Source of the DNA: a virus
Strand: one strand, 5' to 3'
DNA length: 52,566 nt
IMG/VR virus record: IMGVR_UViG_3300044627_003899
Coordinates: 1-52,566 of that record
A program made the position numbers and the translations under genes. A model generated the notes under the pieces. That model saw nothing but the letters and a program-made list of their open reading frames with translations, made no database searches and had not been told where the DNA came from. Positions within the stretch are counted from its first letter, which is position 1. Each line of letters starts with the position of its first letter. Below are positions 1 to 52,566 of the stretch, piece by piece.

Positions 1-1302
1 TCCTTTAAGGATAACATTGATATCTTTGATTATCTTAGGTCTTTGGCGATCAGAAAGACCAACAAATCCACCGCAGTTTCTGCGGCGAAAGAGATTAAAA
101 AATACTCTATTCGCCGCACAATCCACAGGTCAGCCTTGGATGTTGCGGACAAGATGAAGAAGATCGCTCCTGACTCTTCTTATCAAAAGATTATTGAAGA
201 AGCTGATGGAGCTTTTAATAAAATAATTAATATTTACGAAAACAATGAAGAAAAACCTGTCAACATCTTTGAGGAGATGGAGAATGTCATTGAGGAGCGC
301 GGAAACAATCCAATCACTGAGTTTGGATTCATGGGTCCGTTTGCAACCGTCAATAAGGTCTATGGCTCTCTATTACGACCAGGCAATATTACCGTTATTG
401 TCGCTAGGTCTGGCGTAGGCAAAACATTGCTTGCCCTAAACTACACTACAAAAGTCTCGGCTCAATACGATGTTCCTGTCTTGCATTTCGACAATGGCGA
501 AATGAGCAAGGAGGAGGTTATTATGCGTCAATGCGCCGCCCTTAGTCATGTTCCAATGCACTTGCTTGAAACTGGACTTTGGCGCAAGGCTGGAGAAGAT
601 GTAGTTGAGAAGGTCCGCTCGACTTGGAATAAGATCAAGAATCTTAAGTTCTATTATTATAACGTCGGTGGGATGACCACCGATCAAATGATCAATAATC
701 TTAAGCGTTTTTATTATTCAAAGATTGGTCGAGGCAACCCCTTGATCTTTAGTTTTGATTATATCAAACCCTCCGCAGATGCGGAAGGCGGAAAGCCAGA
801 ATGGCAAGTCATTGGCGATATGCTTAATAGGTTTAAAAAAACCCTTCAGCGTGATATCACTCAAGATCAAAAGCCAATGATCACAATGTTCACCTCTATT
901 CAGTCCAATAGAAGCGGCATCACTACAAACCGAAATTCTGACGCGATCAATGACGATGAGGGCATCGTCTCAATGTCAGATAGAATTACGCATTATTGCT
1001 CGCATATGGCTATTCTACGGCCCAAGACTGCGGACGAGAGACAAGAAGAGGGAGCTATGTTTGGTTCTCACAAGCTAATCTTCGTCAAGAACCGCTTCCT
1101 TGGATCAGATGTGGCGGGGGCTGTCGAACTTGTCAGAATGCAAGACGGAACCTTGAAGAAGAACTTCATTAATCTTCAATTTGAGAATTTCGACATTAAG
1201 GAGCGAGGCGACCTAAGAGATATCGTAAATCAAGCGGATACTGGAGGAACAACACTGGAGCGTGCAAATGAGCAGGATGATGTCCCAGACTTCAACAATT
1301 GA
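1..1302 (+). CDS. dnaB: DnaB-like replicative helicase, 5' end cut by window edge
   Basis: This is a RecA-fold hexameric helicase that would unwind DNA at the phage replication fork and work with the primase that follows. The frame is open to base 1, so the start lies outside the window; a TTG at 43 is not needed as a start. Seen in order: a helical N-terminal part, a linker rich in charged residues, then the ATPase core with Walker A ARSGVGKT, a Walker B-like strand ending FSFDYIKP, the DnaB motif-4-like SIQSNR, and a late KNRFLG segment where DnaB proteins carry the arginine finger. The visible length fits a DnaB C-terminal domain plus a short N-terminal domain. The end overlaps the primase start. 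DnaB identity is well supported; a RadA or KaiC-type ATPase is less likely given the SIQSNR and KNRFLG motifs and the primase neighbour. Confidence 0.88.
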   Translation, partial: SFKDNIDIFDYLRSLAIRKTNKSTAVSAAKEIKKYSIRRTIHRSALDVADKMKKIAPDSSYQKIIEEADGAFNKIINIYENNEEKPVNIFEEMENVIEERGNNPITEFGFMGPFATVNKVYGSLLRPGNITVIVARSGVGKTLLALNYTTKVSAQYDVPVLHFDNGEMSKEEVIMRQCAALSHVPMHLLETGLWRKAGEDVVEKVRSTWNKIKNLKFYYYNVGGMTTDQMINNLKRFYYSKIGRGNPLIFSFDYIKPSADAEGGKPEWQVIGDMLNRFKKTLQRDITQDQKPMITMFTSIQSNRSGITTNRNSDAINDDEGIVSMSDRITHYCSHMAILRPKTADERQEEGAMFGSHKLIFVKNRFLGSDVAGAVELVRMQDGTLKKNFINLQFENFDIKERGDLRDIVNQADTGGTTLERANEQDDVPDFNN

Positions 1303-2359
1303 TCCAACTGTCCTTAAATCTTCTCTTGAATCGTTGGGATATCAATTGAAAGATTATGGCAGTTATTGGAGAACTAGAGCCATTTATCGCGGTGGAGATA
1401 ATTCCACAGCTTTAAAGATCTATAAAAATAGCGGAGTATGGACAGACTTTGCCGAGACAAGCTCAAAAAGCTATCCGTTTCAAAGGCTCGTCGAATTGAC
1501 TTTGGATACCAAAGATTCACATATTGTAAATAAATATGTAAAATTTGATCCACAGAATATTATTCATGTCGAGATAAAGGAAAAGATCGAAATGGAAAAG
1601 ATATACCCAGAAGACATATTGAATAATCTTTTGCCTGAGCTTTCCTTTTATCAGAAAAAGCACATCAGCGACGATACTTTAAATTTTTATAAGTGCGGGT
1701 ATGCAACCTCTGGACAGCTTTTCCGCCGTATAGTTTTCCCTATCTACAATCAGTTTGGACAGATCCACGGCTTTTCTGGAAGAGCAGTATTCTGGGATAA
1801 GAGTTCAGAGTATCCTAAATGGAAGCATATCGGTAAACGTGCTGATTGGGTCTACCCTCTCTACATCAAGAGAAACGGGCGTGAAGAGATCAGAGAAGGC
1901 ATCGAAAAAGAAAAGAGCGTTATTATTGTAGAAAGCGTTGGTGACAGTATGGCCCTTTTTGAAAGAGGTTTTAAAAACACAATTGTTACCTTTGGTCTTG
2001 GAATCTCATCCAAAATTTGCTCTGCTCTAGTTGCTCTTGATCCAGACAAAATCATTATTGCGTCAAATAATGACTATGAAGGCGACATTAATCACGGGCT
2101 AGTTTCTGCTTGCAAAAGCTATCTTCAGCTATGCTCGATCTTTGATCCAGTTAAACTTGAGATTAGACTCCCTATTAAAAATGATTTTTTTGACATGCAT
2201 GTTTGCGAGTCAGAAGGCGAAGCTGGTCTTTTCTCACAGTGGGTTGACAAACGTGTGAATGCCAAACTACAGTCGGAAAGCATTCATAAAATCGCAGTAG
2301 AGAATAAATTTTCAGAAAACCTTATTAAAAAAGCCGAGTATATTTTAAATGAAATTTGA
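1268..2359 (+). CDS. TOPRIM DNA primase (DnaG-like)
   Basis: Likely makes RNA primers for replication with the upstream helicase. The N-terminal part has the segment GVWTDFAE, which resembles the region after the zinc finger of DnaG-type primases, but no cysteine/histidine zinc site is visible. The central part resembles the RNA polymerase domain (RRIVFPIYNQFGQIHGFSGR). The TOPRIM fold follows with the glutamate strand IIVESVGDSMALF and an acidic strand IIIASNNDYEG. The DxD of classical TOPRIM is only partly kept (NDYEG). The start at 1268 is preferred over the upstream GTG at 1262 because GGAG lies 7 bases before it; ATGs at 1277 and 1280 are alternatives. It overlaps the helicase end by about 35 bases, indicating an operon. 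About 363 aa, short for DnaG, because the zinc and C-terminal helicase-binding domains appear reduced. Confidence 0.8.
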   Translation: MSRMMSQTSTIDPTVLKSSLESLGYQLKDYGSYWRTRAIYRGGDNSTALKIYKNSGVWTDFAETSSKSYPFQRLVELTLDTKDSHIVNKYVKFDPQNIIHVEIKEKIEMEKIYPEDILNNLLPELSFYQKKHISDDTLNFYKCGYATSGQLFRRIVFPIYNQFGQIHGFSGRAVFWDKSSEYPKWKHIGKRADWVYPLYIKRNGREEIREGIEKEKSVIIVESVGDSMALFERGFKNTIVTFGLGISSKICSALVALDPDKIIIASNNDYEGDINHGLVSACKSYLQLCSIFDPVKLEIRLPIKNDFFDMHVCESEGEAGLFSQWVDKRVNAKLQSESIHKIAVENKFSENLIKKAEYILNEI

Positions 2360-2921
2360 CAAAGACTTATATCAAACCGTAGATGGATGGTGCAATTTTC
2401 AAAGCCTTTATGAGCGAGAAGTAGACGCTCATAACAATGCTAATTTTATAGAAATTGGATCTTGGAAAGGCCAAAGTGCTATTTTAATGGCATCGTTAAT
2501 AGCGAATAATGATAAAAATATCAAATTTTTTTGCGTTGATACATGGCAGGGCAGCGAGGAACATCAAAATGATTCTGATATATTAAATGACAGTCTTTTT
2601 AAAACTTTTCTAAAAAACATTGAACCTGTAAAAGATTATATTACTCCTATAAGAAAAACTTCAGTTGATGCTGCGAGCGGATTCCCTAATGAATTTTTTG
2701 ATTTTATTTTTATTGATGCAGCCCATGATTATGAAAATGTAAAAAATGATATTAACGCTTGGTATCCAAAATTGAAAAAGGGAGGAACTTTTGCTGGACA
2801 TGACTTTCACCCAACTTGGTCAGGCGTAATTCAAGCTGTATCAGAATGGAGCAATCAAAATAAAAAATATATATCTGTTGAAGGAACTTCGTGGGTTCAT
2901 TTTAAAAACTCTTCTAGTTGA
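2349..2921 (+). CDS. class I SAM-dependent methyltransferase (Methyltransf_24-like)
   Basis: A Rossmann-fold methyltransferase of 190 aa. Motif I is IEIGSWKGQSAILMA (SAM-binding glycine loop), followed by FFCVDTWQGSEEH (acidic end of strand 2) and the strand-4 motif FDFIFIDAAHDYENV, then KKGGTFAGHDF. This pattern matches the Methyltransf_24 group, often found near sugar-modifying genes; the substrate cannot be told and a DNA target is not indicated (no DPPY or PC motif). It starts 11 bases inside the primase gene and ends with a TTGA overlap with the next gene, so it is co-transcribed with the replication genes. Its DNA is clearly more AT-rich than its neighbours, suggesting later insertion into the replication operon. 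Confidence 0.82.
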   Translation: MKFDKDLYQTVDGWCNFQSLYEREVDAHNNANFIEIGSWKGQSAILMASLIANNDKNIKFFCVDTWQGSEEHQNDSDILNDSLFKTFLKNIEPVKDYITPIRKTSVDAASGFPNEFFDFIFIDAAHDYENVKNDINAWYPKLKKGGTFAGHDFHPTWSGVIQAVSEWSNQNKKYISVEGTSWVHFKNSSS

Positions 2922-3952
2922 AAATAGAAAATAAACATACCGCTCTTTCTGCGAGTAGGATAAAGACCCTAGAGAAATGTAGTTGGTCTTATTGGTGCAG
3001 CTATGTCTTAAAGCTTCCAGAGAAAAGTAATGATGGGGCCAACAGAGGGAACGTTGTCCACTTTACTTTGGATGTTCTAGCAAAAGCTAAAAGAAAGCAT
3101 TATGTTAAAACCATTTTAAAAGAAAAAGATGTATTTGTTATTCCTTCGGTTCGCAGGTTGATGCTTCGACACGCCAGAGATCATCGCGTATCAGATCCTG
3201 ATAATATTGAGATGATCAAGCAGATGACTCTAACTGCATTAGAGTATGATTTCTGGGGCGACTCTAAACTGAAGCCTATTAAAGATATTGGAGAAAGAGA
3301 TTTCGATATCACTGTAAACAAGGGCAAAAAGAAGTATAGGATCAAAGGATTTATCGATAGGCAGTTTATCTACGAAGACTTTACTTCTGTTGTTCGTGAT
3401 TATAAAACGAGCAAGGCGGTATTTGCGGGCAAGGACGCAGAGGATAACTTGCAGCATCTAATGTATACCCTTGCTACAAAAAAACTCGATCCAGAGCACA
3501 ACGTGTCGATGGAATTCTTGTTTTTAAAGTTTTCTCTTAAGGACAAAGGCAAGGGAAGTGGTCTTTTAAGAATGGACCCATTGTCCAAAAAAGATCTTAC
3601 CGATTTTGAGAACCATCTTACAGAAGTGCAAAAGGTGGTTGATAACTTTAGCGAGGCAGATGCTTATTCAAATTTTGCTGCGGATAAGCCTATGCCCTCA
3701 GATGGTTCCTTTACCGGAAAGCTTTCATGCGGCTTTGCGAAATACAAGGGCCAGCTAAAAAAAGATGGCAACCCAATGTGGCATTGTCCCTTTAAATTTG
3801 GTTTTAATTACTACGCTCTTAGAGACAAGGATAATAAGATTATCAAAACGTTTCTTGAAGACGATAAAGATGAAGCCTTTAAGTTAGCAAAGGTTGAGCA
3901 AAAAGTTACCAAAGAAACGTATCTTGGGTGTCCAAAGCACTTGACATCCTAG
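2918..3952 (+). CDS. PD-(D/E)XK exonuclease, RecB/Cas4-like
   Basis: A 344 aa nuclease of the RecB/Cas4 (PDDEXK_1) type, expected to process DNA ends in phage recombination or replication. Visible motifs are LSASRIKTLEKCSWSYW at the N-terminus, RGNVVHFTLD (helical histidine motif), IKGFIDRQF, and the catalytic VVRDYKTSK followed by LQHLMYTLA, the QxxxY-like motif. Cysteines at about residues 21 and 27 and in the last third (LSCGFAKYKG, WHCPFKFGF, YLGCPKHL) resemble the four-cysteine iron-sulphur arrangement of Cas4/AddB, though this is inference. Translation probably starts at TTG 2918, overlapping the stop of the methyltransferase. It is the last gene before a new promoter. Fold assignment is good; the exact in vivo substrate is unknown. 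Confidence 0.82.
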   Translation: MKIENKHTALSASRIKTLEKCSWSYWCSYVLKLPEKSNDGANRGNVVHFTLDVLAKAKRKHYVKTILKEKDVFVIPSVRRLMLRHARDHRVSDPDNIEMIKQMTLTALEYDFWGDSKLKPIKDIGERDFDITVNKGKKKYRIKGFIDRQFIYEDFTSVVRDYKTSKAVFAGKDAEDNLQHLMYTLATKKLDPEHNVSMEFLFLKFSLKDKGKGSGLLRMDPLSKKDLTDFENHLTEVQKVVDNFSEADAYSNFAADKPMPSDGSFTGKLSCGFAKYKGQLKKDGNPMWHCPFKFGFNYYALRDKDNKIIKTFLEDDKDEAFKLAKVEQKVTKETYLGCPKHLTS

Positions 3953-3968
3953 CCATCCTTGGTAGGAT
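3941..3968 (+). promoter_or_regulatory. sigma70-type promoter with inverted repeat, before PHP-like gene
   Basis: TTGACA at 3941-3946 and TAGGAT at 3963-3968 are separated by 16 bases. The -10 element ends only 6 bases before the ATG at 3975, so transcription would begin at or next to the start codon. An inverted repeat, ATCCTA (3946-3951) and TAGGAT (3963-3968), spans the spacer and could be an operator. Confidence 0.6.
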
Positions 3969-3974
3969 AGTGGT

Positions 3975-4709
3975 ATGATTCCACTATTCAAGTCCCACTT
4001 TTCTATCGGGAAAAGCATCTTGACTCTGGCAGAGCCAGAAAAGCAAAAGAAAGATGGGCCAGACAGTATCCTCTCTTTAGCCTTGGATAACGGGCTAAAG
4101 GAAATTTATCTTGTAGAGGACTCTCTTACAGGATTTTTGACCGCATTTAAGATTTGCCAAAAGTACGATCTGTCACTAAGGTTTGGGCTTAGAATCAGTA
4201 TCTGCAATGATTACCAGTCGATTGAATCTTCAAAAAGTAAGCTAGTCCTATTTGCTTTGAACGATCAAGGCTTCAAGGATATCAATAAAATCTATACTTT
4301 TGCTCATACAAAAAATGATGGCTTGATCTCTAATGACGATCTAGCATCCAGATTAAATCCAAACATCTTCGTTTGCGTGCCATTTTACGATTCTTATGTT
4401 TGGAATAATTATCATTATTTTAATAATTGCACTCCATTTTTTCTGGATAACGTCGATCACGCTTACTTGACAGAAAATAATAAGCTTCCTTTTGACCAGA
4501 TTATTTCGAAGATAATCGAATCAAAGGGAAAAGAAATCATGCCTGTCAAGTCAATCTATTATAAAAATAGAGAAGATTACGAGGCGTGGATTACTTATAA
4601 GATAGCTTGCAGTGGAACAATGGGAAGAAGCCGCACTTTATCGGCGCCAGATCTAAGTGACTGTGGTAGTAAAGAATTCTGTTTTCAATCTTGGAAGGAG
4701 GCTTCATGA
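3975..4709 (+). CDS. PHP-like N-terminal part of DNA polymerase III alpha, separate protein
   Basis: A 244 aa protein matching the N-terminal PHP region of DnaE that is normally fused to the polymerase. Recognisable stretches are SHFSIGKSI near the N-terminus, IYLVEDSLTGFLTAFKIC followed by LRFGLRI (DnaE has the TDHGN...GIKPIIG region here), SKLVLFALNDQGFKDINKI (DnaE's LLAKNEEGYKNL region) and a final NREDYEAWITYKI. Metal-binding histidines of active PHP domains are mostly missing (the HxH near the start is KSH, and the later TDH position is VEDS), so phosphoesterase activity is unlikely and a structural role is inferred. The gene has its own promoter and is followed by the exonuclease and the polymerase body. 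It may assemble non-covalently with them. Confidence 0.75.
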   Translation: MIPLFKSHFSIGKSILTLAEPEKQKKDGPDSILSLALDNGLKEIYLVEDSLTGFLTAFKICQKYDLSLRFGLRISICNDYQSIESSKSKLVLFALNDQGFKDINKIYTFAHTKNDGLISNDDLASRLNPNIFVCVPFYDSYVWNNYHYFNNCTPFFLDNVDHAYLTENNKLPFDQIISKIIESKGKEIMPVKSIYYKNREDYEAWITYKIACSGTMGRSRTLSAPDLSDCGSKEFCFQSWKEAS

Positions 4710-5332
4710 ATAGTCTTTTAAGGCAAAATCTAAATCAGAAGTTCGTCGTTTTTGACACAGAGACAGAAGGACTGTCTTTGACAGACTCTCGTCCTTGGCA
4801 ACTTTCTTGGATCGTCTGCAAAGGCGAAGAGATTCTAGAGCAGCACGATGAATTCGTTCTATATCCAGACTTGAACGTTTCTGCGGATGCAGCCAGAATC
4901 ACTGGTTTTAATTACGACACTTACCGCAGTAAGGCAAAGCCTCCTATCGAAGTCTGGAAAATGTTTGCTAATTATCTGTACAATGAAAACTACATTCTCG
5001 TTGGACAGAACATTTTGAATTACGATATTTATGTTTTGAATACCATGATGAGAACAATTGGCATCCAGAACAACTGGAGCTTTTTGCCGAGAATGATTGA
5101 CACTAGGGCGCTTGCCACCGCAATGTTCAAGGATATCAAGTTATCTGGAGATAGGCTTTCTTGGCAAATGAAGCTAATGCATTTTAGAGAAAAAGGTCTA
5201 AAGACCAATCAAGCTTTTCTTCTAAAGCATTTTAGTATTGATCACGATCCATCGAAACTGCACAATGCGTTATACGACATCACGATGAATTATAAGATTT
5301 TCCGCAAACTTATCATGGGGGTAGAGCTATGA
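4706..5332 (+). CDS. dnaQ: DnaQ-like 3'-5' exonuclease (DEDDh)
   Basis: A proofreading-type exonuclease of about 208 aa. Exo I is FDTETEGL (Asp17 and Glu19), Exo II is VGQNILNYDIYVL, and Exo III is HNALYDITMNYKIF, giving the H-x4-D spacing of DEDDh enzymes. The start at 4706 is chosen because a strong AAGGAGG site precedes it; an in-frame TTG at 4691 lies upstream and would place this ribosome site inside the gene. It lies between the PHP-like protein and the polymerase body, overlapping the polymerase start by 4 bases, so it is almost certainly the epsilon-like proofreading subunit of this phage polymerase. In DnaE-type replicases the exonuclease contacts the PHP domain, which fits the gene order. 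Confidence 0.88.
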   Translation: MNSLLRQNLNQKFVVFDTETEGLSLTDSRPWQLSWIVCKGEEILEQHDEFVLYPDLNVSADAARITGFNYDTYRSKAKPPIEVWKMFANYLYNENYILVGQNILNYDIYVLNTMMRTIGIQNNWSFLPRMIDTRALATAMFKDIKLSGDRLSWQMKLMHFREKGLKTNQAFLLKHFSIDHDPSKLHNALYDITMNYKIFRKLIMGVEL

Positions 5333-7896
5333 AAACATTCCAAACTTCGTTCGAAAAATATAAGAATCCTATACCTCCCGGTGTTCGTTTGCCAGAAATT
5401 AAGATCGAGCAGAGATATTATGCATCTCTCGGTATTGATCCAACCGTTTCAAATTTCGAGTTTCTACGTCAGCTTTGTCTAAGAGCTGTCAAAACAAAAG
5501 GTATAGATAAACTACAAAATAAAAAAGATTATTATGAAAGAGCTAAATATGAACTGGCAATCTTTGAAGAGCTTGGTTTCGTCGATTATGTTCTGCTTAA
5601 TTGGGACATTCTTAATTATGCTCATGAGCACGATATTCCTACTGGTTACGGTCGTGGGTCTGCGGCTGGCTCTTTGGTTCTTTTTCTGATTGGCGTCACT
5701 AATGTAGATCCAATCAAGAACGGACTATTCTTTGAACGGTTCGTGTCGAAAAGCCGCGCCAAGAAGATCATCGTTGATGGCATTACCTATCTTGATGGCT
5801 CTCTTATGCCTGATGTTGATAACGATATCGAATTCTCTAAGAGAGCAGAGGTAATCAACTACATCAAAGAAAAGTATAGCGGTAAGACCTGTAAGATTCT
5901 TACCATGAACACTTTAACTGGTAAACTCTGCATTAAAGAATGCGGCAAGATCGTTGCTGAAATGTCAGAGGACGAGGTAAATGCTGTAAGCGATGTGATT
6001 CCAAAGCAGTTTGGAAAGGTATTTGCATTAAAGGACGCCTACGATGAGAGCGAGCAGTTCAAAGCTTTCTGCGATAAGAATCCTAAAGTCTTTAAAATTG
6101 CAAAAAAAATCGAGGCTCTGAATAAGAATACCGGCGTTCACCCGTCTGGCATATCGATCTCTTATTACGATAATGAAGATATTATGCCACTCCAAAAGAC
6201 TGGAGATGGCGAAATCGTGTCTGCCTACGACATGAATAACGTTTCAGAAATTACAGTTAAGTTTGATATCCTTGGCCTCAGAACTCTTACTGTAGTTTAT
6301 GATACTTGCCAGCGCCTTGGTCTCGACTTCAAGAATCTTGATTTTGATAACTCATCAACTTATAAATTCTTGCAGGACTTGTCGAATCCAAAAGGACTCT
6401 TCCAAATTGAAGCAAACACAAACTTTCATGTTTGCAAAAAGGTAAAGCCGCGAAACATGCTTGAGCTTGCTTGTGTACTTTCTCTGGCAAGACCCGGAGC
6501 ATTAGACTTCTTGGAGCAGTACGCGACATACGTTAGGACTGGAGAATTCCAATCAGTTCACCCTTTCTTTGACGACATTCTCAGCATAACTGGAGGTATT
6601 CCAATCTTCCAAGAGCAGTTAATGAAGATGATCGTTAAGGTTGGATTCACTCTTGATGAAGCAGAAACGGTTCGTCGTATTGTAGGAAAAAAGAAGGTTA
6701 GCGAAATGCCTGCTTGGCAGCAGAAGATCAGAGAAAAGATTGCAGCTAATAATCTTGATCCTGCGATTGCTGATGTTCTTTGGAAGGTTGCCGAAGATAG
6801 CGCGAATTATTCATTCAATGCGTCTCACGCTTTTAGCTATGCAACCCTTAGTGCGCTGACGACTTATCTTAAGTTCAATCATCCAAAAGAGTTCTTCCTC
6901 GCTTTGCTTAGGTCATCTAGGCATGAGCCAAATCCACACGAAGAGATTGAGTCGATCTCGCAAGAACTCAGCTTCTTCGATATCCGTCTTTTGCCCCCAG
7001 ATCTCTCTAAGTCAAAGGCGGATTTTGAAATTCAAGGTAATGATATTCGCTTTGGATTAAATGCTATCAAGGGCGTTTCAGACAAAGTGCTTTCTCATTT
7101 GCTTGAGTTTAGAGATATTGAGTTCTCAAATAAAATCGACTGCTTCGATGCCGCCAAAGAAGCTGGCGTAAATATCGGCGTCGTCTCATCCTTGATTCAA
7201 GCTGGAACTCTTTCGAGCTTTGGCGATAAGAGATGCAGGCTTGTGCTTGAGGCTCAGACCTACAATATTCTTACTGATAGAGAAAAAAGAAACGTCAAAC
7301 TTTTGGCCCCAAAGCATAATTTTGACGTACTAAATACTATCGCTGAAACAGTTAAAAACAAAACCGTTGGGGACGATGGTAAGATTTTTATGAAAGACTC
7401 CAGATACGAGACTTTCAAAAACAAATATCAGGCGTACAAGAAGATCTATGATATGAATAAAAAATACGAGAAGTTTGCCAACTGGTTTTTTGAGCGACAG
7501 CTTCTTGGATATAGCTATACACACAAGCTTAAAGAAGTATTTTCTGAAGATGATTCTGATCGCCTGTCTACAACATACGAAGCTTCTCAAGTAGAAGTGC
7601 GCCAAAACGTCAAAATGGTAGGGGTGGTCAAAGAAGCGCGTAAGAAAGTTAGCAGAGCCGGTCGCCCTTATTTATTCGTAAAAATCTCTGACGAATATGG
7701 AGAAATGGTTTGCAGGCTCACAGATGGCGGAAGAGATGACAAGTTCACAATGTATTATGAAGGCGGCGGCAAAACCCCAAAGGAAGATGACATTGTTGTC
7801 ATTTATGGTTCTAAGGCCGAGGATTCTATTTTCCTAAATGGCTTGACAGTCTTGACCGAAAAGATTTATACAAAGATGTCACAAGTAGAATCTTAA
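5329..7896 (+). CDS. dnaE: DNA polymerase III alpha (DnaE-type), polymerase body without PHP domain
   Basis: The replicative C-family DNA polymerase, 855 aa, shorter than bacterial DnaE (about 1,160) because the PHP region is encoded separately. Seen in order: a palm/thumb start with GYGRGSAAGSLVLFL (about 106-120), the catalytic palm motif MPDVDNDIEF (Asp162, Asp164, with Asp166 nearby), HPSGISI (about 271), the third catalytic aspartate in VKFDILGL (Asp313), the finger region with FNASHAFSYATLSALTTYL, a helix-hairpin-helix-like region around DIRFGLNAIKGVSDKVL, and a C-terminal OB fold (VKMVGVVKEARKK, YLFVKISDEYGEMVCRLT). An extra loop of about 15 residues precedes PDVDND. No tau-binding tail is evident. 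The start overlaps the exonuclease stop (ATGA type). Confidence 0.93.
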   Translation: MKTFQTSFEKYKNPIPPGVRLPEIKIEQRYYASLGIDPTVSNFEFLRQLCLRAVKTKGIDKLQNKKDYYERAKYELAIFEELGFVDYVLLNWDILNYAHEHDIPTGYGRGSAAGSLVLFLIGVTNVDPIKNGLFFERFVSKSRAKKIIVDGITYLDGSLMPDVDNDIEFSKRAEVINYIKEKYSGKTCKILTMNTLTGKLCIKECGKIVAEMSEDEVNAVSDVIPKQFGKVFALKDAYDESEQFKAFCDKNPKVFKIAKKIEALNKNTGVHPSGISISYYDNEDIMPLQKTGDGEIVSAYDMNNVSEITVKFDILGLRTLTVVYDTCQRLGLDFKNLDFDNSSTYKFLQDLSNPKGLFQIEANTNFHVCKKVKPRNMLELACVLSLARPGALDFLEQYATYVRTGEFQSVHPFFDDILSITGGIPIFQEQLMKMIVKVGFTLDEAETVRRIVGKKKVSEMPAWQQKIREKIAANNLDPAIADVLWKVAEDSANYSFNASHAFSYATLSALTTYLKFNHPKEFFLALLRSSRHEPNPHEEIESISQELSFFDIRLLPPDLSKSKADFEIQGNDIRFGLNAIKGVSDKVLSHLLEFRDIEFSNKIDCFDAAKEAGVNIGVVSSLIQAGTLSSFGDKRCRLVLEAQTYNILTDREKRNVKLLAPKHNFDVLNTIAETVKNKTVGDDGKIFMKDSRYETFKNKYQAYKKIYDMNKKYEKFANWFFERQLLGYSYTHKLKEVFSEDDSDRLSTTYEASQVEVRQNVKMVGVVKEARKKVSRAGRPYLFVKISDEYGEMVCRLTDGGRDDKFTMYYEGGGKTPKEDDIVVIYGSKAEDSIFLNGLTVLTEKIYTKMSQVES

Positions 7897-7903
7897 GTGT
7901 AAA

Positions 7904-10315
7904 ATGAATAAAGTGCAAGAGATTAACTTTACTCCTAGAGTTAAGAGAGCATTGGATGTAGCCAAGCAGAGATGCTTGGAAAACAACTGGCATGAAATTA
8001 CTGATGAATTTTTATTGCATGCCGTTCTCTTTTCGGAGTCGATGATAGTAAACCTTGCCTTTCAAAGCGTTAAGATAGAAATAAAAGACGTAGTTTTAGC
8101 CCTTTCTAAAACCTTACCTACTGGCAAAAAGAAAGTTAGCGAAAAGCAAGTGCAGTTTAGCGCCACTGCAAAAGCTATCGTTGACAACTCTTACAAGATT
8201 TCTCAAAGCTTTAAGCAAAATTATACTGGAGTTGAGCATTTATTTCTCTCAATTCTTAGACATTCCCAAGGCGTTGCTAAGTTTTTCAAAAAGCACGGCT
8301 TAGACATAGCCTACTTTGCCGATAAAGTAGAAAAAGAATGCAAGCATCTTTCTAATCCAGTAAAGAAGCCTATAGAATCTCAGTCTTCAAAGTCGCAAGA
8401 CGCCCTATCTGAGTTCTGTGAAGACTATAATGAAAAGGCTGCTGCTGGAGACTTTGAGCATATCTTCTTCAGAGAAAAAGAAGTAGAGCAGCTTTCTGAG
8501 ATCCTTTGCCGTAAACAAAAGAGAAATCCAATACTTATTGGGCATCCGGGCGTTGGTAAAAGTGCAGTTGTCGGCTTAATTGCTAAGAAAATTGTTTCTT
8601 GCCAATGCACAGAGTTCTTGCTTAACAAAAGGATCATAAGTATTAATCTTGGCAACCTCATCGCTGGAACAAAGCTTAGAGGCGAGTTTGAAGAGCGCTT
8701 GACAAAGGTAATGGAGCAAATAAAAAAGATTGGCAATGTCATTGTGTTTATTGATGAGGTTCACAACTTAATCGGCCTTGGAAATGACGCAGGGTCAATG
8801 GATGGCGCAAATATTCTAAAGTCCTATTTAACATGCGAGGACATGTCTTTTATTGGAGCTACCACAGAAAAAGAATACGAAAATTACTTTGCAAAAGACG
8901 CAGCGATGAATCGCCGCTTTGAGCCTGTATTCATCAAAGAGCCCAATAAGGAACAGACTCTTGATATTCTGAAAAGACTGAAGGAATTCTACGAGTCATT
9001 CCATATGATTAAGTACCCAGACAATGTTCTTGTGGACATTATTAATGTATGCGATAAGTATCTTACCAGCAAACACTTTCCAGACAAGGCTATTGATTTG
9101 ATGGATCAAGTTGGCGCTAAGGTCAAAATTAAAGCGTTTGCGCGCCCACAAGAGATCAAGAACATGGAGAAGCTGATTTTGGAGTTTGAGAAGATCGCGC
9201 CAGAGAACATAAAAGAAGAGCACCTCGACGATATTATTAACGACTATCAAAAGAAATATGATGCTTGGGCAGAAGTAATAAAGAATAAAAAAGAAAAGGC
9301 GAGAACCAAAGATGTTTACCAAGCACTATCCGATAAGATTGGCAAAGTCATTGATTCTGAATCAGAGAACTCTGGGATCAAAAATATATATGCGAATCTT
9401 AAAAAGCATGTCTTTGGTCAGGACGATGTAATTAAAAAGATCTCTGACTGCGTGCTGCGTAGCTCTTTCGGCTTGGCTAAGAACTCTCGTCCTCTTGGCA
9501 ACTTCATGTTTATTGGCCCAACGGGTTCTGGCAAAACCCACTTAGCTAAAACATTAGCTAAAGAAGCTTTTGGAGATGAGTCGAACTTGTGCATCATTGA
9601 TATGTCCGAGTTTATGGAGAGTCATTCTGTATCTAAGCTCATTGGTGCTCCTCCGGGTTATGTCGGACACAGCAGTCCAAGCATGTTTTTCACCCAATTG
9701 CAGAAGCATCCATCAACAGTGTTTCTTTTCGACGAAGTAGAAAAGGCGCATCCAGATGTAGTAAATATTCTTCTCCAAATTATGGATCGCGGCGAGCTTA
9801 CTGATTCATTGGGCAATAAATTAAACTTTAAAAACTCTATTATTATTATGACTGGCAACGTAGGTTTCCAGATCAACGACAATAAGAAGATGGGTTTCGG
9901 AGCCGTTTCAAATCCAAAGCCCACTAAAGATACCATCATGGACAGCCTAAAGAGATTTTTTAGGCCAGAATTCCTTGCCAGATTGAATGAAATCGTTATC
10001 TTTCAAGAACTATCTGGAGAGAGCTTAGTCAAGGTAGTTCAAGCAGAATTAGATTCTATCAAAACATCCCTTGCAAGCAGCGGCACCACAATCTCCTTCT
10101 CTTCAGAAATTATTGATTACGTGATTGATAAGACAAAGGACTCCAACTCTGGAGCAAGAAAGATAGTATTCTTTATAGAGAATGAATTAAAAACTAAAAT
10201 AGTTGATGTTTTGTCTACTGGTAAGTATAATCAAATCAAAGTCTGCATTAAAGACGGAGAAATAGAAGTAGATGGAAAAGCAAAAAAACTTCTTGCAACA
10301 TACTGTAAGCAATAA
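7904..10315 (+). CDS. ClpA/ClpC-type AAA+ unfoldase with ClpP-loop-like MGF
   Basis: An 803 aa double-ring AAA+ unfoldase. It has a Clp N-domain (about 1-150, with GVEHLFLSILRH), a first ATPase with Walker A GHPGVGKS (213-220) and Walker B VFIDEVHN, a short linker lacking the long ClpB coiled coil, and a second ATPase with GPTGSGKT (538-545), the pore loop GAPPGYVG, Walker B FLFDEVEKAHPDV, and FFRPEFLARLNEIV. After the second ATPase's IIIMTGNVG comes KKMGFG; MGF (663-665) sits where ClpA, ClpX and ClpC carry the (I/L/V)G(F/L) tripeptide that docks onto ClpP. ClpB lacks it. No phage ClpP is seen here, so it may recruit host ClpP. GTGTAA lies just before the ATG and no Shine-Dalgarno site is seen. 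The unfoldase class is secure; ClpP docking is inference. Confidence 0.9.
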   Translation: MNKVQEINFTPRVKRALDVAKQRCLENNWHEITDEFLLHAVLFSESMIVNLAFQSVKIEIKDVVLALSKTLPTGKKKVSEKQVQFSATAKAIVDNSYKISQSFKQNYTGVEHLFLSILRHSQGVAKFFKKHGLDIAYFADKVEKECKHLSNPVKKPIESQSSKSQDALSEFCEDYNEKAAAGDFEHIFFREKEVEQLSEILCRKQKRNPILIGHPGVGKSAVVGLIAKKIVSCQCTEFLLNKRIISINLGNLIAGTKLRGEFEERLTKVMEQIKKIGNVIVFIDEVHNLIGLGNDAGSMDGANILKSYLTCEDMSFIGATTEKEYENYFAKDAAMNRRFEPVFIKEPNKEQTLDILKRLKEFYESFHMIKYPDNVLVDIINVCDKYLTSKHFPDKAIDLMDQVGAKVKIKAFARPQEIKNMEKLILEFEKIAPENIKEEHLDDIINDYQKKYDAWAEVIKNKKEKARTKDVYQALSDKIGKVIDSESENSGIKNIYANLKKHVFGQDDVIKKISDCVLRSSFGLAKNSRPLGNFMFIGPTGSGKTHLAKTLAKEAFGDESNLCIIDMSEFMESHSVSKLIGAPPGYVGHSSPSMFFTQLQKHPSTVFLFDEVEKAHPDVVNILLQIMDRGELTDSLGNKLNFKNSIIIMTGNVGFQINDNKKMGFGAVSNPKPTKDTIMDSLKRFFRPEFLARLNEIVIFQELSGESLVKVVQAELDSIKTSLASSGTTISFSSEIIDYVIDKTKDSNSGARKIVFFIENELKTKIVDVLSTGKYNQIKVCIKDGEIEVDGKAKKLLATYCKQ

Positions 10316-11264
10316 AAAGCTTCTTCCCATAGAAGAAGAATTTTTATCTGAGATCTCCAAAAGAATTGAATCAAAGCTTCAGTTTAAGATCTCTAATGTA
10401 TTTAAGCATCACTCCAGTCCGCTTTATGACTGTTTTTTTATTGCTGCCGATAATCGACCATTTTTTCTAAAGGTCAATCTTTCTCCAGACGCCCCAAATT
10501 CTTGGGATTTGCTAGTTCAAAATAATTTTGATTTTCATCCAATAATTTTAGACTCTTCGTCTCTAGAGGATGAATTTAAATTTATATTTTTTGAGCTTCC
10601 CAAAGGTACGTTTGCTAATGATATATCGAACTATCTTTTGAGTCCAAAGCTCAATTTAGCAAACTTATTCGCTAGGGACTATAATAAAATTCATTCTTTT
10701 AAATTCTCGGCTAACGATGAAACGTTATCTTTGCATGAATCTTTTTTGCCAAGAGATGCAATGAGAATTTACAGAAAATACCCAATAGTAGATTTGTTCT
10801 CTACTTTAAAAATAGTTTTTGAGGATATTTATAAACCCAATCCATCTCATTGTAATTTTTGCCATTTTGATCTTAATCTAGAAAATATTATATATACTGG
10901 ATCTGAATTTAAATTTATTAATTTTGAATACTCATCTAACGCTAATAAATATTTAGATATATGGCTCACTAAAACATTACTCAATTGCTCTGATAGTACT
11001 TTTTATAAATTTCTGCAAAACTACGATAAAGAAGATGTTGAAAAAATACTTCAATATGAAGACGCCTCAAATCATTTTATTTTTTCGTATTTTAATTCAA
11101 AAATAATTGCAGAATATATGACCTTTGGTTTACGTGATCCAGTAAAATTAAAGGATTGGATAAACCAGTCTAGTTTTTTTTATTCAAAAATTGCAAATAA
11201 ACTTTATATCGAAAAAGATATTGACAAATTGATAAGAGACTTTTATTATCTGTGGCAACAATAA
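10272..11264 (+). CDS. APH/choline-kinase-fold protein, possibly degenerate
   Basis: A 330 aa protein with the fold pattern of aminoglycoside phosphotransferases and choline kinases. The catalytic-loop-like motif is CHFDLNLENIIY (H-x-D-x4-N), followed by FKFINFEYSSNA, which matches the IDFEYA metal-binding region of choline kinases but with Asn in place of the usual Asp. The N-terminal lobe is weakly recognisable (FFLKVN may hold the ATP lysine). The missing aspartate argues for altered or lost catalysis. It overlaps the Clp gene by 44 bases. Its DNA is strongly AT-rich relative to the replication genes, like the methyltransferase at 2349, suggesting acquisition. Substrate unknown; small alcohols or sugars are typical for the family. 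Confidence 0.65.
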   Translation: MEKQKNFLQHTVSNKKLLPIEEEFLSEISKRIESKLQFKISNVFKHHSSPLYDCFFIAADNRPFFLKVNLSPDAPNSWDLLVQNNFDFHPIILDSSSLEDEFKFIFFELPKGTFANDISNYLLSPKLNLANLFARDYNKIHSFKFSANDETLSLHESFLPRDAMRIYRKYPIVDLFSTLKIVFEDIYKPNPSHCNFCHFDLNLENIIYTGSEFKFINFEYSSNANKYLDIWLTKTLLNCSDSTFYKFLQNYDKEDVEKILQYEDASNHFIFSYFNSKIIAEYMTFGLRDPVKLKDWINQSSFFYSKIANKLYIEKDIDKLIRDFYYLWQQ

Positions 11265-11268
11265 AATC

Positions 11269-11487
11269 ATGACAAATCGAACAAACACCGCACTAAACGT
11301 AATCAGAAAGTCTGCTGGTCGCTACTTTGGACTTGAGACAAAGAATGAGACTATCAATGCCCGCTTTATTGGCGAGTCTATCGCTACAATTGTTGTAGAA
11401 GACCGTAATGCTGGCGAGGTCCGTCGAATTGCTAAGTCTAGCATTACGGCGGTCTCATTCCGAGGCTCACGAACTGTAGTCCGCTAA
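11269..11487 (+). CDS. small conserved-looking protein, function unknown
   Basis: A 72 aa basic protein (many Arg residues, ending SRTVVR) lying 4 bases after the kinase-like gene and immediately before an intrinsic terminator, so it closes the replication operon. The pattern of alternating short strands (ARFIGESIATIVVED, VRRIAKSSITAVSFRG) suggests a small beta-rich fold, possibly nucleic-acid binding given its charge, but no family was recognised. No Shine-Dalgarno site is evident before the ATG. Confidence 0.7.
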   Translation: MTNRTNTALNVIRKSAGRYFGLETKNETINARFIGESIATIVVEDRNAGEVRRIAKSSITAVSFRGSRTVVR

Positions 11488-11494
11488 CCACCAA

Positions 11495-11520
11495 AACCCA
11501 CAGGAAACTGTGGGTTTTTT
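11495..11520 (+). terminator. intrinsic terminator closing the replication operon
   Basis: A stem AACCCACAG / CTGTGGGTT closed by a GAAA tetraloop and followed by a run of T. It begins 8 bases after the stop of the preceding gene. This is a textbook rho-independent terminator. Confidence 0.9.
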
Positions 11521-11521
11521 A

Positions 11522-11527
11522 GTGTAA
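11522..11527 (+). promoter_or_regulatory. GTGTAA motif before 11536 gene
   Basis: GTGTAA lies 8 bases before the ATG at 11536 and directly after the terminator. The same motif precedes the minus-strand transcription units, so it may be a phage promoter element, perhaps used late. Confidence 0.4.
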
Positions 11528-11535
11528 AAATATAT

Positions 11536-11751
11536 ATGCCATTACCAACACCGAAAAAGAATCAAGAGGAGAGTGATTTCATTGCCTCTTGCATGGGCTC
11601 AGAGACAATGAACAAAGAGTATCCAAATCAAAAGCAAAGAGCCGCAATTTGTTATTCTCAATACAAAAGAAAGAAGAAGAAGTCAGAAGGCTCAATGGAC
11701 GAGAAAACAGAGTGGAAAGAAGAGGATGTTTCTAGAGTAATTATAGAGTAA
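11536..11751 (+). CDS. small phage protein with MPLPTPKK start, function unknown
   Basis: A 71 aa hydrophilic protein. The pattern MPLPTPKKNQEESDFIASCM ... QKQRAAICYSQYKRKK resembles short proteins commonly seen in tailed phages, in which an MPLP start, a DFI..CM motif and a QKQR..A.CYSQW/Y motif are kept; a firm function for that group is not known to me. Lysine- and glutamate-rich tail. It stands alone between the replication-operon terminator and the hairpin of the next gene. Confidence 0.75.
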   Translation: MPLPTPKKNQEESDFIASCMGSETMNKEYPNQKQRAAICYSQYKRKKKKSEGSMDEKTEWKEEDVSRVIIE

Positions 11752-11772
11752 TAAATAGTTTAAAAGATAAAG

Positions 11773-11818
11773 GGCGCATTTATCATCCTAAAACGATGAT
11801 TTATGCGCCTTAATTTTT
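11773..11818 (+). promoter_or_regulatory. hairpin sequestering the start codon of the 11803 gene
   Basis: The 5' arm at 11773-11787 pairs with the 3' arm at 11795-11809 (7 pairs, a 2x2 T-T internal mismatch, 6 pairs) around a 7-base loop. The ATG at 11803-11805 is fully paired with CAT at 11777-11779. A T-rich tract follows, so the structure could also end transcription. It looks like translational control or attenuation of the downstream gene. Confidence 0.7.
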
Positions 11819-12255
11819 ATAAACCAAATAGATCGAATACAGGTACAGCCGTATCTTTTAATACGGTAGACAAGAAGGAAGAAAAGGGTATAGATCTCTA
11901 TGTCAGCTTTATCAAGCAAGCTGGCTGGAACGATCAGACAAAGAAAGGTTCTTTTAGCGAGAACGCAAAGAACCCAGAGAAGACGGCTTCTCTAAAATTT
12001 AACGAAGCTGAGGCAGCTTCTATTATCCGAGCAGTTCGTCTTGGATCGAAGTTTTCGACTGTTCACGCTTTTCAAGGCTCCACTACATCTATTATGTTTG
12101 GGCCTTATCAAAAGAAGAATGGCGACGCTGCGCTTTCTTTTTCTATTAAGAAAGGTGAGCAATCATTTCTTATTGGTTTTGAACTTGGAGAAGGTGAGCT
12201 TATTGCCCAGTACCTAGAGAACTATCTCCGTAAGTCGTTCGACCTTTCTGAATGA
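11803..12255 (+). CDS. possible single-stranded nucleic-acid-binding protein (PC4/Whirly-like pattern)
   Basis: A 150 aa protein. It begins MRLNFYKPNRSNTGTAVSF and continues with alternating strands that include GIDLYVSFIKQAGW, GSFSEN, ASLKFNEAEAASIIRAV, STVHAFQGSTTSIMFGPY, ALSFSIKKG and SFLIGFELGEGE, then ends in an amphipathic helix, LIAQYLENYLRKSF. The strand-strand-strand-helix order and phage context recall PC4/Whirly-like single-stranded-DNA-binding proteins; this is pattern recognition, not proof. No Shine-Dalgarno sequence precedes the ATG, which lies inside a stable hairpin, a layout that would suit autoregulation by an RNA-binding product. It overlaps the next gene by 4 bases. Confidence 0.6.
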   Translation: MRLNFYKPNRSNTGTAVSFNTVDKKEEKGIDLYVSFIKQAGWNDQTKKGSFSENAKNPEKTASLKFNEAEAASIIRAVRLGSKFSTVHAFQGSTTSIMFGPYQKKNGDAALSFSIKKGEQSFLIGFELGEGELIAQYLENYLRKSFDLSE

Positions 12256-14153
12256 AAAAGACTGTAGTTTTCCATAGCAATCACAGCCGAATGTTTACAG
12301 GATTCGGCAAGAATGCTAAAAATGTTCTCAGGTATCTTTATAAAACTGGCAAATACAATATTATTGAATTCGCCAACTCAAAGACTAAGAACGCCGAAGA
12401 TCTAAAGACGCTTCCTTGGCAAGCGTTTGGCACTCTTCCAGAGCAAGGAAAACTACAGGCTCTTGCCTCTGATCAAACAAAGATCAGAATGGCTAGTTAT
12501 GGGGTAATTGAAATTGATGAGCTTATCAAAGAGGCAAAGCCAGATTTCTATATTGGCACAGAGGACATCTGGGCTCTATCTCCTTTGGTCGATAAGAAAT
12601 GGTGGAATGAGAATTGCATGATATGGACAACCCTTGATTCTCTTCCTATCTATCCTGATGCGATCAACATCATCTCAAAAGTAAAACATTATTACGCTTG
12701 GAGTTCTTTCGTAGAAAAAGAAATCAAGCGACTTGGATACCCAGAAGGTTCAATAAAGACATTAAGAGGGGCAACAGAGACCTCCTCATTCTTTAGACTC
12801 AAGGACGAAGAGAAGAAGCTGTTGAGGAAAGAGTTTGGGCTTTCTGATGAATTCATCGTTGGGTTTGTTTTTAGAAATCAACTCAGAAAAAGCGTCCCTA
12901 ATCTAATGCAGGGCTTTAAGCTTTTCAAGGACAAGAATCCAAAACTTAAGCCTAAACTGCTTCTGCATACACATTGGTCAGAAGGTTGGGATATTCAAAG
13001 GTTGATCAAAGACAATGGGCTAGACAACTCCGACATTCTTACTACTTATTTTTGCAAAAAGTGCAAACAGTATGAAATCAAATCGTTTTCGGGTCAAAAG
13101 ATTGCTTGTAGATTTTGTGACGGCAAAGATACTGTAGAGACAACGAATATTCATAATGGCGTAAGCGAAGACCAGCTTAATGAAATTTATAATTTAATGG
13201 ATGTTTACTGCCATCCATTCACAAGTGGTGGTCAAGAAATTCCAGTAACAGAAGCAAAACTTACTGAGTTAATCACATTAGTCACGAACTATTCTTGCGG
13301 AGAAGATTTTTCCACTGAAGATAGCGGAGGAATGCCGCTTTCTTGGAAACCGTATTTTGAACCTGGCACAAACTTTATCAAAGCGACTACTCTTCCAGAG
13401 TCTATCGCAGATAAGCTTGAGAGAGTTGCCTATACTCCACTTTCTAAGCGAAGTGAAATGGGCAAAAAAGCCAGACAGTTCGTTTTGGATAATCTGTCTG
13501 CCGAGGTAATTGGAAAACAAATAGAAAAGATTATTGATAACGCCCCGAAAATTCAATGGAGTTACTCCTCTTCTTTTGAGCTTAGAAACCCAAACCATCA
13601 GCCAATTGAATCCACAAATGATACTGATTGGGTAGTTGATCTTTACAAAAACATTCTAAAGATGAATGTTGATTCAGAGGATAGTGGGGTAAAGGGCTGG
13701 GTTAACCAAATTAAAAATGGCGGCTCAAGAGAGTCGGTTTTGAATTATTTTAGGCAAACTGCCATAAAGGAAAATCAAGAGAATACCCGTGTTGAGCTTT
13801 CTGATCTGCTAGACAAAGACGACAAGGGAAGAAGAATACTTTTTGCAATTCCCCAAAGCGCGGGCGACGTTTTTCTTTGCACGTCGCTACTTCCATCCAT
13901 AAAGAAAACTTATCCAAATTATAATATATACTTTGCGACAAAACCTGAGTTTTTCGAGATTCTGGATTGCAATCCATATATTCATAAGAAAATTGTTTTT
14001 AGCCCATTCATGGAAAACCTATTAACTATGGAAGGCCATGCTGGTGGAGAAGGATATTTTGATATCGCATTTCTTCCTCACGTTGGCACTCAAAAGATAT
14101 TTGACTACCAGCATAACGGCAAAGATATAATACAATTCGATATAAAGGCATAA
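12252..14153 (+). CDS. GT4-type glycosyltransferase fused to the N-terminal half of a GT9 enzyme
   Basis: A 633 aa glycosyltransferase. Residues 1 to about 440 form a GT-B enzyme of the GT4 kind: N-terminal Rossmann-like part (VVFHSNHSRMFTGFGKNAKNV, acceptor side), FIVGFVFRN at the second-domain start, and the donor-site region around HPFTSGGQEIPVTEAK. A zinc ribbon with Cys268, Cys271, Cys286 and Cys289 is inserted in the second domain. From about residue 520 a new domain begins (GRRILFAIPQSAGDVFLC) that matches the first Rossmann domain of GT9 heptosyltransferases. That enzyme's second domain is encoded by the next gene, one base downstream in another frame. The sugar and target are unknown; phage DNA, the virion or host surface glycans are possible. 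Confidence 0.75.
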   Translation: MKKTVVFHSNHSRMFTGFGKNAKNVLRYLYKTGKYNIIEFANSKTKNAEDLKTLPWQAFGTLPEQGKLQALASDQTKIRMASYGVIEIDELIKEAKPDFYIGTEDIWALSPLVDKKWWNENCMIWTTLDSLPIYPDAINIISKVKHYYAWSSFVEKEIKRLGYPEGSIKTLRGATETSSFFRLKDEEKKLLRKEFGLSDEFIVGFVFRNQLRKSVPNLMQGFKLFKDKNPKLKPKLLLHTHWSEGWDIQRLIKDNGLDNSDILTTYFCKKCKQYEIKSFSGQKIACRFCDGKDTVETTNIHNGVSEDQLNEIYNLMDVYCHPFTSGGQEIPVTEAKLTELITLVTNYSCGEDFSTEDSGGMPLSWKPYFEPGTNFIKATTLPESIADKLERVAYTPLSKRSEMGKKARQFVLDNLSAEVIGKQIEKIIDNAPKIQWSYSSSFELRNPNHQPIESTNDTDWVVDLYKNILKMNVDSEDSGVKGWVNQIKNGGSRESVLNYFRQTAIKENQENTRVELSDLLDKDDKGRRILFAIPQSAGDVFLCTSLLPSIKKTYPNYNIYFATKPEFFEILDCNPYIHKKIVFSPFMENLLTMEGHAGGEGYFDIAFLPHVGTQKIFDYQHNGKDIIQFDIKA

Positions 14154-14154
14154 C

Positions 14155-15360
14155 ATGCATATTTTAGATAGATACGCTTTATCTTGTGGAGTTAAAATCG
14201 ATAAGCCGTTTATAAATTTACATTACTACCCAATAACTCTAGAAAAATATATAGTATTTCAAACTAGCGGCAAAGGCAATTCTCGTCAGTACGATTACTG
14301 GCACAAAGTATTCTCCTTTATTAAGGAATATGCGCCTGATTATAAGATTGTCCATATTGGTGTGCCTTCTGATCAATCTGTTCATGGGATTGATATTGAT
14401 TTGCGCGGTAAAACTTCCATAAACCATTTAGCATATATAATCAAAAACTCTTCTATTTACGTTGGAGTTGACAGTCTATCAGTTCATTTAGCGAGCGCTA
14501 ATAACAAAAAGATAGTTGCTCTTTATTCTTACTGTTACGCGCAAAACTGTAGTCCAGTTTGGGGAGATCGCAAAGACCATACTTTGATAGAGGTTGATTG
14601 GGTAAAATACGGCAAGCCCTCATTTTCATTAAACGAGGAAAATAAAAAAATTAATAAAATTAATCCAGAGATTATCGCTAAATCTGTGCTGGATCAATTA
14701 GAAGTTCCTAATGATTTGGATAAAATCCAGACCATACACATTGGAGCGTCGTTTCATACTCCTGTTATTGAAATAATTCCAGACGATGGTCCGATCCCAG
14801 TTTTGATCAAAGAAAAGGTCTGCAATGTTAGGCTAGATTATCTTTTCAATGAAAAAAAGCTTCTCCAATTATCGTCAGTTTCGTTTTTGAATATTATTTC
14901 AAACAAGCCAGTTGACTTAGGGCTTCTAAATACAATCAAATCAAAAGTTTCTGGTATGACGCTTATCGTCGATGCGTCCTTTGATATTGATTATTTAAAA
15001 ACAGTAAAAAATTTCGGCTTCAAATTAACCTTGACTGCTCCAAATGACAACGGCTGGGGCGCGTTGGCAGAAAAGTTTTTTGATTTTGGGCTAGAAAAAG
15101 AAGAGGTCGTAACAAAGAATAGTGTGAAAGATTCAGATAAAGTAAGCGATCAGTGGATTTTCTCTTCGGAAAAAATCATAATTTCGAATGGGAAAATCTT
15201 TTCCAGTAAAGCGAGCTGGAAAAACAATCAGCCAAAGCTTGACAAGTACTCAAAAGTCATCGACACTCCTGACTTCTGGGAAGAATCTGAACATTTTCAT
15301 ATTTTAAAAGATGAACGACCAAACTGGAACAGCGCAAAAAATTCCCTCTCTCCGCGATGA
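14155..15360 (+). CDS. C-terminal half of a GT9 glycosyltransferase with extra domain
   Basis: A 401 aa protein. The first about 185 residues match the second Rossmann domain of GT9 (ADP-heptose-type) transferases: HILDRYALSCGV at the hinge, VFQTSGKG (GT9 GS-type strand), YKIVHIGVPSD, DLRGKTSINHLAYIIKNSS and YVGVDSLSVHLASANNK, the characteristic nucleotide-sugar-binding G-x-D/S...H segment. The GT9 first domain is the tail of the preceding gene, ended by TAA one base before this ATG, so the enzyme is split at the interdomain hinge. Residues about 190-401 form a further domain I do not recognise. A single base insertion or deletion near 14150 would fuse the two frames, so a sequencing error must be excluded. 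Confidence 0.7.
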   Translation: MHILDRYALSCGVKIDKPFINLHYYPITLEKYIVFQTSGKGNSRQYDYWHKVFSFIKEYAPDYKIVHIGVPSDQSVHGIDIDLRGKTSINHLAYIIKNSSIYVGVDSLSVHLASANNKKIVALYSYCYAQNCSPVWGDRKDHTLIEVDWVKYGKPSFSLNEENKKINKINPEIIAKSVLDQLEVPNDLDKIQTIHIGASFHTPVIEIIPDDGPIPVLIKEKVCNVRLDYLFNEKKLLQLSSVSFLNIISNKPVDLGLLNTIKSKVSGMTLIVDASFDIDYLKTVKNFGFKLTLTAPNDNGWGALAEKFFDFGLEKEEVVTKNSVKDSDKVSDQWIFSSEKIIISNGKIFSSKASWKNNQPKLDKYSKVIDTPDFWEESEHFHILKDERPNWNSAKNSLSPR

Positions 15361-16093
15361 GAGAGGTCTAATCAAGAACGTTAATCATATCTTTAAAAAG
15401 GACGGAACCGTGGATTGGCGTGCGATGGTCAATCCCGCGCACCTTTATCCAAATAAAGACTGGTTTGCTCGCAGAAACGCAGCAGTCCCAGAATCATCTG
15501 AAGGTCTACGCGACGATCAGCTTTTAATTAAGTTGGCTGGAATCAAAGAAGTCGCAAAGCTTCGTGGATTCAATAGAGTAGCCTTTAACTTCCCAAAGCT
15601 TGATAATGATTATGTAGTTGCCACTTGCCAAATTGACTGGATCGAAAATTTTGAAACATCATTCGATCCAAATGCATTTACTATGATTGCCTCGATGGAC
15701 GTAGCGAACGCGACTTCTGAAAACACAGATGGATTTGGGCAAAAGTTTCTAGAGACTATCGCTGCGAACCGAGCTTTCGTTCGCACTGTTCGTAATTATC
15801 TTGGTATTCATATCGTTGGTGAAGACGAAATCGCCAAGGGTAATGGTACAAAAGCTCAAATTAACGAAGGTTCAGCCGACGTTTCTCCCCAAGGTATTTT
15901 AGCAAAGAAATTTGCAGATTCGCCTCATTGCAATTCTGGAACTGAATGGTCTGATTTTAAAGAATGGCTTAGACAGCTTTGGAAACAAGAAGCCTATCGA
16001 AACGAGTCTGCAAAAGAATGGAAATCTTGGAGCGATGTCCCTGCAAAGGAAGCTCGTACTCTTCTAAAGTTCATCAAGCAGACCAATGACTAA
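15311..16093 (+). CDS. unknown phage protein, possibly single-strand annealing/recombination type
   Basis: A 260 aa protein starting at the ATG at 15311, 50 bases inside the preceding gene. It contains IKLAGIKEVAKLRGF, VVATCQIDWIENFET and then FLETIAANRAFVRTVRNYLGIHIVGEDEI. The order of a core beta sheet followed by an alpha segment with NRAF.R.VRNYLGI is reminiscent of phage Rad52/Erf-like annealing proteins, but the match is by eye and no definite catalytic or DNA-binding signature can be named. It sits in a plus-strand run with glycosyltransferases and an acetyltransferase, with which it overlaps by 8 bases. Function is uncertain. Confidence 0.6.
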   Translation: MNDQTGTAQKIPSLRDERGLIKNVNHIFKKDGTVDWRAMVNPAHLYPNKDWFARRNAAVPESSEGLRDDQLLIKLAGIKEVAKLRGFNRVAFNFPKLDNDYVVATCQIDWIENFETSFDPNAFTMIASMDVANATSENTDGFGQKFLETIAANRAFVRTVRNYLGIHIVGEDEIAKGNGTKAQINEGSADVSPQGILAKKFADSPHCNSGTEWSDFKEWLRQLWKQEAYRNESAKEWKSWSDVPAKEARTLLKFIKQTND

Positions 16094-16559
16094 AAGAATT
16101 ACTAGTGCCACAGAGCTTCGCCAAGCATTAGAAATAATGAAAAAAGGCGAAAGGTTGACTAAGGTTATCAGTCAGCAAAAACATATTGCAGGAGACTGGA
16201 ATCTTGATCATTTGCAAGATCAGTTAATCCAGCTTCTTTTAGTTTTTAAACAGAATGCGGTAATTTTTATTAACTACGAAACTAACAAGCAGCCAGTTTC
16301 TCTTTTTGCTGGAATGATCACAGAGGACTGGGCTTGTGGTAAGCTTGGGCTTAATGAAATTGCATGGGTTACTGTTGACAAGTCCCAACTTGGCGGCGTA
16401 AAAGTTCTACAGGCTGTAGAAAACCTTATCAAAGAATTAAATATAGATTTTCTATCTTGCAATTATATGTGCAATGGTGGAGATCCAAGAGTGCAAGCTT
16501 TTTATTTAAATAATGGGTTTAGATTGGATACACTTACTTTTGTAAAGAATTACAAATAA
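16086..16559 (+). CDS. GNAT-family acetyltransferase-like protein
   Basis: A 157 aa protein. The N-terminal half is helical; the C-terminal half has a GNAT-like course: AVIFINYETNKQPVSLFAGMI (strands 2-3), LGLNEIAWVTVDKSQLGGVKVLQAVENLI (strand 4 and the helix after the acetyl-CoA loop, here QLGGVK), and RVQAFYLNNGFRLD, the typical FYxxxGF end of GNAT enzymes. It overlaps the previous gene by 8 bases and is followed by an intrinsic terminator, so it ends this transcription unit. Substrate unknown. A second GNAT-like gene occurs at 31940. Confidence 0.7.
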   Translation: MTKRITSATELRQALEIMKKGERLTKVISQQKHIAGDWNLDHLQDQLIQLLLVFKQNAVIFINYETNKQPVSLFAGMITEDWACGKLGLNEIAWVTVDKSQLGGVKVLQAVENLIKELNIDFLSCNYMCNGGDPRVQAFYLNNGFRLDTLTFVKNYK

Positions 16560-16585
16560 TTCCTAACCCAATTTTTTTCCTTTTT

Positions 16586-16613
16586 AGGCTTTACTAAAAC
16601 TGTAAAGCCTTTT
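16586..16613 (+). terminator. intrinsic terminator before nrdA
   Basis: Perfect 9-base stem AGGCTTTAC / GTAAAGCCT with loop TAAAACT, followed by TTT. It separates the acetyltransferase unit from the ribonucleotide reductase genes. Confidence 0.85.
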
Positions 16614-16629
16614 ACCTTATTTTACTTTT

Positions 16630-18930
16630 ATGAAAAAAACAATGTCTGTTAAGAAGAGAAGCGGAGAAGTCGTAAAGTTCGATGCTGACAAGATTAATAA
16701 AGTCTTGGCTTGGGCTTGCGAAGACATTCCAGACACCTCCTTTGAGGAGGTTGCGATGAACGCTAATCTTTCATTCTTTGACGGTATTTCTTCAAAGGAT
16801 ATCCACAATACCCTTATTGAAGCTGCCGCAGGCTTGATTTCGGAAGAAAAGCCTCAATATCAATACGTTGCGTCTAAGCTTCTTAACTTTCAGCTTAGAA
16901 AGGAAGTCTGGGGAGGAAAGAACGCCCCAAAACTTATTGATTTTGTCAAGGAGAATATCAAACTAAACGTTTATGATCCAGATATTTTAAATTGGTATGA
17001 CGAGCGCGAGTTCCATAAGCTCGACGAGTTCCTGCGCCATAATAATGATTTTAATTTCACCTATGCTGGCATTAAGCAGCTTTGTGAGAAATATCTGGTT
17101 CAAAATAGAACCACAAAGAAAATCTACGAGACTCCGCAGTTCGCTTATATGCTTATTGCTATGACATTCTTCAAGAGTTATAAGAACGACAGAATCAATT
17201 ATATTAAAAAGGCTTATAACTACTTCAGCCAGCACAAGATTAATTTGCCAACTCCAATTATGGCAGGGGTCCGCACAACGCTGAAGTCATATGCGTCTTG
17301 CGCCCTGTTTACTGTAGATGATGCTCTTGGTTCAATCTTTGCAAACAATAGCGCAATTGGCTTCGCTACTGGAAGTCGCTATGGCATTGGCATTAATGCT
17401 AGCCGTATTCGCGCCGTCAATAGCCCAGTAAAGGGCGGCATGGTCAGTCATACCGGCCCAGTGCCGTTCTTGAAGATGTTTGAGTCTACAGTAAAAAGCT
17501 GCCATCAAAATGGAATCCGAGGCGGATCTGCAACAGTTAACGTAGCTTGGTTCCATCACGATATCGAAGATATTCTTGTTCTAAAGAACAATGCTGGCAC
17601 AGACGACAATCGCGTTCGCAAGCTCGATTACTGCATTGGCTTTGATCGCCTGTTTTATGATCGCGCAATGGCAAACAAGAATGTTACTCTGTTTTCATAT
17701 CACGAAGTTCCTGAGCTTTGGAACAATTTCGGAATGCCAGAGTTTAAGGAGCTTTACGAAGCCGCAGAGAACAATCCCAAGATCAAGTTCAAAAAGATCG
17801 TAAACGCCAGAGAGCTTCTGTTTCTCTTCTCAAAGGAGCGTGTAGAGACTGGACGTATTTACGCGATGAATGTAGACCATGCAAACTCTCATGGCGCTTG
17901 GCTAGAACAAGTCGATACATCGAATCTTTGCCTTGAAGTAAATCATCCCTTGAAGGCAATCAATGATGTTAATGATCCAAATGGCGAAATCGGCGTCTGC
18001 ATTCTTTCTGCCGTTAATCTAGTAGAAGTTTCAGAAAACGAAATGGAATCAGTCTGCGATGTCATCGTGAGAATGCTTGACGAGCTTATTGATCACCAAG
18101 ATTATTTCGTTCCTGCCGCAGCAAACTTCGCAAAGAATCGCCGCAGTCTTGGCGTTGGCGTAACAAATCTCGCCGCTTACTTTGCCAAGAATAAGATTAA
18201 GTATTTTGACAAGCAGGCGCCAAATAAGGCCGCTGCCATAATGGAGCTTGTCAGCTACAATCTTATCAAGGCTTCCGTTGGTTTGGCAAAAGAAAAAGGC
18301 ACTTGCGCCAAATTTAATCTCACTAAATATTCAAAGGGCATCCTTCCTATCGACAATTACTGCAAGAGCGTCGATGAGTTTGTAAAGGAAAAGCTCCATT
18401 GTGATTGGGAGGCTCTTCGTCAAGATATCAAGCAATACGGAATGCGCCATAGCACTCTGACCGCTTTGATGCCCGTAGAGTCAAGCTCTGTGATTCAATC
18501 ATCGACTAACGGCATTGAGCCTCCACGCTCTCTTATCTCCTTCAAGAGATCAAAGGCTGGCGTAATGCCCGTTGTTGTCCCCGCTATCGATAAGCACAAG
18601 GATGACTATACTTTGGCATTTGAAATGCCCACCAACGAAGGGTATCTCAAGGTAGTCGCCGCTCTTCAGAAATTCGTTGACATGAGCATCTCAACGAATC
18701 TTTATTACAATACTACCAGATATCCAAACAAAATTCCTCCTCAGACCGAGCTTGTAAAGGATATTCTGCTTGCTTATAAGTACGGGATCAAGAATCTCTA
18801 TTACACAAATACGTTTGATGGGGACACTCAGACAGTTCTGCACACCAAAAAAGAAGTACAACAACCACAACCACAATCAGAACCGCAAGAAGAAACCGAA
18901 GGATGTGCCGGTGGAGCTTGCACATTATAA
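16630..18930 (+). CDS. nrdA: ribonucleoside-diphosphate reductase, large subunit (class Ia)
   Basis: Converts ribonucleotides to deoxyribonucleotides with the small subunit encoded downstream, feeding phage DNA synthesis. The 766 aa protein starts with an ATP-cone (VKKRSGEVVKFDADKIN..., about residues 5-95), giving potential allosteric control by ATP/dATP. The active-site cysteines are Cys224 (YASCALF), Cys434 within SNLCLEVNHP (with Asn432 and Glu436 nearby) and Cys457 (GVCILSAVN). A glutamine/proline-rich linker precedes the C-terminal redox pair EGCAGGACTL (Cys759, Cys764). The length matches NrdA. No Shine-Dalgarno site is visible; the ATG lies 16 bases after the terminator's T tract. All key residues are present, so it should be active. 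Confidence 0.95.
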   Translation: MKKTMSVKKRSGEVVKFDADKINKVLAWACEDIPDTSFEEVAMNANLSFFDGISSKDIHNTLIEAAAGLISEEKPQYQYVASKLLNFQLRKEVWGGKNAPKLIDFVKENIKLNVYDPDILNWYDEREFHKLDEFLRHNNDFNFTYAGIKQLCEKYLVQNRTTKKIYETPQFAYMLIAMTFFKSYKNDRINYIKKAYNYFSQHKINLPTPIMAGVRTTLKSYASCALFTVDDALGSIFANNSAIGFATGSRYGIGINASRIRAVNSPVKGGMVSHTGPVPFLKMFESTVKSCHQNGIRGGSATVNVAWFHHDIEDILVLKNNAGTDDNRVRKLDYCIGFDRLFYDRAMANKNVTLFSYHEVPELWNNFGMPEFKELYEAAENNPKIKFKKIVNARELLFLFSKERVETGRIYAMNVDHANSHGAWLEQVDTSNLCLEVNHPLKAINDVNDPNGEIGVCILSAVNLVEVSENEMESVCDVIVRMLDELIDHQDYFVPAAANFAKNRRSLGVGVTNLAAYFAKNKIKYFDKQAPNKAAAIMELVSYNLIKASVGLAKEKGTCAKFNLTKYSKGILPIDNYCKSVDEFVKEKLHCDWEALRQDIKQYGMRHSTLTALMPVESSSVIQSSTNGIEPPRSLISFKRSKAGVMPVVVPAIDKHKDDYTLAFEMPTNEGYLKVVAALQKFVDMSISTNLYYNTTRYPNKIPPQTELVKDILLAYKYGIKNLYYTNTFDGDTQTVLHTKKEVQQPQPQSEPQEETEGCAGGACTL

Positions 18931-18932
18931 AC

Positions 18933-19217
18933 ATGAACTTTAATAATCTATCAAAAATAAGCATAGCGACAAAACGCCAATGGCTTATAAAAAAAGGATA
19001 TAAGTCTGCTATTACTGCCGACAATGATTATATTAATAAACTTTTTGAACTTTATGTTCCTACATGGGCTTTAGAAGCAGAAAAGTTTAAAAAGCAAAAT
19101 AAGAAAAATAAAAATAAATATTCTGGAGCTTCTCCTAAAGAATGGGCCTCATGGGGAGGGACAAATAGACCACATCACTCAGGTGGACGAAAGCGCAATA
19201 CCAGAAACTATATCTAA
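18933..19217 (+). CDS. unknown basic protein between nrdA and nrdB
   Basis: A 94 aa lysine-rich protein lying between the two ribonucleotide reductase genes. The ATG at 18933 is preferred because an in-frame ATG at 18903 would overlap the nrdA tail. Visible parts are ATKRQWLIKKGYKSAITADNDYINKLFELY, a lysine/asparagine-rich linker and ASPKEWASWGGTNRPHHSGGRKRN. The DNA is AT-rich. No family was recognised. Because homing endonuclease genes and small inserts often sit inside phage nrd operons, it may be an inserted gene, but no nuclease motif is visible. Confidence 0.65.
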   Translation: MNFNNLSKISIATKRQWLIKKGYKSAITADNDYINKLFELYVPTWALEAEKFKKQNKKNKNKYSGASPKEWASWGGTNRPHHSGGRKRNTRNYI

Positions 19218-19222
19218 TAAAA

Positions 19223-20278
19223 ATGAAAACTGTTCTTAACACCGTTAATCTAGATTCGCTCAAGCAGCCGCTTTTCCTCGGAGAAGACTTGGCTATCCAG
19301 CGATATGATCGCCTCAAGTATCCTAAGTTTTACGAACTGTACGACCAGCAGATTAATTTTTTCTGGCGTCCACAAGAGGTGAATCTTACAAAGGATGCCG
19401 CCGATTACAAAACCCTTTCTCCAGAAGAGAAGTTCGTGTTTGATAGTAACTTGCGATTCCAAACAATGACAGACTCAATGCTGTCTCGCAGCATTAATTC
19501 GCTCTCGGATTACGTAAGTAACCCAGAGCTTGAGATCTGCATGAATGTTTGGTCTTTCTTTGAAACTATCCATAGCAACAGCTACACATACATTCTACAG
19601 AACATTCATCCAGACGCTACCAAATTTTTTGATTCGATTTTGGAAGATAAGGAAATTGTAAAGAGGGCTCAAGCTATCTCTAGCCGTTATGACGCCCTAC
19701 TTAACACAAAGAGTGATGATCCAAAGCAGCAGATATTTGAGGCTCTTCTTGCAACCCAGATCACTGAGGGTGTAACCTTTTACGTTTCCTTTGCCTGCTC
19801 TTTCTATTTTGGCTACCGTGGAAAGATGGAGGGCAACGCCAAGATCATTAATCTTATTTCCCGTGACGAAAATCTTCACGTTGCTATCACTCAAAATATC
19901 CTAAAAGCTCTTCGTGACCAACCAAAGGAAGGCTTCCAAGACATTATCAAAAAGAACGAAGATAAGATCTATGAAGCTTATAGAATGGCTGTTGAGTCCG
20001 AAAAGGAATGGGCTGATTATCTTTTCTCAAAGGGTAGTCTAATTGGTCTCACTGCTGATTCTTTAAAGCGTTACGTTGAATGGCTTGCTGATAATAGACT
20101 TACTTCAATGGGTTATAAAAAGATTTATAATGTCAAGGGTAACCCCCTTGCTGGCTGGCTAGACAGCTTCTACGACAGCAAAAAGATCCAAGTAGCACCT
20201 CAAGAGACAGAAATCTCTTCTTATGTCAAAGGTGTTGACAATAAGATTGACGAATCTGTCTTTGATATGAAGTTCTAA
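19223..20278 (+). CDS. nrdB: ribonucleoside-diphosphate reductase, small subunit (class Ia)
   Basis: The radical-generating diiron subunit, 351 aa. Iron ligands and the radical tyrosine follow the E. coli R2 pattern: Asp58 (LTKDAADY), Glu114 and His117 in FFETIHSNSYTYI, the radical Tyr121, Glu182 (TEGVTFYVSF), and Glu216 with His219 (SRDENLHVA). The C-terminal tail DESVFDMKF would bind the large subunit, as in other NrdB proteins. It lies 5 bases after the small unknown gene and so is part of the nrd operon. Its stop abuts the stop of the convergent tail protein gene, with no terminator seen between them. Complete and likely active. Confidence 0.95.
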   Translation: MKTVLNTVNLDSLKQPLFLGEDLAIQRYDRLKYPKFYELYDQQINFFWRPQEVNLTKDAADYKTLSPEEKFVFDSNLRFQTMTDSMLSRSINSLSDYVSNPELEICMNVWSFFETIHSNSYTYILQNIHPDATKFFDSILEDKEIVKRAQAISSRYDALLNTKSDDPKQQIFEALLATQITEGVTFYVSFACSFYFGYRGKMEGNAKIINLISRDENLHVAITQNILKALRDQPKEGFQDIIKKNEDKIYEAYRMAVESEKEWADYLFSKGSLIGLTADSLKRYVEWLADNRLTSMGYKKIYNVKGNPLAGWLDSFYDSKKIQVAPQETEISSYVKGVDNKIDESVFDMKF

Positions 20279-23200
20279 TTAGAGGCTAAGTAAATTACCT
20301 CTAGGGTCGAGCCATTCAGATTCATCTCTGACTAGCTCGGCCCTTTCGTTTGCCCTAATAATAGAGACGAGTCTTCCATTGGCTTCTTCAACATAAAGAG
20401 TGCTTTCGTTGCGTCTGCTTAAAATAGTAACTTTTGACCCTTCTGGAACATCAGAAGGCAATATTAATGTTGAGTCACTTGTTAAGGATACTAAAACAAG
20501 CGAATTTAAATAAGAAACTGGTAATTGAGTTTTTACTTCAACTCTTTTAACCTTGCCATTTAACCCACTCACAGTTCTGCCATTATAAATAAATTCAACT
20601 CCAAGAATTGCAGATTCTGAACCTATGGTAGTCCAATTTACATTTGATCCTGGATCACGAATTTGATATTTTCTACCTCTGATTAAGGAGGCTTGAGCAT
20701 GAATATTTATTAAATTATTTTCGCCTCTGCCTCCATCCATAGAAAGCCTGTTAGATACTGAAGGGGCTACGAAGTTTGGTTCCGCCTCCAAATACCCACT
20801 GACTACATTTGACATTTCTCCTTCTCCAAAGTCATCCCAAGGTCTAAATCTAAAGTAATACCATACTCCAGTTTGCAATCCTGCTCCTAATGTAATTGTA
20901 TTAGAATAGCCTCTTGTTTTATCAAGAGGCATATACATAAACATATTAGATAAAGTTGGAGAAACATCAGGAGTGAAACCAACAGAATCTCCTGTAAATA
21001 TATCAACCCCATACACATCTTTATTTGATGTCGCCGCATAGCAATTGAATATTATTTCGCCTTTGGATATATTTTCAGTTAGCGTTGTCAAAGCTATTCC
21101 AGAAAATCCTGTAGTATTTGGGGTAGTTATTTGGCTTAAATTAGCAATTCCAAGTGGATTATTTTTTGTTCTTGGTACGGTTCTGGGCTCGTTATTTCCT
21201 CCAATAACATTATTTATATAGTGCTGTTCTGCCCAAACTGCAAGCGGGATAGAAGGATTGATTACCTCCCTATAGTGTTTGATTAAATCATCGTAAGCAT
21301 AAGCGTAGGCTTCGTAATCAGGCTCACCTGTACCTCTAAAATTTATTCCAATTCCTCGTCTTGTTGCTGACGCCGTTGTGCCAGTTCCATTATATCCTGT
21401 TGCGCTTAAGAAAGCTCCAGAAATATCTTGGAAATATATTTCTCTTGATTCATCTTCGCTTCTTAACAAATAAGTTGCCCCACCAGTCCAATTTCTTAAA
21501 CCAGATCCAGATATTATACCAGTAGTACTCGCATTCTGAGGATTCCAAAGAGCAATTCCAGTAAATGTACTATTACCGTAATATCCAGAAAGTATATAAT
21601 AAGGAGAATTTTGATAAGAATCTATAACCTCAATATTTGTATATTGTGGGAGAATGTTGTATGCAAAAAATGTTCCAGTTTTTGTAAGATTAGTGTTATC
21701 CGTGACTGTTACTCTAAGACCAACGTATCTTTTAGCTTCTACGTCTCTTGGATTATCTTTTTCTCTGCTAAAAAGCTGCGCGTTTCTTCTCTTTGTCAAA
21801 GTATAAGAGAATCCTTGATATTCTTTGATTTCGTCAACAATGTTACCAGCTTCATCTAAAACGTGAAGAGTTACCTTTGGAGGTAAATCCATAAATGGAT
21901 TTTCAAGCATTTGCTCGACGCTGCCTATAACACCTCCAGTTGGATCAATATATTTCCAAAGAAATGTCACATCTGATGATGTAAAATTACCTGCGCCTCT
22001 GCCAGAATGAGTATTCTGATAAGTTAAAAGATAATATAAACTGTTTACATCTGCCGTATCAATGGTTAATCCGCTTGGTATTGTTGAAGTTAAATTAGCG
22101 CCTCCAATAGATAAAGTTGGCGATGGTAAAACCATTACCCCTGTTTGTACAGGATCTGTAGAAAGAAGTTTGTATTGAACCCCTTGAGAGTAAACATTTA
22201 TATCGTAAAGACCATAAATTCCACTTATTGGAACTGTTAATGCAGTAGTTCCAGATGGAACTGAATAAGCTTGGGTGATTGAATCAGATTCATTCGCCGT
22301 CGAATAGTCTGGTTTGCTGATATATACTTTATATCCTGTTATTGGGCTTGTGCTAGCATTCCAAGTAAAATATAAACCTGTTTCACCATAAATTCCGGTA
22401 GAGGTTATCGCGCTTGGCCGCTCAGGCTTAATAACTACATCATACGGACCCCTGACATAATAACTTGGAGAGGTATCAACAATATCTTTTTCTATAAAAT
22501 CTTCTTTGTTGGGTATATATTCAATGCCGACTACGCCATACTGATTAGACTCTTCCTCTTTTGTCGAAATTGTTTTGTACAATTTTGGTTCGACGCCAGA
22601 ACCGCTTAATACATAAAGAGAACCTTCTTGAATTAAATTAAGATTTCTAGGATCAGTGTCTACAGATAAATTATAAAATCCTCTTGGATAGCCTGTTCCA
22701 TAAATAAGTCCACTATAACCAATGCCATTAGCTTCTGCTAATGTTCTTAAGTCAGTTTGGCCCAGCGTACCACCTCCTACATAAACCTCTAGCCCTAAAG
22801 ATCTAAATGCATTTGATACATGTGTTGAGGTTAATGGAGTATCTAGATAAATTTTCTCTGAGCCATAAAAATTTTTAGGCAATCCTACTGTATAAAAACC
22901 AAGGTTATTGCCTAAACTCCATTTTGATTTTGCCGCACTATTTCCATCATAATCGTTGGCAAAATCACTGACTGAAGATGTATGAGCTTTTGTGCAAATA
23001 TACGGAACTGATTCTACTTTTACAATATCACCCACTGAATAGGCTCTTCCCTTTGCCCATTCAAGATGGCTTGATTCATTTCTGTTTCCAAAGTCTGCTT
23101 GAACAAAAGTATAGTATGGCCTTAGTCTGCTAAATGCCAAAAGATCTCTGTATGTAAATAAAATATTTCCATATTCACCTATAGTTTTTGACGCCCTTTC

Positions 23201-25909
23201 TAAAACTCTATATCCTCCTTTAATTAATGCACAGGCATAGCCATAATTATTTACATCAGAGCTAGTATCATCTTTACCTATTTTAAATATTTCTGTAGCT
23301 GCAAAAGATGCCCAAGTTGAATTTGGCACGAATTGATTGTTTACCGGCGTTCCTCTTGTGAACGCGATAACCACATCTCCATTACTTGCGCTATCATATA
23401 TAGGATTAGAAAATATTGCATTTAAATTAGCTATAGATCCAGAAGCTGTCACTGTGCCAGCCGGATTTATTCTTGCTGCATAAATTTGACTTGTGCTTAT
23501 CGATAAAGCTGTTGAGCTATTGATGTTAAATACCGAATTTGAAGAAATTGAATAAGCTATATTGCCTGTCCAATTTCCTTCGTTTCCGATTACCTGTCCA
23601 GTTCCATCAGCACCAAGAAAGTCAATGTCAATTTCAAAATCAGAAAGAACACCAGATACATCAGAAAATGTTAAAGAATCCCATCTTGGATTTCCGCCTG
23701 CGACAACGTGATCTGGAAAAACATAAGGGGCGCCAGTTAAAACTGTTTGTCCAGTATAGTTTGCTCCAGAAATTCTTCCCTCGACAGAATATACATCTGT
23801 TACGACACTTTGAAGACAAAAATCTCCAGTCAATGTAAGTGTAGCGCCGTAAGCATCGTCAGTTACCGTATGTATATTAAATTTTCTTGTTTGCTTTTGT
23901 CTTCTTGCTCTAATTTGTGCTAAAGTGCCAGTAAAATCACCATCGCTTCCCGTAAGCAAATTTAAATCAGAAACAGCAAAGTTACCAGATGGGATGTGAA
24001 TATATATACCAGAATCTAATCCATAAGGATCTTGCGCGGTTGGAGCTTTAAATTCTCCGTCTATTTTTATATTGTTAGATATTGAGTCAACAGATAAAAT
24101 TCTACCAAAAGTTCTACCAACATTCCTGATTTCATCACTTACCCCGAAAATATCTCCTGGTTGTAGATATGCCCCTTCTATACCAGCTATAAAGCTAACA
24201 GTATCCGCCTCAAACATCGAGCTAAATAAAATATAACGTCCAATTCTCTTAGCTTCTGATCTTGATGTGCATCCTGCGGCATTTACTTTGAATGGGTTTA
24301 TTCCATATTTTCTTATGCCATCCACATCTTCAACAAACTCCATTTTTGTTTTATAGTCGTCAAATCTATCGTTGTATACGATTTCAACTGTTGTGTAGCG
24401 TTTATTTCTTGCTGTTTCAGTATACTGAAAAGATCCGTCTCTGACATTAACATTTGCAAAGTACATCAGAGGATCTTTTGGCCTATCCGCAAAAAAAGAA
24501 AATCCTTCCGTATTCCAATATACAATGCCTTTAAAAATCGCAGCTACATCTTTTAATATATTATAAGCTTCGTCTTTATTAAAAAATATAATATTGCACG
24601 TATATCTTGGTTCAAGCCCGCCTTTGCCATCTGGAACACCCTTAAACTTTCCATCATCATCTACAGCGTCGCAGTAACGACCAATATCATAAAGAGTCCA
24701 TTTGTCAATTGAACCCAAATCTATAAGATTGCCAAGACCGTAGTTAAAATCTGTAATAATGTCGTATAAAATCCAAGCTGGATTATCTGTCCAAGCTATC
24801 TTAAATGTTCCATCCCAGTCTCCATAGTAAATTCTATTGCTATCGTAAAAATTTGTATCACAAAATTGCTGTAGCTTAGAATCAGAATCGTGAACAAGGC
24901 TAAACTTGGCCCCTCCAGTATCAATCGCCAGTTCTCTTAAAGTTCTTGTTCCAGAAAAATCTGGATCAGTATTTAAATAATAAATCTGGATTCCATTTTC
25001 TCTTGCTTGGTTTAAAAGAAGATTATAAGTGGTTTCCGCCATTACTTCTGGAGTAGAACCAGAAAAATAAATTAATTTTCTTACTGTATTTTGCCAAATA
25101 GTTTTCAGTAATGAAGCTTCAGAGGCTTTACCGACTTCATCAGTAATGCTGAATTGACTTTTTCTAAGAAAAAAATTCGCAATCATTGTTTCGTCTGGAT
25201 CTGTAACTGGATTTAATTTAGTTTCTGATAAAGCGGAATCAAGCAGTTTTAAAAGATTTGTTTGGTTTGCTCCTGTAGAGTCTGGAGTCTCTACCTCAAA
25301 AAATAAATAAGAATTATAATATGTAAAGCCATTAATCGTATCGCCTGTCGCTTCGTTTATTACTGTATCAATAGCGTCAGCCGCTGTTTGCCAAATAGAA
25401 AATCTAATATTAGTATATCCCGCGATTAGTTTTGTTACAAATGATTGTAAGTTTCTTTTTAGCAATAAACGTGTAGCAGAATTCATGTTCTGATCTACTA
25501 CAAAAATAACATCCAAAGTCGATGGATTTGCTGGGTAGTCTGGATTTGAGAATACGTACCGCCTATCCAATCCATCTCCTCCAATTGGGAAATAATTAGA
25601 AGGAACCTTAATCTTCTTCATTTTCACATCAAACTCTTTTGAAGGAATTTGAGGAAAGCTTCTTGAATCAAATTTCAATCCAACGTGAGCTGTAAGAGGA
25701 TAAGAAAAATTTCTATCCACTACTTCATAAACTGTATCAACCGTGACATCTCTTTTTATTAAAGGCGATATTGTTTCGGCTGTAATTTTTTCAATAGTAA
25801 TATATCTATCTTTACCGTTAATAGCCTCTGGCAAAACTATTTCATTAGAAGAAATTTGCAGAAATTGATCTACTACATTGCCGTCTTCTCCACCATTTGT
25901 ATTGCTCAT
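20279..25909 (-). CDS. lambda J-like tail tip / host-specificity protein, main part
   Basis: A 1,876 aa central tail-hub protein that in lambda-like phages contacts the host receptor. The N-terminal part has the J-type pattern DRNFSYPLTAHVGLKFDSRS followed by VPSNYFP. A VWA-like segment is inserted at about residues 130-350 (LDVIFVVDQNMNSAT; the metal site would be DxNxN rather than DxSxS). J-type conserved hub sequences follow: WILYDIITDFNYGLGN, FSFFADRPKDP and GRYILFSSMFEADTVSF. Later there are a CysHTS carbohydrate-binding-like module near 945-985, a fibronectin-III-like domain near 1160-1250, and a short G-x-Y-x-I/W module near the C-terminus. The usual J N-terminus is encoded in the gene at 26501. 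Last gene of the minus-strand tail operon. Confidence 0.85.
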   Translation of the reverse strand: MSNTNGGEDGNVVDQFLQISSNEIVLPEAINGKDRYITIEKITAETISPLIKRDVTVDTVYEVVDRNFSYPLTAHVGLKFDSRSFPQIPSKEFDVKMKKIKVPSNYFPIGGDGLDRRYVFSNPDYPANPSTLDVIFVVDQNMNSATRLLLKRNLQSFVTKLIAGYTNIRFSIWQTAADAIDTVINEATGDTINGFTYYNSYLFFEVETPDSTGANQTNLLKLLDSALSETKLNPVTDPDETMIANFFLRKSQFSITDEVGKASEASLLKTIWQNTVRKLIYFSGSTPEVMAETTYNLLLNQARENGIQIYYLNTDPDFSGTRTLRELAIDTGGAKFSLVHDSDSKLQQFCDTNFYDSNRIYYGDWDGTFKIAWTDNPAWILYDIITDFNYGLGNLIDLGSIDKWTLYDIGRYCDAVDDDGKFKGVPDGKGGLEPRYTCNIIFFNKDEAYNILKDVAAIFKGIVYWNTEGFSFFADRPKDPLMYFANVNVRDGSFQYTETARNKRYTTVEIVYNDRFDDYKTKMEFVEDVDGIRKYGINPFKVNAAGCTSRSEAKRIGRYILFSSMFEADTVSFIAGIEGAYLQPGDIFGVSDEIRNVGRTFGRILSVDSISNNIKIDGEFKAPTAQDPYGLDSGIYIHIPSGNFAVSDLNLLTGSDGDFTGTLAQIRARRQKQTRKFNIHTVTDDAYGATLTLTGDFCLQSVVTDVYSVEGRISGANYTGQTVLTGAPYVFPDHVVAGGNPRWDSLTFSDVSGVLSDFEIDIDFLGADGTGQVIGNEGNWTGNIAYSISSNSVFNINSSTALSISTSQIYAARINPAGTVTASGSIANLNAIFSNPIYDSASNGDVVIAFTRGTPVNNQFVPNSTWASFAATEIFKIGKDDTSSDVNNYGYACALIKGGYRVLERASKTIGEYGNILFTYRDLLAFSRLRPYYTFVQADFGNRNESSHLEWAKGRAYSVGDIVKVESVPYICTKAHTSSVSDFANDYDGNSAAKSKWSLGNNLGFYTVGLPKNFYGSEKIYLDTPLTSTHVSNAFRSLGLEVYVGGGTLGQTDLRTLAEANGIGYSGLIYGTGYPRGFYNLSVDTDPRNLNLIQEGSLYVLSGSGVEPKLYKTISTKEEESNQYGVVGIEYIPNKEDFIEKDIVDTSPSYYVRGPYDVVIKPERPSAITSTGIYGETGLYFTWNASTSPITGYKVYISKPDYSTANESDSITQAYSVPSGTTALTVPISGIYGLYDINVYSQGVQYKLLSTDPVQTGVMVLPSPTLSIGGANLTSTIPSGLTIDTADVNSLYYLLTYQNTHSGRGAGNFTSSDVTFLWKYIDPTGGVIGSVEQMLENPFMDLPPKVTLHVLDEAGNIVDEIKEYQGFSYTLTKRRNAQLFSREKDNPRDVEAKRYVGLRVTVTDNTNLTKTGTFFAYNILPQYTNIEVIDSYQNSPYYILSGYYGNSTFTGIALWNPQNASTTGIISGSGLRNWTGGATYLLRSEDESREIYFQDISGAFLSATGYNGTGTTASATRRGIGINFRGTGEPDYEAYAYAYDDLIKHYREVINPSIPLAVWAEQHYINNVIGGNNEPRTVPRTKNNPLGIANLSQITTPNTTGFSGIALTTLTENISKGEIIFNCYAATSNKDVYGVDIFTGDSVGFTPDVSPTLSNMFMYMPLDKTRGYSNTITLGAGLQTGVWYYFRFRPWDDFGEGEMSNVVSGYLEAEPNFVAPSVSNRLSMDGGRGENNLINIHAQASLIRGRKYQIRDPGSNVNWTTIGSESAILGVEFIYNGRTVSGLNGKVKRVEVKTQLPVSYLNSLVLVSLTSDSTLILPSDVPEGSKVTILSRRNESTLYVEEANGRLVSIIRANERAELVRDESEWLDPRGNLLSL

Positions 25910-25925
25910 TTATATATTATAAATT

Positions 25926-26498
25926 TTAAGCTGTTATCGTAAAGCTTCTAACGTTGTATGTGTATAAGTTTGTTGGATCTGTACCTGTTCCAGAAGCAGT
26001 TAATCTTACTGCTGGATTGTCTGGAGAAGTAGCATCAATATATATATAATGCGTTCCCAAGCTCAAAGTTCCTGTAACTGACGTTGGAATAGAAAAAGAA
26101 AAAGTTCCATCAACTCCAATCGACGCACCAGGGCATTGAACTAATTTTACTTCTGGTAAGAAAAATGGAGCCCCAACTCTGCCAACATCAATCCAAGCCG
26201 TAACGCTTAATGCGCTTTTTTCTTTTGTGGTTGCGCCATTAGTTTCTACATAGCTTGCTCTACCAGATAAAGCTATTGCAGAACCTCTTGAATACGAAGC
26301 ATTTATTGTATCAAAAACGCTATATCCACCCCCAAACCCAATTGGAGTTGAACTAACGATATTTTTTTCAAAAGCTACCGGAAAGTAATCTTTTTTCTCT
26401 CTTTTTCTTAAATTATAAATAATAGCTAAGACATCAGAATAATTTCTTGGTCTAATTTTCGATGCGAGAATTTCTTCTATTGTCTTTTGGTTTTGCAT
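25926..26498 (-). CDS. tail-tip-associated protein of unknown fold, inside the J region
   Basis: A 190 aa protein between the J N-terminal gene and the J main gene, 2 bases after the former on the minus strand and 16 bases before the latter. The N-terminal 40 residues are charged and helical (MQNQKTIEEILASKIRPRNY, RKREKKDYF); the rest is beta-rich with glycine- and serine-rich turns and a segment GASIGVDGTFSFSIPTSVTGT resembling an Ig-like or carbohydrate-binding sandwich. No family was recognised with confidence. Its position suggests a tail-tip structural or chaperone protein that joins the two J parts. Confidence 0.7.
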   Translation of the reverse strand: MQNQKTIEEILASKIRPRNYSDVLAIIYNLRKREKKDYFPVAFEKNIVSSTPIGFGGGYSVFDTINASYSRGSAIALSGRASYVETNGATTKEKSALSVTAWIDVGRVGAPFFLPEVKLVQCPGASIGVDGTFSFSIPTSVTGTLSLGTHYIYIDATSPDNPAVRLTASGTGTDPTNLYTYNVRSFTITA

Positions 26499-26500
26499 TT

Positions 26501-27406
26501 TTATGAAGAAACTTGATTGGTAGTCGTTAATCTATCATCAAACATTATTGAGCTAAAGTAATCTCTAAAGCTGGTAAAAGATCCTCCAGTTGGACTGCGC
26601 GTTATTAATCCACCAGCGCCTCCTCCTCCAAGCGATCTGTAATTGTATGGTCCTCCAAATGTTGGAGCGAAAGGCTCTCCAAGAGTTAAGGCGAATGGAG
26701 CTTGCGCTGTTCCAGTTATTGGATATTCCTTAATAGAAAATGGAGCCGCTCCATCTATTCCAGTTTTGACCAATAGTCTTACAGTCGTTGATTTGCTCAA
26801 ACCGATATCTTCACCTTTGCCGCCGCGCCCAATATCTACCGTATCAAATAAAGCTTCAATCAACATACTTACTCTTACTTTTTTTACATCTTTGTTTCTT
26901 ATTTGATGAACAAACACAAACGGATCTTGTGATTGAGTAGGCCAACCGACAGCCCATTGAGAGAAATTTCTTCTGTCTTCAACTCCTTTTTCTCCGTTGC
27001 TATATCTTACGTCAATTGAACCGTCTGGAGTAAGTTGATTATTTATTGGCCCCAATAGCTTAAATCCAGCGGGTTTCATTATGTAAACATTCTTAAAGTT
27101 CGCTAAAGGTTTTTGATTTTCCGTTCCAAGGTTAATTTCCATCATGACGTTTCTGAAATTATATTCTCCATAGGCGTTCATCACTGGAGTTTTATTCAGA
27201 TAAATGCCCTTTAACATATCCAGTCCATAAATTTTTTTGCCAAATTTATCAACAAGACCATAGATTGGACCCTCGCAAAGAACATCAACGCTTTCAGAAA
27301 TTGAAATAGACCTTCTTAAATCTTGTCTTCTTGGCGGCATTAGCGCAGGAGTATCTGCCTCTCCTTTCCCTCCTCTATAAAATCTATATGGATTTAAAAT
27401 TTTCAT
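26501..27406 (-). CDS. N-terminal part of a J-like tail hub protein, separate gene
   Basis: A 301 aa protein with the start of the lambda J family. RRSISISESVDVLCEGPIYG corresponds to the J N-terminal segment VIDAISEGPIEG, followed by the LNKTPVMNAYGEYNF stretch (J has LNSTPVLDTEGN) and the beta strand FRNVMMEINLGT. The protein ends with a glycine-rich tail (LGGGGAGGLITRSPTGG). The continuing J domains are in the gene at 20279, with an unknown gene between. The start codon overlaps nothing and follows the I-like gene by one base. It is probably a hub domain that reassembles with the main J protein in the tail tip. Confidence 0.8.
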   Translation of the reverse strand: MKILNPYRFYRGGKGEADTPALMPPRRQDLRRSISISESVDVLCEGPIYGLVDKFGKKIYGLDMLKGIYLNKTPVMNAYGEYNFRNVMMEINLGTENQKPLANFKNVYIMKPAGFKLLGPINNQLTPDGSIDVRYSNGEKGVEDRRNFSQWAVGWPTQSQDPFVFVHQIRNKDVKKVRVSMLIEALFDTVDIGRGGKGEDIGLSKSTTVRLLVKTGIDGAAPFSIKEYPITGTAQAPFALTLGEPFAPTFGGPYNYRSLGGGGAGGLITRSPTGGSFTSFRDYFSSIMFDDRLTTTNQVSS

Positions 27407-27407
27407 A

Positions 27408-30032
27408 TTAAACCAGATATTGAATTGGTGTAGTTCCTAAAGTAGTTCCTCTAGAAATTGATTGTACAGGAAGAAATCTTACGTTCATTCTAACAGGAGA
27501 AGAAACAAGGGTTGCTCTGTTCTTTACATTTGCTTTGCAAATATATCTTGATTTATATGTCGCGTAACCGTTGTCTCTTGATCCATTTACGACTCTTCTG
27601 TTAGCTACAAATCTTACAATTCTATTTGATTCTGCTGAAGTTTGCTGGGCATAATTTACAAAATCTTTTGTCACTATCGCATTAGCGTCGGAGGTGCCAA
27701 CGTTTGCACCGTTGTAATAAAAGACTGTCCCCGCTGCATTTGAAGCTGCCCCTAATTGGGTCCAAGAAGTAGCGCTTGGGACTATAATTTTATAACTTTG
27801 TCCACTCACCATCGTTTCTCCCGCACCATCTGCTGGAGTGATATATCCAGAAATGCCTTGGCTTAAAAATTTATTTTCTTTTGGAAACTGCAAGTCATCA
27901 AGAGAATAAAAAATCTTTTCTTTTGGAAGCGCAGTCCAAGGTGAATACGATCCATTTCTATCTGTATCGTATCTATAATATATGGTTATTCCTTCTGCTC
28001 CTCTAGAATCTTGAACTCTAGCATACAAACGATGATAACCAGCGGTTAAGTAAATTGGATTAACCGTTGAATGAAGAGCGTGTATTTCTCCTGTTGTTGG
28101 GGCTAGTGGATTTGCAAATCCAGAATACATTCCATGCCCACCGTAATACGCAGAAACTCCACTTTGGTCTATGTATAAATCTGCGGCATCATCAGAATCT
28201 AGCTTGAATTGAAACTCGGCTACTTGTGCTACTTTTCCATCACTATCGCCCTGTGCTGCGGTCTTATTAAATGTCATGCCTATCCTTGGGGTTAAGGGAG
28301 TTCCGCCTTGACCAGTTAGACCAACACTACTCCATTGACCAGTATTGCCAACTTTGATTACTTCATAAGTGCCCTGACTTGTTCCAAGTTCGTATACATT
28401 TTTTATTCTCCCTTCGATTGAAACATAGAAGTATCCAAGAAATTCCATTCCGTAATTATCTAAATTTGAATTTACGCCTTGAATGGCAGGCTCATTCAAT
28501 CCATCAAAATTTCCAATATGAAGAAATTGTTTATTGTCAGCATAAGCTGGATAATCTCTGAAAAGAGTATTCATTTGATCAGTATTGGAAGGAGATTCTA
28601 CTCTCGTCCAAATATTGCTTTCTGCGACTGGCGCTCCGTTTACATCTAACGCGCCAGTGGTTGGCAAATGACCAGAATTAGCCGCGACGCACTTATACAA
28701 ATACTCTAATGTTGGAGGCAAAACTTTTCGCCAATACAATGAATTAATAACGCCACCCTCTCCTGTTGGCAGAACCCCAGAAAATCCAGTTCGATTATCC
28801 TCTTTAGCCTGAAAATAAGTATTGGTCTCTGATCCAGTTGGGTAATCAACCATTTCTCCGCTAAAATATTGATATCCGTTATCCCAAGAATTAAATCTAA
28901 ATCTATAAAACTGCTGTGGCCCGAACTTTATTAGTTGCCCAACTTCATACGATGCGAAATATCCCGGATATGTATTTTTTATATTATCGTAGTAATTAGT
29001 TACTTTGAAGTCTGGAACATGATAAGACCTTAAAATTATTCCGCTTTTAAAAGAATATGGGTTTTCTATTCTAACTTGTCCTCTTGAAGCGTCAGTGCTC
29101 ACCTCTTCCCATTCGTATTTTATATCTGCATCGTAAGTAGGTAAATCAGGGTTTGATACTATTTCTGAATTTTTTCTCAAAACAACTTCAACTGGTCTGG
29201 ACGCTACTTTTTCAGCACTATTGGTTAATATATCTATATAAGAGTTTAATACATTGATATAATAAATATTCAAGGGCTCTTCAAATGTAGCGGCCTGATT
29301 TGTAGAAAATGAATCTTGCTGCGTCAGTTCTTGTTCGTTTGCGAACTCTAGTTGAATATAATCATTTATAGGCTTGTCAACAGGGGTCATTAGCTGTTTG
29401 ACATCAGCGTTGATAGCATAATGGTCAACGCTAGAACTTATTTGAGAGGAGCCTATTTTTAGTCTTCCATACCCAACTGGGATAGCTTGACCCTGCGAAG
29501 TATTGGACGGCTTATTTCCGAATAAATAAGATTTTCCTCCAGCTTGAATTTCCTGATTAAAGTCAGGTTTTGGAGGCGGAAAAAGCAGACTCATTACTCC
29601 TTGGAGAGCTATCGAAGCTCCAATCATACCTACAAATCCTGCTGCTCCAGCTAAAGAACCGCCAGCAGCAAAAGCTCCCATTGCCGCTGGTCCCCCAATT
29701 GCAGCAAGACCTCCCGTCATAACAACCAAGGCCAATCCAACTACAAGCATTCCTATAGCCGCTCCATTTTTACCCGCCCCCCAAACTACTGGGACAATAT
29801 GAACTTCTTTTGGAGCTTTTGCAACTAAAAGCTGCTTTTCCTTTTCGATCACTTCATCATCAACTATTATTCTGTAAAATATACCTTTTGCGGCCAATTT
29901 CTTAATTTCATCTAAAAATCCTTTTCTATTTGCATTTACAGCCAAAAAAACTTCTTTTGGAGAACTTATATTAAATTTAAATTCATCTCCAAATTTATTT
30001 CTTAATTCTCCATATAAAAATACATTAGTCAT
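27408..30032 (-). CDS. lambda I-like tail assembly protein with carbohydrate-binding-like insertions
   Basis: An 874 aa protein. Residues 1-75 form the ubiquitin-like fold of the gpI family (VFLYGELRNKFGDEF). A glycine/alanine-rich hydrophobic stretch follows (about 85-150), then FPPPKPDF and VGYGRLKIG, all typical of I. The C-terminal half is unusual: CBM-like patches (GEMVDYP...SLYW and YLYKCVAANSGHLP), a PA14-like domain (GYFYVSIEGRI at 533, FQFKLDSDDAADLYID at 607, GYHRLYARVQDSRGAEGITIYY at 665), with a short Y-x-I/W module (TYEVIKVGNTGQW) inserted inside it, and a second copy of that module near 745 (SYKIIVPSATSW). Lambda I is only about 220 aa, so here it is fused to tip decorations. 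Confidence 0.8.
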   Translation of the reverse strand: MTNVFLYGELRNKFGDEFKFNISSPKEVFLAVNANRKGFLDEIKKLAAKGIFYRIIVDDEVIEKEKQLLVAKAPKEVHIVPVVWGAGKNGAAIGMLVVGLALVVMTGGLAAIGGPAAMGAFAAGGSLAGAAGFVGMIGASIALQGVMSLLFPPPKPDFNQEIQAGGKSYLFGNKPSNTSQGQAIPVGYGRLKIGSSQISSSVDHYAINADVKQLMTPVDKPINDYIQLEFANEQELTQQDSFSTNQAATFEEPLNIYYINVLNSYIDILTNSAEKVASRPVEVVLRKNSEIVSNPDLPTYDADIKYEWEEVSTDASRGQVRIENPYSFKSGIILRSYHVPDFKVTNYYDNIKNTYPGYFASYEVGQLIKFGPQQFYRFRFNSWDNGYQYFSGEMVDYPTGSETNTYFQAKEDNRTGFSGVLPTGEGGVINSLYWRKVLPPTLEYLYKCVAANSGHLPTTGALDVNGAPVAESNIWTRVESPSNTDQMNTLFRDYPAYADNKQFLHIGNFDGLNEPAIQGVNSNLDNYGMEFLGYFYVSIEGRIKNVYELGTSQGTYEVIKVGNTGQWSSVGLTGQGGTPLTPRIGMTFNKTAAQGDSDGKVAQVAEFQFKLDSDDAADLYIDQSGVSAYYGGHGMYSGFANPLAPTTGEIHALHSTVNPIYLTAGYHRLYARVQDSRGAEGITIYYRYDTDRNGSYSPWTALPKEKIFYSLDDLQFPKENKFLSQGISGYITPADGAGETMVSGQSYKIIVPSATSWTQLGAASNAAGTVFYYNGANVGTSDANAIVTKDFVNYAQQTSAESNRIVRFVANRRVVNGSRDNGYATYKSRYICKANVKNRATLVSSPVRMNVRFLPVQSISRGTTLGTTPIQYLV

Positions 30033-30387
30033 AGTTCTTCCTTAATATTTCAATAAACTCTTTATTTACGTGAGGTTTTCTTGGAACGATTAAATTAAAT
30101 TTTTGCGTCTCTTTGCTATAAATAAGATAAGGAACACAAGAGTTTTCACAATTAAATCTATCAAATTTTGATTCTTGTTCTCCGCAAGTTGGGTGCGTAT
30201 GGTAAATGGCCGCTAGTTTCCCACTTCTAATTTTACGCATAATCTCTAATGGGTGTATTTCAAATATCTCATCTTGGTATGAAGCTATATTTTTAGCTGG
30301 TTCGCTTTTTAAAACTCCATCCTCAACCAAAATAAATCCACAAACTTCAATTTCAGACGTATTCGCGTGTTCGATAATAGATTTCAT
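30025..30387 (-). CDS. lambda K-like JAMM metallopeptidase domain protein
   Basis: A 120 aa protein carrying only the JAMM (Mov34/MPN) peptidase part of tail protein K; lambda K also has an NlpC/P60 domain, absent here. Visible motifs are EVCGFILVEDG (glutamate of the metal site) and YHTHPTCGEQESKFDR, giving HxHP followed by S-x2-D. The two histidines and the aspartate would hold zinc. In the tail such enzymes help penetrate the cell wall or process tail components. It overlaps the L gene by one base and the I gene by 8 bases, so it is translationally coupled to both. The metal site looks complete. Confidence 0.8.
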   Translation of the reverse strand: MKSIIEHANTSEIEVCGFILVEDGVLKSEPAKNIASYQDEIFEIHPLEIMRKIRSGKLAAIYHTHPTCGEQESKFDRFNCENSCVPYLIYSKETQKFNLIVPRKPHVNKEFIEILRKNYD

Positions 30388-31910
30388 TATTGATTTATTG
30401 CGTATTCTTCTGTTCCAGGAAAGCCACCAAAAGGAAGCGCATCGTTGCTTCCAAATCTAAGCTTACAACCATTTATTGATTTTGAACACTGATCCGTAGC
30501 CCAAAATTCTCCATTGAAAGATGGATGCTTTGAGCCGGTTGCGGTGTGTGTTTTTTTGCACATATAAAATTTCAATAACGGCGTCCAGTTTGGTATTTCA
30601 TTTATATTTTTTTTAGCAACTTTTATATGTGGGTTTTCTATATAAACATAATCTCCAACTTTATAATTACTATCAACTTTCCATAAACCTTTATTTAGGT
30701 TGTTTCTTAAAGCTTTGATTTCGATGGTTACCCATGCGTCTAATGGCGAAGATGAGAAAAATCTTTGAAGATTTGTTAACAAATTTCTTTCTGACGCATC
30801 GTAATACCATCTTGCGCTTGGAACAGAAACCCAAGTTGAAGACGCAGGGACTTTATAATAAATAGTCAAACCTTGTGGGTTTGGATTTTGAGCACCCGCG
30901 TTTTCATAAAAACGGATTAGTACGCGATGATAGCCTTCTTTTAAAATTATAGATCCTGTTGTGCCTTGAGGGGTTGTACCTGTTTGCGGCCCTTTGCCAT
31001 AATCTCCTGCAATTAATTTACCATCTATAAATATTTCAGCAGCATCGTCTGGATCAACGCCAAAATAATATTCTCCGCCCTCTGAAGAGTCAACCTTAAA
31101 ATAACCAAGATATTCAAGGTAATAATTATCTTGGCTATAAACCGAAACGGAAGTGACTACATCTTCTCCACCAGGGGTTTGAAATTGAGCCGCCGCTATT
31201 TTACTAGTAAATTGAGCGCTATTATTTGGCTCAACCGCATCAGTGGTATTATATTTTCTTCTTATCAAACCAGGAGTAAATGTAATTTCTTTAGCCAGTA
31301 ATGTTTTATCGTTTTCATCAGCTACTGGCGGGCCTACATAACGACATCCATTTCCACGGTAATGGAAACCGCAATATCTTGCCATCACTGTTCTTCTTGG
31401 GAAAGTTACGCTATCTATTTCTAAAGGAGAAGCTAATTCAAATTCTACTAAAGATCTATTTTCATTCGCTCTTCTTAAAATAAAAAATACTTGATCTTCT
31501 AAACCCGCTGTTGAATCAGCGGAGCCATATGGATTTAAACCATCAGAAAAGTTAACATTGTCTAAAAACTTTACAAACGTTCTTTTTCTTACAATTTTTG
31601 CTCCAACAAGATTATTATACCTTCTAATTAAATTAGAAATAAAGAAGTCTTGATTAGATACGGCGAGCTTGGGCCTTGGCAAACCTCCATCCCCTTTTGC
31701 CTCAAATCCAGAGCTTTGAATTGGAAACGGAAGGTATTCTTGGCCTTGCCAATAAATAGAGCCATTAATTCCATTAGTTCCGCCATGAATGTAAAGTTTA
31801 TCATCTGGACGATTAATGTAATCGTAATAAATAATGAAAAACTCTAACAAAGCCGTTGGCTCAAGCGAAAAAAGCTCTGTATTGACTTTTTGATTTGCCC
31901 CTCTTGACAT
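30387..31910 (-). CDS. lambda L-like minor tail protein with PA14-like insertion
   Basis: A 507 aa tail-tip protein of the L family, which in lambda binds an iron-sulphur cluster. The conserved cysteine motifs are RYCGFHYRGNGCRYVGPP (Cys180, Cys189) and DQCSKSINGCKLRFGSND (Cys475, Cys482), ending ALPFGGFPGTEEY. Between the motifs lie a PA14-like domain (YFKVDSSEGGEYYFGVDPD...GYHRVLIRFYEN, about 264-370) and a carbohydrate-binding-like segment (KVGDYVYIEN..., FYMCKKTHTATGSKHPSF) immediately before the third cysteine. It is the first gene of the tail operon and has a GTGTAA motif 21 bases before its start. The L assignment is strong; PA14 could bind a sugar receptor. Confidence 0.85.
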   Translation of the reverse strand: MSRGANQKVNTELFSLEPTALLEFFIIYYDYINRPDDKLYIHGGTNGINGSIYWQGQEYLPFPIQSSGFEAKGDGGLPRPKLAVSNQDFFISNLIRRYNNLVGAKIVRKRTFVKFLDNVNFSDGLNPYGSADSTAGLEDQVFFILRRANENRSLVEFELASPLEIDSVTFPRRTVMARYCGFHYRGNGCRYVGPPVADENDKTLLAKEITFTPGLIRRKYNTTDAVEPNNSAQFTSKIAAAQFQTPGGEDVVTSVSVYSQDNYYLEYLGYFKVDSSEGGEYYFGVDPDDAAEIFIDGKLIAGDYGKGPQTGTTPQGTTGSIILKEGYHRVLIRFYENAGAQNPNPQGLTIYYKVPASSTWVSVPSARWYYDASERNLLTNLQRFFSSSPLDAWVTIEIKALRNNLNKGLWKVDSNYKVGDYVYIENPHIKVAKKNINEIPNWTPLLKFYMCKKTHTATGSKHPSFNGEFWATDQCSKSINGCKLRFGSNDALPFGGFPGTEEYAINQ

Positions 31911-31931
31911 TTCCTTTTACCTTTAATTATA

Positions 31932-31937
31932 TTACAC
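31932..31937 (-). promoter_or_regulatory. GTGTAA motif, candidate promoter of the tail operon
   Basis: On the minus strand, GTGTAA is read from 31937 to 31932, 21 bases before the L-like gene start, with an AT-rich stretch after it. The motif recurs upstream of the other minus-strand units. The divergent acetyltransferase gene begins 3 bases away, so promoters overlap or the acetyltransferase is read from elsewhere. Confidence 0.45.
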
Positions 31938-31939
31938 TG

Positions 31940-32431
31940 ATGGGCACTAAAAACCAAATAAAAATAGACTCCTTTGAAATTCGCCCGTTAAGAACTAACG
32001 ATATTCCAGAGGTTCTTAGGTTAGCTGTAAAAGCTCAAGGGTCGTTTGGCATCACATCCACCGTATCTCCTTCTATGTTTTTAAAAGAGATGGCGGTTGG
32101 CATACAAAACAACTCAAAAACAACGATGGTCTTTGTCGCGCCTAATCTTGCAATTTTTTGCGTATTTGTATTTAGGCATCTAACTAGTGTTTCGGCAGAA
32201 TTGAGTTATGTATTTTCTGATCCTAGAGTAATTCAAACAGAAAAATTGAAAAAATCAGCTTACGATCTATTTGCTAATTGCGGATACAGAGAGGTTTACG
32301 TAAATGTTTTCAAAAAACGAAAAAGACTGAATTCGTTTTTAAAAATTTTAAAAACCTATGGCTTTTCAGAGGTTATGGAAGATAACGACTCTTTTCTAAA
32401 ATTGAAGTTCAAAAAGCTTGACAACCCTTGA
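31940..32431 (+). CDS. GNAT-family acetyltransferase
   Basis: A 163 aa protein. The ATG at 31940 is chosen over an in-frame ATG at 31895, which would overlap the divergent L-like gene. The GNAT core shows FEIRPLRTNDIPEVLRLAV (strand 1 and helix 1), SMFLKEMAVGI, TTMVFVAPNLAIFCVFVFRHL (strands 2-3), AELSYVFSDPRVI (strand 4), KLKKSAYDLFANCGYREVYVNVFKK and the end YGFSEVMEDND. The usual acetyl-CoA loop RxxGxG/A is not clear, with VIQTEKLKKSA in its place, so CoA binding may be weak. Substrate unknown. It is the first plus-strand gene after the tail operon. Confidence 0.75.
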   Translation: MGTKNQIKIDSFEIRPLRTNDIPEVLRLAVKAQGSFGITSTVSPSMFLKEMAVGIQNNSKTTMVFVAPNLAIFCVFVFRHLTSVSAELSYVFSDPRVIQTEKLKKSAYDLFANCGYREVYVNVFKKRKRLNSFLKILKTYGFSEVMEDNDSFLKLKFKKLDNP

Positions 32432-32454
32432 GAAAGCGTATTCCCGTAGGGAAT
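32418..32454 (+). promoter_or_regulatory. TTGACA promoter and inverted repeat before the deaminase gene
   Basis: TTGACA lies at 32418-32423, exactly 35 bases before the ATG at 32453, with TATTCC at 32439-32444 as a weak -10. An inverted repeat ATTCCC / GGGAAT (32440-32445 and 32449-32454) overlaps the -10 and the start codon, a possible operator or translation block. Confidence 0.45.
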
Positions 32455-32827
32455 GAAGTTTGAGAGATTGGTTCAGATAGCCAGAAGCCTAATCATCTAT
32501 GATGGGGTTGACTTGCGTTGCCGTCACTTCGCATTCATCTTAAACAAAAACAAAATTGTTTCGATTGGAAAGAACTCTAAGAAGTCGCACCCAATCAACC
32601 AAAAATATGGTTACTTTGATGGGAGTGGACTACACGCAGAAGCTTGTGCGGTCATTAAATCTGGCAAAGTTGATCATACCAAGAATACTTTGGTTACATT
32701 TCGAATCGATAGGAACGACAATTTGGCAATGGGGAAACCTTGCAAACACTGCCAAAAGCTATTGAAAGATGTTGACTTCAAAGAAATATACTATACCAAC
32801 GAGCAAGGAAACTTTTGTAAAGCATGA
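32453..32827 (+). CDS. cytidine/deoxycytidylate deaminase-like protein
   Basis: A 124 aa zinc deaminase fold. The catalytic motifs are GLHAEACAVIKSG (zinc histidine and proton-shuttle glutamate) and GKPCKHCQKLLKD (two zinc cysteines), the spacing of the CDA/dCMP deaminase superfamily. RCRHFAFILNKNKIVSIGKN is the substrate-side strand pair. Alongside ribonucleotide reductase, a dCMP or cytidine deaminase would feed dTTP synthesis or nucleotide salvage. A mutagenic or RNA-editing deaminase is not excluded, since substrate specificity cannot be read from these motifs. It has a TTGACA promoter and its end overlaps the next start in ATGA fashion. Confidence 0.82.
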   Translation: MKFERLVQIARSLIIYDGVDLRCRHFAFILNKNKIVSIGKNSKKSHPINQKYGYFDGSGLHAEACAVIKSGKVDHTKNTLVTFRIDRNDNLAMGKPCKHCQKLLKDVDFKEIYYTNEQGNFCKA

Positions 32828-33822
32828 ATATTTTAATTATCGAAGCTACAAGCAAACGCAAGCCCCTTGCCGAAGATTACAGTGATACCTCTATTGTTCA
32901 CTGCCGTAATAGCCTCATCCTAAAGCGCGCTCTTGGCGCAGACCTTCTTGATGGCGAATATGCGCTACCACAAGTGCTTGCCAAGCAGTATGATGTGATC
33001 ATTTGTGCCTATGCTTCGCCCTATATGCCTCACGTACCTTACAGGCAAATTCTTGAGAAAAACCCAAAGGCGCGTTATGTTTGGCTCGTAAACGATCACG
33101 ATGTTGAAGACAATCAGCTTTTGCGCTGGGGCGTAATCAATATGGGCTTAGTGTACGATATGATCTGCAACAATCCAAGAGAAGGGTATCGCCATTGGAT
33201 CTTGAACAAGAATATCGCAAATAGAAAACTTAATGATTTCATCCACAAGTGGCTCACAGTTAATTTAAACTCTTTGATTATTGATCCAGACAGAACCCCA
33301 GTAAACCACTCAGATAAAAATGGGGTTATTTATTATGGAACTTATCGCAAGTGGCGGGCAGAATCTTTTAAGAAGTTCTTGACAAAGGGCGTTTTTCTTT
33401 CAGCCTCTAGCAAGAACTGGAAAAAGTTCCAAGCTCTTGGTTGCGATTGCAATTATATGCCAAAGCTTGAATGGCAAAAGAACAATGAAGACCTCCGCAA
33501 GTTTAAATATTCAATTTATATGGAAGACGAGCATACTCACACTAACTATGCTTTTCTTGCCAACCGTTTCTATGAAGCTTTGATGTCTGACGTTGTGATG
33601 CTGTTCGATGCCGACTGCGCTAATACGATCCAGAAATGCGGCTACAAGATCCCAGACAACCTAATCATCACCAATGACAAACTTAAAGATGGCTTAGTTA
33701 CCTACGCAGATTCATTAGCTTTTCAAACCAATCTTATGTATCAGCAGCTTTTCTTTGACAAAGCCGTGGAAGAAAAGAATGAAGCTGTCTCGCAAATCAA
33801 AAAATTCTTAAACGTAACATGA
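32824..33822 (+). CDS. glycosyltransferase-like protein, family unassigned
   Basis: A 332 aa protein with the course of a GT-B glycosyltransferase: an N-terminal Rossmann start MNILIIEATSKRK, YDVIICAYASPYMPHV in the first domain, NGVIYYGTYRKWRAESF at the start of the second domain, and a late NRFYEALMSDVVMLFDADC, matching the E-x-L-x-x-x-V-x-V region that closes many GT-B donor sites. No family signature could be fixed. It overlaps both neighbours in ATGA style, indicating co-translation with the deaminase and with the small genes that follow. The acceptor is unknown; it could modify phage DNA or surface sugars. Confidence 0.6.
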   Translation: MNILIIEATSKRKPLAEDYSDTSIVHCRNSLILKRALGADLLDGEYALPQVLAKQYDVIICAYASPYMPHVPYRQILEKNPKARYVWLVNDHDVEDNQLLRWGVINMGLVYDMICNNPREGYRHWILNKNIANRKLNDFIHKWLTVNLNSLIIDPDRTPVNHSDKNGVIYYGTYRKWRAESFKKFLTKGVFLSASSKNWKKFQALGCDCNYMPKLEWQKNNEDLRKFKYSIYMEDEHTHTNYAFLANRFYEALMSDVVMLFDADCANTIQKCGYKIPDNLIITNDKLKDGLVTYADSLAFQTNLMYQQLFFDKAVEEKNEAVSQIKKFLNVT

Positions 33823-34112
33823 AATATAAAGCTCGTTTCGTTATTCCGAATGTTTCCGCTGAAAAAGTTGGCGTCAACCTGACTTCGACTTATTTAGTCG
33901 ATGTCGTTTCCTATAAAAACCCATTTCTTTATGTTACGATTCTAGATGGCGAACTAAAAAATACTTGCCTTCTTGTAGAACAGCAGGGAAATGTTTTCAA
34001 GGAATATTGCCTTGTTATTTCTGGCTGGATGAACCATAACTATTGGACCCAAGACTCTTACCTCTTTCAAGGCGCAATTGAACTATTCTCCACAAATGAT
34101 AAAGTACTATAA
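33819..34112 (+). CDS. small unknown protein
   Basis: A 97 aa protein starting in ATGA overlap with the glycosyltransferase-like gene. It is rich in beta-prone segments (KYKARFVIPNVSAEKVGVNL, FLYVTILDGELKNTCLLVEQ, EYCLVISGW) and ends SGWMNHNYWTQDSYLFQG... No known motif or membrane segment is visible. It overlaps the next gene, whose start lies 17 bases before this stop. Confidence 0.7.
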   Translation: MKYKARFVIPNVSAEKVGVNLTSTYLVDVVSYKNPFLYVTILDGELKNTCLLVEQQGNVFKEYCLVISGWMNHNYWTQDSYLFQGAIELFSTNDKVL

Positions 34113-34317
34113 GCCAACCTCGACTTTCTCAGTCCTCGCTGACAACCCAAAGCTTGGACTTCCTTATCAAACCATCACCCTTTACAAAGATGAACCCTTC
34201 TCTGTAGAGAATAAACAGAAAGATCTTTTTGATTCCTCAATCGAATATTGGACAAATGTCCAAGGCTGGGTTCTCAAAATCACTCAAAACGAATTAGATA
34301 ATCTAATTCACGCCTAA
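34096..34317 (+). CDS. small unknown protein
   Basis: A 73 aa protein. ATG 34096 is preferred over an in-frame TTG at 34078, and it overlaps the previous gene by 17 bases, as is usual in this operon. The protein begins MIKYYKPTSTFSVLADNPK and has GLPYQTITLYKDEPFSVEN, a beta-rich pattern without recognised motif. The stop abuts the next ATG region (one base between). Confidence 0.65.
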   Translation: MIKYYKPTSTFSVLADNPKLGLPYQTITLYKDEPFSVENKQKDLFDSSIEYWTNVQGWVLKITQNELDNLIHA

Positions 34318-34318
34318 T

Positions 34319-34987
34319 ATGATGACCAAAAAAGAACAGGAAGAGAAAGTATTCTCTGAACTGTCAAAAATTAAAACCGATGTCGAAGATTTTGTCGGCA
34401 AGAAAATCACCCGAAAGAACTTCAAAAAAGTTATCGTTCAGCTAACTCAAAAAATCGCCAGTTCAGAAGACGAGTCTTCTACACCCGAAGAATTTCAGAA
34501 AAAGGTTTCAAACTTTTTTGAGGTTTGTCATAGCTGTTTAGGAGACGTTATCTGGTCAGAGCTTAAAGAAAAAGGTCTTATTGTTAAGATTTGCTATGGA
34601 GATGAGGTAATGTCTGTTTGGAATATTCCAATAAAGACATTTTTTGTCAGCCAAGATAACTTCACCACTACTACAACTTTGATGGCAAAAAGTTTACTTG
34701 ATTGCATGGTAGCGTTTTTCCTCAGTCCTAATCTGCGCTCCTTAGTGATGGAGGGCGACCAAGAAGCTATCAAGACCCTTTATAATTCTTTTAATCGCCC
34801 ATCTGCAAGTTCGACCATCATTAATTTAAAGTTAATGCGAGACAACTTCCCAGAATTCTACGAGCACATCACAACAAAGCTTGATGTGATGACAGTAGAG
34901 GGAATGGAAAAGTATGCTAAAGATAAGCTGAAGCAAGAAAAGCGCACTAATGTCAGAAAGAAAAGTCGTTCTGTCAACAGAGCCTAA
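34319..34987 (+). CDS. unknown 222 aa protein
   Basis: A mainly helical, charged protein (KKEQEEKVFSELSKIKTDVEDF at the start, and a lysine/arginine-rich tail KQEKRTNVRKKSRSV). Hydrophobic residues are spread and no transmembrane segment is clear. No motif was recognised. It follows the small genes with a one-base gap and overlaps the GT9-like gene by 38 bases, so it belongs to the same operon. Confidence 0.7.
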   Translation: MMTKKEQEEKVFSELSKIKTDVEDFVGKKITRKNFKKVIVQLTQKIASSEDESSTPEEFQKKVSNFFEVCHSCLGDVIWSELKEKGLIVKICYGDEVMSVWNIPIKTFFVSQDNFTTTTTLMAKSLLDCMVAFFLSPNLRSLVMEGDQEAIKTLYNSFNRPSASSTIINLKLMRDNFPEFYEHITTKLDVMTVEGMEKYAKDKLKQEKRTNVRKKSRSVNRA

Positions 34988-35864
34988 CTGGTTTGGGCTG
35001 GGTGACACTATTTGGTTTTTGCCTACAGTAAAAAGGCTTAGTTTAACTTTTAAACAAAAAATCAGTATCGTCACTCAGTACCCACAGTTATTCAAAAATA
35101 ATCCTTATGTTGGCGATATCTTTTCGCTGAAGGACTTTGACTTTTCTTCTCAAGCGGCAAATCCATTTTGCTTTCGCCCTCTTAATGGGGCAAATCCATT
35201 CTGGTTTGGCATAAACATTAAACAGTACATCGCAAATAAATGCGGATTTTCTCTTCTGCCAGAGGAAGAGGAGATTTTTTTCTTTCGGGAAAAACCCATC
35301 AAAAGAGAGTTGCCCAAAGACTATGTTTTGATTAACGCCTCAAAGCGAGGGGTAGATAGAGACTTAGGGCAAGAGGGCTGGCAAAAGATCGTAGATATTT
35401 TAAATAAAAAAGATATTCCTGTTGTTGTGGAAGGTCCGACACAACACACTTACGATCTCCAAATAAATAATGGATTAAATTTACGAGGAGCCGTTGACTC
35501 AATCAGTGAATCTTGGCATCTGATAAATGATTCATTTTGCTACTTGACATTCGACACAGGAATGTACATTCTCGCTGGAACAACAGAGGCTCAAATATTT
35601 TTAGTCAATTCTTATTTCGAAAACCATTGGCACAAGCCTTATAGAAACAATTCTTATGATTATAAATTATCAGTGATAGAAGGAAGATGCATTGAAAAAT
35701 GCCTTGGTAATTTAAAATACTATGTAACACCGAATGGTTTAAGCCAGTTCAGAGTTCAAACTTGTCCATTAAATATAAATTTCCGCTGTATTCCAAGCCC
35801 AGAAACAATTTCAGAAAGGATAATAAATTATTATGTCTCTCGAAAAAGCAATAAAGCACAATAA
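34950..35864 (+). CDS. GT9 (heptosyltransferase-like) glycosyltransferase
   Basis: A 304 aa protein with both GT9 Rossmann domains. The first begins KVVLSTEPNWFGLGDTIWFLPTVKRL, close to the GT9 N-terminal G-x-GD motif, and contains SIVTQYPQLFKNNPYVGDIF. The second has PKDYVLINASKRG (GS-type strand), GWQKIVDILNKKDIPVVVEG, LNLRGAVDSISESWHLINDS and YLTFDTGMYILAGTTEAQIF, corresponding to the GT9 nucleotide-sugar site. Unlike the split GT9 at 12-15 kb this copy is complete. It overlaps the previous gene by 38 bases; the overlap is kept because the first strand starts right after the ATG. The sugar transferred is not known. Confidence 0.8.
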   Translation: MSERKVVLSTEPNWFGLGDTIWFLPTVKRLSLTFKQKISIVTQYPQLFKNNPYVGDIFSLKDFDFSSQAANPFCFRPLNGANPFWFGINIKQYIANKCGFSLLPEEEEIFFFREKPIKRELPKDYVLINASKRGVDRDLGQEGWQKIVDILNKKDIPVVVEGPTQHTYDLQINNGLNLRGAVDSISESWHLINDSFCYLTFDTGMYILAGTTEAQIFLVNSYFENHWHKPYRNNSYDYKLSVIEGRCIEKCLGNLKYYVTPNGLSQFRVQTCPLNINFRCIPSPETISERIINYYVSRKSNKAQ

Positions 35865-36030
35865 AGAAAAGCGTAAGGCATATTGGGGCTCCAAAGCTTT
35901 TGATACGTCTTGCCGAAATCATGGAAGCTGCTCTTGGTGCGAGGGCAATAGATTTTATTCAGAAAAAAAGCGCAAGGCTTCTGCCAAAGATCAGCTTGAT
36001 CGTTACTACGATTACTACGACGAACAATAA
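35833..36030 (+). CDS. small cysteine-containing phage protein
   Basis: A 65 aa protein beginning MSLEKAIKHNKEKRK. SCRNHGSCSWCEGNR gives a C-x4-C-x2-C arrangement, probably a metal site with the nearby histidine. Proteins with this start and CRNHGSCSWCEGNR-like motif are common small phage proteins of unknown function. It overlaps the GT9 gene by 32 bases and shares one base with the next start (TAATG). Confidence 0.75.
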   Translation: MSLEKAIKHNKEKRKAYWGSKAFDTSCRNHGSCSWCEGNRFYSEKKRKASAKDQLDRYYDYYDEQ

Positions 36031-36698
36031 TGCCTTACCTTAACGCAAATATTCCTGTTTTTACCGCTTATTTAAAAAGCGACTTTCTTTATAACGAAGA
36101 AAATAAGACCACAGATTATGTTCTGTGCGAGGTTCTTGGCATTACAAGCTTAACAAGACGATGCCTAACCTTTCAAATAATGACAGAGTATGGCTCTCGT
36201 CATGACAGAGTGCCCATTCACTATCTTGTAAATGATCCAGTCCACCAAAATTATCCCTTAGATTGGCTCCAGCTTTGGGACTGCTATTCTAATTCTCTAT
36301 CAGTCACAAGATACGAGTACCATAAAAATTCAGCAGTCAAGATACAGCTAAAGAATCGTGAATGGGTAAATGGCAAATATTTGTTTACCGTTGATTGGCA
36401 CGACAACCCAGATGCTCCATACGGCTACTCTGAAATGGCAGGAGGTCACAAGTGCGGGCATCTAATATGGGGACTGTCAACCAGCAACGGCGAACCTGTA
36501 AACCAACTGTTTTTCCAGCCAAATAATAGAATACTCTGGAAAGATGGCGGTGCATTTATTTCAAAGAAATTCGACAAGAGGCCAGACTGGAAAGTTTTTG
36601 ATAAAGAGTTTTCTTGTGAAGGCTCCAGCAAATGGCAAGCCGAAGATAATTGGGACTATTTCTACCAGTTCAATCATGAACAAGAATCTGATAAATAA
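36030..36698 (+). CDS. unknown 222 aa protein
   Basis: Starts in a TAATG overlap with the previous gene. Several conserved-looking segments occur (SRHDRVPIHYLVNDPVHQNY, HKCGHLIWGLSTSNGEPVNQ, FFQPNNRILWKDGGAF), rich in tryptophan, histidine and proline. A beta-rich enzyme or capsid-decoration role is possible but no family was recognised. Its end overlaps the signal peptidase gene by 23 bases. Confidence 0.7.
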   Translation: MPYLNANIPVFTAYLKSDFLYNEENKTTDYVLCEVLGITSLTRRCLTFQIMTEYGSRHDRVPIHYLVNDPVHQNYPLDWLQLWDCYSNSLSVTRYEYHKNSAVKIQLKNREWVNGKYLFTVDWHDNPDAPYGYSEMAGGHKCGHLIWGLSTSNGEPVNQLFFQPNNRILWKDGGAFISKKFDKRPDWKVFDKEFSCEGSSKWQAEDNWDYFYQFNHEQESDK

Positions 36699-37161
36699 GA
36701 TAGTAGTATGCGCCTTGCTAGCTTTGTTGGTTTTTGTTTACTTTTATAAACCAAAGAAGACTCAATACGAAGTTTTTTATTTTAATAGCGAGCAAGAGCT
36801 AGCCGTTTCATTGCAAATAAAATCACTTCAAGCTGGAGGGCGTCCAGTCTTGGTCTTGCCCACAGGATCAATGCGCCCGACTGTACAAGACTACGATTAC
36901 GTTATCATTATCCCCCCTTCTGAACAGCCGTATGACACCATCAAAGAAGGCGACATCGTGATGTATAAGGCTGAATGGACTACTCAAGATATTCCAGTTT
37001 TGCACCGAGCAGTAACTAAAGATCGGTGGGGTTGGATAATGAAAGGCGACAACCCAAATAATTCTTACGAAAATAAAAGTAGAGTCACAGCGCAGAATTA
37101 TCTTGGCAAACTGCATTCGATCTATAGGCTAAAAACGAATGATCGAAGTCCAAATAACTAA
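36676..37161 (+). CDS. signal peptidase, ER-type with Ser-His dyad (SipW/Sec11-like)
   Basis: A 161 aa membrane-anchored S26 peptidase. The ATG at 36676 gives an N-terminal membrane helix IVVCALLALLVFVYFY (residues about 9-24) with a short basic cytoplasmic start, then the serine motif PTGSMRPTV (Ser65), the RGDIV-like EGDIVMYK, VLHRAV with His110 in the position of the catalytic lysine of bacterial signal peptidase I, and MKGDNPNNS. This Ser-His layout is that of ER Sec11 and bacterial SipW. An in-frame upstream ATG at 36544 lies in the middle of the previous gene and is rejected. It may process phage-encoded secreted proteins such as the one at 44584. Fold and active-site assignment are well supported. 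Confidence 0.8.
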   Translation: MNKNLINKIVVCALLALLVFVYFYKPKKTQYEVFYFNSEQELAVSLQIKSLQAGGRPVLVLPTGSMRPTVQDYDYVIIIPPSEQPYDTIKEGDIVMYKAEWTTQDIPVLHRAVTKDRWGWIMKGDNPNNSYENKSRVTAQNYLGKLHSIYRLKTNDRSPNN

Positions 37162-37627
37162 AGATATGGTCAGCGAAGCCCTTGACAGGGCGGCGCAAGT
37201 ACCTTTGCTGAGAAATTCTGACACTAATGGTCACGGGCAAAAGATCGCAGCCCTGAGTGATCTTATGGTTCAGAAGACTTGGGGCGGCAGAATTATGTCC
37301 AACAAAAGCTACGATTTTGATTGGATCTCTCCCAAGTTATTTTTATTTGAAATAAAAGCCAAGGAGCGGAACGTTGTTCCCCAACCTTGGCACAACTGCG
37401 CGGTCAAAGAATACAATACTAAACAGCAATGCGATTACTATCTTTTTACCAGCATCTTTGGCGATTACAGCAGAGGCTGGATTCTCGGCCACATTAAGAA
37501 AGAAAAGTTTTTTGATTTAGCTGAATTTTATAAGAGTGGAGAAGTTGACCCCGATCCTCGCGGAGACAAATACGTTTTCCCCTCAAGCTGCTACAATTTA
37601 AAAATCGAACAGTTAACTTCTAATTAA
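37139..37627 (+). CDS. PD-(D/E)XK nuclease-like phage protein
   Basis: A 162 aa protein. The centre has YDFDWISPKLFLFEIKAKERN, giving the D...ExK arrangement of the PD-(D/E)XK fold, followed by CAVKEYNTKQQCDYYLFTSIFGDYSRGWILG. Phage proteins of this form are known as uncharacterised restriction-endonuclease-like proteins. It overlaps the signal peptidase end by 23 bases. The catalytic glutamate and lysine are present, so nuclease activity is possible; its role in recombination, repair or host DNA degradation is inference. Confidence 0.7.
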   Translation: MIEVQITKDMVSEALDRAAQVPLLRNSDTNGHGQKIAALSDLMVQKTWGGRIMSNKSYDFDWISPKLFLFEIKAKERNVVPQPWHNCAVKEYNTKQQCDYYLFTSIFGDYSRGWILGHIKKEKFFDLAEFYKSGEVDPDPRGDKYVFPSSCYNLKIEQLTSN

Positions 37628-37635
37628 TAAAAAAA

Positions 37636-38028
37636 ATGGGCCACTACATTCCAACTAGATACAAGTATATTCACAATAAATTTTTCAATAGGCAGTTTAA
37701 AAATATTGATCAATCAAAAATCTTTTTTTCTCCAGAAGATGAAGATTTGAGGTCGCATTTAGCCGATTTGATAAATGATGACGGATTCTTGCACCTAAGA
37801 TGCCAACAGGATTTTTTGTTTGCTGTTCATTTGGAAATTGCGGACAGAATGGGATGGAATCCCGAAAGAAGCAGAAGATTTTGCGTAACCCACATCAATG
37901 GCAACAGAATGGACAACCGTAGAGAAAATTTAAAATTAGTCACTCGGTCAGAACTTAAAGCGATAGCTAAGGAAAGAAAAAATAATCAAAAAAATCTATT
38001 GACAGAAGCACATTCTTGCGTAACTTAA
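37636..38028 (+). CDS. HNH (HNH_3-like) endonuclease-like protein
   Basis: A 130 aa protein. GFLHLRCQQDFLFAVHLEIA is an AP2/NUMOD-like N-terminal part, and RRFCVTHINGNRMDNRRENLKLVTRSE holds the HNH_3 pattern (H-x-N-G-N...D/N-N-R-x-x-N-L). The first histidine and asparagines are present. Such proteins are free-standing phage HNH endonucleases that can act as selfish genes. It follows the nuclease-like gene by 8 bases and is directly upstream of the UV endonuclease promoter, whose TTGACA lies within its 3' end. Homing activity is inference. Confidence 0.75.
   Translation: MGHYIPTRYKYIHNKFFNRQFKNIDQSKIFFSPEDEDLRSHLADLINDDGFLHLRCQQDFLFAVHLEIADRMGWNPERSRRFCVTHINGNRMDNRRENLKLVTRSELKAIAKERKNNQKNLLTEAHSCVT
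37999..38026 (+). promoter_or_regulatory. TTGACA promoter before the UV endonuclease gene
   Basis: TTGACA at 37999-38004 and TAACTT at 38021-38026 are separated by 16 bases. TTGACA lies 35 bases before the ATG at 38034, so the transcript would begin near the start codon. The element is inside the end of the preceding HNH gene. Confidence 0.5.
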
Positions 38029-38033
38029 CCAGT

Positions 38034-38954
38034 ATGCAACTCTCACTTTGCTGCATCTCCAACGTTCTTGCCGAGCGCGGAATCAAGTTCCAGACTATGA
38101 CCCTGACTCGTTTCCTTGCGCTCCCTCGCGCCGAGGCTATTCGCACTCTCAGCGAGCGCATCCTCAACAACTTCATCGTTACCAATGCAACTATTCAATA
38201 CTGCGCCAATTGCGGTATTGCTGGCTATCGCTTGTCGTCCTCTCTTGCCCCTGTCATCGACCATCCTGACGTTAACTTACGTCTGCAAGATTTGCCTAAT
38301 TGGTCTGACCTTCGCGCTGCTCTCGACGCCATCTCTCGCACCATCAAGCTTACCGGCGTTCGCGTCTCTGCTCACCCTTCAGAGTACATCACCTTGACCA
38401 GCAATGACGCCTCCGCAGTCAACAACAGCATCACCGATCTTGCTTCACACGCTGATCTGTTCGACTTGCTCGACTTGCCTAACGACTACCGCTCTCCCCT
38501 CAACATTCACTGCCGTCAAGACGGCGATCCTGCCGAGGTTTCGCAGCGTTTCCTTTCCAACTTCAATCGCCTGCCCAGCAACGTTCGTTCTCGCCTTGTG
38601 CTAGAGGTCAACGACAACGTTAACGGCACTTGGTCCGTCTCTAACCTTCACAAATATTTCTTTCTGACCGCAGGAATTCCAATCACTTACGATTCCTTGC
38701 ACCGTCAGTTCTGCAATCACGGCAACGATGACCGCGCTGACTTCGACCTTGCCTACTCTACTTGGCCCACAGTTCCTCTTTTTCATTACTCAGAAGGTAT
38801 TGACAATACTCGTAAGCACGCTCTCATGCCTTCTAGCGTCCCTAACTCTTACGGTCGCCCTGTATTTTTCGACGTAGAACTCAAGAACAAAGACTATGCC
38901 ATCTATCAAATCCTCCGCAACATCCAAGCTCCAAAGCCAATTAATAACGATTAA
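38034..38954 (+). CDS. uvsE: UV damage endonuclease (UvsE/UVDE)
   Basis: A 306 aa TIM-barrel repair enzyme that nicks DNA beside UV photoproducts. Motifs of the UVDE family are visible: GVRVSAHPSEYITL (metal-binding histidine strand), RLVLEVNDNVN, PITYDSLHRQFCNHG (histidines) and VPLFHYSEGIDN. The ATG at 38034 is preferred over an in-frame TTG at 38016 because it follows a -10/-35 pair and gives the normal family start LSLCCISNVLAERGIKF. Its DNA is clearly richer in G and C than the replication genes, and it begins a GC-richer stretch that includes the rII genes, suggesting a separate origin. Confidence 0.92.
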   Translation: MQLSLCCISNVLAERGIKFQTMTLTRFLALPRAEAIRTLSERILNNFIVTNATIQYCANCGIAGYRLSSSLAPVIDHPDVNLRLQDLPNWSDLRAALDAISRTIKLTGVRVSAHPSEYITLTSNDASAVNNSITDLASHADLFDLLDLPNDYRSPLNIHCRQDGDPAEVSQRFLSNFNRLPSNVRSRLVLEVNDNVNGTWSVSNLHKYFFLTAGIPITYDSLHRQFCNHGNDDRADFDLAYSTWPTVPLFHYSEGIDNTRKHALMPSSVPNSYGRPVFFDVELKNKDYAIYQILRNIQAPKPINND

Positions 38955-39252
38955 AAATCAGGTCGAGGAGACTTTATCGCAAAAGAATTTGCGCTTTGAG
39001 AGCGCACCTTTAGAAATCGAAAACGAAACAGAAGACGAAAAGATTATCGGCTATACGATAAAGACATCTCAAATCTCTGCGTCGATCATTCCAAATTTTA
39101 GAAACAGAAAAATAGAATTTCTTGTTCTGAACGAGAAGATGATCGAGCACCTTTTGCAAGAAGGCTTCTCTGACGAAGAGATTATGGCTAATGGTAGAGT
39201 TTGGTTTCACTTGAAGAAGAAGAGCGACTTTTTAAAATTGGTCTCAAATTAA
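38896..39252 (+). CDS. unknown 118 aa protein
   Basis: Begins inside the UV endonuclease gene (59-base overlap), because no later ATG, GTG or TTG leaves the long N-terminal part intact. Charged, with segments IGYTIKTSQISASIIPNFR, KIEFLVLNEKMIEHLLQEGFSDEEI and MANGRVWFHLKKKSDF. No family recognised. Followed by another short gene with a 10-base gap. Confidence 0.6.
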   Translation: MPSIKSSATSKLQSQLITIKNQVEETLSQKNLRFESAPLEIENETEDEKIIGYTIKTSQISASIIPNFRNRKIEFLVLNEKMIEHLLQEGFSDEEIMANGRVWFHLKKKSDFLKLVSN

Positions 39253-39262
39253 TTCATAAAAA

Positions 39263-39499
39263 ATGAAGTTCAATCCAATCTTTAGCTCAAAGGATGTCAA
39301 AGAGGTCTACGAGATGTACAATCTACTCAGCGAGGGATTTTTAAAGAATTTTAAATACCAAGCTGAGTTCAGAATTACTACCTCTTCTTTTAAGAGCGAC
39401 TTTGTTCTGAGTGCCGAATACTCCTCGGAAATCGAGCGTAAGTGGCTGGAAGATAAGGTTCTGGAGATTTCTTCAGAAAAAGTTAAGAAAACCTCTTGA
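39263..39499 (+). CDS. unknown 78 aa protein
   Basis: A charged short protein, MKFNPIFSSKDVKEVYEMYN..., with a conserved-looking segment EFRITTSSFKSDFVLSAEYSSE. No motif recognised. The ATG is preceded by an A-rich AAAAA stretch rather than a Shine-Dalgarno sequence. Stop lies near the TTGACG promoter element of the rIIA-like gene. Confidence 0.6.
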   Translation: MKFNPIFSSKDVKEVYEMYNLLSEGFLKNFKYQAEFRITTSSFKSDFVLSAEYSSEIERKWLEDKVLEISSEKVKKTS

Positions 39500-39534
39500 C
39501 GAACGCTGTGCCTTGTGGCACATTAGGCGTGTAA
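39496..39534 (+). promoter_or_regulatory. promoter/operator region before the rIIA-like gene
   Basis: TTGACG (39496-39501) and GTGTAA (39529-39534) lie 52 and 19 bases before the ATG at 39548. A hairpin TGTGCC-TTGT-GGCACA (39507-39522) stands between them, a possible operator. No good -10 at 17 bases from TTGACG was found, so exact promoter use is uncertain. Confidence 0.4.
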
Positions 39535-39547
39535 TCAAATTGCTCCA

Positions 39548-41599
39548 ATGATTGTCAAATCCATCCAAAAGAACGTCGTCGAGTCTCACGACTTCCGTAG
39601 CGAAATCGCTACCATTGATCAGCAGGAGATGAGATACGTCTCCTCTCTCCTGCGGAACAACTATTCTGAGCCGATTCTCGCTACGGTTCGTGAGATCGTC
39701 GCCAATGCGCTCGATGCGAATCGCGGCTCTTCGCAGCCTATTTCCATTCAGTGTCCCACTAGGCTTGAGCCTGTCTTCAAGGTCCGAGACTTTGGGACTG
39801 GGCTTTCTGAAGCTGATCTCTTTGGCCTCTACACCAAGTATGGTCGCTCGACCAAGCGTTCTGACAACGCTTGCATTGGCGGGTTTGGTATCGGTCGCTT
39901 TGCGCCCCTGTCTTACACCGATTCTTTTACGGTTATCTCTTATCACGGCGGCGAGGCTTTGACCGTGATGGTTTACGTTGACGAGCACGGCGACACTCGT
40001 TTTTCGATGCTGAATCGCTGTAAGTCTAATGAGCCGTCTGGCTTGGAGATCAATATTGCGGTTAAGTCTGATGACGTTAGCTCTTTTCACACTGCGCTTA
40101 ACAACGTCTTGCGCTTTCAAGACTGCAATTCGTATACTGTTAATCTACAGGTTAATCAAATTAACTGGTTGATTAAGACCGATAAGTGGGCGGTATCGAG
40201 CCTTACAGAGAATTTCATTGTGATGGGCGGCATCTCTTATCCCATCAAGATCGACGCTTGCATTCCGTTGGATCACCCTATGCTCAAAGACTGGTCTTAT
40301 ACCGTTGGACTGGTTCTTTTCGCTCCGGTTGGTTCTGTTCCCCTGCACCACTCCAGAGAGTCGCTTGAGTATACCGAGCACTGCAAGAAGTATATTGCTA
40401 CTCGGATCAATCTTTTTATTAGCGAACTCGCAGCTTCTGTTCAGAAAGAGCTTGATTCTTTTTCTGATGGATTGGGCTTTATGAATAAGCTGTTTTCTGT
40501 GATGAGGCACAGGCTTACTAGGGTTCTCTCTGACCACGCTTTTTATTTCAATAAAAACCGCAAGGCAGTCCGCTCGTTCTCTTTGCCCGATGATTCTTAC
40601 AAGGCTTACACTCTGAACAGGAACAAGAACATCAGACCGCTGAAGAAGAGTTCTTTTCGCGTTGAGCCTATTGGCTTTGGATCGAGCGACTATGCTCTTC
40701 TGGTTGATGAAGGCGATAAGGGTAGCCTGACGCAAAAGGCTGAGACTATTCTCCGCGAGAATAAGACTCAATCCGTTGTTGTTGTGAGTAAGGAAGCTGC
40801 GACGGAACATTTCTTCATCGACACTTTCTCTTCTGACAAGGTTTTTTATACCTCCAAGGTAGAGGCTTTTACCAAGGAAAAGAAGCAGAAGGCTGGTAAT
40901 GTTCGCCTGCTTTCCCAAAAGGATACCCATCACGTTGACTTCTACAATAAGATTGGTGCCCCTGACACTGATTTTTATTACATTAAAATCTCTGTGCCTA
41001 GCACCGGAGGCCGCTCTAACAAGGGTACGGCTAAGTTTGGAATCCAGAGTGAAGTTGAAAAGTTTGAGGTCTACAAGGTTTTCAGTGCTTGCGAAGCAGT
41101 TGGCGTCACCGGAGTTGACAAGATTTACGGCGTGATTGACGACTCGTCTTTGCCCAGCAATGCCAAGAATCTTTCTGATCTCTTCCTCGCTGCTTGCGAA
41201 AAGAAGATGGAAGACATTAATGCTGAGTTGTCCCTGTATGCAAAGAAGAGAGCTTATCTCAGCTTGTGCTCTTATCGCACTCCACTCGTTGCTCTTGCAG
41301 ATTCTGGCAAACTTCCGAAAGACAACATTGTTTGCAAGTATGCGTCGAACATGACTTTAAAAAACGACAGTTCAGATGCACAGCTTGCCTGCACCAGACT
41401 GATCGAACAGATTGGAACCTTCTGGTTCAATCCTGCCGAAAAGTTTGATTTCACCAAGGAAGCTACTGAGGCAATGGCCCAGATCGATGCCAAGTATCCT
41501 CTTCTTAACATTGTTATTAATGGCCGATATGGCTATGCCGACCAAGCTACTATCGACAAGGTAATCGACTACATTAATTTTATCGACAAAAACTCTTGA
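39548..41599 (+). CDS. rIIA: rIIA-like GHKL-ATPase protein
   Basis: A 683 aa protein whose N-terminal part matches T4 rIIA, a GHKL-fold ATPase linked to lysis inhibition and exclusion. Motifs are ATVREIVANALDA (N-box, with catalytic Glu and Asn), FKVRDFGTGLSE (G1 box DxGxG), CIGGFGIGRFAPLSYTDSF (G2 lid) and EPSGLEINIAV. The C-terminal part is divergent. The next gene matches rIIB, as in T4. GHKL proteins also include HSP90 and MutL, but the paired rIIB and the RDFGxGLSE...GGFGIG arrangement favour rIIA. The DNA is GC-richer than the replication block. A hairpin and a TTGACG/GTGTAA promoter region lie upstream. Confidence 0.85.
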   Translation: MIVKSIQKNVVESHDFRSEIATIDQQEMRYVSSLLRNNYSEPILATVREIVANALDANRGSSQPISIQCPTRLEPVFKVRDFGTGLSEADLFGLYTKYGRSTKRSDNACIGGFGIGRFAPLSYTDSFTVISYHGGEALTVMVYVDEHGDTRFSMLNRCKSNEPSGLEINIAVKSDDVSSFHTALNNVLRFQDCNSYTVNLQVNQINWLIKTDKWAVSSLTENFIVMGGISYPIKIDACIPLDHPMLKDWSYTVGLVLFAPVGSVPLHHSRESLEYTEHCKKYIATRINLFISELAASVQKELDSFSDGLGFMNKLFSVMRHRLTRVLSDHAFYFNKNRKAVRSFSLPDDSYKAYTLNRNKNIRPLKKSSFRVEPIGFGSSDYALLVDEGDKGSLTQKAETILRENKTQSVVVVSKEAATEHFFIDTFSSDKVFYTSKVEAFTKEKKQKAGNVRLLSQKDTHHVDFYNKIGAPDTDFYYIKISVPSTGGRSNKGTAKFGIQSEVEKFEVYKVFSACEAVGVTGVDKIYGVIDDSSLPSNAKNLSDLFLAACEKKMEDINAELSLYAKKRAYLSLCSYRTPLVALADSGKLPKDNIVCKYASNMTLKNDSSDAQLACTRLIEQIGTFWFNPAEKFDFTKEATEAMAQIDAKYPLLNIVINGRYGYADQATIDKVIDYINFIDKNS

Positions 41600-41630
41600 T
41601 AAACCTCAACCGTAAATAATCATAAATAAC

Positions 41631-42746
41631 ATGAACAAGCCCGCCTACATCATGCAGGACAATTCCATCACGGTCTTCGTTGATGGGAAGCCTCACACGA
41701 TCAACAATACGCACATCAATTTTGCCGATCTTCGTAAGGCGATTTTGAATGCGGATTACGATGCGATTTCCTCGCTGGTCTCCGTTACCAGCAGAATCCA
41801 GAACGCCAGCTTTGGCAACCTTACCGTAAAGAACGGCGAGGTCTTCTACAAGAACCATCAGCTTCACGGTGTAGTTGTCGAGAAGCTCTTGGCTATGCTC
41901 TCACAGGGAGCAAAGGACGTTCAGAGCTTGATCAATTTTATTGATCGTCTGATGGCGAATCCTTCCGCCAACTCCGTTAACGAACTTTATTCCTTCTTGT
42001 CCTACAAGAGCCTGCCCATCACCGCTGATGGAAAGTTCTTGGCCTACAAGGGAGTTGATAATACTTTTTATTCCAAGCAGGGCAACAAGGACACGCTTGT
42101 TGTGAGCGGCAAGGTTGCCGAAAACGGTTCTATCTACAATGGCGTTGGCGAGACTATTGAAGTCGCTCGCCGCTCTGTTGACGACAACAAGGATAATCAC
42201 TGCTCTTTTGGTCTGCACGTTGGCAGCTACGACTACGCCAATAATTGGGCTGGTAACAATGGGCGTCTCCTTGTGGTTGAGGTTGACCCCGCTGATGCTG
42301 TCAGCGTGCCGACCGATTGCAGCTTCCAGAAGCTGCGCGTCTCCAAGTACAAGGTGATTTCTGATATCACTCCTGAGCGCAAGGAGATTCCCAGCGCGGT
42401 TTATAATGACATCGAGGGCACTGATAGCATCGATCCCACCATCAAGGATTCTTCAAGCGACTGCGACTTCTGCGACGATCCAGAAAACTGCGATTTCTGC
42501 GATTCAGTTCCGACCAATGTTCTTCTTCTCAAGATGACGAACTATGTCGAAAACTTTTTCGAAGATAATGGTCACTATCCGACCGTTAAGCAGATTCAGA
42601 GCCGCATGAAGGATTACGATCTGTCTTGTGAGCAGATTTTCCATATCCTCCGTGATAATGATTATATCTTTGAGTGCTCCGACGACAACGGCGCGCTTCC
42701 AATCTCCCAATACTTCATCGTTGGGCGCGAAGTCAATTTTGATTAA
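41631..42746 (+). CDS. rIIB: rIIB-like protein
   Basis: A 371 aa protein. Matching rIIB features are MANPSANSVNELYSFLSYK (T4 rIIB: NPSYRAVQELYDFLEH), LPITADGKFLAYKGV (PLTEDGHFLAYKRV), the stretch EVARRSVDDNKDNHCSFGLH and LLVVEVDPADAVSVP (MVLKINPRDVVAIP). An acidic cysteine-rich segment, SDCDFCDDPENCDFC, is absent from my memory of T4 rIIB. In T4, rIIA and rIIB act together in the membrane to influence lysis and exclude lambda; here a siphovirus-like genome carries both. It lies 31 bases after rIIA and starts at ATG 41631. GC-richer codon use is shared with rIIA. Confidence 0.85.
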   Translation: MNKPAYIMQDNSITVFVDGKPHTINNTHINFADLRKAILNADYDAISSLVSVTSRIQNASFGNLTVKNGEVFYKNHQLHGVVVEKLLAMLSQGAKDVQSLINFIDRLMANPSANSVNELYSFLSYKSLPITADGKFLAYKGVDNTFYSKQGNKDTLVVSGKVAENGSIYNGVGETIEVARRSVDDNKDNHCSFGLHVGSYDYANNWAGNNGRLLVVEVDPADAVSVPTDCSFQKLRVSKYKVISDITPERKEIPSAVYNDIEGTDSIDPTIKDSSSDCDFCDDPENCDFCDSVPTNVLLLKMTNYVENFFEDNGHYPTVKQIQSRMKDYDLSCEQIFHILRDNDYIFECSDDNGALPISQYFIVGREVNFD

Positions 42747-42748
42747 CC

Positions 42749-43015
42749 ATGAACAATCCACTAACTGCTAAACTTAGCAATGCTAACGAAACGGAACTTG
42801 ATGTTGCTTTTGCGCTCCTCAAGTACCGAGAGATCGGGGTTTATCGCAAGATCAAGGCTCTTTGCCTTGCTTTTGATCTAAACTTTGAGGAGGTCGTTAA
42901 GACCTTGCCTCAAGAGAACGGGCGTCTGCTGGACAGCCAGACTCGCCACTTCATCCACGATTTCATGCTTGCTCGCGCAAAGCAGCTTTACACAGCAGGA
43001 AACACAAACAACTAA
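42749..43015 (+). CDS. unknown 88 aa protein
   Basis: Two bases after rIIB, thus probably co-transcribed. Helical segments LDVAFALLKYREIGVYRKIKALCLAF, FEEVVKTLPQENGRLLDSQTR and HFIHDFMLARAKQLY. No motif recognised; could be a small regulatory or rII partner protein. Confidence 0.65.
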   Translation: MNNPLTAKLSNANETELDVAFALLKYREIGVYRKIKALCLAFDLNFEEVVKTLPQENGRLLDSQTRHFIHDFMLARAKQLYTAGNTNN

Positions 43016-43016
43016 T

Positions 43017-43313
43017 ATGCAAGCAGCATCTCTTACTCAAGGGTTTGAAACCAACAAGCATTGGTTTGAAGTTTGGTCTATTGAAACAAGTGGCTCACTC
43101 GACAAGTGCATCAATTTTTATGATGCCGCATTCGATAATGTCGCTGCTTGGGTCGCCAATTGCTTGAAACTGGAGAGTGATCGAACAGAAGACACGTTGG
43201 TAGTCATTCACGCATCTGTTCAAGACGGTGCAATCAGCCGCACTATCTTGCCCAGCACGCAAGGCGAAACTGTCTTCCAGACGGTCAAAAAGTTCCGGTC
43301 CACCCTCATTTAA
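43017..43313 (+). CDS. unknown 98 aa protein
   Basis: The ATG at 43017, one base after the previous stop, is preferred to an in-frame ATG at 42885 inside the preceding gene. The protein has FEVWSIETSGSLDKCINFYDAAFDNVAAWVANCL and an extended beta-rich second half, no recognised motif. It follows the operon order of short genes after rIIB. Confidence 0.6.
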   Translation: MQAASLTQGFETNKHWFEVWSIETSGSLDKCINFYDAAFDNVAAWVANCLKLESDRTEDTLVVIHASVQDGAISRTILPSTQGETVFQTVKKFRSTLI

Positions 43314-43323
43314 ATTATTTAAA

Positions 43324-43650
43324 ATGACACGCGACCAACTGTTCGCCCATCATAATCATCTGTGCGCTAAGGCGTTCGATATTATGAAGACCAAGAACAA
43401 TGATTATGCTGGCAGCAAGGGCGATACCCCCTTTGCAAATTTCCAACGCTGCGAGGCAATGGGAGTTTGCTCTGTTGAGCAGGGGTTCTTGGTCCGAATC
43501 GTAGACAAGGTTTCTCGCCTTTCTACCTTCGCCGCTGACGGCAAGCTGGCAGTCAAGAACGAGACGTATGAGGATGCGATTCTAGACATCCTTAACTACT
43601 GCGTTCTTATGTCAGCTTACGTTAAGGATAAGACGGAAAAGGCTAACTAA
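43324..43650 (+). CDS. DUF1599-like (nucleotide-modification-associated) protein
   Basis: A 108 aa protein. The ATG at 43324 is preferred to an in-frame upstream ATG at 43228, which would overlap the previous gene by 86 bases. The pattern KNNDYAGSKGDTPFANFQRCEAMG, RIVDKVSRLSTF and NETYEDAILDILNYCVLMSAY matches DUF1599 (nucleotide modification associated domain 1), found in phages. The biochemical role of this domain is not established in detail. It overlaps the convergent minus-strand gene by 8 bases. Confidence 0.8.
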   Translation: MTRDQLFAHHNHLCAKAFDIMKTKNNDYAGSKGDTPFANFQRCEAMGVCSVEQGFLVRIVDKVSRLSTFAADGKLAVKNETYEDAILDILNYCVLMSAYVKDKTEKAN

Positions 43651-43906
43651 TAGCTATTCCTGTTAAACGATAACCGGCATCGTAGGGCTTGATAAGCAGC
43701 CCTGTAGGCATACCAAGCTCTACGATTTTGCCATTAAACTCTCTGATTAAATGATCGGAGAAGTCTCCAAAAGTAGCATTGCCAGACGCTGCATAACCAG
43801 TGGCAGAGTACAATCCAGTAATTTCTGTCTTGTATGCCGCCCAATCGCCAGAAGCGGTACTAAAATTACTGTGTATCTCGGCTTGAAGTAAACGGGGGCT
43901 TTCCAT
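43643..43906 (-). CDS. unknown 87 aa protein
   Basis: Minus-strand gene, overlapping the end of the DUF1599-like gene by 8 bases. Beta-rich with small residues (TGLYSATGYAASGNATFGDFSD). A GTGTAA motif lies 8 bases before its start on the minus strand. It is likely real because of this motif and its short but uninterrupted conserved-looking start, but no homologue is recognised. Possibly a small structural protein. Confidence 0.6.
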   Translation of the reverse strand: MESPRLLQAEIHSNFSTASGDWAAYKTEITGLYSATGYAASGNATFGDFSDHLIREFNGKIVELGMPTGLLIKPYDAGYRLTGIAIS

Positions 43907-43914
43907 ATTTTATT

Positions 43915-43920
43915 TTACAC
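43915..43920 (-). promoter_or_regulatory. GTGTAA motif before 43906 gene
   Basis: GTGTAA on the minus strand, 8 bases before the start codon of the 87 aa gene; the same motif and the 8-9 base distance occur before the 46757 and 11536 genes. Confidence 0.45.
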
Positions 43921-44000
43921 TTAATGTTTATTTTTAGCTTTGCATTATTTATCATATTGACGATCAAACTTTTGCTAAAACCTAACTATTTCAAAAACAA

Positions 44001-44366
44001 ATGAATACGCGCAAAATCGCTATTAGCCGTGAATACGGCGGTTTCTTTCTCCCTCACCAAGCCATCGAAAGCTTCTTGAACAAGAAAGGAATCGCTTATG
44101 AGAAGAAACTAAGAGCCCATAATTTTTTTGGATCAAAATATTATTTCACTGTTAACAGTGAGTATTTTTCCTGCGGAGACATTGCAAGAGATGACCCAAT
44201 TCTAATCGAAACAATTGTTGAATTGGGCTTGGATAAGCCGTTGCAGGAAATGGGTCTGTATGATACTGCATTGAAGATTGTTGAAATCCCCGCTGACGTT
44301 GATTGGGTATTGATGGAATATGATGGCTGCGAATGGGTCGCAGAAAAACACCGTACTTGGCAGTAA
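44001..44366 (+). CDS. unknown 121 aa protein
   Basis: Starts at ATG 44001 in a region with TTGACG at 43957-43962. Sequence ISREYGGFFLPHQAIESFL, LRAHNFFGSKYYFTVNSEYF, and CGDIARDDPILIETIVELGLD followed by VLMEYDGCEWVAEKHRTW suggests a mixed alpha/beta protein. The ending VEIPADVDWVLMEYDGCEWVxExHRxW pattern occurs in phage accessory proteins, function unknown. The next gene begins one base after its stop. Confidence 0.7.
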   Translation: MNTRKIAISREYGGFFLPHQAIESFLNKKGIAYEKKLRAHNFFGSKYYFTVNSEYFSCGDIARDDPILIETIVELGLDKPLQEMGLYDTALKIVEIPADVDWVLMEYDGCEWVAEKHRTWQ

Positions 44367-44367
44367 T

Positions 44368-44583
44368 ATGTCTGAAGACGCTCACGCCCCAACAATTGTT
44401 ATCTGTCAGTGCTGCGAGAATCAATTCAACCCAGAAGTAGAAGCTTGTAGGCAGGACGTTGACATTGGTTATGTTTGCGCCGACTGTTACGTTCAATTAA
44501 AATGGTCTTCTGCCATTTTAAAAGTAAATGGAATGCCCCGCTGCACAAAAGGCTTCAACGGTAGATTAAAAGATAATTTTTAA
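44368..44583 (+). CDS. small cysteine-rich protein with possible zinc ribbon
   Basis: A 71 aa protein. The ATG at 44368 follows the previous stop directly; an in-frame ATG at 44320 is rejected because it lies inside the preceding gene. CQCCENQFNPEV...YVCADCYVQLKW gives two CxxC pairs suited to a zinc ribbon. No partner or function is indicated. Its end abuts a convergent minus-strand gene. Confidence 0.65.
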   Translation: MSEDAHAPTIVICQCCENQFNPEVEACRQDVDIGYVCADCYVQLKWSSAILKVNGMPRCTKGFNGRLKDNF

Positions 44584-45201
44584 TTACCTGACAATCAACT
44601 GCATCGTTTCACTCGAAACAGAGCCAGCACGATTAGAAACGCTAACAGAGTAAAGTCCAGCATCTGAACTCTTGAGGCTCAAAAGCTTCAAGGTTGAGCT
44701 TTGAACGCCAGATATAACCCTACCGTTCTTGCGCCAAACGAAAGTGAATGGCCCAGTGGCCTTATCATCAACGTTTGCTCTTAGGGTTATATCCTCATTC
44801 AAGTAAGCGTTTATTTCTGTACTGTAAAGGTCTCCAGACGCTACCCAGATATTTCGTCCTAAGTGAGTCAAGCTCCATTGAGAGCCGTAGGAGGAAACCA
44901 TAAAAGAATTTTCTGGGCTAATCAAAGTTGCATCATCTTTTGCTGATAGTTTGATAGGAACATCTGTCAAAGCTAAAAAATTAATTTTCGCACCAACTGG
45001 GAAACCGCCCCTAGAAGGCGCAATATAAACATTTAAGCTTTTAGATTTACCTTCAGAAAAAACGACCATCCCATTTAAATCAGAAACGTTTACCGTATAA
45101 TCCGTCTGACGATAAACAACTTTTGATTGAGCCAAAACAGGCGAGTTTAATGCAAAAATTAAAAACAAAATAACTGACGCTAGTACATTTTTGACTTTCA
45201 T
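44584..45201 (-). CDS. secreted Ig-like domain protein
   Basis: A 205 aa protein with an N-terminal signal peptide, MKVKNVLASVILFLIFALNS, ending in a small-residue cleavage region before QSKVVYRQ. The C-terminal half is an Ig-like (I-set-like) domain, with TFVWRKNGRVISGVQSSTLK and LSLKSSDAGLYSVSVSNRAG showing the W and the DAGLYS-type Tyr motif of Ig domains. The middle part is beta-rich. Such domains decorate phage surfaces, and exported Ig proteins of this style are frequent in Verrucomicrobiota, a possible host hint. Export by the host Sec pathway and processing by a signal peptidase are inferred. Start preceded by a GTGTAA element 26 bases upstream. Confidence 0.8.
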   Translation of the reverse strand: MKVKNVLASVILFLIFALNSPVLAQSKVVYRQTDYTVNVSDLNGMVVFSEGKSKSLNVYIAPSRGGFPVGAKINFLALTDVPIKLSAKDDATLISPENSFMVSSYGSQWSLTHLGRNIWVASGDLYSTEINAYLNEDITLRANVDDKATGPFTFVWRKNGRVISGVQSSTLKLLSLKSSDAGLYSVSVSNRAGSVSSETMQLIVR

Positions 45202-45227
45202 AGCATCTTTTAAATTATTTATTAACT

Positions 45228-45233
45228 TTACAC
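45228..45233 (-). promoter_or_regulatory. GTGTAA motif before the Ig-domain gene
   Basis: Minus-strand GTGTAA (45233 to 45228), 26 bases before the start codon of the secreted Ig-domain gene. Part of the minus-strand promoter pattern. Confidence 0.4.
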
Positions 45234-45246
45234 CGAAATTTTAAAA

Positions 45247-45543
45247 ATGAATTTTAAACCACTGTCCGCCGAACTTAAAAATCACGGCATGACCATGAAG
45301 CTAATTAAGCGCACAGAAAAAGTCGCAATGTATTCAAAGTGCGGAGGTTACGAAGTTGTGCTTGTTCAGCGGCATGACGGCTACGAGATCAAGGGTGCCA
45401 AGGTTGAGGCCGCAGAATATTTGCCCAAGGACGAAGATTTCGGCAGCAAGGGTTGGCATTTCTCTGGCCCGCAAGGACTTGCGATGGCTGAAAAAAAGTA
45501 CCTCGATCTGCAAAAAAGTGTTGACGAGAAGAGCAAGATTTAG
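45247..45543 (+). CDS. unknown 98 aa protein
   Basis: Starts at ATG 45247 after an A-rich leader. Contains YEVVLVQRHDGYEIKGAKVEAAEYLPKDEDFGSKGWHFSG, a strand-rich pattern with many charged residues. No recognised family. The 27-base gap to the next gene lacks a clear terminator. Confidence 0.6.
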   Translation: MNFKPLSAELKNHGMTMKLIKRTEKVAMYSKCGGYEVVLVQRHDGYEIKGAKVEAAEYLPKDEDFGSKGWHFSGPQGLAMAEKKYLDLQKSVDEKSKI

Positions 45544-45570
45544 TACCTTAGCATCATCACCACAACCACA

Positions 45571-45897
45571 ATGACTGAACAACTACATCACCAAGAAGCA
45601 ATGCACGTTTACGTGCTCGATAACAAGAAGCAACGGATCGGAGTATTCGCCGCTACCAACAACATCACTTTCCCCGATACGATTTATATCGGCTGGTCGC
45701 TTTGCAACTTCGCTGCTGGCGACCGATTTGATACTGATCTTGGAGTCGAGATCGCCTACCAGCGTTCTTTCAAGGGCTCCATCGCCCCGATCCCGCTGTC
45801 TATGCTTTCTGTTCGCCGCCGTGATGGCACAACTGTTTACGATCACTTCAAGATGCGTTGCGAGAGGTATTTTAAAGGCAAGACGGTTGTTGGTTGA
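45571..45897 (+). CDS. unknown 108 aa protein
   Basis: Begins MTEQLHHQEAMHVYVLDNKKQRIGVFAATNN and includes VSIAYQRSF-like strand (VEIAYQRSFKGSIAPIPLS). Could be a small beta-barrel-like protein; no family recognised. GC-moderate codon use. Second-to-last gene before the tRNA cluster. Confidence 0.6.
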   Translation: MTEQLHHQEAMHVYVLDNKKQRIGVFAATNNITFPDTIYIGWSLCNFAAGDRFDTDLGVEIAYQRSFKGSIAPIPLSMLSVRRRDGTTVYDHFKMRCERYFKGKTVVG

Positions 45898-45918
45898 TAA
45901 CCCTCAATAACTCTTACA

Positions 45919-46230
45919 ATGGACGAGCGCACTCCCATTGCTCAAAGCTCCGTTGACTCTTACGATGGCAATGCTCCTTCTGCCACCGCCTCTTCAACGA
46001 TGAAGACGTACAACTTCATCTTAAACAAGTATCGGGCCGAGTTTGAAAGGGCGCTAACTTATGACGAATCGAAGGACCGCAAGCATCAGAAGGACATGCG
46101 TAAGTTAGCAAGAGAAAAGCAGCGTCAGGCAGAAATCGATCAGATCGAAAGAGATAATGCTGCAAAGCAAAACTTTGAAGATTTCAAAGAACGGGTAAAA
46201 CAAAAAGGCATCGTTACTAATTTTTATTAA
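45919..46230 (+). CDS. unknown coiled-coil-like protein
   Basis: A 103 aa protein. The second half is a lysine/glutamate-rich amphipathic helix (KQRQAEIDQIERDNAAKQNFEDFKERVKQ), likely a coiled coil. Ends just before the tRNA-Arg gene. No functional motif recognised. Confidence 0.6.
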   Translation: MDERTPIAQSSVDSYDGNAPSATASSTMKTYNFILNKYRAEFERALTYDESKDRKHQKDMRKLAREKQRQAEIDQIERDNAAKQNFEDFKERVKQKGIVTNFY

Positions 46231-46237
46231 TTTAAAC

Positions 46238-46314
46238 GCGAGGATAGCTCAACTGGATAGAGCAACAGTTTTCTAAACTGTCGGTTCCGAGTTCGATTCT
46301 CGGTCCTCGCGCCA
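46238..46314 (+). tRNA. tRNA-Arg (UCU)
   Basis: Full cloverleaf with acceptor stem GCGAGGA / TCCTCGC, D arm, anticodon stem ACAGT/ACTGT, loop TTTCTAA with anticodon TCT, T arm CCGAG-TTCGATT-CTCGG and an encoded CCA end. Reads AGA, a codon common in AT-rich phage genes. Confidence 0.95.
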
Positions 46315-46319
46315 CTTTC

Positions 46320-46391
46320 GGGCGAATAGCTCAATGGTAGAGCAAACAACTCATAATTGTTAGTGTGCAGGTTCGACCCCTGTTTCGCCCA
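46320..46391 (+). tRNA. tRNA-Met (CAU)
   Basis: Cloverleaf with acceptor GGGCGAA / TTCGCCC, anticodon stem AACAA/TTGTT, loop CTCATAA with anticodon CAT and T arm GCAGG-TTCGACC-CCTGT. No encoded CCA; the discriminator A is at 46391. A lysidine-type Ile tRNA with CAT is possible in principle, but a UAU Ile tRNA occurs nearby, so Met is more likely. Confidence 0.88.
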
Positions 46392-46757
46392 TTATTTTTT
46401 ATTATGACTCGGATGATGAAGCTCCATATGACAATTCAAGCACAGCAGTTCGCATTTTTCAGCTTCCTCAATCAATCGCTCCCATTTTTTGTTCGATAGA
46501 TTTCTAAGATCGAGCGAAAACAATTTTGTTTTAGGATTTTTATGGTGAAATGAAAGTGAAGCATAATTCTTGTCATAAGAGCAGCATTTACATTTCCCGC
46601 CAAACATTTGTACCAATTTAATTTTTCTTTCGACGCCTCTTTTTTGTTGCATTTCGTAGTTTTGATGGGCATGGTTCAAAGCAGTTGATTTACATTGCAA
46701 AGAACAATATTTAGTTTGACGCCCAATTAACTCTTGACTGCACATTAAACATTTCAT
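46392..46757 (-). CDS. HNH endonuclease, adjoining tRNA-Met
   Basis: A 121 aa protein with an N-terminal zinc-binding part (CLMCSQELIGRQTKYCSLQCK) and a C-terminal HNH motif: CSYDKNYASLSFHHKNPKTK followed by CELLCLNCHMELHHP. The stop directly abuts the tRNA-Met 3' end on the opposite strand. The second HNH gene at 47416 has a similar layout, and even crosses into a tRNA. Small mobile HNH genes commonly insert next to tRNA genes, so this may be a homing element; activity is inferred. A GTGTAA motif 9 bases before the start may be its promoter. Confidence 0.85.
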   Translation of the reverse strand: MKCLMCSQELIGRQTKYCSLQCKSTALNHAHQNYEMQQKRGVERKIKLVQMFGGKCKCCSYDKNYASLSFHHKNPKTKLFSLDLRNLSNKKWERLIEEAEKCELLCLNCHMELHHPSHNKK

Positions 46758-46766
46758 ATAATCATA

Positions 46767-46772
46767 TTACAC
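46767..46772 (-). promoter_or_regulatory. GTGTAA motif before the first HNH gene
   Basis: Minus-strand GTGTAA (46772 to 46767), 9 bases before the start codon of the HNH gene. It is one of the repeated minus-strand motifs. Confidence 0.45.
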
Positions 46773-46803
46773 TTATTATGAAGAAATTCATAATCTTTTT
46801 TAA

Positions 46804-46992
46804 ATGAACATCACTCAAAAAGTCTTGATCGCCCTTGTCATCATCTCCAATGTCTTCTTTGCTGTCGCTTTCGGTTATGAGCTTGGCAAAAGAAATGTTC
46901 GCCAAGAAGCACTTTTGAATGGACACGCAGCTTATATCTACGACAGTGAAGGCGTGCCCCACTTTAAGTGGAGCGAGTGCATTCAATTTTAA
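46804..46992 (+). CDS. small membrane protein
   Basis: A 62 aa protein with one N-terminal transmembrane helix (VLIALVIISNVFFAVAFGYEL) and a short hydrophilic tail. No motif; holin-like or membrane-regulatory roles are possible but unproven. It precedes another short gene. Confidence 0.65.
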   Translation: MNITQKVLIALVIISNVFFAVAFGYELGKRNVRQEALLNGHAAYIYDSEGVPHFKWSECIQF

Positions 46993-47006
46993 TTGATTAA
47001 AAAATT

Positions 47007-47273
47007 ATGAAAAAAGGTTACGTTATCGAATACAATGTTCGTTGCATTAAGACTGGCAAGCGGTTTCCAGACAACATTATTCCTTCAGAGATGTTTGGTG
47101 ACACCTTCACAGATATTATGAATGATAGCAAGATTGGCGACACTTCTATCGTTGAGAACATTGAAGGTATTTATTCTGAAGGGGCAGGAATTGGAAATCG
47201 TATGCTTTCAACACTTCTATTGGACACTACGGTTCCCGTAATGTATGACCAAATGTTTGTGGTAACTAACTAA
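47007..47273 (+). CDS. unknown 88 aa protein
   Basis: Begins MKKGYVIEYNVRCIKTGKRF and ends with VPVMYDQMFVVTN. The ATG is preceded by AAAAAATT with no Shine-Dalgarno sequence. It lies just upstream of the tRNA-Lys gene. No family recognised. Confidence 0.65.
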   Translation: MKKGYVIEYNVRCIKTGKRFPDNIIPSEMFGDTFTDIMNDSKIGDTSIVENIEGIYSEGAGIGNRMLSTLLLDTTVPVMYDQMFVVTN

Positions 47274-47279
47274 CTTTTT

Positions 47280-47354
47280 GGTGCTATAGCTCAATGGTAG
47301 AGCAGCGTCCTTTTAAGTCGTTGGTTGTGGGTTCAAATCCCACTGGCACCACCA
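47280..47354 (+). tRNA. tRNA-Lys (UUU)
   Basis: Acceptor GGTGCTA / TGGCACC, D arm, anticodon loop CTTTTAA with anticodon TTT, T arm GTGGG-TTCAAAT-CCCAC, encoded CCA end. The anticodon stem has one T-T mismatch. Reads AAA, frequent in this AT-rich phage. Confidence 0.93.
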
Positions 47355-47361
47355 ATTTTAT

Positions 47362-47437
47362 CGTCCCGTAGCTTAACGGTTAGAGCAAGCTCTTTATAAG
47401 GGCTAGGTTCTGGGTTCAAATCCCAGCGGGACTACCA
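47362..47437 (+). tRNA. tRNA-Ile (UAU), with 1:72 mismatch
   Basis: Anticodon stem AGCTC/GGGCT encloses loop TTTATAA with anticodon TAT. T arm is CTGGG-TTCAAAT-CCCAG and CCA is encoded. With canonical spacing the acceptor is CGTCCCG / CGGGACT, leaving a C1-T72 mismatch. It reads AUA, which most bacteria decode with a lysidine-modified CAU tRNA, so a UAU tRNA is notable. Confidence 0.9.
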
Positions 47438-47820
47438 ATTTTATTCAGATCAATTAAGCCAGCATGAACTTCACAATGGCAGTTCTTGCAGAGTAAAACG
47501 CATTTATCTAACTCTCCTTTTAAAGATTCAAAAGAATTACTTTTCATCGTAGCTATTCCAAAATCTTTTTCTTTTGGATCAACATGATGGAAGTCCAGAG
47601 AGCCTTGAAATTTATTGTAGCCACAAACAAAACATTTGCCGCCCTTGTACTCAACGCATTTGCGCTTAATATTCTTTCTTAAAATCTTGTCTTGTTTGGC
47701 ATCGCATTTCTTGCAACTATAAATTTTGTTTTTTATACGAGATGGATAAAAGTCGTGAGTTTCTTCCTTGCAGTGCCTACAGATGATATATTTGTTTACT
47801 GCCTCTTGACTAATTTCCAT
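47416..47820 (-). CDS. HNH endonuclease, overlapping tRNA-Ile
   Basis: A 134 aa protein with CRHCKEE..., CKKCDAKQDK (zinc-binding cysteines) and the HNH core CFVCGYNKFQGSLDFHHVDPKEKDF, then CVLLCKNCHCEVHAG. The last codons overlap the last 22 bases of tRNA-Ile on the opposite strand. It resembles the HNH gene at 46392, though it is longer by an N-terminal zinc module. Likely a free-standing mobile endonuclease whose insertion point is next to a tRNA gene; function not proven. A GTGTAA motif lies 31 bases before its start. Confidence 0.85.
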   Translation of the reverse strand: MEISQEAVNKYIICRHCKEETHDFYPSRIKNKIYSCKKCDAKQDKILRKNIKRKCVEYKGGKCFVCGYNKFQGSLDFHHVDPKEKDFGIATMKSNSFESLKGELDKCVLLCKNCHCEVHAGLIDLNKIGSPAGI

Positions 47821-47851
47821 TTTGAATGATTATATTTTTGTTATAAATGAT

Positions 47852-47857
47852 TTACAC
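47852..47857 (-). promoter_or_regulatory. GTGTAA motif before the second HNH gene
   Basis: Minus-strand GTGTAA (47857 to 47852) within ATGTGTAAATC, 31 bases before the HNH start. It lies in the divergent gap with the metallophosphoesterase gene. Confidence 0.35.
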
Positions 47858-47862
47858 ATAAT

Positions 47863-48510
47863 ATGAAAATCGTCGCCTTATCAGATACTCATGGCTTGCA
47901 CCTCAATGTTAAAAACATCCCAGATGGCGACGTTTTAATTCACTGCGGCGATTTTTGCTCTTGGGGCAACTTAAAAGATACGCAAAAATTCTTGCATTGG
48001 TTTAACGCAATGCCCCACAAGCATAAAATTTTCATTGCGGGCAATCATGATGTTCTATTTGAAAAAAATAATGGCATCGCTAAGGCATTGGTCAAAGAAT
48101 GCCCAGAGCTAATTTACTTGGAAGATAGTGGCGTTTCTATTGATGGCGTGAACTTTTGGGGTTCTCCGGTAACGCCGACCTTTTTCAATTGGGCGTTCAA
48201 CCGCAATCGCGGCTCTGCTATCCGTAAACATTGGGAAGCTATTCCCGATGATACTGATGTTCTGATTAGTCATGGCCCACCGCATAAGATTTGTGATACA
48301 GTTCTGAGAGATCGCGGCTTTCCTGACGAAGTTGGCTGCGAAGAACTTGCCAAGAGAGTTCAGCAACTGAAGCTGAAACTTCATTTGTTTGGTCACATCC
48401 ACTTTTCTGGCGGATCTGAAAAGACCTTTGGCAGCACAATCTTTTCCAATGTTTGTCTCTGCAATGAAGATTATCGAATTGTGAACGAGCCCAAGGTTTT
48501 TATCATATAA
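47863..48510 (+). CDS. calcineurin-like metallophosphoesterase
   Basis: A 215 aa protein with all five motifs of the metallophosphoesterase superfamily: ALSDTHG (D-x-H), IHCGDFCSWG (GD), IFIAGNHDVLF (GNHD), DVLISHGPPHK (H) and HLFGHIHFSGG (GHxH). Two-metal hydrolase whose substrate (a phosphodiester or phosphomonoester) cannot be told from sequence. Candidate targets include nucleotide second messengers or DNA/RNA ends. It begins 43 bases from the divergent HNH gene and is followed three bases later by a membrane protein gene. Confidence 0.88.
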   Translation: MKIVALSDTHGLHLNVKNIPDGDVLIHCGDFCSWGNLKDTQKFLHWFNAMPHKHKIFIAGNHDVLFEKNNGIAKALVKECPELIYLEDSGVSIDGVNFWGSPVTPTFFNWAFNRNRGSAIRKHWEAIPDDTDVLISHGPPHKICDTVLRDRGFPDEVGCEELAKRVQQLKLKLHLFGHIHFSGGSEKTFGSTIFSNVCLCNEDYRIVNEPKVFII

Positions 48511-48513
48511 AAA

Positions 48514-48705
48514 ATGAAAGACACCTTTTTAAGCCTAATCACAATGCCAGTCAGACTCGCGGTAGCATTGGCAGTTGTTACGTTTTTTGCAATACCCTGC
48601 GCCATATATTTAATTCTTTACCCTAACTGGTCTTTCTTTATGGAATCGGTGCCAAACATTTATCAGTTTGTAAGGTACGGACATTTTGACGAATATTCAG
48701 ATTAA
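48514..48705 (+). CDS. small membrane protein
   Basis: A 63 aa protein with two likely hydrophobic segments, MPVRLAVALAVVTFFAIPC and AIYLILYPNWSFFM. Three bases after the metallophosphoesterase, probably in the same operon. Function unknown. Confidence 0.65.
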   Translation: MKDTFLSLITMPVRLAVALAVVTFFAIPCAIYLILYPNWSFFMESVPNIYQFVRYGHFDEYSD

Positions 48706-48708
48706 CAC

Positions 48709-48734
48709 TTGACATTTCTCCCAACACTTATACT
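48709..48734 (+). promoter_or_regulatory. TTGACA promoter-like element before 48744 gene
   Basis: TTGACA at 48709-48714 is 35 bases before the ATG at 48744. TATACT lies 14 bases after TTGACA, a short spacing for sigma70. Position relative to the start codon matches the other TTGAC elements. Confidence 0.4.
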
Positions 48735-48743
48735 TTTTCTCCT

Positions 48744-49070
48744 ATGAAAGACGTTATTCAAAGAATCGCCGTAAGTTTTATTGCTGGCACGGCCTTGGGC
48801 ATTACAATAATTGCGATTACAAAGCTGCCAGCACAAGAACAAGATGCGCCACAGCACGAAGAGCGTGAGTTCCAGAATCTCATGCGCCCGCACGACGCAG
48901 AAAGCATCTTGTCTATCATCGATACCGAAGGCTTCGATGCTGCGTTCAGACACTATTCTAATTACCGCGACATCAGCGATCCTCAGTTCCATCAACTGAA
49001 GGCGAATTACATTGATGCTGCCCGCGAACTTCTCGACTACGTACAACAAGCCAACCAAAAGACCGATTAA
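48744..49070 (+). CDS. membrane-anchored small protein
   Basis: A 108 aa protein with an N-terminal hydrophobic segment VSFIAGTALGITIIAITKL, then a hydrophilic helix-rich tail (AESILSIIDTEGFDAAFRHY). No recognised family. It has its own TTGACA element. Confidence 0.65.
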   Translation: MKDVIQRIAVSFIAGTALGITIIAITKLPAQEQDAPQHEEREFQNLMRPHDAESILSIIDTEGFDAAFRHYSNYRDISDPQFHQLKANYIDAARELLDYVQQANQKTD

Positions 49071-49082
49071 AACTATTAAATT

Positions 49083-49298
49083 ATGAGCGAAAACACATCC
49101 AAACTCGTTATCAAGAAGAAGTATCAGAAGCGAATCAAGAATTTTAAGGATATGATTCTGAAGAGCCAGCTTAGGCAAGACAAGCGTTTTGATCGCATCG
49201 CTGCTTCAATGGGGCTTTCCGAAGAAGAAAGCCAGATTCTTTGGGATCATGTCTACAACGACACAGAATGGACAGTAGAAATGGAAGGAGCCGAGTAA
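49083..49298 (+). CDS. unknown 71 aa charged protein
   Basis: Basic N-terminal half (KLVIKKKYQKRIKNFKDMILK) and acidic C-terminus (NDTEWTVEMEGAE). The segment ASMGLSEEESQILWDHVYND may be a small helical domain. Ends one base before the nuclease gene, with coupled translation likely. Confidence 0.65.
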   Translation: MSENTSKLVIKKKYQKRIKNFKDMILKSQLRQDKRFDRIAASMGLSEEESQILWDHVYNDTEWTVEMEGAE

Positions 49299-49299
49299 T

Positions 49300-49722
49300 A
49301 TGCTTTACGAATACAAAGCTGATTTAATTAAGGTTATTGACGGCGACACAATCGAAGTTGATTTTGATTTGGGCTTTGGCGTTTGGCTCAAAAAGCAAAG
49401 AATCCGCTTGGCTGGTATTGACACCCCAGAAATTAGAACCTCTGATAAGGAGATGAAAGCTATGGGCAAAGCAGCACTGGCAGGCTTGATTGACGTTCTT
49501 GATGACTATTCTGGTTCACTTATCATTCGCACAGAGCTTGATCCCGACGACAAGTTTGGGCGAATCTTGGGTCATGTCCAAACAGGGGGCGGAATTGATG
49601 TGAATAAGTGGATGATTGAACGCAACTATGCTGTTGCTTACGATGGCAAGAGCAAGGTTAACCTTGAACAACTGCACAGGGCAAACGCCACTAAGCTCAG
49701 AGAAAGGGGCGAGATACTTTAA
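49300..49722 (+). CDS. thermonuclease-like (staphylococcal nuclease family) protein
   Basis: A 140 aa protein with a staphylococcal nuclease domain: VIDGDTIEVDFDLGF (Ca-binding Asp), RIRLAGIDTPEIRTSDKEMKA (Arg and catalytic Glu region), LDPDDKFGRILGHV (second Arg region) and NKWMIERNYAVAYDGKSK. Such enzymes cleave single-stranded DNA or RNA. Catalytic residues appear present. It could degrade host DNA or recycle nucleotides, but its role in this phage is unknown. Adjoins the 71 aa gene with a 1-base gap. Confidence 0.9.
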   Translation: MLYEYKADLIKVIDGDTIEVDFDLGFGVWLKKQRIRLAGIDTPEIRTSDKEMKAMGKAALAGLIDVLDDYSGSLIIRTELDPDDKFGRILGHVQTGGGIDVNKWMIERNYAVAYDGKSKVNLEQLHRANATKLRERGEIL

Positions 49723-49726
49723 TTTT

Positions 49727-49948
49727 ATGAAAATTAAAATCGAAGTTGACGAAGACATGATGGACGGCATCATCGTTTCCAGCATCACTAATTCCATTGA
49801 TTGTATTGAAACCGAGATCAAACGGCTCAAAAGTAAGAAAGGTCTCAAGGCATACGAAAAGGAAGACTTGAAGTACCACGTTTTGAATCTTGACTCTCTT
49901 AAAAGGACTAGATACTATTTCGGTGGGCAAAAGTATTATTACGAATAA
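49727..49948 (+). CDS. unknown 73 aa protein
   Basis: The ATG at 49727 follows the nuclease stop by 4 bases; an in-frame ATG at 49616 in the preceding gene is rejected. Helical (MKIKIEVDEDMMDGIIVSSITNSIDCIETEIKRL) and ends KYYYE. No motif recognised. Confidence 0.6.
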   Translation: MKIKIEVDEDMMDGIIVSSITNSIDCIETEIKRLKSKKGLKAYEKEDLKYHVLNLDSLKRTRYYFGGQKYYYE

Positions 49949-49953
49949 AAAAT

Positions 49954-50226
49954 ATGGCGACCAAATTCGACGAAAAGCTAATCAAAGAAATCGTTGGTTC
50001 GCCACATAATTATTGGCTTACCGTCAAAGCGTCAAAAGATATCAAGGTTGAGATTGACATTTGTAGAGTTGTAGATTGGAATTGGGACTTGCCCAAGGCC
50101 CGCCCAACACTAAAGCAAGCAATGCAAGATATCGTTGCTCACGCTTACTGGATGGGGCGACAAGAAGAAAGAAAGCTTTATTCCAATACTTTAAAGAGAA
50201 TGATTGATGGCAAACTTGACACTTGA
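49954..50226 (+). CDS. unknown 90 aa protein
   Basis: Contains NYWLTVKASKDIKVEIDICRVVDWNW and a helical AHAYWMGRQEERKLYSNTLKRMI. Close to the previous gene. No family recognised. Confidence 0.6.
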   Translation: MATKFDEKLIKEIVGSPHNYWLTVKASKDIKVEIDICRVVDWNWDLPKARPTLKQAMQDIVAHAYWMGRQEERKLYSNTLKRMIDGKLDT

Positions 50227-50259
50227 CGTTCTATAAAAACAGTCATAGCGTCATATACT
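50223..50259 (+). promoter_or_regulatory. TTGACG element and repeated leader before 50260 gene
   Basis: TTGACG at 50223-50228 lies 37 bases before the ATG at 50260. The segment TATAAAAA-CAGTCATAG that follows recurs before the next gene at 50502-50519. The TATACT before the ATG is too close to TTGACG for a normal -10. Confidence 0.4.
50232..50248 (+). repeat. leader repeat, copy A
   Basis: TATAAAAACAGTCATAG, nearly identical to copy B at 50502-50519 (one extra G there). Each copy precedes a small gene, at 11 and 12 bases from the ATG. Confidence 0.7.
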
Positions 50260-50496
50260 ATGAAAATCAAAGTCATTTCCAACTACGATGGCTGTGTTGA
50301 AGTAAAAGATATGGATGTAAGCAAAGCCGTATTCAAAGATAATAAGCGTTTGTGGAAAGCTTGGCTGGAAACTAGCGGTGATCTACCCAGATACAGCAGA
50401 GAACTGAAGTATTGGCATAATACGCGATCCAAAGGCGTATTCGTCGTCAGTTATGATGATGACAGTTTTTCGTTTGTCCCCACAGAAGTATCTTAA
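50260..50496 (+). CDS. unknown 78 aa protein
   Basis: A small alpha/beta protein: MKIKVISNYDGCVEVKDMD, SKAVFKDNKRLWKAWLETSGDL and GVFVVSYDDDSFSFVP. No family recognised. The upstream region carries a TTGACG element and repeat copy A. Confidence 0.65.
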   Translation: MKIKVISNYDGCVEVKDMDVSKAVFKDNKRLWKAWLETSGDLPRYSRELKYWHNTRSKGVFVVSYDDDSFSFVPTEVS

Positions 50497-50501
50497 ATTT
50501 T

Positions 50502-50519
50502 TATAAAAAGCAGTCATAG
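50502..50519 (+). repeat. leader repeat, copy B
   Basis: Copy with one extra G, TATAAAAAGCAGTCATAG, before the gene at 50532; TATAAG (50520-50525) and CATAAT follow directly before ATG. Suggests common control with the 50260 gene, or duplication of a regulatory unit. Confidence 0.7.
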
Positions 50520-50531
50520 TATAAGCATAAT

Positions 50532-50720
50532 ATGAAAACTCCTCAAAAAGATATTGATTGGGCATTGAGCGTTGAGAAGAACCTCAAGCCAGAACATCGT
50601 GAAAGATATTTGGAATATCTGAATAACAAGCCTATGAGCACACGCAAGACAGACCAAGAAGTCCGAGATGGATGTATCTTGACTGGATTGTTTGTTCGTT
50701 GGCGTGATGAAGTATTTTGA
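50532..50720 (+). CDS. unknown 62 aa protein
   Basis: Short helical protein with SVEKNLKPEHRERYLEYLNNK and VRDGCILTGLFVRWRDEVF. It follows repeat copy B. No family recognised. The next gene begins two bases after its stop. Confidence 0.6.
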   Translation: MKTPQKDIDWALSVEKNLKPEHRERYLEYLNNKPMSTRKTDQEVRDGCILTGLFVRWRDEVF

Positions 50721-50722
50721 TT

Positions 50723-50848
50723 ATGAAAGCAACATTGGAGTTTAATCTTCCCGAAGAAAGAGATGAGCATCTTCGTGCTGTTCAAGCAAATTATGCTTGG
50801 GCTGCATTACACGATATTGATTATATGGAAAGTGAAAGAAAATTTTGA
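50723..50848 (+). CDS. 41 aa protein of a common small phage type
   Basis: A short ORF starting at ATG 50723, two bases after the previous stop. MKATLEFNLPEERDEHLRAV and QANYAWAALHDIDYM resemble small phage proteins that begin MKA.LEFNLPE(E/D)R; their function is unknown to me. The stop is TGA at 50846-50848. Confidence 0.6.
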   Translation: MKATLEFNLPEERDEHLRAVQANYAWAALHDIDYMESERKF

Positions 50849-50862
50849 TTTAAATTTTGACT

Positions 50863-50868
50863 TATATT
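50863..50868 (+). promoter_or_regulatory. -10-like TATATT before 50876 gene
   Basis: TATATT ends 7 bases before the ATG at 50876, with TTGACT at 50857 overlapping it and a weak upstream -35. Another case where transcription could begin next to the start codon. Confidence 0.3.
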
Positions 50869-50875
50869 AACGACA

Positions 50876-51373
50876 ATGAAAAAGAAAACAGACGCAGAAA
50901 CTATCGAGTATTACAAGAACGAAGTTAAGCGGCTTCATCATCAGATTAATTTTAAGTTTCAATCTGATCCAGTGGCTTGCAGAGCTTCTATCAAAGAAGA
51001 TCAACGGCTTTATCGTAAGGTAGGTAAGAAGTTCATTCCTGACAATGACCCTTATGCTTATGATGGGCTTCGTAATGGCTTTTGGCTGATTCACATTAAG
51101 GATGGTTCCACTTCTATTCGCCAAGCGATTTATCCAGATAAGGCGCACATCTCTGCTGCTGCTCGCGTAATGGAAGATAAGCTGGTTGAAATTATTCGTA
51201 AGGCTGGAGAGGCTCGGCCCACAAAGACTCCTCTTACTCAGGAGCAAAAGAAGGACTGGGATAAGTTTATCAAGAAGCACGGCGAAGCTTTCAATATGCT
51301 TACTTATCCTTCTATTCAAGAGAATGCTGAAAAGATCGTTGCAGCTTTGCTGCAAACCCGTAATAATCTGTAA
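50876..51373 (+). CDS. unknown 165 aa protein
   Basis: Basic protein, MKKKTDAETIEYYKNEVKRLHHQINFKFQ at the start and a GLRNGFWLIHIKDGSTSIRQAIYPDKAHISAAARVMEDKL segment. Mixed alpha/beta. No family recognised. Followed by a GC-richer gene after 9 bases. Confidence 0.65.
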   Translation: MKKKTDAETIEYYKNEVKRLHHQINFKFQSDPVACRASIKEDQRLYRKVGKKFIPDNDPYAYDGLRNGFWLIHIKDGSTSIRQAIYPDKAHISAAARVMEDKLVEIIRKAGEARPTKTPLTQEQKKDWDKFIKKHGEAFNMLTYPSIQENAEKIVAALLQTRNNL

Positions 51374-51382
51374 TATAAAATC

Positions 51383-51760
51383 ATGAGTGATACACCAAGA
51401 ACAGACGCTAAAGCACAATTTTTCGGATTCAATCCAGACGAGGGCGAAGAGTTCGTGCAGGCTGATTTTGCCCGCGAGTTGGAGCGCGAGAACGCCGCGC
51501 TGCGGGAGGAACTGAAATCATCACGAAAGCTAGTCGATGCGCTGATTATCAAAGCCGATGCGTTCGACTATCTGGCGTGGCTGGAAAAGAAACGCGGCGA
51601 GGAGGAGGGATTGCAGGGCGCGGATTTCCTGTGCCTAGCAAGCGACGGAACAACGTGCTGGGGCAAAACGTATCTGGAGGCCGTGCGGATTGCCGAACAG
51701 CAAGACCGCATTGCATTTGATAGCGCCGCCATCGACGCCGCACGAAAGGAGCAGCCGTGA
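51383..51760 (+). CDS. unknown GC-rich protein with MSDTPRTDAK start
   Basis: A 125 aa protein with a coiled-coil helix (FARELERENAALREELKSSRKLVDALIIKADAF) and further helical sequence. The MSDTPRTDA opening followed by a coiled coil is seen in many small phage proteins. Its DNA from about 51.44 kb is distinctly GC-rich compared with neighbours, suggesting recent acquisition, perhaps reflecting the host's base composition. Overlaps the next gene by 4 bases. Confidence 0.7.
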   Translation: MSDTPRTDAKAQFFGFNPDEGEEFVQADFARELERENAALREELKSSRKLVDALIIKADAFDYLAWLEKKRGEEEGLQGADFLCLASDGTTCWGKTYLEAVRIAEQQDRIAFDSAAIDAARKEQP

Positions 51761-52089
51761 GATATAGTACTAATACTAACGCAATTAGTTTATTAGAACC
51801 GAACTCCAAGCAGGAAATAAAATTCTGCATTGGTGATGAAGTAATGCTGCGACTGACTAAGGATGGCTTTCACTACCAAAATCGTATCATAAATGATGAG
51901 GGCGAAGCTTATTGCCTTTTCATCAAATGGATGCAGGACACTCAAAAATTCCAATGGCCTACTCTGGAAGACCGAATTAAAAACAAATTAAATTCTACGG
52001 AAGAGGCTATCCGCCAATTAAAAAACACTGTGGAGATTTCTTCCCTTGCCCAAGAGATTTTGGATCGCGCAGAAGACAAAAAAGATTAA
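51757..52089 (+). CDS. unknown 110 aa protein
   Basis: Likely starts at GTG 51757 in a GTGA overlap with the previous stop. CIGDEVMLRLTKDGFHYQNRIINDEGEAYCLFIKWM... forms a small beta-rich fold with a helical tail (EEAIRQLKNTVE). AT-rich again after the GC-rich gene. No family recognised. Confidence 0.65.
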   Translation: MRYSTNTNAISLLEPNSKQEIKFCIGDEVMLRLTKDGFHYQNRIINDEGEAYCLFIKWMQDTQKFQWPTLEDRIKNKLNSTEEAIRQLKNTVEISSLAQEILDRAEDKKD

Positions 52090-52109
52090 AATCAATTTTA
52101 GATATAAAT

Positions 52110-52196
52110 GGCCGTATGGTGGAACTGGCTATACACTACAGACTTAAAATCTGTCGCCCATTGGGATTGAGGGTTCAAATCCCTCTGCGGCTACCA
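52110..52196 (+). tRNA. tRNA-Leu (UAA)
   Basis: Class II tRNA with acceptor GGCCGTA / TGCGGCT (G1-U72 wobble), anticodon stem ACAGA/TCTGT with loop CTTAAAA, anticodon TAA, a long variable arm (CGCCC-ATT-GGG) and T arm GAGGG-TTCAAAT-CCCTC, CCA encoded. Reads UUA. Confidence 0.9.
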
Positions 52197-52200
52197 ATTT

Positions 52201-52416
52201 ATGAATCATTCAATTAGAAATCAACCTATCTTCAGACCAGAGACTAACAGGGAAGTCCATATGGAAGATGTGACGCGAATGAAGCTCGCTCTTATGAAAG
52301 AGATGGCTTGTTCAAATATCAGTATGGACATCGAAAACGAAAACAAATTTTACAATAGCTTATCTTTTTTTCTGGAAGAGTCTTTCAATTGGCCCGATTA
52401 TAAAAGATTCAATTAA
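52201..52416 (+). CDS. unknown 71 aa protein
   Basis: Begins MNHSIRNQPIFRPETNREVH 4 bases after the tRNA-Leu CCA end. Helical, with LALMKEMACSNISMDIENE and YNSLSFFLEESFNWPDYKR. No motif recognised. Confidence 0.6.
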   Translation: MNHSIRNQPIFRPETNREVHMEDVTRMKLALMKEMACSNISMDIENENKFYNSLSFFLEESFNWPDYKRFN

Positions 52417-52418
52417 TT

Positions 52419-52566
52419 ATGGGATGCGATAAATATTACCTCAATGATAATCTCATGATGTTCTCTGAGCTAAATGATGATGTTGGCTGTCTTTGCACTT
52501 TTGCAAATGACAGCAGTTATACCTTAGCTCCAGAAACAGTTCGTTCGCTTGCTTATCTCGGCGCAA
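52419..52566 (+). CDS. unknown protein, 3' end cut by window edge
   Basis: ATG 52419 opens a frame that runs to the window end (at least 49 codons), beginning MGCDKYYLNDNLMMFSELND, with cysteines in VGCLCTF. Two bases after the previous stop. Too short to assign. Confidence 0.6.
   Translation, partial: MGCDKYYLNDNLMMFSELNDDVGCLCTFANDSSYTLAPETVRSLAYLGA

Follow-up and report, generated by a model that had tools for sequence, protein, structure and literature searches.

Among the Clp ATPases, ClpA docks onto ClpP through an IGL/F tripeptide that is missing from ClpB/Hsp104, and grafting this tripeptide onto ClpB/Hsp104 permits an interaction with ClpP (reviewed in PMC5540906). In Staphylococcus aureus ClpC, the residues F436, R443 and D444 form the head-to-head contacts of a repressed resting state, and the mutation of any of them, or the deletion of the M-domain, leads to a constitutive, adaptor-independent activity, the F436A variant being toxic (PMC5699869). 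Phages are known to tune the Clp proteases of their hosts by means of small adaptor-like proteins, and the role of the Clp genes of jumbo phages has so far been guesswork. Clp ATPases are annotated in the phages GAP32, K64-1, SCTP-2, Phosso and others, Atu_ph07 was reported to carry ClpX, ClpA, ClpB, ClpP and ClpS (PMC6102473), and the moraphages carry ClpA (PMC12619734). The idea, put forward in a preliminary description of the present locus, that phage Clp ATPases of this type are rarely described therefore goes too far: such ATPases are already present in PHROG 4871 and in the genomes of several jumbo phages, RaK2-like and others. In the open-licence literature searched, we found no study in which a Clp ATPase from a phage had been tested with ClpP.

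The window analysed here is the whole of the 52,566-base virus record IMGVR_UViG_3300044627_003899 (positions 1 to 52,566). Its phage context is real, as shown by the presence of helicase, primase, polymerase, ribonucleotide reductase, lambda-like tail and rIIA/rIIB genes. No close isolated relative of this phage was found, the polymerase matches listed being all below 32% identity. The tail protein J resembles the J proteins of Burkholderia phages over about one fifth of its length, a mere hint at the host. The clp gene (7904..10315; all features given here are on the plus strand) is a full-length, open reading frame of 803 codons, whose 803-aa product is assigned as a ClpC-like double-ring AAA+ unfoldase from its PHROG 4871 match and from PDB sequence and fold matches. 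As previously noted from the sequence, the gene lies just after the polymerase genes: its ATG is located 7 bases past the stop codon of the gene for the catalytic part of DNA polymerase III alpha (5329..7896; PF07733, PF17657, PF14579), which is directly upstream of clp in all records checked that cover that stretch and belong to the same clade of uncultured phages. Downstream, the 3' end of clp overlaps by 44 bases the start of a gene encoding a 330-aa, weakly choline-kinase-like protein (10272..11264; PF01633, E 3.7e-5, below the Pfam cut-off). Five relatives (G004, G005, G008, G012 and G015) have polymerase, clp and choline-kinase-like protein in the same succession, which ties the unfoldase to the replication block, and this position suggests a role while the genome is being replicated or in the early takeover. 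The DNA polymerase III alpha itself appears split into a PHP-like protein (3975-4709), a DnaQ-type exonuclease (4691-5332) and the catalytic part without PHP (5329-7896), an order shared with G004, G005, G008 and G012. Further along the window are two glycosyltransferase-like genes (12252-15360; phrog_2170/Glycos_transf_1 and Glyco_transf_9) and a protein matching PHROG 3704 'ferredoxin' (36030-36698; E 1.3e-43).

The feature that bears most directly on the function of this protein is the tripeptide MGF (residues 663-665; 9890..9898), located in a flexible loop. It occurs only once in the protein and follows the sensor-1 strand and its Asn, where it aligns exactly with the IGL of Escherichia coli ClpA and the VGF of Bacillus subtilis ClpC, whereas in E. 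coli ClpB the aligned position falls in a gap and the tripeptide is missing. The loop alignment thus confirms the ClpP-docking place proposed for MGF in the preliminary description. ClpP-partner unfoldases (ClpA, ClpC, ClpX and ClpE types) are recognised in sequence by a hydrophobic-G-(F/L) loop after sensor 1 in the ClpP-facing ring, and the conserved MGF provides such a loop. The set of relatives compared comprises 18 IMG/VR contigs at 67-92% identity, 44 further ones at 32-39%, and annotated jumbo phages. Unannotated 'phage' contigs of Listeria, Enterococcus and S. aureus, as well as an Acinetobacter contig with clpS-clpA, look like fragments of bacterial chromosomes and were excluded as phage evidence.

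The site reads [IM]GF in all 12 distinct sequences of the clade. The Gly is kept without exception in the 54 distinct phage sequences in which the loop is covered, 47 of which have [ILM]G[FY]. Within the clade, the Gly is encoded by GGT, GGA or GGG and the Phe by TTC or TTT, so that only synonymous changes are seen at G and F, and the loop residues 657, 658, 668 and 669 vary freely. In addition, the AF2 model has a pLDDT below 50 at residues 659-668, where the docking loop is predicted to be flexible. Conservation, synonymous codons and a flexible loop form together the pattern expected of a docking loop under selection. A [ILVM]G[FLY] tripeptide would be found in about 3% of random 16-residue loops of the same composition, and at a fixed place in about 0.2%; a chance occurrence is ruled out by the latter value together with the conservation across divergent sequences. 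Judged from the sequences, the tripeptide is therefore maintained by selection and not by chance. A few remote relatives display degenerate tripeptides (IGG, IGV, QGM and TGV), so ClpP docking may be limited to part of the family. L013 and L014, Clp ATPases encoded by uncultured phages with very large genomes (735 and 642 kb), have QGM and TGV at the aligned columns.

From the position of the loop, its conservation in divergent phages, its flexibility in the model and the ClpP genes in the records of relatives, we strongly infer that the phage protein docks onto ClpP. The best explanation, to which we assign a probability of roughly 0.7, is that of a phage-borne ClpC-like unfoldase docking onto ClpP, most likely that of the host, and delivering substrates for degradation. 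The phage would thus probably feed chosen proteins into the host ClpP during infection. The proposal that the unfoldase docks on host ClpP, made earlier from the sequence of the window, is consequently well supported in its docking part; as the phage genome is incomplete, the host's ClpP is only the likely partner.

Indeed, an unfoldase working with a phage-encoded ClpP from an unsequenced part of the genome, and forming with it a complete phage Clp protease, has to be considered, although we regard it as unlikely. Among the 50 IMG/VR records with a relative of the ATPase, 21 carry a ClpP gene, and the proportion rises to 9 of 11 in the records of at least 100 kb, so phage relatives of this ATPase are commonly found in genomes with ClpP. 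The two genes occur together in G018, G021, G023, G024, G026, G027, G029-G031, G033, G034, G036, G037, G039, G041-G044, G046, G049 and G051. The Ser-His-Asp triad is kept in the ten phage ClpP copies that were read, and a terminase is also present in seven of the records with ClpP, which shows that these are real phages. The co-occurrence suggests that several large phages encode a complete Clp protease of their own. A search for a terminase in four clade records (the window and three others) gave none, and therefore the sequenced parts fall short of the whole genome and an own ClpP may lie outside them. Nevertheless, no ClpP gene was found in the window, as the preliminary description had also observed, nor in the L002 and L003 records or the other clade records searched, which span roughly 80 kb of syntenic sequence (window, G005 and G008), and ClpP is also missing from two large records (198 and 200 kb) whose ATPases have the tripeptide. 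No ClpS adaptor was found in the clade records searched. The partner is thus most likely the ClpP of the host.

In sequence and fold, the closest matches of the phage protein are to ClpC. It matches PHROG 4871 over its full length (E 2.8e-197, 658.6 bits; residues 9-795 on positions 8-760 of the 764 in the profile), ClpC proteins are its best sequence matches in the PDB (E 1.5e-153), and its best PDB folds are ClpC-ClpP entries, with a large whole-chain rmsd because the domains are placed differently. In the trees, the clade groups with its sister L034 on a long branch. Placing the clade and L034 with bacterial ClpC gave a borderline AU p of 0.053; the same placement with L034 split off, a less fair test than keeping L034 with the clade, gave 0.0004. 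Therefore, it is the architecture that can be called ClpC-like, the placement inside bacterial ClpC being borderline. A recent capture of a host ClpC is unsupported, as the nearest bacterial proteins found share only about 35% identity and the branch is long. Membership in ClpB is ruled out by the length of the M-domain (101 versus 174 aa) and by the presence of the tripeptide, and membership in ClpA by the presence of a middle-domain hairpin.

This hairpin (residues 416-460; 9149..9283) is of the short ClpC type and is formed in the AF2 model (mean pLDDT 80.8) by the helices 416-431 and 434-460. The M-domain of ClpB is a full, two-wing one of about 120 aa. The segment separating the D1 lid motif PDKAIDL from the D2 motif (V/I)xGQ measures 101 aa in the window protein, compared with 113 in ClpC and 174 in ClpB, and ClpA has no middle-domain insertion there. 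The absence of a ClpB middle coiled coil, proposed in the preliminary description, holds as regards a domain of ClpB size, but the short hairpin and its deleted tip had been overlooked. The protein thus has the N-domain and the single-wing middle hairpin of ClpC and lacks the repressive M-domain tip (F436, R443 and D444): the window protein and the six other listed members of the clade have gaps at the columns of ClpC E435, F436, E437, R443 and D444. By analogy with the S. aureus mutants, the phage protein would be de-repressed and possibly constitutively active without an adaptor. A bolder proposal, which we hold tentatively and at somewhat less than even odds, is that the lineage turned a ClpC-like motor constitutively active and adaptor-independent by deleting the repressive tip while keeping the ClpP hook, and that, on infection, this motor commandeers the host ClpP and redirects degradation without host adaptors.

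The structure of the middle domain also bears on whether the protein could be a protease-independent motor, similar to ClpB or ClpL, that remodels or disaggregates phage replication complexes and retains the tripeptide as a relic. This would fit the location of clp in the replication block, directly after DNA polymerase III alpha, and the loss of the tripeptide in some remote relatives. However, the tripeptide is the conserved part of the loop across divergent phages, with G and F changing only synonymously in the clade, the protein has no ClpB-type M-domain, and ClpB/Hsp104 lack the tripeptide. The disaggregase alternative raised in the preliminary description is weakened by these last two observations, and we consider such a motor quite improbable.

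The remaining domains are those of a complete double-ring ATPase. Pfam recovers AAA, AAA_2, AAA_lid_9, ClpB_D2-small and Clp_N, corresponding to two AAA+ modules, a D1 lid, a D2 small domain and an N-domain, in agreement with the two AAA+ modules and Clp N-domain seen at first reading. The N-domain (residues 9-150; 7928..8353) is supported by the Clp_N match at 97-145 (E 8e-8) and by confident helices at 11-150 in the AF2 model. As in class I (two-ring) Hsp100/Clp proteins, the two modules present Walker A, Walker B, sensor and arginine-finger motifs, all placed by alignment. D1 contains the Walker A GHPGVGKS (213-220; 8540..8563), the pore loop AGTKLRG (254-260; 8663..8683), the Walker B VIVFIDEVH (279-287; 8738..8764) and intact paired arginines (RRF). 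D2 contains the Walker A GPTGSGKT (538-545; 9515..9538), the pore loop APPGYVGH (582-589; 9647..9670) with an intact GYVG, the Walker B VFLFDEVEK (606-614; 9719..9745), an intact sensor-1 Asn652, the conserved R693 at the arginine-finger position (9980..9982; invariant in A2) and the sensor-2 GAR (750-752; 10151..10159). At the Tyr/Phe position of the D1 pore loop, every clade row covering the site has a Leu (KLRG), the remaining rows of the comparison all having Y or F, and the loss of this aromatic residue may alter the threading by the first ring. A decoy or dominant-negative protein, which would cap the host ClpP or co-assemble with host Clp ATPases and so block host proteolysis, could make use of unregulated docking to occupy ClpP and of a D1 pore loop without aromatic residue, but the intact Walker A and B pairs, sensors, arginine fingers and D2 pore Tyr argue for an active motor and make this very unlikely.

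In the unfoldase model that we favour, the ClpC-like protein would form a hexamer and thread substrate proteins through its two ATPase rings. The lower ring would dock by its MGF loops onto the ClpP tetradecamer, most likely that of the host, to which the substrates would be passed for degradation, and this activity would be independent of adaptors, being de-repressed through the loss of the M-domain tip. Replication initiators would be a natural guess as substrates, by analogy with lambda O and ClpXP, a case discussed in PMC6102473. With its ClpP hook under selection and without the part that represses ClpC, the clade lends itself to a specific and testable model in which the phage takes over proteolysis with a supplied motor and a borrowed protease. 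Moreover, a naturally de-repressed ClpC-like motor would serve as a tool for studies of Clp regulation.

Compared with the ClpB/Hsp104 disaggregases, the phage protein shares the two-ring AAA+ fold and matches the ClpB model below its cut-off, whereas the M-domain of ClpB is complete (174 aa between motifs, against 101 in the phage protein) and the tripeptide is absent from ClpB. With E. coli ClpA it shares the two rings and a docking loop, which is IGL in ClpA; in contrast, ClpA has no middle domain and the bacterial ClpA sequences form a separate branch. The resemblance is greatest to the ClpC of B. subtilis and S. aureus, in domain order, N-domain, D1 and D2, short M-domain and hydrophobic-G-F loop, although the identity is only about 35%, the F436/R443/D444 tip is absent from the phage protein, its D1 pore loop reads KLRG instead of KYRG, and it stands on its own long branch. 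Among phages, the 'ATP-dependent protease' family PHROG 4871 (GAP32, K64-1, Hallingskeid and other jumbo phages) and the ClpA of moraphages are likewise phage-encoded Clp ATPases, but the jumbo-phage members of PHROG 4871 examined are ClpA-like and without a middle domain, some of them with the degenerate tripeptides IGV, LGM or IGG. SPO1 Gp53 also represents a phage reprogramming of the host Clp protease, although this 25-kDa protein is adaptor-like, acts on host ClpC and is not an unfoldase (PMC6873191). What is new here is that a clade in which no ClpP is visible combines a ClpC-type architecture and a conserved ClpP hook with the deletion of the repressive tip.
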